Below, one piece after another: positions 1 through 37,741 of a DNA stretch of 37,741 bases. The notes beneath the pieces are model-generated. The model had not been told where the DNA came from, did not search any database, and was given only the letters and a program-made list of their open reading frames with translations. The first letter of the stretch is position 1; each line of letters opens with the position of its first letter. The DNA lies in contig JAFTVM010000039.1 in the NCBI GenBank assembly GCA_017465745.1, positions 1-37,741 of the forward strand. Direction: 5' to 3'. Source of the DNA: Oscillospiraceae bacterium (GTDB lineage Bacteria > Bacillota > Clostridia > Oscillospirales > Oscillospiraceae). Made by a program: the position numbers and the translations under genes.

Positions 1-351
1 CGGGTTTTCCGACAACGGTTTTTCCAACGACGGATCAGCACCGGTATCCGGTTTTGAAACAGGCACCTCGTAGATGATGTACTCGTTTTTGCTGAACTTG
101 CCGCTGGCATCGGTGGTCTGGCGGCGAACTACATAGCCCTGATCTTCCAGTTCTCGCAGAGCGGAGCGGATGGCATCCTTGCTCTCTGGGTTGATGGCAC
201 ATAGGCCAGCCAGGGTATAGTTCCATTTTTCAGGAAGCGAAAGCATCTGTGACAGCAGCCCCTTAGCTTTCAGGGACAGCTTTTCATTACGCAGATGATG
301 GTTACTCATTACGGTGTAGTTTCCAGTCCGTTCCACACGGAAGGTAGGCAT
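1..351 (-). CDS. replication-initiator-like helix-turn-helix protein (3' end cut by window)
   Basis: The 117 visible residues begin MPTFRVERTGNYTVMSNHHL and contain a winged-helix-like segment: LSLKAKGLLSQMLSLPEKWN, then a recognition region and RSALRELEDQGYVVRR. This is the N-terminal pattern of HTH proteins encoded by Firmicute conjugative elements and phages (RepA/DnaD-like replication initiators). The start ATG at 351 is preceded by AAGGAG at normal spacing. The remainder lies beyond position 1. A terminator separates it from the upstream 93-residue gene. A role in replicating the excised element is inferred from family and context; a plain transcription factor is possible. Confidence 0.7.
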   Translation of the reverse strand, partial: MPTFRVERTGNYTVMSNHHLRNEKLSLKAKGLLSQMLSLPEKWNYTLAGLCAINPESKDAIRSALRELEDQGYVVRRQTTDASGKFSKNEYIIYEVPVSKPDTGADPSLEKPLSENP

Positions 352-381
352 TTGCTTCACTCCTTTCAGTTTTGGGCATAG

Positions 382-411
382 AAAAAGCCGCAGTCATGTC
401 AGAACTGCGGC
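382..411 (-). terminator. rho-independent terminator
   Basis: On the minus strand, an 8-bp GC-rich stem (404-411 with 387-394) is followed by five Ts (382-386). It sits just downstream of the 93-residue gene and should end the parB transcript before the HTH gene. Confidence 0.75.
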
Positions 412-413
412 GA

Positions 414-695
414 TCAACCTCTGTATGCTCTGTTTAACTGGTCGAACAGGATATGCCCCTCTATGATGTGGGCATATTTCTTGATCTTGATTTCCTGCCG
501 CTTGTGACTGTCCAGCGCAGCGGCAAAATCCGGTTCAGCCAGGAATAGGCGAACCTCGTCATCTCTGTCCCCATAGGGGCTGCTGTCGCTTCGGACAACA
601 AACTCGATCATGTGACAGGTCTTATCCTGAAACCGTTCCACAGCCAGGATGTTATGACCTTTCAGTTCTCTTGCGGTAATATCCAGCATACGCAT
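414..695 (-). CDS. small hypothetical protein downstream of parB
   Basis: A 93-residue product starting MRMLDITARELKGHN. I chose the ATG at 695 because GAAAGGAG lies just upstream, overlapping the end of parB; a longer frame to 740 lies inside parB and has no comparable site. The start precedes the parB stop by only 8 bases in reverse order, so the two are probably translationally coupled. The protein is charged, has no membrane segment or signal, and ends FDQLNRAYRG. I do not recognise the family. Its position suggests an accessory maintenance protein of the integrated element. Confidence 0.7.
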   Translation of the reverse strand: MRMLDITARELKGHNILAVERFQDKTCHMIEFVVRSDSSPYGDRDDEVRLFLAEPDFAAALDSHKRQEIKIKKYAHIIEGHILFDQLNRAYRG

Positions 696-703
696 GGCTC
701 CTT

Positions 704-1594
704 TCATCGCTGTTGTTGCTGCTGACGTTTGCGCTGCCACTGTTCCAGCAGCTTAATGATTGTATCCTGCATCTTCTGCGGGGTGTAGCTTCGGGGGAAG
801 TATTTACGCAGAGTATCAGAGGAAAAGGTTACTTTGTCCAGCTCGCCCTTTTTGACTTCGGACATAATCTCCAACATAGTATCCTCCGTCAAAGTCCCTT
901 CCTGGCTCAGTTTTTTCATGCGCTGTGCCTGGGAAAGCGATGGGGTTGCCTGCTCATAGTCCATGGTCGTAAGCAACATTTCCTGTTCAGATTTCTTCAG
1001 GAACGACAGCTCATAGGCCGGGTTCAAGGCGATTTTCTTTTCATCGACCATATCCAGCAGCTGCGGGATCAGCTCTGTCAGTCGGATATATCGCTGTACC
1101 TGATTACGGCTGGAACCGACTTGCTGTGCCAGCAGCTCGTCTGCCCGTTCCGGTTTTGTCCCAACTTGGGACAAAAGTGCTGCATCCCGTTTCCGCTGGT
1201 GTTTCATGGCATCCAGCTTCATACGATATGCAAAGGCTCTTTCGCTGGGCAGAATATTCTCACGCTGAAGATTGCTGTCCACCATGATAATAATGGCGGC
1301 ATCATCATCCATGTTTCTTACGATAACCGGCATAGTCTCTTTCCCGGCAAGCTGGCTGGCACGGTGCCGTCGATGGCAGGCGATCATTTCATATCCGCCG
1401 TCAGGATCGGGACGGACAATACCGGGAACGAGCACACCATATTGACGGATGCTCTCGGCCATTTCCAGCATGGCATCATCGTCCTGAACCTTGAAAGGAT
1501 GTCCCTCAAAGGGGTGCAGCTGTGCAAGGGGTATCTCAACGACCTGTTCTGCTACGGTTGCGGAGCCGTTTTTCTGACTGCTGTTCACATCCAT
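704..1594 (-). CDS. ParB/Spo0J-family partition protein of the element
   Basis: A 296-residue protein. Residues about 18-110 form the ParB N-terminal nuclease-like domain, with IPLAQLHPFEGHPF and a modified GERR box (ACHRRHRASQLAG). The middle has the ParB helix (ENILPSERAFAYRMKLDAMK) and an HTH (LLAQQVGSSRNQVQRYIRL). The C-terminus is basic and Gln-rich (KRQQQQQR). The start at 1594 has GGAGGTGA directly upstream. ParB proteins bind centromere-like sites and, with a ParA ATPase, segregate DNA. No ParA is visible here. Chromosomal ParB normally sits near oriC with parA/rsmG, which are absent, so this is an ICE/plasmid-type copy. Confidence 0.85.
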   Translation of the reverse strand: MDVNSSQKNGSATVAEQVVEIPLAQLHPFEGHPFKVQDDDAMLEMAESIRQYGVLVPGIVRPDPDGGYEMIACHRRHRASQLAGKETMPVIVRNMDDDAAIIIMVDSNLQRENILPSERAFAYRMKLDAMKHQRKRDAALLSQVGTKPERADELLAQQVGSSRNQVQRYIRLTELIPQLLDMVDEKKIALNPAYELSFLKKSEQEMLLTTMDYEQATPSLSQAQRMKKLSQEGTLTEDTMLEIMSEVKKGELDKVTFSSDTLRKYFPRSYTPQKMQDTIIKLLEQWQRKRQQQQQR

Positions 1595-1615
1595 TCACCT
1601 CCTGTTATGGGCGTG

Positions 1616-1641
1616 AAAAAAGGCACCCATTTCTGGATGCC
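1616..1641 (-). terminator. hairpin with T-run in the parB leader
   Basis: On the minus strand an imperfect stem (1641-1622, one mismatch) is followed by six Ts (1621-1616), and this lies only about 20 bases upstream of the parB start. It looks like a terminator or attenuator. In the integrated state it would also block transcripts entering the element from the chromosome side. Confidence 0.5.
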
Positions 1642-1749
1642 TTAAATCATTCGTATTCACTTGCTTCCGATCATGTACGACAGGTGGAAGAAACGCAGGT
1701 GATATAAGTAATACTTGATTTCTACATGATGGAAGATGAGGTTTAATAG

Positions 1750-1887
1750 GTAAAAGATACATCAAGGGAAGTGGGCGTCAATCTCCAGCCCGGCTACAAC
1801 GGTCACCTGACCTCCCGCGAGGCAGGCTCCGTCGGCGGCCAGATGGTCAAGAAGATGATCGAGGCCTACGAGCAGGGGCTGCAGTGA
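1750..1887 (+). pseudogene. 3' fragment of alpha/beta-type small acid-soluble spore protein gene
   Basis: After a TAG at 1747-1749 the frame encodes about 45 residues: REVGVNLQPGYNGHLTSREA, then GSVGGQMVKKMIEAYEQGLQ and a stop at 1885-1887. This is the conserved C-terminal two thirds of alpha/beta SASPs, which coat spore DNA and protect it from UV and heat. It includes the LTSREAGSVGG germination-protease region and the MVKKMIEAYE helix. The start codon, ribosome binding site and N-terminal residues are missing. The sequence upstream is mobile-element DNA, so the gene was probably split by integration. The other half should lie at the far end of the element. Confidence 0.85.
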
Positions 1888-1900
1888 TCTGAACGCAAAA

Positions 1901-1934
1901 GCGGCAGGCGCATCAGCGCCTGCCGCTCTTTTTT
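1901..1934 (+). terminator. SASP gene terminator
   Basis: A perfect 11-bp GC stem (1901-1911 with 1916-1926), a four-base loop, and then TCTTTTTT. It lies just after the SASP stop and overlaps the end of the convergent xdhC gene. Confidence 0.9.
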
Positions 1935-2964
1935 AATGCATGGGGCAGCCGTTGTGGCGCTGGCCGTCGGCTTCCCGGCGGAGGGCACGCTCACAGATCA
2001 TCTCGCCGGCGATGGAGATGGCGATCTCGGCGGGGGTAACCGCCTTGATTGGTGTGCCGATGGGCGTGTGCACCTGGGCGATACCTTCCTCGGGAACGTT
2101 CGCCTCCCGCAGCCGTGCATTTACCACGGCGGTCTTCCGGCGGGAGCCGATGACGCCGATATAGGCCAGCTTCCGGCGCAGGGCCTGCTCCTGGACGACA
2201 AAATCGTGACTGTGGCCGTTGGTCATGACCACCACATAGTCTTCTTCATTCAGATCCAGATAATCCGCGATCCGCAGATAGTCGCCGCAGACCACCCGCT
2301 CCGCGCCGGGGAAATCGGCGGGGTCGGCAAATTCCGTCCGGTTGTCCATGACGGTGACCCGGAATCCCACACCATGCAGCAGCGGCGCCAGGGCACGGGC
2401 GATGTGACCACCGCCGAAGATAATGGCGCGCTCGCCGATGGGCAGGGGCATGGAGAAACCGACAGCGGTCAGCTTACAGCCCGGGATCCGGTAGTCAGCA
2501 GCACCGGGAATTGCATCGCCCGCCAGGACTTCACCGTTCTCCCCCAGCAGCGTGGGGAAGGAACCGTCCAGCTTCTGAACCAGCCAGCCGGGCTTCCGGG
2601 CGTTGATCTGCTCCAGCACAGCACCTGCCAGCTCTGCCCAGCCGGGTTCAGTGTGATCGACAAACTGGAACCACACAGACACATCGCCGCCGCAGGCCAT
2701 GCCGATGTCCTCCCCCTTGTTCTTGCGCAGGACGTAATGATGGACGTCGGACCGTTTTTCAGCCAACAGCTGAGCGGCCAGGATCATGGACTGGTGCTCC
2801 ACCGCTCCGCCGCCGATGGTGCCCAGCAGCAGGCCGTCCATGTTCATCAGCATCTGGGAGCCGGTACCCCGGGGTGCGGAGCCCGCCTCAGAAATAATGG
2901 TAACCAGCATCATATCATGGTTCTTTTCCAGCTCATAGAGCATCTTCGCAAAAATAGAATTCAT
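1933..2964 (-). CDS. XdhC/CoxI-family molybdenum enzyme maturation protein
   Basis: A 343-residue protein. The N-terminal XdhC/CoxI domain carries TIISEAGSAPRGTGSQMLM and GTIGGGAVEH. The C-terminal XdhC Rossmann domain has a dinucleotide-type loop (AIIFGGGHIARALAPL) and YIGVIGSRRK. The family binds molybdenum cofactor and inserts or sulfurates it in xanthine dehydrogenase-type hydroxylases. The start at 2964 has AAGGAG upstream. It is a single-gene unit divergent from a Crp/Fnr-type regulator, and no hydroxylase subunit genes lie nearby, so its client enzyme must be encoded elsewhere. The promoter is probably the TATAAT at 3039-3044 (minus), with a weak -35, next to the shared palindrome. Confidence 0.85.
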   Translation of the reverse strand: MNSIFAKMLYELEKNHDMMLVTIISEAGSAPRGTGSQMLMNMDGLLLGTIGGGAVEHQSMILAAQLLAEKRSDVHHYVLRKNKGEDIGMACGGDVSVWFQFVDHTEPGWAELAGAVLEQINARKPGWLVQKLDGSFPTLLGENGEVLAGDAIPGAADYRIPGCKLTAVGFSMPLPIGERAIIFGGGHIARALAPLLHGVGFRVTVMDNRTEFADPADFPGAERVVCGDYLRIADYLDLNEEDYVVVMTNGHSHDFVVQEQALRRKLAYIGVIGSRRKTAVVNARLREANVPEEGIAQVHTPIGTPIKAVTPAEIAISIAGEMICERALRREADGQRHNGCPMH

Positions 2965-3038
2965 AATTATACTCCTTCGTCAGGGAACAGCTCCGGCTGC
3001 AACAGTCTGCATCCGGATAACGTGCCCCTTGTATGACA

Positions 3039-3101
3039 ATTATATCATACCCGAAACTCCCGTAAAAGTACGTTGGCACACCAACGTTTTTGTGATATAA
3101 T
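3039..3101. promoter_or_regulatory. divergent promoters with palindromic operator (xdhC / crp-type gene)
   Basis: On the plus strand, TTGGCA (3073-3078), a 17-base spacer and TATAAT (3096-3101) form a near-ideal promoter for the Crp/Fnr-type gene. The 16-bp palindrome CGTTGGCACACCAACG (3071-3086) covers its -35. On the minus strand TATAAT (3044-3039) has a poor -35, and the palindrome lies about 46 bases upstream of the expected start. This geometry fits a dimeric regulator that represses itself and activates xdhC. That role is inference. Confidence 0.7.
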
Positions 3102-3145
3102 TTGTGATATGCTGAAACCGATCAAATGATACGAGGTATTTCCTT

Positions 3146-3826
3146 ATGAACGAACTGGCAAGACTGCTGCAAAATAGTTCCCTGTTTGGCGATCTGTCAC
3201 CGGAGTGCATCGAAAACACCCTGCTCCCCCTGGGTAACATTCAGGAATTCACCAAAGGCAGCTTCCTCATCATGCCCCAGGAGCGGCTGGACAGCTTCGG
3301 CTTCGTGGTGACAGGACTGATCCACACCATCCATATCACCATCGACGGCGAGCAGCGGATCATGGATGCCCTGGAACCCGGCGAGATCTACGGCGCTGAC
3401 CTGATGTGCACCCGCAGCCGCGTCTCCCCCTACCACGCAGTGGCGGTACAACCCAGCCGGGTGCTGTTCTTCCCGGTATCCGTACTGCTGGTGCCGGGGC
3501 ACCTGCCCGATGATGACCGCCAGAAGATCCTGCTGCGGCTGCTGACCATCATCGCCCACGAAAACATGCGTAAGGATTATCGTCTGGCCATCCTTAGCCA
3601 GAAGGGCCTGCGGGAGCGGATCATGACCTATCTGACCATGCAGGCGGGCAAGCGGGGCACCGCCGCCTTCACCATCCCCTTTGACCGGGAGGAGCTGGCA
3701 TCCTTCCTCTGCGTCAACCGCAGCGCCCTGTCCCACGAGCTGACCGTGATGAAGCGGGAGGGCATCATCCAGTGCCGGAAGAGTACGTTTACGCTGCTGC
3801 ACTGGGAAGAAGAGCAAAGCTGCTGA
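3146..3826 (+). CDS. Crp/Fnr-family transcriptional regulator
   Basis: A 226-residue protein. The N-terminal cyclic-nucleotide-binding-like beta barrel covers residues about 10-125 (LFGDLSPECIENTLLPLG; GSFLIMPQERLDSFGFVVTG; ALEPGEIYGADLM), followed by a long dimer helix. A winged helix spans about 170-215 (FDREELASFLCVNRSALSHE and LTVMKREGIIQCRKSTF). No four-cysteine Fnr iron-sulfur signature is seen, so the effector is not evident. The start has GAGGT upstream. Its divergent arrangement with xdhC and the palindrome over its own promoter suggest control of xdhC and of itself. Confidence 0.85.
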   Translation: MNELARLLQNSSLFGDLSPECIENTLLPLGNIQEFTKGSFLIMPQERLDSFGFVVTGLIHTIHITIDGEQRIMDALEPGEIYGADLMCTRSRVSPYHAVAVQPSRVLFFPVSVLLVPGHLPDDDRQKILLRLLTIIAHENMRKDYRLAILSQKGLRERIMTYLTMQAGKRGTAAFTIPFDREELASFLCVNRSALSHELTVMKREGIIQCRKSTFTLLHWEEEQSC

Positions 3827-3832
3827 TACACA

Positions 3833-3864
3833 AAATCCCCGGATCCTGACGGATCCGGGGATTT
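3833..3864. terminator. bidirectional terminator
   Basis: A perfect 14-bp stem (3833-3846 with 3851-3864) around a four-base loop lies between the ends of the convergent crp-type and kdgK genes. T/A tracts on the two sides are short, but the stem is strong in either direction. Confidence 0.75.
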
Positions 3865-3883
3865 CTTATGGAATCAAATCAGC

Positions 3884-4912
3884 TTAGCGCTGGATACGGC
3901 CGGAGCCGTCGCCGCCTGCCAGCTTCTCAACCTCGGGAACGGTGACCATGTTGTAGTCGCCGCCGATGGAGTGCTTCAGTGCGGATGCTGCAACTGCGAA
4001 CTCGACAGCTGCCTGGGTTTCCTTGCCGGACAGCAGGGCGTAGATCAGACCGCCGCCGAAGGAGTCACCGCCGCCGACGCGGTCGATGATGTGCAGGTTG
4101 TACTTCTTGGAGAAGCAGTACTCGTCGGTAGCGACGTTGTACAGCATTGCAGACCAGCCGTTGTCGAATGCGGAATGGCTTTCACGCAGGGTGATGGCGA
4201 CCTTCTCGAAGCCGAACTTGTCAGCCAGCTGCTTGGCGACGGACTTGTAGCCCTCGTGGTTCAGGGAGCCGCCATAGATGTCGGTGTTCTCTGCCTCGAT
4301 GCCGAAGACGTCCTTGGCATCCTCTTCGTTGGAGATGCAGACGTCGACGTACTGGCACAGGTCGGTCATGGCTGCGCGGGCCTCATCACGGGTCCACAGC
4401 TTGCCGCGGTAGTTCAGGTCGCAGGAGATCTTGCAGCCTGCAGCCTTTGCAGCCTTACAAGCCTCACGGCAGATCTCAACAACGTTGGGGCCCAGTGCGG
4501 GGGTGATGCCGGTGAAGTGGAACCACTCGGCGCCCTCAAAGATCTTTGCCCAGTCGAAGTCAGCAGTGGTAGCCTGCTGGATGGCGGAATGCGCGCGGTC
4601 ATAGATGCAGACGGAGCCACGCTGGGAAGCGCCCTTCTCGTTGTAGTAGATACCGACACGGTCACCGCCGCGGGTGATCATGGTGGTGTCGACGCCGTAG
4701 CGGCGCAGGGAGTTGACAGCGGCCTGGCCGATGGCGTGCTTGGGCAGCTTGGTAACGAAAGCAGCGTCCATGCCGTAGTTGGCCAGGGAGACAGCCACGT
4801 TGGCCTCGCCGCCGCCGAAGGTGAACTCAACGGAGGAAGCCTGGACGAAGCGCTCGTAGTTGAAGGGCTGCAGACGCAGCATCAGTTCGCCGAAAGTAAC
4901 AATCTTTGCCAT
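3884..4912 (-). CDS. kdgK: 2-keto-3-deoxygluconate kinase (PfkB family)
   Basis: A 342-residue ribokinase/PfkB-type sugar kinase. It opens VTFGELMLRLQP, has the substrate motif GGGEANVAVSLANYG near residue 34, and near residue 280 the catalytic and anion-hole motif DRVGGGDSFGGG. It phosphorylates 2-keto-3-deoxygluconate to KDPG with ATP in the cytoplasm. Substrate assignment rests on the neighbours: it is the last gene of uxuA-uxuB-eda-kdgK, which supplies KDG and uses KDPG. The start at 4912 has GAAAGGAA upstream. A 115-bp repeat (family B) separates it from eda. A fructokinase-type activity is the alternative, less likely in this operon. Confidence 0.9.
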   Translation of the reverse strand: MAKIVTFGELMLRLQPFNYERFVQASSVEFTFGGGEANVAVSLANYGMDAAFVTKLPKHAIGQAAVNSLRRYGVDTTMITRGGDRVGIYYNEKGASQRGSVCIYDRAHSAIQQATTADFDWAKIFEGAEWFHFTGITPALGPNVVEICREACKAAKAAGCKISCDLNYRGKLWTRDEARAAMTDLCQYVDVCISNEEDAKDVFGIEAENTDIYGGSLNHEGYKSVAKQLADKFGFEKVAITLRESHSAFDNGWSAMLYNVATDEYCFSKKYNLHIIDRVGGGDSFGGGLIYALLSGKETQAAVEFAVAASALKHSIGGDYNMVTVPEVEKLAGGDGSGRIQR

Positions 4913-4971
4913 GATGTATATTTCCTTTCAAATTAAAATAAATGAAGTATCGGCTGATTCTGCCGACGGAA

Positions 4972-5086
4972 GCCTTGGCCCCCTCCCTGAGGGGGCTGGC
5001 ACCGAAGGTGACTGGGGGAGTGTCCTTTCAACAGAGCGACACTCCCTCCGCCCTTCGGGCACCTCCCTCAGAGAGGGAGGCAAGGC
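4972..5086 (-). repeat. palindromic dispersed repeat, family B copy 1
   Basis: The 115-bp element is bounded by GCCTTG and CAAGGC. It contains outer CCCTC...GAGGG hairpins and a central GGAGTGTC...GACACTCC hairpin. The reverse complement matches the sequence at 37651-37741. It lies between eda and kdgK inside the operon, so the transcript will carry its stem-loops, which could affect kdgK expression or mRNA stability. Confidence 0.85.
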
Positions 5087-5101
5087 GTTGTGGTGATCGG
5101 A

Positions 5102-5731
5102 TTACTCGCCCTTGGCGGCCTTGCGGGCATCGATGCACAGCTGGGTGATCTTGTCCCAGTTGCCGGCCTGGATGTCAGCCTTGGGGCAGACCCAGCTGCC
5201 GCCCACGGCGTGGATGAAGGGAGCGTCGATATACTCCTTGATGTTGGCTGCGTTGACGCCGCCGGTGGGCAGGAACTTCAGGCCAACGAAGGGAGCGGAC
5301 AGGTTCTTCATGGCGTTCAGGCCGCCGTAGACATTGGCGGGGAAGAACTTGACCATCTTCAGGCCGTGCTTCAGCGCACCCATGATCTCGGTGGGGGTGA
5401 CGCAGCCGGGAGCGACAGCGATGCCGTTTTCAACACACCAGCCCACGACCTCATCAGAGAAACCGGGGGAAACGATGAACTTTGCGCCCATCTCAACAGC
5501 CAGCTTTGCCTGCTCCAGGTTGACGATGGTGCCGGCGCCCACCAGAACGTCGGGGCAGGCTTCGGCAACGGCCTTGATGCACTCAGGTGCGCAGGCAGTG
5601 CGGAAGGTGATCTCCATGGTGTCCACGCCGCCGGCGGCCATGGCCTTGGCAGTGGGGACAGCGTCCTCGACCTTGTCCAGAACGACAACGGGGACGACGA
5701 CGGAGTTAGCGAGTCTTTCCATAACAGTCAT
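5102..5731 (-). CDS. eda: KDPG aldolase (2-keto-3-deoxy-6-phosphogluconate aldolase)
   Basis: A 209-residue class I aldolase of the KDPG/KHG family. It has the catalytic glutamate region (VDTMEITFRT, near residue 41), GAGTIVNLEQA, SPGFSDEVV, and the Schiff-base lysine segment LKMVKFFPAN near residue 130, then FLPTGGVN for phosphate binding. It splits KDPG into pyruvate and glyceraldehyde 3-phosphate. The start at 5731 has a perfect TAGGAGG. It follows the SDR gene by 26 bases and precedes kdgK in the same operon. The length is normal for the family. Confidence 0.93.
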   Translation of the reverse strand: MTVMERLANSVVVPVVVLDKVEDAVPTAKAMAAGGVDTMEITFRTACAPECIKAVAEACPDVLVGAGTIVNLEQAKLAVEMGAKFIVSPGFSDEVVGWCVENGIAVAPGCVTPTEIMGALKHGLKMVKFFPANVYGGLNAMKNLSAPFVGLKFLPTGGVNAANIKEYIDAPFIHAVGGSWVCPKADIQAGNWDKITQLCIDARKAAKGE

Positions 5732-5757
5732 GGTAATATCCTCCTAAAGAAATTCGA

Positions 5758-6603
5758 TTACACGCCGGAGTAAGCAGCGAAGCCGCAGTCGATGGGCAGG
5801 ATGACGCCGGTGATGGCGGAAGCAGCCACATCGTCGGTCAGGAAGAACATGCCGCCCAGCAGCTCTTCGGAATCAGCGAAACGGCCCATGGGGGTGCCGT
5901 TCAGGATCTTGTTGGAACGGGCGGTGGGGGTGCCGTCGGGGTTGAACAGCAGCGCGCGGTTCTGGTTGGAGACGATGAAGCCGGGGGCGATGGCGTTGCA
6001 GCGGATGCCGGTGCCGGCGAAGTGGGTAGCCAGCCACTGGGTGAAATTGGAGATGGCAGCCTTGGCGCCGGAGTAGGCGGGGATCTTGGTCAGGGGGGTA
6101 TATGCGTTCATGGAGGAGATGTTCAGGATGTTGCCGCACTTACGCTCCACCATGTCCTTGGCAAAGACCTGGGTGGGCAGCAGGGTGCCCTGGAAGTTCA
6201 GCTTGAAGACGAAGTCGACGCCGGAAGAATCCAGATCGAAGAAGGTCTTCTGGCCTTCCTTGGCCTCGTGCTGGTACTCGTTGTCGGTGGTGGCACGGGG
6301 GTTGTTGCCGCCGGCGCCGTTGACCAGGATGTCGCAGGGACCCAGATCGGCCAGGACCTGCTGATGGACAGCCTCCAGCGCCTCCAGCTCCAGAACGTTG
6401 GCCTTGTAGCCTTCGCAGACGTAGCCTTCTGCCTTCAGCTCGTCGGCCAGCTTCTTGACAGCGGCCTCGTTCAGGTCCAGAGCGGCGACCTTTGCGCCGG
6501 CATAGGCGTAGGCGCGGGCCATATCGCCGCACAGAACGCCGCCTGCGCCGGTGACGACGACGACCTTACCGGTAAAATCGTGATGCAGGGGAAGATTTGC
6601 CAT
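5758..6603 (-). CDS. uxuB: fructuronate reductase, SDR type (D-mannonate oxidoreductase)
   Basis: A 281-residue short-chain dehydrogenase/reductase. It has the Rossmann glycine motif VTGAGGVLCGDMARAYA (residues about 18-32), the NGAGG motif near residue 95, the catalytic Ser in NISSMNAY, and YSGAK supplying Tyr and Lys. The SDR family is broad; the mannonate/fructuronate assignment comes from the operon (directly after uxuA) and the long insertion after NGAGGNNP. It would convert D-fructuronate to D-mannonate with NAD(P)H. It replaces the unrelated long-chain UxuB of E. coli, as in Bacillus YjmF. GGAGG precedes the start. Confidence 0.85.
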   Translation of the reverse strand: MANLPLHHDFTGKVVVVTGAGGVLCGDMARAYAYAGAKVAALDLNEAAVKKLADELKAEGYVCEGYKANVLELEALEAVHQQVLADLGPCDILVNGAGGNNPRATTDNEYQHEAKEGQKTFFDLDSSGVDFVFKLNFQGTLLPTQVFAKDMVERKCGNILNISSMNAYTPLTKIPAYSGAKAAISNFTQWLATHFAGTGIRCNAIAPGFIVSNQNRALLFNPDGTPTARSNKILNGTPMGRFADSEELLGGMFFLTDDVAASAITGVILPIDCGFAAYSGV

Positions 6604-6638
6604 GGTGAATTACCTCCAATGGATGTTGATTTACTTGA

Positions 6639-7745
6639 TTAAGCGTTGGCCACGGTGACCTTGCCGGCGTTCTTATCCAGCATGTCCCACACGCCCAGCA
6701 TGTACATGATGCCCAGGGCGCGGTCGTACAGGCCGTAGCCGGGACGGACATTGCCGGGACCCTCATCCCACAGATGACGGCCGTGGTCGGGACGGATATA
6801 GCCTTCGTAGCCGCAGTCGTGGTAAGCCTTCAGGATCTCCAGGATACCGGTCTCACCGTCGCAGTCCCGGTGGGAAGCCTCGGAGAAGTCACCGTTATCG
6901 AAGTGCTTGACATTGCGGATGTGAGCGAATGCGATGCGGTCGCAGTGCTTGCGGACGATGGAAGCCACGTCGTTGTTGGGGTCGGCGTTCAGAGAGCCGG
7001 AGCACAGGGTCAGGCAGTTGCAGGGATGATCGACCATGCTCAGGAAGCGGTCAATGTTCTCGGCGTTGATCAGCAGGCGGGGCAGGCCAAAGATGTCCCA
7101 GGGGGGATCGTCCATGTGGATGGCCATCTTGATGCCGCACTCCTCGCAGGTGGGCATGATGGCTTCCAGGAAGTACTTCAGGTTGGCCCACAGGGTCTCG
7201 TGGTCAACGGGAGCGTAATCCTTGAACAGCTGGTCCAGCTTGGCCATACGCTCAGGCTCCCAGCCGGGGAAGGACATGTTGTACTTCTCGGTGAAGTCCA
7301 GGATGTACTTTGCCATGGCGTTGTAGTCGTCCTGGATCATGCCCTTTTCATAGAACAGGGCGGTGGAGCCGTCACCCACGGGGTGGAACAGGTCGGAGCG
7401 GGTCCAGTCGAAGATGGGCATGAAGTTGTAGCAGATGACCTTCACGCCGAACTTGCTGAGGTTGCGGATGCACTGCTTGTAGTTCTCGATCAGGCCGTCC
7501 CGGGTGGGCTTGCCGATCTTGATGTCGTCATGGACATTGACGGACTCAACGACGTCGCCGTTGAAGCCGTACTTGTGGAGCTGGTCCATCACTTCCGCGA
7601 TCTCGGATTCCTCCCAGATCTCGCCGGGCATCTTGTGATGCAGGGCCCAGACGATGCTGGTGACGCCGGGGATCTGCTTGATATCGGAAAGCTTGATCTT
7701 GTCATTGCCTTCGCCGTACCAACGGAAACCCATGTGCATAGGCAT
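6639..7745 (-). CDS. uxuA: mannonate dehydratase
   Basis: A 368-residue UxuA-family TIM-barrel enzyme. It starts MPMHMGFRWYGEGNDKIKL and contains IPGVTSIVWALHHKMPGEIW, CYNFMPIFDWTRSDL, KMAIHMDDPPW, LCSGSL and FAHIRNVKHFDNGDFSEASH, which are hallmark metal- and substrate-binding segments. It dehydrates D-mannonate to 2-keto-3-deoxygluconate. The ATG at 7745 follows CTGGAGG. It is the first gene of the uxuA-uxuB-eda-kdgK unit, behind its own promoter (TGGTATAAT) and a leader hairpin. Confidence 0.95.
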   Translation of the reverse strand: MPMHMGFRWYGEGNDKIKLSDIKQIPGVTSIVWALHHKMPGEIWEESEIAEVMDQLHKYGFNGDVVESVNVHDDIKIGKPTRDGLIENYKQCIRNLSKFGVKVICYNFMPIFDWTRSDLFHPVGDGSTALFYEKGMIQDDYNAMAKYILDFTEKYNMSFPGWEPERMAKLDQLFKDYAPVDHETLWANLKYFLEAIMPTCEECGIKMAIHMDDPPWDIFGLPRLLINAENIDRFLSMVDHPCNCLTLCSGSLNADPNNDVASIVRKHCDRIAFAHIRNVKHFDNGDFSEASHRDCDGETGILEILKAYHDCGYEGYIRPDHGRHLWDEGPGNVRPGYGLYDRALGIMYMLGVWDMLDKNAGKVTVANA

Positions 7746-7779
7746 AGTTAATTCCTCCAGTTTATTAAAATTTCGCTGT

Positions 7780-7822
7780 CCCCCGGCTTCAGTCCGGGGG
7801 AATATTTAACATATCAATTATA
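7780..7822 (-). promoter_or_regulatory. uxuA promoter (-10) and 5' leader hairpin
   Basis: On the minus strand an extended -10, TGGTATAAT, has its hexamer at 7822-7817. No good -35 is seen 17 bases upstream, as expected for an extended -10 or an activated promoter. The leader then forms a 7-bp GC hairpin (CCCCCGG at 7780-7786 with CCGGGGG at 7794-7800) before the GGAGG. The rest of the 7746-7958 gap is AT-rich and holds no gene. Confidence 0.6.
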
Positions 7823-7958
7823 CCACAATCGAACAACGTCCGACAGTGCGGTTTTTTCGAAATAATTCACAAAAAATAAATAATTATTTTATGAAACTTC
7901 CCGAATCCGCCGTCAAAAAGCGAACTTTTCAAACATTTTTGTATGAAATTTGACGATA

Positions 7959-9356
7959 TTACAGACCGAAGTATCTCTTGGCGTTATTGGCACAGATGTC
8001 CTCGATCAGACCGCCCAGAACGTCCATATCAGCGGGATACTCGCCGTTTTCCACCCAGGTGCCCACCAGGTTGCACAGGATGCGGCGGAAATACTCGTGA
8101 CGGGCGTAGCTCAGGAAGGAGCGGGAGTCGGTGAGCATGCCGATGAAGTTGCCCAGGATACCCAGCTGGCCCAGGGAGATCATCTGGTTGATCATGCCGA
8201 CCTTGTTGTCATTGAACCACCAGGCGGAGCCGTGCTGGATCTTGCCGGGGACCTCGGTGCCCTGGTAGGCGCCCAGCAGGGTGTCCAGCCACTGGTCGTC
8301 GGCGGGGTTCAGGGAGTAGACGATGGTCTTGGGCAGCTGGTCATCCTTGCACCAGGCGTCCATCAGGCCGTGCAGGGCGGCGGAGGAGTCGGTGACGGCG
8401 ATGCAGTCGAAGCCGTGGTCAGCACCCAGGGCAGCAAACATCTTGGAGTTGGGGTTGCGGAAGCAGGAGAAGTGCAGCTGCATGGCCCAGCCCACACGGG
8501 CATATTCACGGCCGCAGTGCAGCAGCAGGTAGGTCTGGTAGCGCTCGGTCTCTTCCACGGTGACGGCCTGGCCGGCCATGGCCTTCTGGAAGACTTCCTC
8601 GATCTGCTGGGCGGTGGCAGGACGGTACATGACATAGTCCAGGCCGTGGTCGGAAGCGCGGCAGCCGCAGGAATCGAAGTAGTCGATGCGCTGGGTCAGT
8701 GCCTTGGCCACATCGGCGGCGTGCTCGATCTTCACGCCGGAGACCGCAGCCAGCTTGCCGATGTATTCAGCGAAGCCTGCCTTGTGGCAGTTCAGAGCGG
8801 GGTCGGGACGGAAGGAGGGGCAGACCTTGGTGGGGAAATCGGACTCAGCCAGGAGCTTGTGCCACTTCAGGTCGCTCAGGGGATCATCGGTGGTGCCCAC
8901 CATGGCCACGTTGCTTCTGGTGATCAGGCCCCGGGCGGAAAAAGCAGGGTCAGCCAGCTTCTGGTTGGCCAGATCCCAGACCTCCTGGGCTGTCTTGGGG
9001 CTCAGGGTGCCCTCGTAGCCGAAGTAGTTCTTCAGCTCCAGGTGGCACCAGTGGTACATGGGGTTGCCGATGCAGCGGGGCAGGGCTTCAGCGAACTTCT
9101 GGAACTTCTCCCGGTCAGGAGCGGAGCCGGTGATATACTCTTCAGGAACGCCATTGGAGCGCATGATGCGCCACTTGTAGTGGTCGCCGCCCAGCCACAG
9201 CTTGGTGATGTTCTCGAAGCGGACATCCTCGTAGATCTCCCTGGGATCCAGATGGCAGTGGTAGTCATAAATGGGCATCTTTGCCGCATGATCGTGATAA
9301 AGGGTCTTCGCGGTATCATTGGACAGTAAGAAGTCCTTGCTCAGGAAAGAAATCAT
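7959..9356 (-). CDS. uxaC: glucuronate isomerase
   Basis: A 465-residue UxaC-family isomerase of the amidohydrolase fold. It starts MISFLSKDFLLSNDTAKTLY, and IYDYHCHLDPREI holds the metal-binding HxH. Further signatures are YHWCHLELKNYFGY, GTTDDP, and near the C-terminus GMLTDSRSFLSYARHEYFRR. It interconverts D-glucuronate and D-fructuronate (also galacturonate/tagaturonate). I start it at 9356, not at the ATG at 9377, because the ribosome binding site AAAAAGGAG lies between them. It has its own promoter and is divergent from the AraC-type regulator. Confidence 0.95.
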   Translation of the reverse strand: MISFLSKDFLLSNDTAKTLYHDHAAKMPIYDYHCHLDPREIYEDVRFENITKLWLGGDHYKWRIMRSNGVPEEYITGSAPDREKFQKFAEALPRCIGNPMYHWCHLELKNYFGYEGTLSPKTAQEVWDLANQKLADPAFSARGLITRSNVAMVGTTDDPLSDLKWHKLLAESDFPTKVCPSFRPDPALNCHKAGFAEYIGKLAAVSGVKIEHAADVAKALTQRIDYFDSCGCRASDHGLDYVMYRPATAQQIEEVFQKAMAGQAVTVEETERYQTYLLLHCGREYARVGWAMQLHFSCFRNPNSKMFAALGADHGFDCIAVTDSSAALHGLMDAWCKDDQLPKTIVYSLNPADDQWLDTLLGAYQGTEVPGKIQHGSAWWFNDNKVGMINQMISLGQLGILGNFIGMLTDSRSFLSYARHEYFRRILCNLVGTWVENGEYPADMDVLGGLIEDICANNAKRYFGL

Positions 9357-9392
9357 AAAAACGCGCTCCTTTTTCATTATATGGATATTGCC

Positions 9393-9421
9393 AGTATATC
9401 ACAAAAAATTCGCAATGGTAA
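9393..9421 (-). promoter_or_regulatory. uxaC promoter
   Basis: On the minus strand, TTACCA (9421-9416), a 17-base spacer and TATACT (9398-9393) lie about 40 bases upstream of the uxaC start. The -35 touches the ATTGC-rich operator region, as expected if the AraC-type protein acts here. Confidence 0.6.
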
Positions 9422-9463
9422 TTGCAAATATTGTTTGACATATTGCGAATATTGCTGTAATCT
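9421..9463 (+). promoter_or_regulatory. araC-type gene promoter with 21-bp-spaced direct repeats
   Basis: TTGACA (9435-9440), a 17-base spacer and TAATCT (9458-9463) form the plus-strand promoter. Two direct repeats, ATTGCAAATATTG (9421-9433) and ATTGCGAATATTG (9442-9454), are 21 bp apart, which is two helical turns and typical of AraC-family half sites. An inverted partial copy (TTCGCAAT, 9409-9416) lies upstream. This is the likely operator controlling both directions. Confidence 0.7.
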
Positions 9464-9529
9464 GAAATTAAGTAAACAGATAGGAAATGTTTGTATTTTG
9501 TAAACGTTTCACTTTTTCGGAGGTGCATC

Positions 9530-10396
9530 ATGGCACAGACCACCCAGCGCTTTGACAGCCGCCAGACCATGCGCAGCAAGACCTTTGAGTCTTTTCATTA
9601 CCTGGATACCAATCCCGAATCCGTCAGTCTGCACTATCACGATTTTTATGAGATCCTGTTTTTCCTGAGCGGCAGCGTCAACTACCGGGTGGAGGGCCAC
9701 ACCTACCGGCTGGAATCCGGCGACCTGCTGCTGATCAAGCCCCAGGCGCTGCACCAGCCCTCCATCACCCCCGACGCCCCCTACGAGCGGTTCGTGCTCT
9801 GGATCGACCGGAATTTCCTGCAGAGTCTCAGTGCCCCCTCCATGGATCTGTCCGCCTGCTTCGGTGACGACATCACCGGCCCCATCAATCTGCTGCGGCC
9901 GCCGAAGGTACAGCAGGTGTCCCTGGGGCAGATGGTATCCCGGCTGAACCGGGAATACCAGGGCGGCCTCCCCGGCGGCGAGATCTACGCCCAGGGTCTG
10001 CTGCGGCAGTTTCTGGTGGAGATCAACCGGCTGGCTCTGCAGACCACCTCCCGGATCCGCCGGATGGATGACCCCGACCTGGTGGATCAGGTATTGGCCT
10101 ACATCGGTATCCACTACCGGGAAAACATCACCCTGGAGACTCTGGCCAATGCATTCTACGTCAGCAAGTACCACCTCTCCCACGAGTTCAGTCACCGGGT
10201 GGGCACCAGCATCTACCGCTATGTGATCTTCCGCCGGCTGATGCTGGCCAGGGAACTGATCGCCTCCGGCAGCGCCCCGGGTGATATCTACCAGCTCTGC
10301 GGCTTCGGCGACTACGCCAATTTCTACCGTGCCTTCAAGAGTGAATACGGCATCTCTCCCCGCCAGTTTGCCAGCGAGACCCGGGATGGAAGCTGA
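9530..10396 (+). CDS. AraC-family regulator of hexuronate genes
   Basis: A 288-residue protein. The N-terminal cupin sensor has SLHYHDFYEILFFLSGSVNY and YRLESGDLLLIKPQALHQPS. The C-terminal AraC double HTH (about 190-285) includes ENITLETLANAFYVSKYHLS and IYQLCGFGDYANFYRAFKSE. I start at 9530 behind TTTTTCGGAGGT. It is divergent from uxaC and close to uxuA-kdgK, so it most likely senses a hexuronate or pathway intermediate and controls these operons. The effector is not known from the sequence. Confidence 0.88.
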   Translation: MAQTTQRFDSRQTMRSKTFESFHYLDTNPESVSLHYHDFYEILFFLSGSVNYRVEGHTYRLESGDLLLIKPQALHQPSITPDAPYERFVLWIDRNFLQSLSAPSMDLSACFGDDITGPINLLRPPKVQQVSLGQMVSRLNREYQGGLPGGEIYAQGLLRQFLVEINRLALQTTSRIRRMDDPDLVDQVLAYIGIHYRENITLETLANAFYVSKYHLSHEFSHRVGTSIYRYVIFRRLMLARELIASGSAPGDIYQLCGFGDYANFYRAFKSEYGISPRQFASETRDGS

Positions 10397-10402
10397 CCAA
10401 AT

Positions 10403-10439
10403 AAAAAGGCTGCTGTACGGTGTGTACAGCAGCCTTTTT
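10403..10439. terminator. bidirectional terminator
   Basis: A perfect 16-bp stem (10403-10418 with 10424-10439) has AAAAA and TTTTT at its ends. It serves both the araC-type gene and the convergent C39-like gene. Confidence 0.92.
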
Positions 10440-10456
10440 CTGCATAATTACGGATT

Positions 10457-11515
10457 TTATCCCACGCTGATGGCCCAGAGGTTGCGGATCTGGGGCTCCA
10501 GGGTCTCATAGCTCCACAGCTTCTCGGAATTGGCGCGGCGGTTGGGATCGTTGACCCGGAACATGCCGTTCTCGTAGCCCACCAGCACTATGTAATGGCC
10601 TTCGGTGGTGAAGTCGCCGGGACCAACCACCACGATCACAGGATTGCCCTCACGCAGATTCTGGATGATCACGCCCTCGGCCAGGGGCAGCTCCGTGGAG
10701 GACAGCCCCAGCTGCTCGGCGCCCTCGCCGATAAAGGTCCATTTGGTGCCCATGCCCTGGGCATAGTAGCCTTCCTGCTCGGCATATTCTGCCATCTGAT
10801 CCGGCGTGTATTTTTCGTCTCCGGTCAGGTAATAGCCCACCATCGCGAGACAGGTGGGCGCGCAGCCGGTGATGGCAATCACATCACTGCCGTAGACCTC
10901 ATAGCCCCACCGGGGATCCCACTGCATGAACAGCGGCACACCCGCGCTGCGGTCGATGCTGCTCAGGTCGATCTCCATGGGCTGCCGGTTGTAATAGTTC
11001 AGCACAAAATCCGTGGTCTCGGGGTTCTTCTCCATCAGCTCCAGGAGACTGGGGGGAATACCGATCAGATCGGGACTGGTCTCTTCCGCAGGATCGGTCA
11101 CATCCGCCACCGTAGGCGGCTGGGTTTCGGGCTGCGTATCGGGCTGGGTGTCCGGCTGCGTGTCTGTCTCAATGATGGACTGGGCAGGCGGTTTCGTGGC
11201 AACGAGCTTCTCTTCTTCCCCTCCGGTGAAGCAGCTGACCAGGCCCACGATGCTGCCCACCAGCAGCAGTACCGCGGCGATCATATAGATGGCATTGGTC
11301 ACGGCCATCTGAGTGCGCAGCCATGCCCGCTTCTTTTTATTCATCCTGCTCCGGCGGCGCATCTGAGCCAGGCTTTGTCCGCGCAGTACCGCCAGGACAG
11401 CCAGCGCTGCGCCCAGCGCCACCAGCACGCCGCTGGCGATCCCGCCGGCAACACTGCAGCCCGACAGACCCAGGCACAGCACCGTCACCGCCAGCATAAT
11501 GACGATTCTTCTCAT
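10457..11515 (-). CDS. membrane-anchored C39-like peptidase domain protein (paralog 1)
   Basis: A 352-residue protein. The N-terminus has a hydrophobic segment with a lipobox-like LGLSGC (Cys20) and a second hydrophobic stretch. A basic segment (MRRRSRMNKKKR) and a further membrane helix (IYMIAAVLLLVGSIVGLVSC) follow, then a Thr/Pro/Asp/Gln linker with TQPD repeats. The C-terminal domain is Peptidase_C39-like, with GCAPTCLAMVGYYLTGD (Cys), GHYIVLVGY (His) and RVNDPN (Asp/Asn). The ATG at 11515 has GGGAGGT. An internal ATG at 11342 behind GGAG is a possible second start without the lipobox. It closely resembles the 32315-33097 protein. The substrate is unknown; an extracellular cysteine peptidase or amidase is likely. 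Confidence 0.75.
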   Translation of the reverse strand: MRRIVIMLAVTVLCLGLSGCSVAGGIASGVLVALGAALAVLAVLRGQSLAQMRRRSRMNKKKRAWLRTQMAVTNAIYMIAAVLLLVGSIVGLVSCFTGGEEEKLVATKPPAQSIIETDTQPDTQPDTQPETQPPTVADVTDPAEETSPDLIGIPPSLLELMEKNPETTDFVLNYYNRQPMEIDLSSIDRSAGVPLFMQWDPRWGYEVYGSDVIAITGCAPTCLAMVGYYLTGDEKYTPDQMAEYAEQEGYYAQGMGTKWTFIGEGAEQLGLSSTELPLAEGVIIQNLREGNPVIVVVGPGDFTTEGHYIVLVGYENGMFRVNDPNRRANSEKLWSYETLEPQIRNLWAISVG

Positions 11516-11520
11516 ACTTT

Positions 11521-11573
11521 AACCTCCCCTCGAGGTTTTTTCTCAGTATAGCACCATTTGGGACGGTTCGCAA
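11521..11573 (-). promoter_or_regulatory. promoter of C39-like gene 1 with hairpin over its ribosome binding site
   Basis: On the minus strand, TTGCGA (11573-11568), a 17-base spacer and TATACT (11550-11545) form the promoter. The leader contains AACCTC...GAGGTT (11537-11521), whose 3' arm includes the GGAGG, so the ribosome binding site can be paired in a 6-bp hairpin. Confidence 0.6.
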
Positions 11574-11623
11574 GTGGAAGCCCGCAAAACCGCCCCGAAA
11601 ACAGGCGGACCCTGTCAAAAAGA

Positions 11624-11652
11624 TTGCCTTTTGCCGGGAACCGGGATATAAT
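11624..11652 (+). promoter_or_regulatory. promoter of HD-domain gene
   Basis: TTGCCT (11624-11629), a 17-base spacer and TATAAT (11647-11652), about 30 bases before the start codon. Confidence 0.75.
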
Positions 11653-11681
11653 GTCAGAAAATACAAAAAGGAGGCATCCCC

Positions 11682-13376
11682 ATGGCTGACAGTCATTCCC
11701 GCATGATCCGGGTCCCCGATCCCGTCCACGGCTATATTCCCGTGGAGGCACGGTTCATGGACATTGTTGACACACCCGAATTCCAGCGCCTGCGCTCCAT
11801 CGAGCAGGGTTCCTTCCGCCCTGTCTTTCCCGGCGCCCGGCATGACCGCTTCCTCCACTCCCTGGGCACCTATCACCTGGCCACCATCTTTGCGGAGCAC
11901 TTCTTCCGGAATCTGAAGGAGGATACCGGCATCCGGGTGGATCCCGCCGAGGAGAAGATGCTGCGCCTGACCTTCCGCTACGCCGCGCTGCTGCACGATG
12001 TGGGGCATGCGCCTTTCTCCCACACCACCGAGGACCTGTTCATGGACGAAAAGGACGCCCGTGATATCCCCGTGATCTGGAATGCCCTGTGCAGGGAACT
12101 GGAGCAGGTGGCCCCCGACAGCGCCCCCCGCTTCGAAAAATCCACCGCAGAAAAGCAGGGCGCCGCCCATGAGATCATGAGCGCCCGGATCCTGCTGCAG
12201 CATCACAGCAGATTTACCGGCGGAGCCAGATGGAAGGCTCCCCTGCCGGATCCGGAACTGGCAGTGCGCATGATCATCGGCTACACCTACTCCGACGCGG
12301 ACACCGACCATGCCGCCCGCGACCCGGACACCATCCGGAAGCTGGGTATCCGCAACTGCCTGATTCAGCTGCTCAACTGCTCTGTTCTGGATGTGGACCG
12401 GCTGGATTACCTGGTACGCGACACCCGGATGTCCGGTTTCGTCAACGCGCCCCTGGATCTGGATACCCTGGCCCGTTCCGTCACCGCCGTGGAGGAGAAC
12501 GGCTGGCTGCGGCCGGCGTTCCGCAGCATCGCCATCAGCGCCTTTGAGACCATGTACCACGCCAAGCTGTCCCACGACGCCTGGGTCCTGGCACACCCCG
12601 CCGGCGCCTATGACGCCGCCCTGCGGCAGCACTGCATCCGCAGTCTGGATCCCTCCGGCTGCAAACCTGAGGATTCCTATATCCGCAACGTGTTCTGTGC
12701 CGATGCCCTCGGCGCCCAGGGCGTAACCTTCCGGGGCAAGACCTACCGCCTGCTCAGTGACACCGATGTGGCCGCCGATCTGAAAGCCATGAGCGGCGCG
12801 CCCTTTGACGAGCTGCTGACCCGGGCGCCGGGACAGCGCCGTACGGCTGTCTGGAATTCCTACTACGAGTTCCGTTATCTGTTCACGCGCCCCGCGTCCG
12901 GCCTCACCCACACGAAAGTATACGATTTCTTCCTCCCCCTCATCGGGTATCTGGAGCGCAAGCACCTGTTTGAATTCAATCCGGCCGTTTTCCAGACCAT
13001 GATCGATACCCCTGCCGGGGAGATCGACGAAAACGCCCGGAAAGCCGCCGTTTTCCTGGATACCTATTTGCGCAAGATCCGGAAAAACGAGGACAGCGAA
13101 TACAGCGTCGTCCTCATGTCCCGGGATCTGAGCTTCTCCGTGAAACTGAATCTGGACGAGCTGCGCATCGTCTTCACCAAAAAGAGCTTCCCCCACCGGG
13201 AGAATGTCCCCAACTGGACCACCTTCTGGCAGCTACGCAATTTGGGTGGCCAGCCCTGGGAAAGGAAGAAGGACCACCACCACGACGGCTATTTCTATCT
13301 GTTCCGCCGGGGCGGTCTGGGCAGCAAGCAGCTGCAGATCCTGTGCGACGATCTGGCAGCGGCTCTGAAAAACTGA
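11682..13376 (+). CDS. HD-domain phosphohydrolase (dGTPase/SAMHD1-like)
   Basis: A 564-residue protein. It starts in family style (IRVPDPVHGYIPVEARFMDI; TPEFQRLRSIEQ). The metal-binding HD residues are H59 in FLHSLGTYHLA, H105-D106 in ALLHDVGHAPFSH, and a distal Asp in LDVDRLDYLVRD near 240. Such proteins hydrolyse dNTPs or other phosphoesters. The C-terminal ~200 residues are not assignable. The start has AAAAAGGAGG. Long open frames on the opposite strand are GC-driven shadows. The precise substrate is not inferable; dNTPase activity is the family-based guess. Confidence 0.85.
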   Translation: MADSHSRMIRVPDPVHGYIPVEARFMDIVDTPEFQRLRSIEQGSFRPVFPGARHDRFLHSLGTYHLATIFAEHFFRNLKEDTGIRVDPAEEKMLRLTFRYAALLHDVGHAPFSHTTEDLFMDEKDARDIPVIWNALCRELEQVAPDSAPRFEKSTAEKQGAAHEIMSARILLQHHSRFTGGARWKAPLPDPELAVRMIIGYTYSDADTDHAARDPDTIRKLGIRNCLIQLLNCSVLDVDRLDYLVRDTRMSGFVNAPLDLDTLARSVTAVEENGWLRPAFRSIAISAFETMYHAKLSHDAWVLAHPAGAYDAALRQHCIRSLDPSGCKPEDSYIRNVFCADALGAQGVTFRGKTYRLLSDTDVAADLKAMSGAPFDELLTRAPGQRRTAVWNSYYEFRYLFTRPASGLTHTKVYDFFLPLIGYLERKHLFEFNPAVFQTMIDTPAGEIDENARKAAVFLDTYLRKIRKNEDSEYSVVLMSRDLSFSVKLNLDELRIVFTKKSFPHRENVPNWTTFWQLRNLGGQPWERKKDHHHDGYFYLFRRGGLGSKQLQILCDDLAAALKN

Positions 13377-13413
13377 TTTTCCCCAGCCATATTCCATTTT
13401 CAGGAGAATATCC

Positions 13414-14520
13414 ATGCTCAATAAACTAAAATCCTTTTTTGGTGCCGAGGCGGTGCTGTGCATCAGCGCCCTTTGCGCCGTTTTCACCATGTTCTTCGTC
13501 CCCCCGGACGCCCAATATCCCGGTTACATCGACTGGAAGGTGCTGTGCCTGCTGCTGTGTCTGATGGCGGTGGTGGCAGGCTTCCAGGAGAGCGGCGCCT
13601 TCCGCTGGCTGACGGCGCAGATGCTCCGCATCAGCGGCAGCGGCAGGACCCTGGGCGTGCTGCTGGTATGGCTGCCCTTCTTCTGCGCCATGGTGGTCAC
13701 CAATGACGTGGCGCTGCTGGTGTTCGTGCCCTTCACCCTGGGGCTGCTGGCCCAGGCCGGGTGCAGCCGCCACGCCGTGCCCATCCTGGTGCTGCAGACC
13801 GTGGCCGCCAACCTGGGTTCCATGGCCACCCCCGTGGGCAATCCCCAGAACCTGTACCTCTACGCAGCCTACAATCTGCAGGCCGGCGAATTATTCGCCG
13901 TCATGCTGCCACTGACGGCGGTGAGCCTCATCGCCCTGACTCTGGCCGCCCTGCCTGTACTGCCCCGGACTGTTCAGACGCCCCCGGCAGCGGCTGAAAC
14001 GCTTTCCGCAGGAAAACTGGCAGCCTACAGCGCCCTCTTCGTCATTTGCCTGCTGACGGTGTTCCGGGTGCTCCATTTCGGCATCATGACCGCCATTGTC
14101 CTCATCGGCATCGCCATTCTCGACCGGCATCTGCTGAAAAAGCTGGACATCGCGCTGCTGGCTACCTTTGTGTGCTTCTTCATCGTCTCCGGTAATCTGG
14201 GCCGGATGGAAGCGGTGCGGAATTTCCTCCAGGGACTGCTGGCGGACAACACCCTGCTGACCGCCGTGGGCACCAGCCAGATCATCAGCAATGTTCCCGC
14301 CGCGGTGCTGCTGTCGGGCTTCACCCACCGGTGGCAGGAGCTGCTTGCAGGCGTCAACATCGGCGGCCTGGGCACCCCCATCGCCTCCCTGGCAAGCCTC
14401 ATCACCCTGAAGCTCTACCTGCGCCACCCCGGCGCCCAGGCGGGCGCTTTCCTGACGGTCTTCACCGCCGCTAATGTGCTGGGACTGGCACTGCTGCTGG
14501 CGGCAGCTGTGATCTTCTAA
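13414..14520 (+). CDS. SLC13/ArsB-NhaD-type permease
   Basis: A 368-residue polytopic membrane protein with about ten hydrophobic segments. Ion-transporter superfamily signatures are VTNDVALLVFVPF, NLGSMATPVGNPQNLYLY near residue 130, and in the second half SQIISNVPAAVLLSGF and GVNIGGLGTPIASLASLI. These paired re-entrant-loop motifs mark anion/sodium symporters of the SLC13/ArsB/NhaD type. The start has CAGGAGA. It begins 37 bases after the HD gene and is probably co-transcribed. The substrate (dicarboxylate, inorganic anion or Na+) cannot be told. Confidence 0.82.
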   Translation: MLNKLKSFFGAEAVLCISALCAVFTMFFVPPDAQYPGYIDWKVLCLLLCLMAVVAGFQESGAFRWLTAQMLRISGSGRTLGVLLVWLPFFCAMVVTNDVALLVFVPFTLGLLAQAGCSRHAVPILVLQTVAANLGSMATPVGNPQNLYLYAAYNLQAGELFAVMLPLTAVSLIALTLAALPVLPRTVQTPPAAAETLSAGKLAAYSALFVICLLTVFRVLHFGIMTAIVLIGIAILDRHLLKKLDIALLATFVCFFIVSGNLGRMEAVRNFLQGLLADNTLLTAVGTSQIISNVPAAVLLSGFTHRWQELLAGVNIGGLGTPIASLASLITLKLYLRHPGAQAGAFLTVFTAANVLGLALLLAAAVIF

Positions 14521-14594
14521 CCGGCCCCCGCAGCTGATCCATTCCGCAGCCATATATCGACGACATCACAACTTAACCACCCAGGAGGAACATT

Positions 14595-15170
14595 ATGAAA
14601 TATATCCAGGTCAATGGTTCAGAATCCGACGTCAAAGCCGCCTTTTCCCAGCTGGGATTCACCCCTTCCGATACCGATCTTATTCTGGATTATCTGTTCA
14701 GGAACAAACAGTTCCTCTGCGAAACAGAATCCGCTGAAATCAGGAGAGAATACATAGGAGGTCCCCCCGGTACGATGGGATTGATGATCTCGGAAAACCG
14801 TTACTATTTCAATGTAAAGATCACCACAATTACAGCTCTGGCATGGCTGCTGGACATCGTGCTTCCGGTTGGCTTTTTTTCAAACTTTCTCAGCTGGAGC
14901 GGTTTTCCCTCCACCGGCTATACCAAACTCACCGATGAAGACGGCGTCAGATGCATTGTCAGTGAGACCCTTCGGCGAAATCCCAAAGTGGGTTCCGTAT
15001 CCATTCTGGAGCCGTTTAAGGGTATGTGCTGCAACAATCATATGAACTGCGGCTTCCGGGACGGCGACCGGTGCACCTGTACAGCGGATAACATCCTCAG
15101 CATTTACGAAAGAATGTCTGAGCGAAATATGTTCAAGCGCTACGGCGATGTTTTTGAATACCAGTGGTAA
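14595..15170 (+). CDS. hypothetical protein with C-terminal Cys cluster
   Basis: A 191-residue protein with CAGGAGG directly upstream. The N-terminal ~75 residues are charged and globular (GSESDVKAAFSQLGFTPSDT). A hydrophobic region (TTITALAWLLDIVLPVGFFS) could be a membrane segment or a buried core. The C-terminus has a cysteine/histidine group, MCCNNHMNC...GDRCTC (about residues 149-169), that could bind metal. I recognise no family. It follows the permease by 74 bases and ends at a strong terminator. More AT-rich codon use than its neighbours hints at separate acquisition, but weakly. Confidence 0.7.
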   Translation: MKYIQVNGSESDVKAAFSQLGFTPSDTDLILDYLFRNKQFLCETESAEIRREYIGGPPGTMGLMISENRYYFNVKITTITALAWLLDIVLPVGFFSNFLSWSGFPSTGYTKLTDEDGVRCIVSETLRRNPKVGSVSILEPFKGMCCNNHMNCGFRDGDRCTCTADNILSIYERMSERNMFKRYGDVFEYQW

Positions 15171-15173
15171 GAC

Positions 15174-15208
15174 AAAAAGAGGATACCCCGTTGGGGTATC
15201 CTCTTTTT
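15174..15208. terminator. bidirectional terminator
   Basis: A perfect 16-bp stem (15174-15189 with 15193-15208) has A5 and T5 edges, between the unknown gene and the convergent tRNA-Leu. Its last T overlaps the encoded CCA of the tRNA. Confidence 0.92.
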
Positions 15209-15294
15209 GGTGCCGCTAACCGGACTCGAACCGGTACGAGGTTGCCCTCAGCAGATTTTAAGTCTGCGGTGTCTACCTATTTCACCATAGCGGC
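15208..15294 (-). tRNA. tRNA-Leu (anticodon UAA)
   Basis: On the minus strand the sequence starts GCCGCTATGGTGAAATAGGT and ends TAGCGGCA plus an encoded CCA (15210-15208). The 7-bp acceptor stem closes perfectly. The anticodon loop in CAGACTTAAAATCTG gives UAA. A long variable arm (GAGGGCAACCTC) and TTCGAGTC in the T arm are typical of class II tRNA-Leu. Confidence 0.96.
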
Positions 15295-15305
15295 GGCTGA
15301 CGTAT

Positions 15306-15334
15306 ATGTTAACACATTTTAGCTTTACCGTCAA
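15306..15334 (-). promoter_or_regulatory. tRNA-Leu promoter
   Basis: On the minus strand, TTGACG (15334-15329), a 17-base spacer and TAACAT (15311-15306), starting about 5 bases before the mature 5' end region. Confidence 0.75.
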
Positions 15335-15338
15335 GCTT

Positions 15339-15914
15339 TTACAGCTGATCCAGATTCAGGCTAAACGCTCCCAGGCAGTTTTCCAGGAACCAGTCCAGCT
15401 CCGGCATTTGCAGCGCCTTCATGGCGTCCCAGGTCTGGCGGGCGGCGGTGTCGAATTCGGTATTGCCCGCCTTCTGCTCCTCCAGGCACTTGATATGGGC
15501 GGAAAGCTTGTCGGCAGCCTTGACCACCGGCGTCACTTCCTCATCCTCCTCCAGCACCAACGGTGCATAGCACTCCCGCAATTCCCGGGGCAGCTTATCC
15601 AGCAGGTTGTTTCCCGCGATGTGCTCCACCTGCTTGTAGGCGTCCTTGATGGCGGGGTTGTAATATTTGATGGGGGTGGGCAGGTCACCGGTAAGGATCT
15701 CGGAGCAGTCGTGGTATAATGCCGCCACGGCGCATTTGTCCGGATCCGGCCCCGGCAGATGCAGGATCTCCCGGCGGATCAGAGCCAGGGCATGGGCCAG
15801 CACCGCCACCTGGTGGGAGTGCTCCTGAATATTCTCAGAAAAGGTGTTGCGCATCAGCCCCCAGCGGGTGATATAGCGCATCCGCCCCAGAAGGGCATAA
15901 AACTCATTGGCCAT
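15339..15914 (-). CDS. HD-domain 5'-deoxynucleotidase (YfbR-like)
   Basis: A 191-residue protein starting MANEFYALLGRMRYITRWGL. HD motifs: EHSHQVAVLAHALALI, ALYHDCSEILTGDLPTPIKY, and VKAADKLSAHIKCLEEQ. These match the YfbR family, which dephosphorylates dNMPs to deoxynucleosides. The start ATG at 15914 lies behind GAGGAG and overlaps the end of gph by 11 bases, so translation is coupled. It is the last gene of the dnaD-dnaC-gph operon, and its stop is close to the tRNA-Leu promoter. Confidence 0.85.
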   Translation of the reverse strand: MANEFYALLGRMRYITRWGLMRNTFSENIQEHSHQVAVLAHALALIRREILHLPGPDPDKCAVAALYHDCSEILTGDLPTPIKYYNPAIKDAYKQVEHIAGNNLLDKLPRELRECYAPLVLEEDEEVTPVVKAADKLSAHIKCLEEQKAGNTEFDTAARQTWDAMKALQMPELDWFLENCLGAFSLNLDQL

Positions 15915-16542
15915 GGATGATCTCCTCAATTGCCGCAGTCAGGTCTTCCGGCTTCTGGCAGAAGTGCTCCGCACCCACCTTTTCCAGGTCTTCCCGGTCC
16001 CGGAAGCCCCAGAGGACCGTCAGGCAGGGAACGCCGGTGTTTTTGGCGGTGGTCACGTCCACCTCGCTGTCGCCCACGTAGATGCAGGTATCCGCACCGA
16101 TCTCAGCCATGGCGGCGATCAGGGCGTCGGGGGCAGGCTTGCGGGGGGTGCCGGCGATCTCGCCCCGGGCGTAAAGGCCGGGGAAATACTTGTCGCACAG
16201 GGGCTTGGCTGCGGAATGGGGCTTGTTGGTGACGATGGCCATGGGATACTTCTTCCCCAGCGCTTCCAGCGCCTGGAGGATGCCGGGGTAGGGCCTGGTC
16301 TTGCCGATGCAGTGGACGTCGTAATAGGCATGGAATGCCGCCACGGCTTCCTCGATATCCGCCCTGCCGTCCAAAGCCCGGATCATCAGATTCCGCGCAC
16401 CGTTGCCCACAAAGCTGCGAACCTCTTCCATGGTGCGGCCGGGCAGGCCAAACCGGGAAAGGGCGTGATTGACGCCGTCATGGAGGTCTTCCAGGGTGTC
16501 CAGCAGCGTGCCGTCCAGATCCCACAAAATACCGGTTTTCAT
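15904..16542 (-). CDS. HAD-family phosphoglycolate phosphatase-like hydrolase
   Basis: A 212-residue HAD hydrolase. It starts MKTGILWDLDGTLLDTLEDL (nucleophile Asp in DLDGT), with TNKPHSAA for motif II, KPAPDAL for the motif III lysine, and YVGDSEVDVTTAKNTGV for the motif IV acid pair. A C1 cap lies between. I start at 16542, four bases after the dnaC stop, with GGGGGT as the site; the longer frame to 16635 lies inside dnaC. Typical substrates are phosphoglycolate from DNA repair or other small phosphates; PpaX-like pyrophosphatase is an alternative. Confidence 0.85.
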   Translation of the reverse strand: MKTGILWDLDGTLLDTLEDLHDGVNHALSRFGLPGRTMEEVRSFVGNGARNLMIRALDGRADIEEAVAAFHAYYDVHCIGKTRPYPGILQALEALGKKYPMAIVTNKPHSAAKPLCDKYFPGLYARGEIAGTPRKPAPDALIAAMAEIGADTCIYVGDSEVDVTTAKNTGVPCLTVLWGFRDREDLEKVGAEHFCQKPEDLTAAIEEIIHGQ

Positions 16543-16546
16543 GGTC

Positions 16547-17527
16547 TTACCCCCAATTCTTCTTGATGCGGATATCGTCACCCAGGAAAGCAACTCTCGT
16601 GAAACTGCCCCGCAGCCGGGAAGCGATCTGGGCATTGTAGCGCCGGGTCAGATCCTCGGTGTTCAGGTTGGTGGAGATGATCATGGGCTTACTCTCCAGG
16701 AGTCGGTCGTTGATGAGGCTGTAGAGGGCGGCGGTAACGAACTGGCCGGACATCTCGGTGCCCAGGTCATCCACGATCAGCAGGTCGCAGGCGGTGTACT
16801 TCCTGACCTCTTCCCGGGCATTTTCATCATTGCTGAATTTTGCCCGCTCCAGCTTGGTGAACAGGTGCCCGGCGCTCTCATAGACCACGGAGAAGCCCCG
16901 GTCGGCCACGGCTCTTGCGATGCAGGCAGACAGAAAGGTCTTGCCCAGCCCCGTGTCGCCGGAAAACAGCAGATTGCCGGACCGGTCGCTGAAGGTCAGG
17001 GCGTATTTTTTGCAGACTTCAAAGGTCCGCTCCATGACGGTGCGGATATTGACGCCCCATTTGGGATCCATGCGGTCGGGGTAATAGTCCAGCCGGAACT
17101 GGTCAAAGGACTCCTGCCCTGCGCTGAGGAAGGTCAGTTCCTTCTTCTGCTCCTGGCGGCACAGCTCCCGCAGACAGGCGCACATATTGCTGCCCACGTA
17201 GCCGCTGCCGCCGCAGACGCCGCAGATGGGGGCGTCATCCAGGAAGCCCGGCTCAAAATGCATGGCGATGATCTCCGCGCGCTCGCGCTGGAGGGCAAGA
17301 TTCTGCTGGCGCACGCTTTCCATGGCGCCGCCGAAATCGCCGCCGGACGCAAAGGCGGCCTGGGCGGCCATGGCCATGGTGATGCGCAGCTGCTTATCGA
17401 TTTCCCGCAGCCGGGGCTGCTCGGCATAGGCCTGCCGGAGGCTGCGCTGGTTTTCCGATTCCCGGTCGGACTTTGCCTGGGCCAGTCTGGCCCGGGCCCG
17501 GCGGATGACTTCTGCACTGTATCCCAT
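16547..17527 (-). CDS. DnaC/DnaI-type helicase-loader ATPase
   Basis: A 326-residue protein. The N-terminal helical part (1-95) is followed by a cysteine cluster (C102, C105, C116, C118, C123 in CGVCGGSGYVGSNMCACLRELC-like spacing) that fits a zinc-binding site as in DnaI. The AAA+ domain has Walker A GDTGLGKT at 190-197 and Walker B LLIVDDLGTE near 250, plus a C-terminal sensor region ASRLRGSFTRV. It loads the replicative helicase DnaB during initiation or restart. It starts three bases after dnaD, which supplies the partner initiator protein. Confidence 0.88.
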   Translation of the reverse strand: MGYSAEVIRRARARLAQAKSDRESENQRSLRQAYAEQPRLREIDKQLRITMAMAAQAAFASGGDFGGAMESVRQQNLALQRERAEIIAMHFEPGFLDDAPICGVCGGSGYVGSNMCACLRELCRQEQKKELTFLSAGQESFDQFRLDYYPDRMDPKWGVNIRTVMERTFEVCKKYALTFSDRSGNLLFSGDTGLGKTFLSACIARAVADRGFSVVYESAGHLFTKLERAKFSNDENAREEVRKYTACDLLIVDDLGTEMSGQFVTAALYSLINDRLLESKPMIISTNLNTEDLTRRYNAQIASRLRGSFTRVAFLGDDIRIKKNWG

Positions 17528-17530
17528 GGT

Positions 17531-18415
17531 TTATCCCTCCCGCAGCATTCTTGCGATGGCGGCCTGCTCGTCGGCGTCCAGCTGGCGCTGTCCGGCCGGG
17601 GCACCGGTGCCGGGCTTGCGATCCCGGCTGCGGATGGCGTCGGCAGTCTTCAGGCCCGCGTCATTCCACCGCTGCAAAATCTTGTTCATATAGGCCCAGC
17701 TGAGGCCGCCGGTGTTCAGGCAGGTCCGCTCGTAGGCCATTTCAATGGCTTCATCGTCAAAGCCCATGTCCAGCCAGGCAGAGGCGTAACGCTCCTCGGC
17801 GGCGGTCAGGGCACGGCCCCGGATCTGGAGCAGATGCATCAGCTTGCTCATCCGGGAATTTTTCACGTTCTGGGCGGTGATGAAGGCCGCAGCCTCCTCC
17901 ATGGTGTCGATGCCCCGCTCCGCCCAGGCGTAGGCCTCCTTCTCGATGGTGCGCAGACTGGGATTTCGGATGCTGCCCCGCTGGCGGGCCCGGTCCTTGC
18001 AGTAGCTGACCAGCACGGAGATCACATCCATGGGCAGGCCGAGATAGTTGATAAAGCCCAGAAGGATCTTGTAGTCTTCCGTGTGGATGGGGCGGCCCAG
18101 CAGCCGCTGTACCTCGCCGCACAGGGCCTGGAATTCCCAGGAGGTATTGTAGGCGTCCTCCACGTCCCGCTCGGAGTAGCAGGGGCGTTCACCGGCCAGG
18201 ATAGGCGCGGATTTTTCTCCCATCCACAGGCCCAGCTGGCGCAGGGTCGCCGCAGCGCAGGACAGGTGGGTGGCGCTCATCTTCAGTTCTTCCTCCGCCT
18301 GAGCGGGGTCATTTCCGGCTTTCAGGTATATGTACAGCAGCGCCGCGTCGGCGCTGGCGGCACCCAGGAGCTTTCGCAGGTCGCCGCTTTCGATGGTGAC
18401 TGATTCGGTATTCAT
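17531..18415 (-). CDS. DnaD-domain primosome protein
   Basis: A 294-residue protein. The N-terminal winged-helix-like region (LRKLLGAASADAALLYIYLK; MSATHLSCAAATLRQLGLW) is followed by DnaD/DnaB C-terminal repeat domains (about 105-175: VQRLLGRPIHTEDYKILLGF, then LSYCKDR-like and ERGIDTMEEA; a second copy about 195-260 with YASAWLDMGFDDEAIEMAYE and YMNKILQRWNDAG). DnaD-type proteins remodel DNA and recruit the helicase loader. It is the first gene of the operon with its own promoter. The start is ATG at 18415 after GAGGAG. Confidence 0.85.
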   Translation of the reverse strand: MNTESVTIESGDLRKLLGAASADAALLYIYLKAGNDPAQAEEELKMSATHLSCAAATLRQLGLWMGEKSAPILAGERPCYSERDVEDAYNTSWEFQALCGEVQRLLGRPIHTEDYKILLGFINYLGLPMDVISVLVSYCKDRARQRGSIRNPSLRTIEKEAYAWAERGIDTMEEAAAFITAQNVKNSRMSKLMHLLQIRGRALTAAEERYASAWLDMGFDDEAIEMAYERTCLNTGGLSWAYMNKILQRWNDAGLKTADAIRSRDRKPGTGAPAGQRQLDADEQAAIARMLREG

Positions 18416-18447
18416 TCCATTCTCCTCATAAATCGTCAGTTACAGTC

Positions 18448-18476
18448 ATTATAACACAGTTTCCCCCCGGGGACAA
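18448..18476 (-). promoter_or_regulatory. dnaD operon promoter
   Basis: On the minus strand, TTGTCC (18476-18471), a 17-base spacer and TATAAT (18453-18448), about 33 bases before the dnaD start. Confidence 0.75.
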
Positions 18477-18551
18477 CTCGAAAGGGAAGGAGATTTTTGC
18501 AGAAATTGGCGGCAGCGTTTTGGCAGATACCCGTATCTTGTGGCAGGAAAA

Positions 18552-18770
18552 GCAGAAAACAACAAGAGGCCGGGGCACGATGCCCCGGCTGCGTATATTT
18601 ACCCTGAAATCAGGTTATGATGTACGGGTGAGTCGTTCCTTCCCCACCCTTTGGAAACGCTGATCGGTTCGTTCCCTTTTCGTATCATCCCGCTGCGCTT
18701 CTGCGGCGATACACTTGACGGCGGCAGGCGCGCTTTCCGCTGCTGTCCGGGAATAGCTTGCCCCGGTACT
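18552..18770. other. unexplained structured region, candidate RNA
   Basis: The 377-base gap between dnaD and bofA has no convincing ORF but many potential helices: 18569-18577/18581-18589 (9 bp), 18626-18630/18645-18649, 18682-18686/18708-18712 enclosing 18690-18693/18703-18706, 18717-18725/18739-18747, and 18747-18751/18762-18766. The first hairpin is followed on the minus strand by a T-rich tract (to 18552), resembling a terminator. The 18717/18739 helix has two G-U pairs if read on the plus strand. The direction is therefore unsettled: a minus-strand small RNA or a plus-strand bofA leader. I do not recognise SRP RNA, RNase P RNA, tmRNA or a known riboswitch core. Confidence 0.4.
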
Positions 18771-18792
18771 TAGAACTTATGCGGAGGTTACT

Positions 18793-19047
18793 ATGGAAAA
18801 TTTTGTATCCATTCTCATTCCCGTGGCCCTGGTGGTGCTTCTGCTGCGGCTCATCGCCGCACCGCTGAAATGGACGGTGAAAATCGCCGTCAACTCCCTG
18901 GCGGGACTGATCTGCCTGTGGCTGCTCAACTGGATCGCAGGCTTTACGGGGATCGTCTTCCCCATCAACGCCATCACCGCGGCCATCGCAGGATTTCTCG
19001 GTCTGCCCGGCATTGCCCTGCTGGCCATGGCACAGATCATTCTATGA
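18793..19047 (+). CDS. BofA-family (pro-sigma-K processing inhibitor-like) membrane protein
   Basis: An 84-residue hydrophobic protein with three membrane segments. The family pattern is visible: KIAVNSLAGLICLWLLN, then FPINAITAAIAGFLGLPGIA and a C-terminal LLAMAQIIL. In Bacillus BofA holds the SpoIVFB protease inactive in the forespore outer membrane until sigma-K is needed. In Clostridia the family is common but its role is less defined. GCGGAGG precedes the start, and a terminator follows directly. It supports a sporulating host. Confidence 0.85.
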   Translation: MENFVSILIPVALVVLLLRLIAAPLKWTVKIAVNSLAGLICLWLLNWIAGFTGIVFPINAITAAIAGFLGLPGIALLAMAQIIL

Positions 19048-19051
19048 ACCG

Positions 19052-19077
19052 AAAAGCCCGGCTTCCGCCGGGCTTTT
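19052..19077. terminator. terminator between bofA and mscS
   Basis: A perfect 11-bp stem (19052-19062 with 19067-19077) with TTCC loop and A4/T4 edges, serving both convergent genes. Confidence 0.9.
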
Positions 19078-19081
19078 GCGT

Positions 19082-19885
19082 TTACTGCTCCATATATACG
19101 TGGACGTGGGGGAAGGCGGCCCTGATCTCCTGCTGGTCGAAGATCCGCTTGACGTTGCGGTTGATGGCGAACATCACATCCCAGTAGTCCTCGGTCTTGA
19201 CCCACACACGGACAGAATACTGCACCGCCGTTTCGGTGTAGCCCAAAATCACGGCGCTGGGCGCGGGATCCGGGAGGATCCTGTCCACCCGGCCTGCCTC
19301 CAGCAGGGCGGAGAGCACCTGGTCACTGTTCTCCGTGTAGGCGGCCTGGACGTTGACGTCCACCCGGCGGGTACCGGTGACGGCATAGTTGACGATGTCG
19401 CCGGCCACCACGGTGGCATTGGGAATGGAGATCATCTTGTTGTCGGGGGTCTGCAGCTTGGTGTAGGTCATGCCGATCTCCACCACGGTGCCTGCCTCCA
19501 TGCCGATCTCCACGAAATCGCCGGAATGGAAGGGCTGGGTGTAGAGCAGCGTAAACCCGCCGATGACGTTGGTCAGGAAATTCTGCACCGAAAGGGACAC
19601 CGCCAGGGTCAGCACGCTGGCCAGGGCCACGATGCCGCTGACGTCAATGCCCAGGCTGGATGCCACCATCAGACCCAGCAGGATGTACAGCACCACGCTG
19701 GTCAGGGACAGGATCAGGCTGTGGGCAGCTTTTTCCAGCTTGGAATTGGCCAGGATCTTCTTCAGGATGGATTTGACGATCCGGATCACCAGCAGGCCCG
19801 CCACCAGCATCAGCATGGCAGGCAGCAGGGTGTACAGGGTGAAGTCACCGACCTTTTCGGCAATTTCCGTAATTTTTTCAGTCAT
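19082..19885 (-). CDS. small-conductance mechanosensitive channel, MscS family
   Basis: A 267-residue protein. Three N-terminal membrane helices end in the pore helix (VLTLAVSLSVQNFLTNVIGG), followed by the MscS beta domain (QPFHSGDFVEIGMEAGTVVE; TPDNKMISIPNATV) and a C-terminal alpha/beta vestibule (VKTEDYWDVMFAINRNVKR). It opens under membrane tension to release solutes during hypo-osmotic shock. AAAGGAG precedes the ATG at 19885. The length is that of a minimal MscS with no extra domains. Confidence 0.92.
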   Translation of the reverse strand: MTEKITEIAEKVGDFTLYTLLPAMLMLVAGLLVIRIVKSILKKILANSKLEKAAHSLILSLTSVVLYILLGLMVASSLGIDVSGIVALASVLTLAVSLSVQNFLTNVIGGFTLLYTQPFHSGDFVEIGMEAGTVVEIGMTYTKLQTPDNKMISIPNATVVAGDIVNYAVTGTRRVDVNVQAAYTENSDQVLSALLEAGRVDRILPDPAPSAVILGYTETAVQYSVRVWVKTEDYWDVMFAINRNVKRIFDQQEIRAAFPHVHVYMEQ

Positions 19886-19919
19886 AAGAAAACAGCTCCT
19901 TTGTAAAATTCATGTGGGT

Positions 19920-20768
19920 TCAGAAACGCCTCCGGATCTCCCGGACGCCGTGTTCCAGCATTGCCGCCGCCCTGTCGCCCAGGGCTTCCTCCAACAGCTC
20001 ATATTCCGTCAGGGATCCGTGGGGCACCGCCCAGGCGCCGGCATCGGTGCCGGGAGCGATGGCGCCGCCCAAGTCTGCAAACTTCTTCACGTTCTCCATG
20101 GCGCTTGCCAGGATCGCCCGGACGGCCCCCTCGTCAAAGCGGCCTTTTCCCCGGAGGTTTCCAATGGTGGAAAGGGTCGGCACCCAGACGGTGCCGTTTT
20201 CCGCCATGGCATGGAGGGCGTCCTCGTCCAGATAGGCGCCGTGATCCACGGAATCCACCCCCGCCCGGGCGGCGGCTTCCACGCACCGGGCGCCGTTGGC
20301 GTGGGCCATGACGGCGAAGCCCTCTCCATGGGCAATGTGGATCAGCTCCCGGATCTCGGCTTCTTCCAGGGGTTCCTCCGAAAGGACGCCGAACCGGTCG
20401 AAGTCCATGAGGCCGGAGATCATGATTTTGATAAAATCCGCCTCCTCTGCCCTTGCCTGACGAACCAGAGCAGTAAATTCTGCGAAATCCGCCCATTTTT
20501 TCCCGATGAAGCTGCCGTAGTGCCCTGTCTTGCACAATGGCGCCAGGGGCGTGCGATACGAAATGCCGTATTCCGGGGCGATCTGGCGGGCGAATTTCCC
20601 CGCGCCCCAGCGGTCGCCACCGTCCCGGAGATACGTAAAGCCCAGTTCCCGGTAGGTTTCCAGAGTTCGGCGAACGAAGCCCTCGTCCACGGCGACCCGG
20701 TGCCGCCCGATGGCCGCTTTCCACTCCACACCGTCCAGGATCATATGCATATGACAATCCGCAAGCAT
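19920..20768 (-). CDS. amidohydrolase-family metal-dependent hydrolase
   Basis: A 282-residue protein. The metal-binding HxH is at the very N-terminus (MLADCHMHM, H6 and H8). Further ligands lie in DFIKIMISG (possible carboxylated Lys), GFAVMAHANG, VDHGAYLDEDA and APGTDAGAW. It lacks the flanking beta-sandwich of imidazolonepropionase-like relatives, so it is a compact form. The substrate is unknown. The start follows a weak AAAGGCGG site. It sits 34 bases before mscS, so the two may be co-transcribed from a promoter whose -35 lies in a solo family-A repeat end. Confidence 0.8.
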   Translation of the reverse strand: MLADCHMHMILDGVEWKAAIGRHRVAVDEGFVRRTLETYRELGFTYLRDGGDRWGAGKFARQIAPEYGISYRTPLAPLCKTGHYGSFIGKKWADFAEFTALVRQARAEEADFIKIMISGLMDFDRFGVLSEEPLEEAEIRELIHIAHGEGFAVMAHANGARCVEAAARAGVDSVDHGAYLDEDALHAMAENGTVWVPTLSTIGNLRGKGRFDEGAVRAILASAMENVKKFADLGGAIAPGTDAGAWAVPHGSLTEYELLEEALGDRAAAMLEHGVREIRRRF

Positions 20769-20792
20769 GCCACCACCGCCTTTCTGAAGAAG

Positions 20793-20821
20793 AGTATACC
20801 ACCAATCGGTGCAGAATTCAA
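20793..20821 (-). promoter_or_regulatory. amidohydrolase promoter using a repeat end as -35
   Basis: On the minus strand, TTGAAT (20821-20816), a 17-base spacer and TATACT (20798-20793). The TTGAA belongs to the solo family-A repeat end at 20817-20840. Confidence 0.65.
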
Positions 20822-20840
20822 ATTGTAGTTTATCGTTCCG
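20817..20840 (+). repeat. solo end of family-A inverted-repeat element
   Basis: These 24 bases match the left end of the full elements at 22113 and 30490 with one change (TTCAAATTGTAGTTTATCGT then TCCG). No second end is found nearby, so it is a remnant. It lies between the divergent amidohydrolase and alr promoters. Confidence 0.8.
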
Positions 20841-20848
20841 CCTGCCTG

Positions 20849-20877
20849 TTGCCTTTTCTTCCCATCTGTGATAGAAT
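20849..20877 (+). promoter_or_regulatory. alr promoter
   Basis: TTGCCT (20849-20854), a 17-base spacer and TAGAAT (20872-20877), 34 bases before the TTG start codon. Confidence 0.7.
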
Positions 20878-20910
20878 AAACAAAATTATGTCCACCAGGA
20901 GGATGATCTC

Positions 20911-22071
20911 TTGAATTTCGACAATACTTTCGTCCGCATCGATCTGGACGCCATTGAGGCCAATATCGACGCCATCCGCAGCCGGGTGGGCGTGGATGTC
21001 ATGGCCGTCATCAAGGCCGATGCCTACGGCCACGGTGCCATCCAGGTGGCCCGCCTGCTGCAGGACAAGTGCAGCTTTTTCGGCGTATCCAGCATGCTCG
21101 AAGCCATGGAGCTGCGCCGGGCAGGTCTTTACAATCCCATCCTGATCCTGGGTCATACCCCCCTGTCCGCCTTCCGCACCGCCATCCAGGCGGAGATCCG
21201 CCCCACCATCTACAGCTACGAGGCCGCCCTGGCCCTGTCCCTGGAAGCCCAGCGGGTGGGCAAGACCGCCGCCTTCCACTTCGCCGTGGACACCGGCATG
21301 AGCCGCATCGGCTTCCAGGCCACAGAGGAGGACGCCGAGGCCTGCGCCCGGATCGCCTCCATGCCCGGCCTCCACGCCGAGGGCATCTTCACCCATTTCG
21401 CCACCGCCGACTGCGCCGATCTGAGCCGCTCCTGGGCGCAGAAGGAAAAGTTCGACAATTTCTGCCAGATGCTCCGCCACCGGGGTGTGGAAATCCCCAT
21501 CCGCCATGTGGACAATTCCGCAGGCCTCATGAATTTTGACGACCACTACGAAATGGTGCGCTCCGGCATCGTCACCTACGGCATGTATCCCAGCGACGAG
21601 GTGGACCCTGACGCCCTGCCCCTGCGGCCCGCCCTGCAGTGGCTCAGCCGGATCACCCATGTCAAGACCCTGGAGCCCGGCCGGGAGATCAGCTACGGCG
21701 GCACCTATGTGACCACCAAGGAAACCCGTGTGGCCACCGTCCCCGTGGGCTACGCCGACGGCTACCGCCGGAGCCTGTCCAACAAATTCTACGTCCTGAT
21801 CCGGGGCAAACGTGCCCCCATCCTGGGCCGGGTCTGCATGGACCAGCTGATGGTGGACGTCACCGATATCCCCGGCGTCACCATCAACGACCGGGTGGTG
21901 CTGGTGGGCCGCTCCGGCGACGAGGAGATCACCATGGAGCAGATCGCCGCCGCCGCCGACAGCTTCAACTACGAGATGGTCTGCGGCATCAGCCGCCGGG
22001 TCCCCCGGGTCTACAGCCGCGCCGGCAAGACGGTCCACTCCGTCCACTACCTGCTGGATCCCTGGTACTGA
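20911..22071 (+). CDS. alr: alanine racemase
   Basis: A 386-residue fold-type III PLP enzyme. The cofactor lysine is K35 in AVIKADAYGHG, and the second catalytic base is the Tyr in ISYGGTYVT. Other signatures are VDTGMSRIGF, HVDNSAGLM, RSGIVTYGMYPS and GRVCMDQLMVDVTDI. It makes D-alanine for peptidoglycan. It starts with TTG at 20911: AGGAGG is placed eight bases upstream, and the nearby ATG at 20903 runs into a stop after two codons. A strong terminator ends the unit. Confidence 0.95.
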   Translation: MNFDNTFVRIDLDAIEANIDAIRSRVGVDVMAVIKADAYGHGAIQVARLLQDKCSFFGVSSMLEAMELRRAGLYNPILILGHTPLSAFRTAIQAEIRPTIYSYEAALALSLEAQRVGKTAAFHFAVDTGMSRIGFQATEEDAEACARIASMPGLHAEGIFTHFATADCADLSRSWAQKEKFDNFCQMLRHRGVEIPIRHVDNSAGLMNFDDHYEMVRSGIVTYGMYPSDEVDPDALPLRPALQWLSRITHVKTLEPGREISYGGTYVTTKETRVATVPVGYADGYRRSLSNKFYVLIRGKRAPILGRVCMDQLMVDVTDIPGVTINDRVVLVGRSGDEEITMEQIAAAADSFNYEMVCGISRRVPRVYSRAGKTVHSVHYLLDPWY

Positions 22072-22078
22072 TTCCCAT

Positions 22079-22109
22079 ATGCCCCCGGCCGCCGGCCGGG
22101 GGCATTTTG
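22079..22109 (+). terminator. alr terminator
   Basis: A 12-bp GC-rich stem (22079-22090 with 22094-22105) followed by TTT, just after the alr stop. Confidence 0.85.
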
Positions 22110-22112
22110 CGG

Positions 22113-22217
22113 TTCAACTTGTAGTTTGTCGTTCCGATATGGTACACCAATGCAGGGGACGGGTGACCCGTCCCCTGCAATTGAAAACGTTAAGTGTACG
22201 ACAAACTACAATTTGAA
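22113..22217 (+). repeat. miniature inverted-repeat element, family A copy 1
   Basis: The 105-bp element has about 20-bp terminal inverted repeats, left TTCAACTTGTAGTTTGTCGT and right its complement with one difference. The core is a perfect 27-bp palindrome (22152-22178) with arms GCAGGGGACGGGT. It has no coding capacity. The related copy at 30490-30668 shares both ends and most inner sequence. It lies between the alr terminator and the next promoter. Confidence 0.9.
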
Positions 22218-22250
22218 ATCCCGGCTAGTGTCCATCGTGACGGCAAAATC

Positions 22251-22278
22251 TTGACATTTCTTCCTGTTCCGCTATAAT
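22251..22278 (+). promoter_or_regulatory. phosphoribosyltransferase promoter
   Basis: A consensus TTGACA (22251-22256), a 16-base spacer and TATAAT (22273-22278), 32 bases before the start codon. Confidence 0.85.
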
Positions 22279-22309
22279 GGCAGTATCTGAACCAAAAGGA
22301 GCGATTACC

Positions 22310-22870
22310 ATGTTTTATCGCATGACCGTTGCGGGACTGGAGCGGGATCTTCCCATCTGCCCCGTGTCCGATACCCTGTCCATCGCCGGCTTCGTCATCT
22401 TCGGCGACCAGGAGCTGACTGTTGCCTGCGCCCGGGAGCTGCTGAAAAAGGCCCCGGAATATGATTACATCATCACCGCCGAGGCCAAGGGCATCCCCCT
22501 GGGCCATGAGATGGCACGCCAGACCGGCGCGAAGAAGTATTTCCTGGCCCGCAAGGCCCCCAAGCTGTACATGACCGGTGTCTTCGAAGCATCCGTCCGC
22601 TCCATCACCACCGCCAGGGAGCAGAAGCTGTACCTGGATACCGCTGACGCCGAGCTGATGAAGGGCAAGCGCATCCTCATCGTCGACGACGTCATCTCCA
22701 CCGGCGAGAGCCTGAAGGCGCTGGAGGTGCTGGTGGAAAAGGCAGGCGGCATCATCGCCGGCCGCATGGCCATCCTGGCCGAGGGCGATGCCCAGGACCG
22801 GGAAGATCTGATCTACCTGGAGAAGCTGCCCCTGTTCAATCCCGATGGTACGGTCAAGGTTTTTGACTGA
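22310..22870 (+). CDS. adenine/xanthine phosphoribosyltransferase-like protein
   Basis: A 186-residue type I phosphoribosyltransferase. The PRPP-binding motif is RILIVDDVISTGESLKALEV near residues 123-142, with an apt-like N-terminal part (AEAKGIPLGHEMARQTGAKK) and hood. It moves phosphoribose from PRPP to a purine base in salvage, or may act as a regulator as PurR/XprT relatives do. The start at 22310 has AAAAGGAGCG. Specificity cannot be set from the sequence. The DUF805 gene follows 33 bases downstream. Confidence 0.85.
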   Translation: MFYRMTVAGLERDLPICPVSDTLSIAGFVIFGDQELTVACARELLKKAPEYDYIITAEAKGIPLGHEMARQTGAKKYFLARKAPKLYMTGVFEASVRSITTAREQKLYLDTADAELMKGKRILIVDDVISTGESLKALEVLVEKAGGIIAGRMAILAEGDAQDREDLIYLEKLPLFNPDGTVKVFD

Positions 22871-22903
22871 TCCATATATATTTTGAGAAAGGAAAGAGAG
22901 AGT

Positions 22904-23245
22904 ATGCAGCCTGTTAGCTTTGTTGACGCCATTAAGCTGGCATTCACCCGCTATGCCGAGTTTGGCGGTCGTTCCAGAAGAAGCGAGTACTGGTGGTTCA
23001 CCCTGTTTAACATGATCGTTTCCTTCGTGATCTCCGCCATCATTCCCGATTTCGCATGGATCTGGTCCCTGGCAGTCCTGGTTCCCGGTCTGGCCATCTG
23101 CATCCGCCGCCTGCACGATGTGGGCAAGAGCGGCTGGTTCTACCTGTGGATGCTGCTGCCCCTGGTCGGCTGGATCATCATTCTGATCCAGTTCTGCAAG
23201 GACTCCACCGAAGACAACCAGTGGGGCCCCAATCCCAAGGCCTGA
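22904..23245 (+). CDS. DUF805-family inner-membrane protein
   Basis: A 113-residue protein with the DUF805 signatures FGGRSRRSEYWWFTLFN, RRLHDVGKSGW and a C-terminal QWGPNPKA, around three membrane segments. The function of the family is unknown. I use the ATG at 22904 since AAAGGAAAGAG lies just upstream; a TTG at 22883 would place that site inside the gene. It ends at a strong terminator and is probably co-transcribed with the phosphoribosyltransferase. Confidence 0.88.
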   Translation: MQPVSFVDAIKLAFTRYAEFGGRSRRSEYWWFTLFNMIVSFVISAIIPDFAWIWSLAVLVPGLAICIRRLHDVGKSGWFYLWMLLPLVGWIIILIQFCKDSTEDNQWGPNPKA

Positions 23246-23251
23246 AAGAGC

Positions 23252-23281
23252 AAAAGCACCGCCTTCCGGCGGTGCTTTTTT
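23252..23281 (+). terminator. terminator after DUF805 gene
   Basis: A perfect 12-bp stem (23252-23263 with 23268-23279), TTCC loop, six Ts at the end. Confidence 0.92.
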
Positions 23282-23283
23282 AT

Positions 23284-23323
23284 GCAACTACGATTTGACA
23301 TCCTCCGCCCCCGGGTCTATAAT
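23284..23323 (+). promoter_or_regulatory. trmH-like gene promoter; -35 overlaps a degenerate family-A end
   Basis: TTGACA (23295-23300), a 17-base spacer and TATAAT (23318-23323) form a consensus promoter. The bases just before and over the -35, AACTACGATTTGA (23286-23298), match the outward end of family-A elements (AACTACAATTTGA) with one difference. Confidence 0.75.
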
Positions 23324-23352
23324 GGGGACAAACTGTTTCTCAGGAGAAAATC

Positions 23353-24162
23353 ATGCCCAATATCATTCCAATCACCGATTTTCTGGATCCCGCTCTGGAC
23401 GTTTACGCCCGGCTGACGGAGAACCAGCTGGTAAACCGGGACGATCCCGAAAACGCCATGTTCATCGCCGAAAGCCCCAAGGTCATCGACCGTGCCCTGA
23501 ACGCCGGATGCCTCCCCCTGTCTTTCCTGGTCGAGGCGCGTCAGATCACAGGGGAAGCCGCCCCCATTCTGGCCCGGTGCCAAGACGTGCCCGTCTACAC
23601 TGCGGAATTCGACGTTCTGACCCAGCTGACGGGCTTCAAGCTGACCCGGGGCATGCTCTGCGCCATGCGGCGGCCCGCCCGAAAGCCCCTGGAGGAAATT
23701 CTCGCGAATACCCGCCGGGTGGCGATTCTCGAAAATGTCATGAACCCCACCAACGTGGGGGCCATTTTCCGCTCCGCCGCCGCACTGAATATGGACGCCG
23801 TGCTGCTGACCCCCGGCTGCTCGGATCCCCTGTACCGCCGCGCCATCCGGGTCAGTATGGGCACCGTGTTCCAGGTCCCCTGGGGCTGGCTCCCCGCCGA
23901 CTGGAACAAAAAGCTCCATGATCTCGGATATAAAACTGCCGCCATGGCCTTGAAGGAGGACACCCTCTCCATCCGGGATCCCCGGCTGCTTTCTGAAGAA
24001 AAGCTGGCCGTCGTTCTGGGCACCGAGGGGGACGGCCTGGCGGATACCACCATCGAACACTGCGACTACACCGTGAAGATCCCCATGTCCAACGGGGTGG
24101 ACTCCCTGAACGTAGCCGCCGCTTCCGCAGTGGCGTTCTTCCAGTTAGGAGGTATCGAATGA
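23353..24162 (+). CDS. TrmH/SpoU-family RNA 2'-O-methyltransferase
   Basis: A 269-residue SPOUT methyltransferase. Motif 1 is ILENVMNPTNVGAIFRSAAA (Asn and Arg catalytic), motif 2 is LAVVLGTEGDGL, and motif 3 is IPMSNGVDSLNVAAASAVA, which together form the AdoMet-binding knot. The N-terminal ~100 residues are the RNA-binding substrate domain. It methylates ribose of rRNA or tRNA; the target nucleotide is not evident. AGGAGA precedes the start. The stop overlaps the MFS start (ATGA), so expression is coupled. Confidence 0.9.
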   Translation: MPNIIPITDFLDPALDVYARLTENQLVNRDDPENAMFIAESPKVIDRALNAGCLPLSFLVEARQITGEAAPILARCQDVPVYTAEFDVLTQLTGFKLTRGMLCAMRRPARKPLEEILANTRRVAILENVMNPTNVGAIFRSAAALNMDAVLLTPGCSDPLYRRAIRVSMGTVFQVPWGWLPADWNKKLHDLGYKTAAMALKEDTLSIRDPRLLSEEKLAVVLGTEGDGLADTTIEHCDYTVKIPMSNGVDSLNVAAASAVAFFQLGGIE

Positions 24163-25343
24163 AATACAAGACCCGTTTCCTGCTCTTTTTTGTGGCGATG
24201 ATCCTCTTCAGCCTGTCGGCCAACTTCGCCCACCCCGTCACCCCCACCATTATCCAGGATCTGCACCTCAACGACTACATGTTCGGCGTGGCCCTGGCCA
24301 TGATGCAGCTGGCGAATTTCCTCATGTCCCCCTTCTGGGGCAAGATCAACAACTACATCTCCTCCCGGGTTTCCCTGCTGATCTGCTGCTGCGGCTACGG
24401 CATCGCACAGGTCTGGTTCGCCTACGCCACCACCGAGGCCATGATCATCTGTGCCCGGCTCTTCGCAGGCGCCTTCGTGGGCGGCATCTTCGTCAGCTTC
24501 CTGACCTATGTGGTCAACGTAGCCAACCCCGAAGACCAGCCTAAGTACCTGACTTACTCCGCCACCATCCACTCTGTTGCCGGTGCCTTCGGCTACCTGA
24601 TCGGCGGCGTACTGGGTGAATTCTCCATCAAGGGCACCTTCCTGTTCCAGGCCGCCACCCTCATCGCCACGGGCATCCTCTTCTACGCCGTCAGCCTGCC
24701 CGACGGCAAGGAAAAGGAAGAAGTTTCCGTGCAGAAAATCGTCAGGGACGCCAACCCCCTCCGGGCCTTCCTGGACTGCGGCGCGTTCATGACCGTGGCC
24801 TTCGCCGCCCTGTTCGCCGTGAATATCCTCATCAACTTCGGCAACACCGGCTTCGACCAGGCCTTCAACTACTATCTCAAGGACCAGCTGCGCCTGACCT
24901 CCTCCTATAACGGCATCATCAAGGCCGCCGTGGGGCTGGTCAGCTTCATCTCCAACATGACCCTGTGCATCTGGATCATCAACAAGACCAACACCCACCG
25001 CTCCATGGTCATCCTCTGCGGCGTCTGCACCCTGGCGGCTGTGGGCGCGCTGATGGCGCCGGGCATCGGTCTGTTCATCGCCTTCTCCATCCTGGTCTAC
25101 GCGGGCTACTCCGTGAGCCTGCCGGTGCTGCAGAACATGGTCGCCGCTCAGGCAGACCCGGAGCGGAAGAACCTGGTCATGGGTTTCTACAACGCCACCA
25201 AGTCCCTCGGCTCCATCGCCGGATCTCTGACGGCGGGCTTCATCTATTCCGCCGGGGTCAAGCTCCCCTTTGTGTGCACCGCCGTGATCTACGGTCTGGG
25301 CATGCTGGCCGCCCTTTTCTACCTGAAAAAGTCCACAAAATGA
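24159..25343 (+). CDS. major facilitator superfamily transporter
   Basis: A 394-residue protein with 12 predicted membrane segments and a short central loop (PDGKEKEEVSVQKIVRDA). The N-half has MFSANFAHPVTPTI-like opening and the loop 2-3 region SPFWGKINNYISSRV, a variant of the MFS G-x-x-x-D/N-R motif. The related position in the second half is weak. The substrate is unknown; drug/proton antiport is the usual guess for this size. It is translationally coupled to the methyltransferase, an association I cannot explain. Confidence 0.85.
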   Translation: MKYKTRFLLFFVAMILFSLSANFAHPVTPTIIQDLHLNDYMFGVALAMMQLANFLMSPFWGKINNYISSRVSLLICCCGYGIAQVWFAYATTEAMIICARLFAGAFVGGIFVSFLTYVVNVANPEDQPKYLTYSATIHSVAGAFGYLIGGVLGEFSIKGTFLFQAATLIATGILFYAVSLPDGKEKEEVSVQKIVRDANPLRAFLDCGAFMTVAFAALFAVNILINFGNTGFDQAFNYYLKDQLRLTSSYNGIIKAAVGLVSFISNMTLCIWIINKTNTHRSMVILCGVCTLAAVGALMAPGIGLFIAFSILVYAGYSVSLPVLQNMVAAQADPERKNLVMGFYNATKSLGSIAGSLTAGFIYSAGVKLPFVCTAVIYGLGMLAALFYLKKSTK

Positions 25344-25348
25344 GAACC

Positions 25349-25384
25349 AGCCGGAATGTGCGCTGCACATTCCGGCTCTTTTTA
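25349..25384 (+). terminator. MFS gene terminator
   Basis: A perfect 13-bp stem (25349-25361 with 25365-25377) followed by CTTTTTA. It overlaps the convergent membrane gene's stop. Confidence 0.92.
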
Positions 25385-25834
25385 TTCCGTTTTCACCTGA
25401 CTGTAGGCAGCGGCCAGGAAGCATACCGCCACCACTGTGCCGGCAACAGCGCAGACCGTGCCCACCAGGGGAACCCAGCCCAGCAGCATCGCCAGCACCC
25501 GGATGCAGCAGAGCACCGGGAACAGCTCCCGGGGGCCTTTTTTGCCCCGGACGATCCGGTGCACCAGGAAAAGCATCCCGATTCCGGCAGCAAATTCCAG
25601 GCACCAGAAGCCGACTGCCGCGCCGGCGCTTTTTGCCACCAGATCCGCGATGAACAGCACCAGACTCACCAGCATCAGCGCGAAGGCCCCGTGCCGCCAG
25701 GGATCGTTCCGTTCTTCCATCCCCTTCATGATCAGAAAACAGCCGATAAAATCCGGCAGCAGGCCGATCACCGCCGTGCCCACCGTGATCTTGAAATCCA
25801 GAAGCACAAAAATAAGCCCCAGAAACAGCTTCAT
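25382..25834 (-). CDS. small integral membrane protein of unknown function
   Basis: A 150-residue protein with about four membrane segments. The N-terminal part VLLDFKITVGTAVIGLLPDF then IGCFLIMKGMEE resembles small uncharacterised Clostridial membrane proteins with an LPDFIG motif. CGGAGGG lies upstream of the ATG. It is downstream of the phage head genes on the same strand but has its own promoter-like sequence in the 52-base gap, so it is not obviously part of the module. Its role is not known. Confidence 0.75.
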   Translation of the reverse strand: MKLFLGLIFVLLDFKITVGTAVIGLLPDFIGCFLIMKGMEERNDPWRHGAFALMLVSLVLFIADLVAKSAGAAVGFWCLEFAAGIGMLFLVHRIVRGKKGPRELFPVLCCIRVLAMLLGWVPLVGTVCAVAGTVVAVCFLAAAYSQVKTE

Positions 25835-25854
25835 AAAGCATCCCTCCGGGGCTT

Positions 25855-25883
25855 ATCATATCATACTGCCGCTAAAAACGCAA
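25855..25883 (-). promoter_or_regulatory. possible promoter of the small membrane gene
   Basis: On the minus strand, TTGCGT (25883-25878), a 17-base spacer and TATGAT (25860-25855). The predicted transcript start would be only about 14 bases before the ATG, which leaves just enough room for the ribosome binding site, so this is tentative. Confidence 0.4.
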
Positions 25884-25886
25884 TCG

Positions 25887-26564
25887 CTACAGAATACCGG
25901 AGGTGGCTCTGGTCTTGGCAACCCCGGTGCGGATCTGGCGGATGCCACGGATGGTATCCTCCCGCTCCACGGCAGTCCAGGTGCAGCCGGTGAAAACCTC
26001 GTCAGTCATGGCCCGGGTCACCGTCAGAACGAAAGGCTCCGACGGATCCGGCGGGTCGATGCTCCCCGGCCCCAGCAGCTCCTCCAGGGTGAACTCCCAT
26101 TGGGCATCGGAAATGGCGGTGATCTCATCATCGGTTTTTCTCCGGATGGAGAAGCCGGTGGCCCACTCCATATCCTGATAGCCGATGGCGATGGCATAGC
26201 CCGGCCCGGGGGACCAGCTGCTTTCCAGGGCCACACCCAGAAATTCCGCCGTGATCTCGGTGTAGAACACGTCCGCCGTGTTGTCAAACCGGCACAGCTC
26301 CTTCTGACAGACAGCGCCGTTGTCCTCCATGGCCTGGATGGCCCGCAGCGCCGTGGCGTCACATACCGCGCCGCCCTGGTCCGCAGGCCCCATGACGATG
26401 ACCTGCACCGCCGTGGTGCGTACGGCGCGGTCCACCCTTCCCAGCCGCACCGCCGCCACCGGACCCGTCAGCGCCGGGATCCGGCCGCCGGGATAGGCTT
26501 CATCGGCCCGGATGTCCACACCCTGGAGGATCTCAATGACCTTTGCTACGATTGTCTGCCCCAA
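25887..26564 (-). CDS. tail-terminator/head-tail completion-like phage protein
   Basis: A 225-residue protein. The first ~110 residues (QTIVAKVIEILQGVDIRADE; ALRAIQAMEDNGAVCQKELC; DVFYTEITAEFLG) resemble tail-terminator or minor-capsid proteins of siphophages. The remainder (GYQDMEWATGFSIRRKTDDE; FVLTVTRAMTDEVFTGCTWT) looks like a second small domain found in tail-tube-type proteins. It starts with TTG inside the end of the stopper gene, overlapping it by 19 bases. It is the last gene of the module. The two-part form may be native or a fusion left by loss of tail genes. The assignment is tentative. Confidence 0.55.
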   Translation of the reverse strand: MGQTIVAKVIEILQGVDIRADEAYPGGRIPALTGPVAAVRLGRVDRAVRTTAVQVIVMGPADQGGAVCDATALRAIQAMEDNGAVCQKELCRFDNTADVFYTEITAEFLGVALESSWSPGPGYAIAIGYQDMEWATGFSIRRKTDDEITAISDAQWEFTLEELLGPGSIDPPDPSEPFVLTVTRAMTDEVFTGCTWTAVEREDTIRGIRQIRTGVAKTRATSGIL

Positions 26565-26881
26565 TCATCTTCACCGCCCTTCTCCAGACACAGCCCCCAG
26601 CAGTACACGGGACCGCTTCCATCCCGGATCACCTCACTGCGCCGCATCAGATACGCCTTCCCGTCCAGCAGCACCGTGTCCCCCGCCGCCGCCTTCGGCT
26701 CCAGGGGGCCGATGTAGACGTACCGCCCCCGGGGGATCTCACCCAGGGGCGAATAGTCGGCATCGGAATTCTCCCAGCTTTTCGACCGGACGGGCTGAAA
26801 AAACGCTTTGATCTCCCAGCTTTCCGTCCCCCGGCACAGCGTCAGCGAGGTGCCGTATTTGTTCAGGATCCCGGCGATCAT
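26546..26881 (-). CDS. phage head-closure (stopper)-like protein
   Basis: A 111-residue protein beginning MIAGILNKYGTSLTLCRGTE, with beta-rich sequence (YVYIGPLEPKAAAGDTVLLD then GKAYLMRRSEVI). Size, position after the connector, and the pattern of an N-terminal helix, a Gly-rich strand and a C-terminal strand pair fit the head-closure (gp16/SPP1-type or XkdH/I-type) proteins. It would seal the DNA-filled head. It starts one base after the connector stop. Identity is mostly from synteny. Confidence 0.6.
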   Translation of the reverse strand: MIAGILNKYGTSLTLCRGTESWEIKAFFQPVRSKSWENSDADYSPLGEIPRGRYVYIGPLEPKAAAGDTVLLDGKAYLMRRSEVIRDGSGPVYCWGLCLEKGGEDDWGRQS

Positions 26882-26882
26882 G

Positions 26883-27239
26883 CTACACCCCCTGGAAGGA
26901 GAAACGGTCCTTCAGGTAGGGGGTGATCATCAGCTCCGCCTGGGCGCGCAGGCAGTTGGCAGCGGCGTCCCGGCTGCCCTTGCGAATGGTCAGATCCCCG
27001 GCGGTGATCTGCTCCACCGCCGCATCCTCATCCACCCCGTTCAGCGCCGCCAGGGCCAGGAGGCTGGCCGCTGCGATGAAGTCCGCCTTGCAGTCTTCCG
27101 GCCGCAGCCCATCCCGGAGCCTGGCCGTCAGGGAAGCGCAGGCCGCCATGCACAGGGCGCTCAGGATCTGGGACTGATGGACGGTCAGATCCCCCGCCAG
27201 CAGCATCGCCTGGGCGTAAACCTGTTCCGCCAGACTCAT
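26883..27239 (-). CDS. phage head-tail connector-like protein
   Basis: A 118-residue, strongly helical, alanine-rich protein (ILSALCMAACASLTARLRDG; DFIAAASLLALAALNGVDED; GSRDAAANCLRAQAELMITP). Helical proteins of this length directly after the major capsid gene are typically gp6/gp15-type connectors (adaptors) that ring the portal. The start overlaps the capsid stop (ATGA), giving coupled translation. The function is inferred from position and shape. Confidence 0.6.
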   Translation of the reverse strand: MSLAEQVYAQAMLLAGDLTVHQSQILSALCMAACASLTARLRDGLRPEDCKADFIAAASLLALAALNGVDEDAAVEQITAGDLTIRKGSRDAAANCLRAQAELMITPYLKDRFSFQGV

Positions 27240-28261
27240 ACGTGCAGCACGCAGGCAGCGCCGTCGCAGATTTTGGCAAAGCCCGCAATGGTGGTGATGG
27301 CGGCACGCTCCAGCTGGCGGTCGATGAGCTTGTCATACTCCACCAGGACATCCCCGGCACGGACCAGCTCCAGGGCGTAGCGGTTATCCAGGCCGATGAT
27401 GACGCCGTCATCGACGGTGGAGGTACGGTGCAGCTGGGCGCCCAGAGGGGTGGTCAGCTTGCCGGTGCCCTGGAAGTTCAGACCGGTCAGGGGGTTCTGC
27501 AGTTCCTCCACCTTCAGCATGGAAGTCATGGTGGGGGTGGAGCAGAGGATGGTATTCATGGTGTAGGGATCGAACTGGCCCCAGAACTCCACCAGCTGGT
27601 CATAGCCCAGGGTACCCTGGATGCCGGAGATGGGATCGGTGCCGATGGTGTAGGAAGCGGCGGCGTTGTCGTTTCCGTCCCCCTCCAGGATCACCTTCAC
27701 GGCATCGGCCAGCTGCTGCTTCTGGATATACGCGCCGATCTGGCGCAGCATGACGGAGAACAGGTCCAGCTTCTGGAAACGGATGGCCTCATAGGATGCC
27801 ACCAGCATACGGCCCCGCTTGGAAAGGGAAACCAGATGCTCCTTGGTCTTGACCTCAGTGGTGGGGATCTCACTGCCCTCGGCCACCTCCTCCAGGGCCT
27901 TGTCCGCATCCTCGGGAACGGAGTAGATGGAGCGGTAGTCCATGGCGTCGATGACGGTGGTGGTGGCCACGATGGCGGGGAGGATGTCGTTTTCCTCCAT
28001 GCCCTGGCGGACGGTGCGGGCGATGTACTCGGGGAAGAGGACGGCGGAATCCATAGTGGCGAAAAACTTCTCCACGGGAGAGGAGCCAGCCCCCCTGGCC
28101 CGGATGCCGAAGCGCTTCAGCTGGCGCTGAAAGGCATCGGTGCCCTCCAGGGCGGTGCCGCGGTAGTTCTCGCTGGGGTCCAGGGACTCCAGCACCTGGG
28201 TGAAGCTCATGCCGCTCTGGCGGTACATGCCCTTTTCCAGTCTCAGATTGTCGTAACCCAT
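27236..28261 (-). CDS. phage major capsid protein
   Basis: A 341-residue protein starting MGYDNLRLEKGMYRQSGMSF. The Ala/charged N-terminal ~60 residues (possible delta/scaffold segment) precede a HK97-fold-like core: DSAVLFPEYIARTVRQGMEE, MDYRSIYSVPEDADKALEEV, LSKRGRMLVASYEAIRFQKL, and the C-terminal GVIIGLDNRYALELVRAGDV. It would form the icosahedral shell. I use the ATG at 28261 since GGAGG is eight bases upstream; the ATG at 28267 is too close to it. A 101-bp repeat separates it from the protease gene. Confidence 0.85.
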   Translation of the reverse strand: MGYDNLRLEKGMYRQSGMSFTQVLESLDPSENYRGTALEGTDAFQRQLKRFGIRARGAGSSPVEKFFATMDSAVLFPEYIARTVRQGMEENDILPAIVATTTVIDAMDYRSIYSVPEDADKALEEVAEGSEIPTTEVKTKEHLVSLSKRGRMLVASYEAIRFQKLDLFSVMLRQIGAYIQKQQLADAVKVILEGDGNDNAAASYTIGTDPISGIQGTLGYDQLVEFWGQFDPYTMNTILCSTPTMTSMLKVEELQNPLTGLNFQGTGKLTTPLGAQLHRTSTVDDGVIIGLDNRYALELVRAGDVLVEYDKLIDRQLERAAITTIAGFAKICDGAACVLHV

Positions 28262-28319
28262 AATCATTACCTCCAAAAATTGATATGTTCACCGGCAAAC
28301 CGGCAATACAATGAAATTG

Positions 28320-28420
28320 AGTTGACAATTGACAATTATTGTGTCGCCTGCGGCGACATGTTTCATTCATTTCCGAAGGAAATACCATCATTGTCAACTG
28401 TCCATTATCCACTGTCAACT
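28320..28420 (+). repeat. miniature inverted-repeat element, family C
   Basis: About 101 bp bounded by AGTTGACA and TGTCAACT. Inside are TTGACAATT-type ends on both sides, a perfect 7-bp hairpin TGTCGCC/GGCGACA (28342-28348 with 28352-28358) and a second hairpin ATTTCC/GGAAAT (28369-28374 with 28378-28383). It lies exactly between the protease stop (28426) and the capsid ribosome binding site. There is no coding capacity. Similar TTGACA-ended short repeats are widespread in gut Clostridia. Confidence 0.75.
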
Positions 28421-28425
28421 TATAC

Positions 28426-29319
28426 CTAAATCAAGAATCCGCTCTCCACTTCCTGCTCTTTCCCGAAGCTGCACCCCAGCTGGGTCACCATGGGCAGGCT
28501 TTCCGCCAGGCGGTTCTCCAGAGCGGTCTTCACCGCCAGCAGATCATCGCCCGAAGCGCTGCCGAAGACGCTGCGCAGGGTCGGCTCCGCCACCCCCAGC
28601 TCCAGGCTCAGACACAGCCGCACCACATCGTCCTGAAGGGCTTTGGTATACTGCCGCCCCAACTGGGCGTCCTTGCAAAGGGCGCGATACTCCCCCTGGG
28701 CACCGAATTCGTCGGCCAGCTCCTTCAGCTTCCGCGTCCCGGCGAAGCCCTTCAGCACCCCGGCGGAGCGCTGGGCGGGCACCGCCACGAAGGAGAATTC
28801 GTAGGCGTCCATGGGCTCGCGCAGGATGGCGCAGCACAGCTGCCCATCGTAGTACTCCCCCTTGTGGTGGCCGCAGCTGCCGTACTCGCTGCCGCAGACG
28901 GAGCAAATTGCCATACCCATGGCGCAGCCCACAGATACTTCCCTCTTGATCCCCGCCTCAATGTCCGCAATGACCTCGTCGGCCATACCGCCCCGGCGGA
29001 TATAGGCCCAGGCCTTGATGTAGCTGACCCGGTCATCGCGCACCACTTCCGCAGCAAAAATTCTCGCCACCTGATTGTCCGCGCTCCAGCGGTGGTCCAC
29101 GATCCCCGTTTTGCCGATGAAGAGCTTCGCCAGCGTCCCCAGGGCATCGGTATCGAACCGCTCATGGTCCCGGTCCACCTGATCGTCGCACAGCCGCAGG
29201 GAGAACACATACACCTGCTCCGCCGTCATGGTCCCCTTGGCCTGGGCGTTGATGGCCGCCAGCTGGGCTTCGCTGGGTACCCCGCTGCTGATGATTTCCG
29301 TACCTTTTCGAATTTCCAT
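28426..29319 (-). CDS. phage prohead protease (S78/U35-like)
   Basis: A 297-residue protein. The N-terminal protease domain has VYVFSLRLCDDQVDRDHERF, the catalytic-type His at H76 in GKTGIVDHRW, and Ser at S129 in GIKREVSVGCAMG. A Cys/His group (C139, C142, C149, H151/H152) could hold zinc. The EFSFVAVPAQRSAGV segment is typical of the prohead protease family. The C-terminal ~90 residues are helical and may act as scaffold. It would trim the capsid N-terminus during maturation. GGAGGT lies in the end of the portal gene. Confidence 0.8.
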   Translation of the reverse strand: MEIRKGTEIISSGVPSEAQLAAINAQAKGTMTAEQVYVFSLRLCDDQVDRDHERFDTDALGTLAKLFIGKTGIVDHRWSADNQVARIFAAEVVRDDRVSYIKAWAYIRRGGMADEVIADIEAGIKREVSVGCAMGMAICSVCGSEYGSCGHHKGEYYDGQLCCAILREPMDAYEFSFVAVPAQRSAGVLKGFAGTRKLKELADEFGAQGEYRALCKDAQLGRQYTKALQDDVVRLCLSLELGVAEPTLRSVFGSASGDDLLAVKTALENRLAESLPMVTQLGCSFGKEQEVESGFLI

Positions 29320-29321
29320 AC

Positions 29322-30464
29322 TTAACCTCCGTTCACTTCGTTTCTTGCCCGGGCCGCCTGGGCGCGGTACAGATCCGCCTGGGCCTCCTGGGTGATGTCC
29401 TGGAGGCTGATATCGTCCCAGTGAATTTCAAACCGGTCATCCAGCCCCTCCAGAGCAAGATACGTCCGGCAGATCTTTGCCACGGCAGGCTCCACTGTCC
29501 GCCGGATGGCCCACAGCTCGGATGTCAAAATATCCGCCTGCTGGGCGCTCATCCGCTCCGTCGTCGTCCAGTTCAGTCCCAGCAGGAAGGGGGGCAGCCC
29601 GGTCTTGCTCACCAGCTGCTCCAGGATCTGCCGCACGGGAACCTCAGAATCCAGGATGGGCGCTTCCCCGCCGATGACCCTGATCTCCACATCCCCCACC
29701 GCCACGAAATCCCGGACGGTGCCGTTCTTGGCGTCCTCCATGGCCCGGCTCCATTCCGCCGCCACCTGTCTGCCCCGCTCTTGGGCCACCAGGGGGTCCA
29801 GATGTTCGCCGCCCTTGCAGATGACGCTGTAGCGCACGTTCCCCGCCCGTTCCCAGTTGGAACCAATGGTCTGGTAGATCTTCATCAGGATCTCCGCCAG
29901 GAATGGCATCCCCCGGAACATACTGACGCCGTAGGGGTGGGCGGGTTCCGGATTCATAGTGGTCAGAAGCAGCAGCTGCTGGTACGGCAGCGGCCGCATC
30001 ATGCCCCGCTCGTCAGGCCCCCACAGCACCATATCCAGGGGCGAGTCCCCCTGGCAGATCTCCAGAGCCGTCACATCCCCCCAGCACACGGCCCGCAGCT
30101 TCCCGCAACCCACCACCATCTCCCCCACGGCCCGGCCATAGGTCAGCAGGCTGTCCAGATATCCCGCCAGAAAGTTGTTGATGCCGTACTGTCCCCGTCC
30201 GCAGGGGACGGTGTCCAGGAAACGGCTCAGTTTCTCCTGGGTCGCCCGGTTCCGGCACTCCACCTGGAAGCCGCCGGACAGGCGCACCAGCTTTCCCACG
30301 GCAGCGTCCAGCACAGGGATGGCCTCCCGCATCTCCCGGTACACCCGTTCCTCCCCGGCTCCCAGAGGCACATACCCCCGCAGGGCGCCGAAGGGATGCA
30401 CCGCACCACCGCGCAGCTGGCACACCGCCGATACCCCATTGGGCTCCTTTTTCTTCCACTTCAT
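29322..30464 (-). CDS. phage portal protein
   Basis: A 380-residue portal with the family layout: AIPVLDAAVGKLVRLSGGFQ, then YGINNFLAGYLDSLLTYGRA, the LLLLTTMNPEPAHPYGVSMF segment, the long helix NWERAGNVRYSVIC, and near the C-terminus LVSKTGLPPFLLGLNWTTTE and QQADILTSELWAIRRTVEPA. It forms the dodecameric vertex through which DNA enters. The start at 30464 has GAAAGGAG. The upstream gap to terL holds the family-A copy 2. Confidence 0.88.
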   Translation of the reverse strand: MKWKKKEPNGVSAVCQLRGGAVHPFGALRGYVPLGAGEERVYREMREAIPVLDAAVGKLVRLSGGFQVECRNRATQEKLSRFLDTVPCGRGQYGINNFLAGYLDSLLTYGRAVGEMVVGCGKLRAVCWGDVTALEICQGDSPLDMVLWGPDERGMMRPLPYQQLLLLTTMNPEPAHPYGVSMFRGMPFLAEILMKIYQTIGSNWERAGNVRYSVICKGGEHLDPLVAQERGRQVAAEWSRAMEDAKNGTVRDFVAVGDVEIRVIGGEAPILDSEVPVRQILEQLVSKTGLPPFLLGLNWTTTERMSAQQADILTSELWAIRRTVEPAVAKICRTYLALEGLDDRFEIHWDDISLQDITQEAQADLYRAQAARARNEVNGG

Positions 30465-30489
30465 TTCACATCGCTCCTTTCAAGTTGCG

Positions 30490-30668
30490 TTCAAATTGTA
30501 GTTTGTCGTTCCGATATGGTACACCAATGTAGGGGACGGGTTCCCCGTCCCGTGAACCTTCCGATTACGAATTCGCCGATACAAATGTCAATTCGCCAGG
30601 TTTTATCGCCGGGACGGGTGACCCGTCCCCTACAATTGAAAACGTTAAGTGTACGACAAACTACAATT
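30490..30668 (+). repeat. miniature inverted-repeat element, family A copy 2
   Basis: The 179-bp element begins TTCAAATTGTAGTTTGTCGT and ends with its complement (GTACGACAAACTACAATT); the last few bases of the consensus end are missing where it meets the terL stop. It differs from copy 1 in having a longer middle: GGGGACGGG...CCCGTCCCC arms enclose about 60 extra bases, with a second inner palindromic GGGACGGG unit. It lies between terL and portal, and terL uses its end for the stop region. Confidence 0.85.
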
Positions 30669-31918
30669 CATCTTCTTCGCTCCACCGCACACGCCGCGAA
30701 CCCTGCTTCCTTCCGCCCGATCACCGTGGCCACGAAATAGCGCATGTCGTCCATGGCGTGGTCATGCGCCTTTCTTACCCGGTCGCCGGGGGCGCTGAGA
30801 TCCCAGACGTACTCGTCCATCTCCCGGATGCAGTCGGCGCAGCCCCGGCAGATGACGATGCGCCCGTCCTTCAGGCAATCCGACGTCAGCCGGATCCCCG
30901 ACAGCACATCGTTTTCCGCCTTGCGCACCGTCCAGCCCCGCCGCCGCAGCACCTCGATGAAGCTGGCAGCGGATGGATCCACGATCACCGCCGTGACCTT
31001 CCGCTCCCCCACCAGCTTCCGCAAGGCACCCGCATACTCCTCATCGGTCATCTGCCGCATGGCAGAGCGGGAATTGAAATAGAATTCCGATACCCGGTAC
31101 CAGACGCCCCGGCACCGGCCCCACAGCCCCATGGAGGTGGGATTGACGGTGCCGTAGTCGATGCTGACGTACCACTGATCGAAGGGCCCCGCCGGAACGT
31201 CCGCCACCATCGCCCCATCGAAGAAGTCGTAGACCCGTCCCTCGGCCTGGGCCCACTCCCCCAGAATGAACCGCCGGTAGAAGACCCCGGTGTACAGCCG
31301 CTCGTACCGCTGCCGGATGGCGTCCGTCAGGGACGGATTGTCCGCCATGGTAAAATGGAGCCGCAGGGCGTTGCGCTCCTCCGCCCCCAGCACCCAGGTC
31401 TTGTAGAACCAGTGGGTAGGACCTGCTGGGTTGCAGTTGAACCAGAGGCGGCTGCCTGCCACGGAGCAGCGGGCGCAGGCCTGCTCCACAAAGCTGCGGG
31501 GCATCAGGGCCACCTCGTCCAGCAGCACACCGGCGAAGGTAATGCCCTGGATCAGACTGGCGGAGCTTTCGTCCCGGCCGCCGAAGATGTAGAACTGATT
31601 CTCCCGGCCGTGGAAGCGCACCGTCAGCAGATTTTCCGACCGTTTTTCCTTCCACCCCAGTCCCAGCCCCCGCAGCCGGGGCAGGATCTCCGACAGCACA
31701 TTGCGCCGCAGGGATCCCACGGTCTTACCGCAGATGCCGAACCGCTTCCCGTCGAAGCACATCATGGCCCACAGAAAGAATCCCAGCCCCATGGCCATGG
31801 TCTTGCCGGAACGCACCGCCCCATCGCAGACGATGGCCTCCCTATGAGACACCCCGCTGCCCGGCATCCACCAGGTCAGGGCCAGGCGCTGCTTTTCGGA
31901 AAAAGCCGCATAGCTCAT
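30668..31918 (-). CDS. terL: phage terminase large subunit (PBSX/Terminase_3-like)
   Basis: A 416-residue packaging motor. The ATPase has Walker A GAVRSGKT at 33-40 and Walker B GVLLDE with acid residues at 134-135. The RNase-H-like nuclease has SIDYGTVNPT (D254), VIVDPSA (D314) and DHAMDDMRY (D390/D391). All expected acidic residues are present. It translocates DNA into the head and cuts it. Its start overlaps the terS stop (ATGA). The stop lies at the edge of a family-A repeat, so the last residues (VERRR) may be altered by that insertion. Confidence 0.92.
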   Translation of the reverse strand: MSYAAFSEKQRLALTWWMPGSGVSHREAIVCDGAVRSGKTMAMGLGFFLWAMMCFDGKRFGICGKTVGSLRRNVLSEILPRLRGLGLGWKEKRSENLLTVRFHGRENQFYIFGGRDESSASLIQGITFAGVLLDEVALMPRSFVEQACARCSVAGSRLWFNCNPAGPTHWFYKTWVLGAEERNALRLHFTMADNPSLTDAIRQRYERLYTGVFYRRFILGEWAQAEGRVYDFFDGAMVADVPAGPFDQWYVSIDYGTVNPTSMGLWGRCRGVWYRVSEFYFNSRSAMRQMTDEEYAGALRKLVGERKVTAVIVDPSAASFIEVLRRRGWTVRKAENDVLSGIRLTSDCLKDGRIVICRGCADCIREMDEYVWDLSAPGDRVRKAHDHAMDDMRYFVATVIGRKEAGFAACAVERRR

Positions 31919-32235
31919 GGTTCCTCTCCCCGCAGGGCTGACAAAAACTGCTGCATCTCGCCGCCGTCATCTCCGGCCACCTGAGCCAGCTGCTCCAGAG
32001 CCTTCAGCCGGTCGATGAGCCGGATCTCCACGGTACCCTTGTCGTTGCGCTTGACCTCGCTGAGCAGGCTCAGATCCAGCCGCCCCAGATTCGGGTCGTC
32101 CTCCAATGCCAGCCGCACGCAGTCATTTGCCTTTCCGAAGGCCAGCTCCGCCAGCCGCCGGGTCACATCCTCCCGGGTCACTTTCCCGGCCCGGATCCGT
32201 TGTTTCAGCGACGCCGCGCCATTTTCTCGGTCCAT
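31915..32235 (-). CDS. phage terminase small subunit
   Basis: A 106-residue protein starting MDRENGAASLKQRIRAGKVT. The HTH-like middle (REDVTRRLAELAFGKANDCV) precedes SEVKRNDKGTVEIRLIDRLK and ALEQLAQVAGDD, the pattern of XtmA-type small terminases. It recognises packaging-site DNA and delivers it to terL. The ATG at 32235 has GGGAGGGAGG. The longer frame to 32295 would run back through a terminator hairpin and is rejected. There is no evident promoter, so transcription may depend on read-through. Confidence 0.75.
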   Translation of the reverse strand: MDRENGAASLKQRIRAGKVTREDVTRRLAELAFGKANDCVRLALEDDPNLGRLDLSLLSEVKRNDKGTVEIRLIDRLKALEQLAQVAGDDGGEMQQFLSALRGEEP

Positions 32236-32269
32236 ATCCTCCCTCCCTTTCAACCGGGAGCCGCAAAAC

Positions 32270-32299
32270 AAAAAAAGTTGCACGCGAACGTGCAACTTT
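32270..32299 (-). terminator. terminator after C39-like gene 2
   Basis: An 11-bp stem (32299-32289 with 32284-32274), CGAA/TTCG loop, followed on the minus strand by seven Ts. It isolates the phage module from the upstream C39-like gene. Confidence 0.92.
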
Positions 32300-32314
32300 C
32301 ATTTTGGGTATATT

Positions 32315-33097
32315 TTATTCTCCGGCACGAATGACCCAGAGATTGCGGAACTGGCTTTCCATCTCCTCATAGGTCCACAGTCTTTCGGAATTGGCATAGC
32401 TGTTGGGATCGTTGACCCGGATCATGCCGTCCTCTTCGCCCACCAGGACGATGAAATGGCCGGACGTGGTGAAATCCCCCGGCCCCATGACGCAGACGAT
32501 GGGGTTGCCCACCTCCAGATTGTCCATGATCCGCTTTTTCACCAGCGGAATTTCCGTCACATCCAGCCCCAGCTTTTCGCCGCCCTCGCTGATCAGCGTC
32601 CAGGAGGTGCCGTTGCCCCAGGCGCAGTAACCATTGTCCAGGGAAAACTCCACCATATTGTCCGGTGAAAACTTCTCATCCCCGGTGACGTAATACCCTG
32701 CCATGGCCAGGCACACAGGGCCGCAGCCCGTCAGGCCCACCACATCGGAGCCGTATTTCATATAGCCCCACCGGGTGTCCCACTGCATCATCAGCGGCAC
32801 ACCGTCAGCCAGGTCATATCCGCTCAGATCGATCACCTGCTCCTCCCGGAACGGATAATTCAGCACAAACCCCGCCGTTTCGGGATTGCGCTCCATCAGA
32901 TCGATGAGGCTCTCGGGATATTCGGAATAAGCGATCCCCTTTTCCTCGGCGTAGGCCTTTACGGCCAGCTCCGCCTCCGTGTGTTCCACCCAGTCAAAGC
33001 TGATCTCCCGCCAGAGCCCCGGCAGCACCGCCGCCCCGATGACGGCAGCAGCCAGAAGAAGCGTTGCGATGGTCAGCCACTTTTTCTTCGTGCGCAT
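32315..33097 (-). CDS. C39-like peptidase domain protein (paralog 2)
   Basis: A 260-residue protein with an N-terminal signal anchor (KKKWLTIATLLLAAAVIGAA). The extracellular C39-like domain has CGPVCLAMAGYYVTGDEKFS (Cys), GHFIVLVGEEDG (His) and IRVNDPNSYANSERLW. It shares the domain, spacing and the preceding SLIDLMERNPETAGFVLNYP with the 10457-11515 protein (LLELMEKNPETTDFVLNYYN), but has a simple anchor and no TQPD linker. AAGGAG lies upstream, and TATAAT at 33135-33130 (minus) is its likely -10. The substrate is unknown. Confidence 0.78.
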   Translation of the reverse strand: MRTKKKWLTIATLLLAAAVIGAAVLPGLWREISFDWVEHTEAELAVKAYAEEKGIAYSEYPESLIDLMERNPETAGFVLNYPFREEQVIDLSGYDLADGVPLMMQWDTRWGYMKYGSDVVGLTGCGPVCLAMAGYYVTGDEKFSPDNMVEFSLDNGYCAWGNGTSWTLISEGGEKLGLDVTEIPLVKKRIMDNLEVGNPIVCVMGPGDFTTSGHFIVLVGEEDGMIRVNDPNSYANSERLWTYEEMESQFRNLWVIRAGE

Positions 33098-33192
33098 GTT
33101 CTTTTCTCCTTGTCATGTTTTCTGCCCCCATTATAGCAGAACCATTCTTAGGAAGTCTTTTTGCGCAACTTAAGTTTTTCTTATGACTTTTT

Positions 33193-33843
33193 TCATTTTG
33201 TCATTTTTTCCTGCTTGACCTTGTGGTCGATGATGTGCCGGGAGGCCAGTTCCCTGTGGACGTCCTCGACGGAAATACCCATCTGAACCATCAGCACCAT
33301 GGCGTGGTAGGCCAGGTCGGCCAGCTCATAGATCGTCTCCGCCCTGTCGTCCGCCTTGCCGGCGATGATGACCTCGGTGCATTCCTCGCCCACCTTCTTG
33401 AGGATCTTGTCGATGCCCTTCTCGAAGAGGTAGGTGGTGTAGGAGCCCTCCGGCCGCTGTTCATTCCGGCCGACCAGCATGTCGTAAAGACCGTTCAGGC
33501 TGAATTCCTGGAGCTGGTCGCTGCGCCAGACATCCCTGGTAAAGCAGGAATCCGTGCCCAGATGGCAGGCGGGGCCGTCCTTTTCCACCATGACCACCAG
33601 GGCGTCATTGTCGCAGTCGGCGGTGATGGACACGATGTGCTGGTAATTGCCGCTGGTCTCGCCCTTGAGCCACAGTTCCTGCCGGGAGCGGCTGAAGAAA
33701 CAGGTCAGACCTTTCTCCATGGAGATTTTCAGGCTCTCCCGGTTCATGTAGGCCAGGGTCAGCACCTTTTTCGTGACGGCATCCACCACAATGGCGGGGA
33801 TCAGACCCTTTTCGTCAAATTTCAGTTCGTCGATATTCAGCAT
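33193..33843 (-). CDS. hisIE: bifunctional phosphoribosyl-AMP cyclohydrolase / phosphoribosyl-ATP pyrophosphatase
   Basis: A 216-residue fusion. The HisI domain (1-~110) has LAYMNRESLKISMEKGLTCF, WLKGETSGNYQHI and the zinc/magnesium segment ADCDNDALVVMVEKDGPACH. The HisE domain (~115-205) has SYTTYLFEKGIDKILKKVGE and ECTEVIIAGKADDRAETIYE. Together they carry out the second and third steps of histidine synthesis. It is the last gene of the operon and starts one base after the hisF stop. Confidence 0.95.
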   Translation of the reverse strand: MLNIDELKFDEKGLIPAIVVDAVTKKVLTLAYMNRESLKISMEKGLTCFFSRSRQELWLKGETSGNYQHIVSITADCDNDALVVMVEKDGPACHLGTDSCFTRDVWRSDQLQEFSLNGLYDMLVGRNEQRPEGSYTTYLFEKGIDKILKKVGEECTEVIIAGKADDRAETIYELADLAYHAMVLMVQMGISVEDVHRELASRHIIDHKVKQEKMTK

Positions 33844-33844
33844 A

Positions 33845-34603
33845 TCATAACCTCACGATGATGTCATTGTTTCGAAGTTCCTGCTTCAGGTCGGGAATGG
33901 CGATCTGGCCGAAGTGGAACACGGAGGCGGCCAGGCCTGCGTCGATGTCGGGAATGGTCTTGAACAGCTCCACGAAATGGGCCATGGCGCCTGCGCCGCC
34001 GGAGGCGATGACAGGGACGTTGACGGCGTCGCAGACAGCCCGGAGCATTTCGAGGTCGAAGCCCTGCTTCACGCCGTCGGTGTCGATGGAGTTGACCACC
34101 ACTTCGCCGGCGCCCAGGTCAACGCCCCGGCGGATCCATTCGATGGCTTCCATGCCGGTGTCCTCCCGGCCGCCCTTGGCGAAGACCCGGAACTGACCGT
34201 CCACCCGCCTGATGTCGGCGGAGAGGACCACGCACTGGTCGCCGTATTTCTGCGCCGCTTCCCGAATGAGTTCCGGATTGCGGATAGCGCCGGAGTTGAC
34301 ACTGACCTTGTCCGCGCCGCATTTTAAGACCCGGTCAAAGTCGTCCACGGTGTTGATGCCGCCGCCGACGGTCAGGGGGATGAAGATTTCCGATGCCACT
34401 TTTGTCAGAATGTCAGTGAAGAGCTGCCGCCCCTCGAAGGAGGCAGTGATGTCATAGAACACCAGCTCGTCGGCGCCGCTGGCGGAGTAGTGGGCCGCCA
34501 GGGCCACCGGGTCGGAGACGTCGGACAGGCCCTTGAAATTGGTGCCCTTGACCACCCGGCCGTTTTTGATGTCCAGGCAGGGGATGATTCGTTTTGTGAT
34601 CAT
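33845..34603 (-). CDS. hisF: imidazole glycerol phosphate synthase cyclase subunit
   Basis: A 252-residue TIM barrel. The catalytic aspartates are in IPCLDIKNGRVVKGTNF and in NSIDTDGVKQGFDL. Phosphate-binding loops are TVGGGINTVDDF and VIASGGAGAMAHF. With HisH it forms IGP and AICAR from PRFAR and ammonia. Its start overlaps the hisA stop (ATGA). Length and motifs are typical. Confidence 0.96.
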   Translation of the reverse strand: MITKRIIPCLDIKNGRVVKGTNFKGLSDVSDPVALAAHYSASGADELVFYDITASFEGRQLFTDILTKVASEIFIPLTVGGGINTVDDFDRVLKCGADKVSVNSGAIRNPELIREAAQKYGDQCVVLSADIRRVDGQFRVFAKGGREDTGMEAIEWIRRGVDLGAGEVVVNSIDTDGVKQGFDLEMLRAVCDAVNVPVIASGGAGAMAHFVELFKTIPDIDAGLAASVFHFGQIAIPDLKQELRNNDIIVRL

Positions 34604-35313
34604 TTTGCTGCCTCCAATGCTTCTTTCAGGTCGATGGCCCCGGTGTAGTAGGCCTTACCGATGATGGCGCCGTAGAGATCCATGGCCCGCAGCTGCTTCA
34701 CATCGTCCAGGTTGGACACGCCGCCGGAGGCGGTGATATCCAGGGCGTATTTTTCGGACAGCTCCTGATACAGCGCCAGATTGGTGCCCCGCATGGCGCC
34801 GTCCTTGGAAATATCGGTGCAGATGACATTTTTCACGCCGATGGCTTCCATCTGAGCAAGGAAATCCTCCAGCGTCACATCCGCAGTTTCCAGCCAGCCC
34901 CGGATGGCAATTTTTCCGTCCTTCACATCGGCACCCACGGCGATTTTTGCGCCGTATTTTCCCACGGCTTCCCGGAGGAAGGCGGGATCCTTCACGGCGG
35001 CGGTGCCCAGGATCACCCGGCTGACCCCCGCCGCCAGATACCGCTCCACGGTCTCCATGGAGCGGATGCCGCCGCCGATCTCCACAAAGAGGGAGGTCTC
35101 CTCCGCCACCTGCTCCACGATGGCGAGATTCGGCGTGGTGCCGTCCTTGGCCCCCTCCAGATCCACCATGTGGATGTATTTTGCGCCGCAATTCTCAAAA
35201 TCCCGGGCAATCTCCATGGGATTTTCGGAATAGACGGTCATATTCTGATAGTCGCCCTTGTAGAGCCGGACGGCTTTCTTTTCATATAGATCAATGGCAG
35301 GCAGTAAGATCAT
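34600..35313 (-). CDS. hisA: ProFAR isomerase
   Basis: A 237-residue TIM barrel homologous to HisF. It has LLPAIDLYEKKAVRLYKGDY (catalytic Asp), EIGGGIRSMETVERYLAAGV (phosphate), VICTDISKDGAMRGTNLALY (second Asp) and ITASGGVSNLDDVKQLRAM. It isomerises ProFAR to PRFAR. Both junctions are four-base ATGA overlaps (with hisH upstream and hisF downstream). Confidence 0.96.
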   Translation of the reverse strand: MILLPAIDLYEKKAVRLYKGDYQNMTVYSENPMEIARDFENCGAKYIHMVDLEGAKDGTTPNLAIVEQVAEETSLFVEIGGGIRSMETVERYLAAGVSRVILGTAAVKDPAFLREAVGKYGAKIAVGADVKDGKIAIRGWLETADVTLEDFLAQMEAIGVKNVICTDISKDGAMRGTNLALYQELSEKYALDITASGGVSNLDDVKQLRAMDLYGAIIGKAYYTGAIDLKEALEAAK

Positions 35314-35927
35314 ACATTTTCCTCCTCGCAGAACGCGCGCAGAATGGCAAGTCCCACCTCGCCGCTCTTTTCCGGATGGAACTGGCAGCCCATCACGTTC
35401 CCCCGCTCCACAGCGGCGGTCAGTTCTTCGCCGTACTCAGCGGTGGCGATGACGCTGTCTTCACAACGGCTTGCGTAGAAAGAGTGGACAAAGTAAACGC
35501 AGTCGCCCTCCCTGATGTAGCGGAAGAGCCTGCTCTCGCGCGTAAAGTGCAGGGCATTCCAGCCGATGTGGGGGATCTTGAGATTTGCGGGAATCACACC
35601 CTCCATGGAAACGACGCTGCCTTTGAGCAGGCCCAGTCCCTCATGCTCGCCGTATTCGTAGCTTTTCTCAAACAGCATCTGCATCCCCAGGCAGATGCCC
35701 ATGATGGGCTTCCCGGAAGCGGCTTCTTTGCGGATGACATCATCCAGACCGCTTTCCCGGAGCTTTTTGGCAGCGTCAGCAAAGGCACCCACACCGGGGA
35801 GGATCAGCTTGTCCGCCCGGGCAAGGACGGCAGGATCGGAAGTCACCACCGCATCCGCGCCGATTTTCCGGAGAGAAGAGCGCAGGGAAAAGAGATTCCC
35901 CACGCCGTAGTCAATTATCGCGATCAT
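35310..35927 (-). CDS. hisH: imidazole glycerol phosphate synthase glutaminase subunit
   Basis: A 205-residue class I glutamine amidotransferase. The nucleophile Cys is in IMGICLGMQMLFE, and the His-Glu pair is in GCQFHPEKSGE near residue 182. The oxyanion region is LPGVGAFADAAKKL. It supplies ammonia to HisF. The start codon directly abuts the hisB stop. Confidence 0.95.
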   Translation of the reverse strand: MIAIIDYGVGNLFSLRSSLRKIGADAVVTSDPAVLARADKLILPGVGAFADAAKKLRESGLDDVIRKEAASGKPIMGICLGMQMLFEKSYEYGEHEGLGLLKGSVVSMEGVIPANLKIPHIGWNALHFTRESRLFRYIREGDCVYFVHSFYASRCEDSVIATAEYGEELTAAVERGNVMGCQFHPEKSGEVGLAILRAFCEEENV

Positions 35928-36515
35928 TTACAGCATCCCCTTTGTGGATGGAATTTCGTCGGCAAAGGCCGGGTCGATTGCCACGGCGGTGCACAGGCTC
36001 CGGGCCGCGGATTTGAAGCCGCCCTCGAGAATGTGGTGGGAATTGCGCCCCGCCAGCTGCCGCAGATGGAGGGTGATCCCGGCATTCTGTGCAAAAGCGA
36101 TCCAGAATTCCTGGTCCAGCTCCGTGTCATAATCCCCCACCTTTGCCGTTGGGATTTCCAGGGCGTAGTAGCAGCCGCCCCGGCCGGAGATGTCCACAGC
36201 AGACAGGATCAGGGCTTCATCCATGGGAAGTACCGTGTCCGCGTAGCGGCGGATGCCCTTCTTGTCCCCCAGGGCCTGGGCAAAGGCCTTGCCCAGGCAG
36301 ATGCCGATGTCCTCGGCAGTGTGGTGGTAATCGACATGGGTATCGCCCTTGCAGGTAACTTTCAGGTCAAACCGGCCGTGGCGTGCGAAGAGGGTCAGCA
36401 TGTGGTCAAGAAAGCCGCAGCCCGTGGCGATCTTGCTTTCGCCCCGGCCGTCCAGGTTCAGCTTGATAAAAATATCGGTTTCCGCGGTGGTGCGCTTGAT
36501 CTGTGCAGTTCTCAT
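35928..36515 (-). CDS. hisB: imidazoleglycerol-phosphate dehydratase
   Basis: A 195-residue monofunctional IGPD. Metal-binding His clusters are [36 protein letters not shown] and [19 protein letters not shown]. It lacks the HAD phosphatase domain of the E. coli fusion, so histidinol-phosphatase must be encoded elsewhere. I start at 36515, behind AAAGGAGGT, overlapping the hisC stop (ATGA). Confidence 0.95.
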
Positions 36516-37579
36516 GGCTGAACCTCCTTTAAGATGGCTTCGATCGCACAAACCAGTGTTTTCATCTGGTCAAGGGTGCCGATGGTGATGCGGTTGAAAT
36601 CACGAATTCTATCTTTTGTGAAGTGGCGCACCAGGATGCCCCGCTCCTTCAGTTTGGCGTACAGCGTCCCGCCGTCGATGGCATCGGTCTTTGCGAAGAC
36701 GAAATTCGCCATACTGGGCAGAACCGTGAAGCCCAGCGCTTCCAGGGCTTTCGTGGTCCAGGCCCGGTTTTCCATGATGGTACGGCAGTTGGCTTCAAAA
36801 TAGGCTGTGTCATCCAGGGCGGCTACACCGGCGGCTTCTGTCATCCGGTTGACGTTGTAGGGGTTGGTGGAGTAGCGGATGGTGTTCAGATCGGCGATCA
36901 GCTTTTCACTTCCGATGCCGAAGCCAAGTCTTGCGCCCGCCATGGAGCGGGACTTGGAGAAGGTCTGCGTCACCAGAAGGTTGTCGTACTTGGAAACCAG
37001 AGAGATGGCGCTCTCGCCGCCGAAATCGATGTAGGCTTCGTCGATGATGACCACGTTGTCCGGATTAGACGCCACGATCCCCTCGATCTCGGAAAGGGGC
37101 AGATACAGCCCCGTGGGGGCGTTGGGGTTGGCGATGACAATGGTCTTATTGATGCCGGTATAATCCTCCGCGTTGATGGAGAAGTCGTCCATCAGCGGGA
37201 TCTGCTCATAAGGGATCCGGTTGAGCTGGGCGAAGACAGGATAGAATCCGTAGGTCAGGTCCGGAAAGGCCAGGGGGCTTTTCTCATCGGCGAAGGCCAT
37301 GAATGCGAAATTCAGCACCTCGTCAGAGCCATTGACGCAGATGACCTGACCGGGGGTAACACCGTAGGTTTCCGCCAGCCTGGCGCGCAGGGCAGCGATT
37401 TCCGGATCAGAGTAGAGCTGCAGCTTCCCCGCCTGCTCGGCGACAGCCACCGCCACCCCCGGAGCCGGAGGAAAGGGGGATTCATTGGTATTGAGCTTCA
37501 CAAACTGCCGCGCCTTCGGCTGCTCGCCGGGAGTGTAGGGCGTCAGGGAAGCGAAATTCCGGGAGAAAAATCGACTCAT
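36512..37579 (-). CDS. hisC: histidinol-phosphate aminotransferase
   Basis: A 355-residue class I/II PLP aminotransferase. Signatures: [65 protein letters not shown] and the Schiff-base lysine in [20 protein letters not shown]. It transfers an amino group to imidazole acetol phosphate. AGAGGAAA is a modest ribosome binding site before the ATG at 37579. It is the first his gene in view; hisG, hisZ and hisD are not seen. Repeats of families A and B lie just upstream. Confidence 0.93.
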
Positions 37580-37600
37580 AGTGTATTTCCTCTAATAATC

Positions 37601-37616
37601 TTCAAATTGTAGTTTA
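37601..37616 (+). repeat. solo end of family-A element upstream of hisC
   Basis: TTCAAATTGTAGTTTA matches the first 15 bases of the family-A end. No matching second end is seen before the window ends. It lies 21 bases before the hisC start on the opposite strand. Confidence 0.7.
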
Positions 37617-37650
37617 GGTTATCGGCTTTAGTAAGCATCGGCGCGCAAGC

Positions 37651-37741
37651 GCCCTTGCCTCCCTCTCTGAGGGAGGTGGGCCGCCGCAGGCGGCTCGGAG
37701 GGAGTGTCCTTCTGACGATGCGACACTCCCCCAGTCACGGC
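37651..37741 (+). repeat. palindromic dispersed repeat, family B copy 2 (cut by window)
   Basis: It begins CCTTGCCTCCCTCTCTGAGG and includes GGAGTGTC...GACACTCCCCCAGTCAC. It is nearly the reverse complement of the copy at 4972-5086, differing mainly in the spacer (CCGCCGCAGGCGG in place of CCCGAAGGG) and in the loop. The right end is beyond the window. Confidence 0.85.

Follow-up and report, generated by a model that had tools for sequence, protein, structure and literature searches.

A candidate domesticated, GTA-like phage cluster reduced to a DNA-packaging head in Faecousia

Why do phage head genes stand alone between housekeeping genes in an Oscillospiraceae genome? The question was raised by the initial annotation of a 37,741-nucleotide stretch of DNA (contig JAFTVM010000039.1; the window), which reported eight intact, in-order head genes and proposed either a satellite that borrows tails or a domesticated packaging or capsid system. 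The gene set proved to be as described: all eight genes lie on the minus strand in that order, each as one open frame in the ORF reading. The features are as follows.

31915..32235, minus strand: terS, small terminase (PF03592), 106 aa from the ATG at 32235, N-terminal DNA-binding part apparently missing
30668..31918, minus strand: terL, large terminase (PF03237, PF17289), ATPase and nuclease residues present
30489..30668, no strand assigned: repeated element, MITE-like, with 15-base terminal inverted repeats, between terL and the portal gene
29322..30464, minus strand: portal protein (phrog_30703, E 1e-146)
28426..29319, minus strand: prohead protease, by position and conserved H76 and S129 (phrog_16951)
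27236..28276, minus strand: major capsid protein, MCP (PF25209; phrog_3922, E 3e-104), start at 28276 or 28267
26883..27239, minus strand: head-tail connector-type gene (gene 6), 118 aa, by position and conservation
26546..26881, minus strand: stopper-type gene (gene 7), 111 aa, by position and conservation
25887..26564, minus strand: gene 8, 225 aa, with a terminator half at about 26235-26564 and a tube-derived half at about 25920-26213, by profile comparison

The small terminase, whose start at 32235 is probable from its ribosome-site context and homologs, covers positions 53-128 of the 141 in PF03592 (Terminase_2) and nothing else of the profile; judged on its sequence, the DNA-binding domain is missing. 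TerL residues 3-400 aligned with the solved large terminases 5oe8/5oea (E ~1e-134). Walker A (33-40), the Walker B acids (134-135) and the nuclease residues D254, D314 and D390/391 were located where they had been claimed, and the catalytic residues are conserved among 57-60 Faecousia TerL sequences. The gene in the protease position matched phrog_16951 (E 3e-96), a family labelled as of unknown function, and the name protease is thus a reading from gene position and from H76 and S129, not from the PHROG label; both residues, previously reported as retained, were found in 65 of 65 Faecousia sequences. The connector-type and stopper-type genes had no Pfam or PHROG matches, a structure search by sequence returned no match for the capsid or the portal, and a plasmid search gave no near match. 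The repeated element of about 180 bp has at least 39 further genome copies with 94-99% identity, a lower bound since 40 of 217 candidates were scored, and is an insertion separating terL from the portal gene, outside the module.

One flank of the module consists of hisC-B-H-A-F-IE and a C39-like peptidase gene, the opposite one of a small gene with no Pfam match, an MFS transporter and an rRNA methylase, in agreement with the housekeeping-type surroundings noted before. The scan of the window took in nearly all genes (frames 1-351 and 414-689 at the left contig end were left out, and 704-1594 and 1933-2964 were scanned with PHROGs only). None of the other genes scanned belonged to an integrase, phage repressor, tail, baseplate or lysis family, and no replication or integration gene was seen at the cluster, as had been claimed; no receptor-binding, regulator or lysis genes were found at the locus. 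An RNA-family search revealed a tRNA and nothing more.

About 60 other Faecousia loci retain the same genes, open and in identical order, which is far beyond chance. Open frames were counted for terS (60), terL (60), protease (65), capsid (65) and genes 6 and 7 (65), and the portal gene was open in 60 of its 61 complete copies. The exception, in locus L148, was the single broken gene from terS to gene 7 across 66 genome loci. The four large head genes had median dN/dS values of 0.15-0.23, and five host families 0.10-0.23; host cluster 8 (0.92), apparently a mixture of paralogs, was excluded from the controls. The capsid gene was the slowest-evolving one (median 0.15), and genes 6, 7 and 8 evolved fast (0.47, 0.52 and 0.76). 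These values point to purifying selection as what maintains the head genes, weaker on genes 6-8. Frequent frameshifts in relatives, named beforehand as evidence against a maintained system, were encountered in part: four of five near IMG/VR contigs carry one frameshift each, three of these in terL, as against the one broken portal gene in 66 loci.

The capsid protein was present as a single copy in 71 of 136 Faecousia genomes and had no match in the remaining 65, nor in 17 of the 40 high-quality ones, so the cluster is dispensable. In the family, the portal was found in 110 of 300 genomes and 50 of 106 genera, with one copy in 108 of these genomes; in the order, the capsid was found in 71 of 394 genomes of six families, with three weaker matches and no more beyond it. 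The head-gene tree of 58 genomes from five families of the order shared 41 of 55 splits with the RpoB tree (Mantel r 0.815). Strong RpoB splits were matched in 33 of 34 cases and strong head splits in 29 of 38, with one strong conflict; the host tree rests on this one marker gene, with frames taken by similarity to one RpoB. Because the head tree matches RpoB across five families, the cluster appears to have passed down mainly by vertical descent from a time before several of the order's families diverged.

In most sampled relatives the head genes are followed by a contractile tail. The 40 neighbourhoods compared were the author's pick from the 110 portal-bearing genomes by similarity and length of their contigs, and the profiles with which intact genes were counted came from these loci; one further locus set comprised the best 80 of 326 loci. 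The cultured commensals Flavonifractor plautii ATCC 29863 and Pseudoflavonifractor gallinarum also carry a fuller cluster. Fuller clusters of other genera hold the tail and sometimes a holin or M15 peptidase. Since these parts exist in the same cluster of other genera, the head-only form is a derived state. The head-only description thus stands for the window and Faecousia and fails as that of a lone remnant; the rest of a prophage in relatives, which had been named as a refutation, is present as far as its structural part goes, in the cluster of other genera. The cluster's own sheath profile, which matches solved structures only distantly (best E 2e-9), found nothing in 136 Faecousia genomes, with a positive control of 16 of 24. 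Judged from these gene contents, Faecousia lost the contractile tail in steps.

Gene 8, annotated as tail-terminator-like, fits that description in its first half; the second half is tail-tube-derived instead. When 54 Faecousia sequences were compared with terminator and tube profiles from full-tail genera, using a terminator profile free of Faecousia sequences and seven negative controls, the matches indicated that the gene arose by fusion of a tail terminator gene with a tail tube gene. Six loci have a called last gene of just 103-130 aa, and five changes each of the tube half and the hub were placed on the tree, numbers that depend on gene calls. Together the loci make up a natural deletion series that runs from the full contractile tail through sheath loss and the fused stub to the terminator alone.

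The locus resembles a gene transfer agent in several respects, as it shows a structural cluster with terminase, portal and capsid, host-like inheritance, purifying selection, no replication or integration genes at the cluster and a TerS without the DNA-binding domain. The proposal of a domesticated, GTA-like packaging system is thus upheld, and with a probability of roughly 0.7 the locus would be a domesticated phage structural cluster reduced in Faecousia to a DNA-packaging head with at most a tail stub. As a vertically inherited cluster that has shrunk to its packaging head, it probably encodes a stripped-down gene-transfer particle, not a dead virus. In such a system, some cells would build capsids, and the terminase, having no recognition domain, would fill them with pieces of the host chromosome, probably by headful packaging. 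A ring of the fused terminator-tube protein could close or prolong the portal. Cell lysis, relying on genes outside the locus, would release the particles, which might serve as a gene transfer agent with a very short tail or none. It is a more tentative suggestion, with the odds somewhat against it, that an order-wide domesticated phage, whose particle once had a contractile tail, became in Faecousia a tail-less capsid with host-chromosome pieces, closed or opened by a single terminator-tube ring.

The cluster might also be one part of a split gene transfer agent that makes complete tailed particles with the help of tail, fibre and lysis genes located elsewhere in the genome. In Faecalibacterium, FpGTA occupies two loci, which are separated by about 125 kb in one strain according to the available part of its description (PMC12946183), and divergent baseplate-J-like genes occur in 7 of 136 Faecousia genomes. 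This reading is nevertheless unlikely, as the cluster's sheath is in none of the 136, the seven J-like matches range from E 1e-12 to 1e-41 and none was found in the window's genome. An encapsulin-like container for protein or metabolite, with no DNA, would suit the slow capsid and the vanished tail; however, an encapsulin-like system has a capsid without motor and portal, and here terminase, portal and protease are retained with their catalytic residues and low dN/dS (median 0.18 for TerL), which leaves little room for this proposal.

A satellite resembling capsid-forming PICIs, with its own heads and tails borrowed from a helper phage, is slightly harder still to uphold. It would account for the cluster's own terminase, portal and capsid, the missing tail and a terminator half of gene 8 that could accept a foreign tail. 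However, no integrase, replication or mobility gene was found at the locus in the scan of nearly all window genes, inheritance tracks RpoB and relatives in the family have their own tail; moreover, such satellites, as far as the accessible text goes, package their own genome (PMC10803314), whereas TerS here seems to have lost its recognition domain. The least probable reading is a neutrally decaying prophage with head genes kept by chance: repeated tail-gene loss, the capsid-free half of the Faecousia genomes, the IMG/VR frameshifts and the broken L148 portal are set against core head genes that are all open in about 60 species, with host-like dN/dS, fixed catalytic residues and a tree following RpoB. 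The GTA-like reading fits better than the satellite, container and neutral-decay ones. If its tail-less form is true, a gene transfer agent would work without any tail. A packaging cluster that tracks the host tree through several families of a dominant gut order would mean that the packaging of chromosomal DNA into particles may be ancient there and under selection; outside Alphaproteobacteria, few gene transfer agents have been described. The deletion series also lets one ask what a DNA-carrying particle minimally needs.

PBSX of Bacillus subtilis has the order portal, protease, capsid, sheath, tube, LysM protein, hub, gp25-like, baseplate J and gp48-like. The full cluster of relatives resembles it, being likened by order alone, and most sampled relatives have PBSX-like contractile tail genes; the window differs in having no sheath, separate tube gene, hub or baseplate, and the cluster's sheath was not found elsewhere in the genus either. 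The GTA of Rhodobacter capsulatus (RcGTA) and the window cluster have, as far as is known, no common phage ancestor. In the portions of the reports available, RcGTA is likewise a vertical structural cluster without self-replication, and its TerS also appears to be without a DNA-binding domain (PMC6854486, PMC11841831); it differs in being alphaproteobacterial, tailed and experimentally shown, whereas the window cluster is known from genes. Capsid-forming PICIs also carry their own head and packaging genes and no tail genes in the text at hand, but are mobile and package their own genome (PMC10803314), unlike a cluster that tracks the host tree and has no mobility genes. FpGTA, likened to the window cluster by its description, belongs to a gut bacterium described beside Oscillospiraceae and has a head/packaging operon with no visible tail and a TerS also without obvious DNA-binding domain; in the same partial source it is confined to Faecalibacterium, called podovirus-like and equipped with a second operon that encodes baseplate, fibre and lysis functions (PMC12946183). 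Its particles, about 40 nm in size and with about 9 kb DNA, are tail-less, as those of the window cluster would be. The same source, as available, reports Oscillospiraceae host-DNA packaging from faecal viromes (PMC12946183), for which the window cluster, if the tail-less reading is true, would be a gene-level candidate.

The window spans the whole of contig C58, in an assembly of 2.73 Mb and 122 contigs, and has the following features:

25887-32235, minus strand: head module, in the 5'->3' order terS, terL, portal, protease, major capsid protein, connector-type 118-aa and 111-aa genes (genes 6 and 7) and 225-aa gene (gene 8)
30489-30668: repeated element of about 180 bases
32315-33097: C39-like peptidase gene adjoining the module
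10457-11515: another C39-like peptidase gene
704-1594: ParB-like partition protein (phrog_4715, E 1e-55), near the contig end and far from the module

The module genes overlap or lie at most 2 bases apart, with two exceptions, a terL-portal gap of 203 bases containing the repeated element and 149 bases upstream of the capsid gene. Host genes flank the module (his genes, C39-like peptidase, transporter, rRNA methylase, alanine racemase), and its GC content is 63.0%, the two flanks having 60.1% and 58.3%. The repeated element, also noted in the contig stretches L002-L008, has terminal inverted repeats of 15 bases and 39 or more further copies (94-99%) in the window's genome, many of them where contigs end; the element is thus a probable cause of the assembly's fragmentation. 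Among 66 Faecousia loci, the module-adjacent C39-like peptidase was matched, in the stretch examined, only in L130 besides the window.

The initial annotation had described an intact head-only gene set, which was borne out and even understated the case. Of 300 genomes in the family Oscillospiraceae, 110 (50 of 106 genera) had a portal match, single in 108 genomes and as two partial matches in 2. The capsid was matched, once per genome, in 71 of 136 genomes of Candidatus Faecousia, most likely the window's genus (23 of 40 high-quality ones); three of these matches included a single TGA in the region aligned and had open frames 341-342 codons long. The 65 Faecousia genomes with no capsid match, three of which (G049, G135 and G195) had neither portal nor capsid, show that the cluster is dispensable. 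Across the order, the capsid turned up in six families and 71 of 394 genomes, two of these with two matches, and a class sample of 391 genomes, order members included, gave 11 matches, of which 3 (E 3e-27 to 3e-58) lay beyond the order.

TerL by itself is widespread in phages (507 records). The capsid matched 8 of 50,697 phage records: three are records of phages, at about 25% identity, and the other five are 'Bacteriophage sp.' contigs of human faecal origin that carry no annotation. An 18.6-kb 'Bacteriophage sp.' contig carries the cluster through the hub gene and an adjacent frame read from its sequence as RecG-like, which clusters with RecG-like frames 3' of the cluster elsewhere; because of this frame the contig is probably bacterial chromosome. 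In three human-faeces GenBank records of this kind (L283, MT835769.1; L284, MT835508.1; L285, MT835952.1) the cluster lies amid bacterial-looking frames, and these may be bacterial chromosome, perhaps packaged.

The full form was surveyed in 40 of the 110 portal-bearing family neighbourhoods. In most of them the head genes are followed by terminator, sheath, tube and chaperone-like genes and a variable gene at the tape-measure position, and further on by a LysM hub gene, hub, spike-like gene, gp25-like gene, baseplate J and gp48-like gene. TerS, portal, protease, capsid and stopper were intact in all 40, terL and connector in 39 each (split in L058 and L080, respectively), terminator in 37 (3 partial), tube in 37 (3 absent), and sheath (6 absent) and hub in 34 each. 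Baseplate J was intact in 27 (5 partial, 8 absent) and gp48 in 11, both genes being often truncated by the end of the stretch; L082 and L048 are likewise cut. In two loci of genus g66 (L061, L072) the order is rearranged without gene loss, decoration and capsid genes preceding the portal, and L061 has an MreB-like gene, by sequence reading, after the cluster.

The genes scanned 3' of gp48 (15 genomes) included no recognisable integrase or fibre; a holin, an M15 peptidase and a small carbohydrate-binding protein occurred in 2 genomes each, one of each Pfam-confirmed, and the other genes were host-like in appearance. The holin (L287, PF05105; L290, same protein cluster) and the M15 peptidase (L291 and L296, same cluster) probably survive from an ancestral lysis module. 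Other families contributed 20 loci, 18 of which had terL, portal, protease and capsid; hub and baseplate genes without recognisable sheath or tube remain in 9 of the 18, 4 have a sheath and 5 have little past the head by the profiles used. The family f23 loci with hub and baseplate kept and sheath/tube not recognisable (L203, L204, L206, L207, L209-L212, L218) represent another route to tail shortening.

In 24 chosen genomes the sheath profile matched 16, comprising all 14 picked as full-tail plus G161 and G243. Those without a match were three Faecousia, the window's genome among them, four of the five genomes of genus g52, and G165, which also lacked a portal. None of the 136 Faecousia genomes matched. 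Loci L051, L053 and L054 of g52 still have a terminator, a tube and a hub gene that is shortened. In Faecousia, gene 8 is terminator and tube as one protein: a profile of 54 sequences aligned over columns 5-111 with the terminator profile (probability 98.6%, E 1e-15) and over columns 121-227 with the tube profile (96.9%, E 1e-10), while seven other cluster profiles reached at most 0.4% and terminator against tube 0.3%. A profile from the window's subclade alone (five sequences) gave 95% for the terminator half and 49% for the tube half; the putative tube half of the window's gene 8, 61-65% identical to three subclade members, therefore rests on orthology. Many Faecousia have the shortened hub gene after gene 8, and the window's subclade lacks it; mapped on a 59-locus tree, the hub-gene state changes five times and the decoration-gene state once. 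The last gene has 103-130 aa in six loci (L102, L104, L113, L114, L144, L149).

Frame integrity was assessed in 66 Faecousia loci (the window, L087-L150 and L153). Open frames were found for terS, terL and portal in 60 each, for protease, capsid, gene 6 and gene 7 in 65 each and for gene 8 in 57. The L148 portal frame was not open, gene 8 was short in L104, L113 and L149, and contig ends truncated portal, capsid and gene 8 once each. No match was obtained for terS and terL in 6 loci, portal in 4 and protease in 1, on contigs that all start close to the adjoining gene (L111 has 373 bases ahead of the protease, with no portal match in them), for genes 6 and 7 in L133, or for gene 8 in five loci, L133 being at a contig end. 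Counting against a maintained cluster, five IMG/VR contigs (L039-L043; portal identity 79-83%) had frameshifts in terL (one in L040 and a different one common to L041 and L042) and protease (L039) and none in L043; in such short metagenome contigs sequencing error and true decay are indistinguishable, but the break common to L041 and L042 suggests that real ones are among them.

Median pairwise dN/dS (Nei-Gojobori, dS 0.05-1.2, two IMG/VR contigs included) was 0.15 for capsid, 0.18 for terL, 0.19 for portal, 0.23 for protease, 0.34 for the hub remnant, 0.35 for terS and 0.47, 0.52 and 0.76 for genes 6, 7 and 8, against 0.10-0.23 for five host families; the pairs have branches in common, so that the medians are summaries, not tests. 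In five close pairs from related genera every head and tail value was at most 0.67. TerL K39 and T40 were kept in all 57 of 60 sequences covering them, D134, E135, D254, D314 and D390 in 60/60, and position 391 was D in 54 and E in 6; protease H76 and S129 were kept in 65/65.

A tree of TerL, portal, protease and capsid (1,424 columns) was compared with a single-marker host tree, RpoB (1,172 columns), for 58 genomes of five families. The trees had 41 of 55 splits in common (shuffled mean 0.28, maximum 3 in 500). At a support of at least 0.95, the head tree recovered 33 of 34 RpoB splits; conversely, the RpoB tree contained 29 of 38 head splits, and there was one strong conflict. The Mantel r was 0.815 (largest of 999 shuffles 0.24) and 0.863 within family, head distances being about 2.6 times RpoB distances. 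Such agreement would not be expected from frequent phage-borne transfer.

The window's TerS matched Terminase_2 at positions 53-128 only, and in two further Faecousia TerS the match started at 50; one full-tail relative matched from 63 and another gave no match, and five longer TerS of related lineages matched from 5 or 6. The proposal of a satellite borrowing tails was not supported, as no integrase or replication genes were seen among the window genes scanned and inheritance is mainly vertical. Nor was a container-like system, given the kept TerL catalytic residues and the terL median. The other proposal, a domesticated, gene transfer agent (GTA)-like system, gains support from the head/RpoB congruence, purifying selection and a TerS without DNA-binding part. 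Because motor, nuclease, portal, protease and capsid are all kept, non-specific DNA packaging by the head proteins would be the simplest selectable function of the cluster, presumably with particle release and delivery of the packaged DNA.

In the open-access literature (subscription journals and preprint servers being mostly outside scope) no earlier description of the head cluster was found; titles and abstract starts on Faecousia prophages held nothing on it, and GTA searches returned none for Oscillospirales or Flavonifractor and one relevant paper for Oscillospiraceae. In the accessible text of PMC12946183, GTA-like host-DNA packaging is assigned to Ruminococcaceae in 17 of 25 events and to Oscillospiraceae in 3 of 25, and a GTA operon is given for Faecalibacterium only, the Faecalibacterium prausnitzii particles being tail-less, about 40 nm in size and carrying about 9 kb of DNA.
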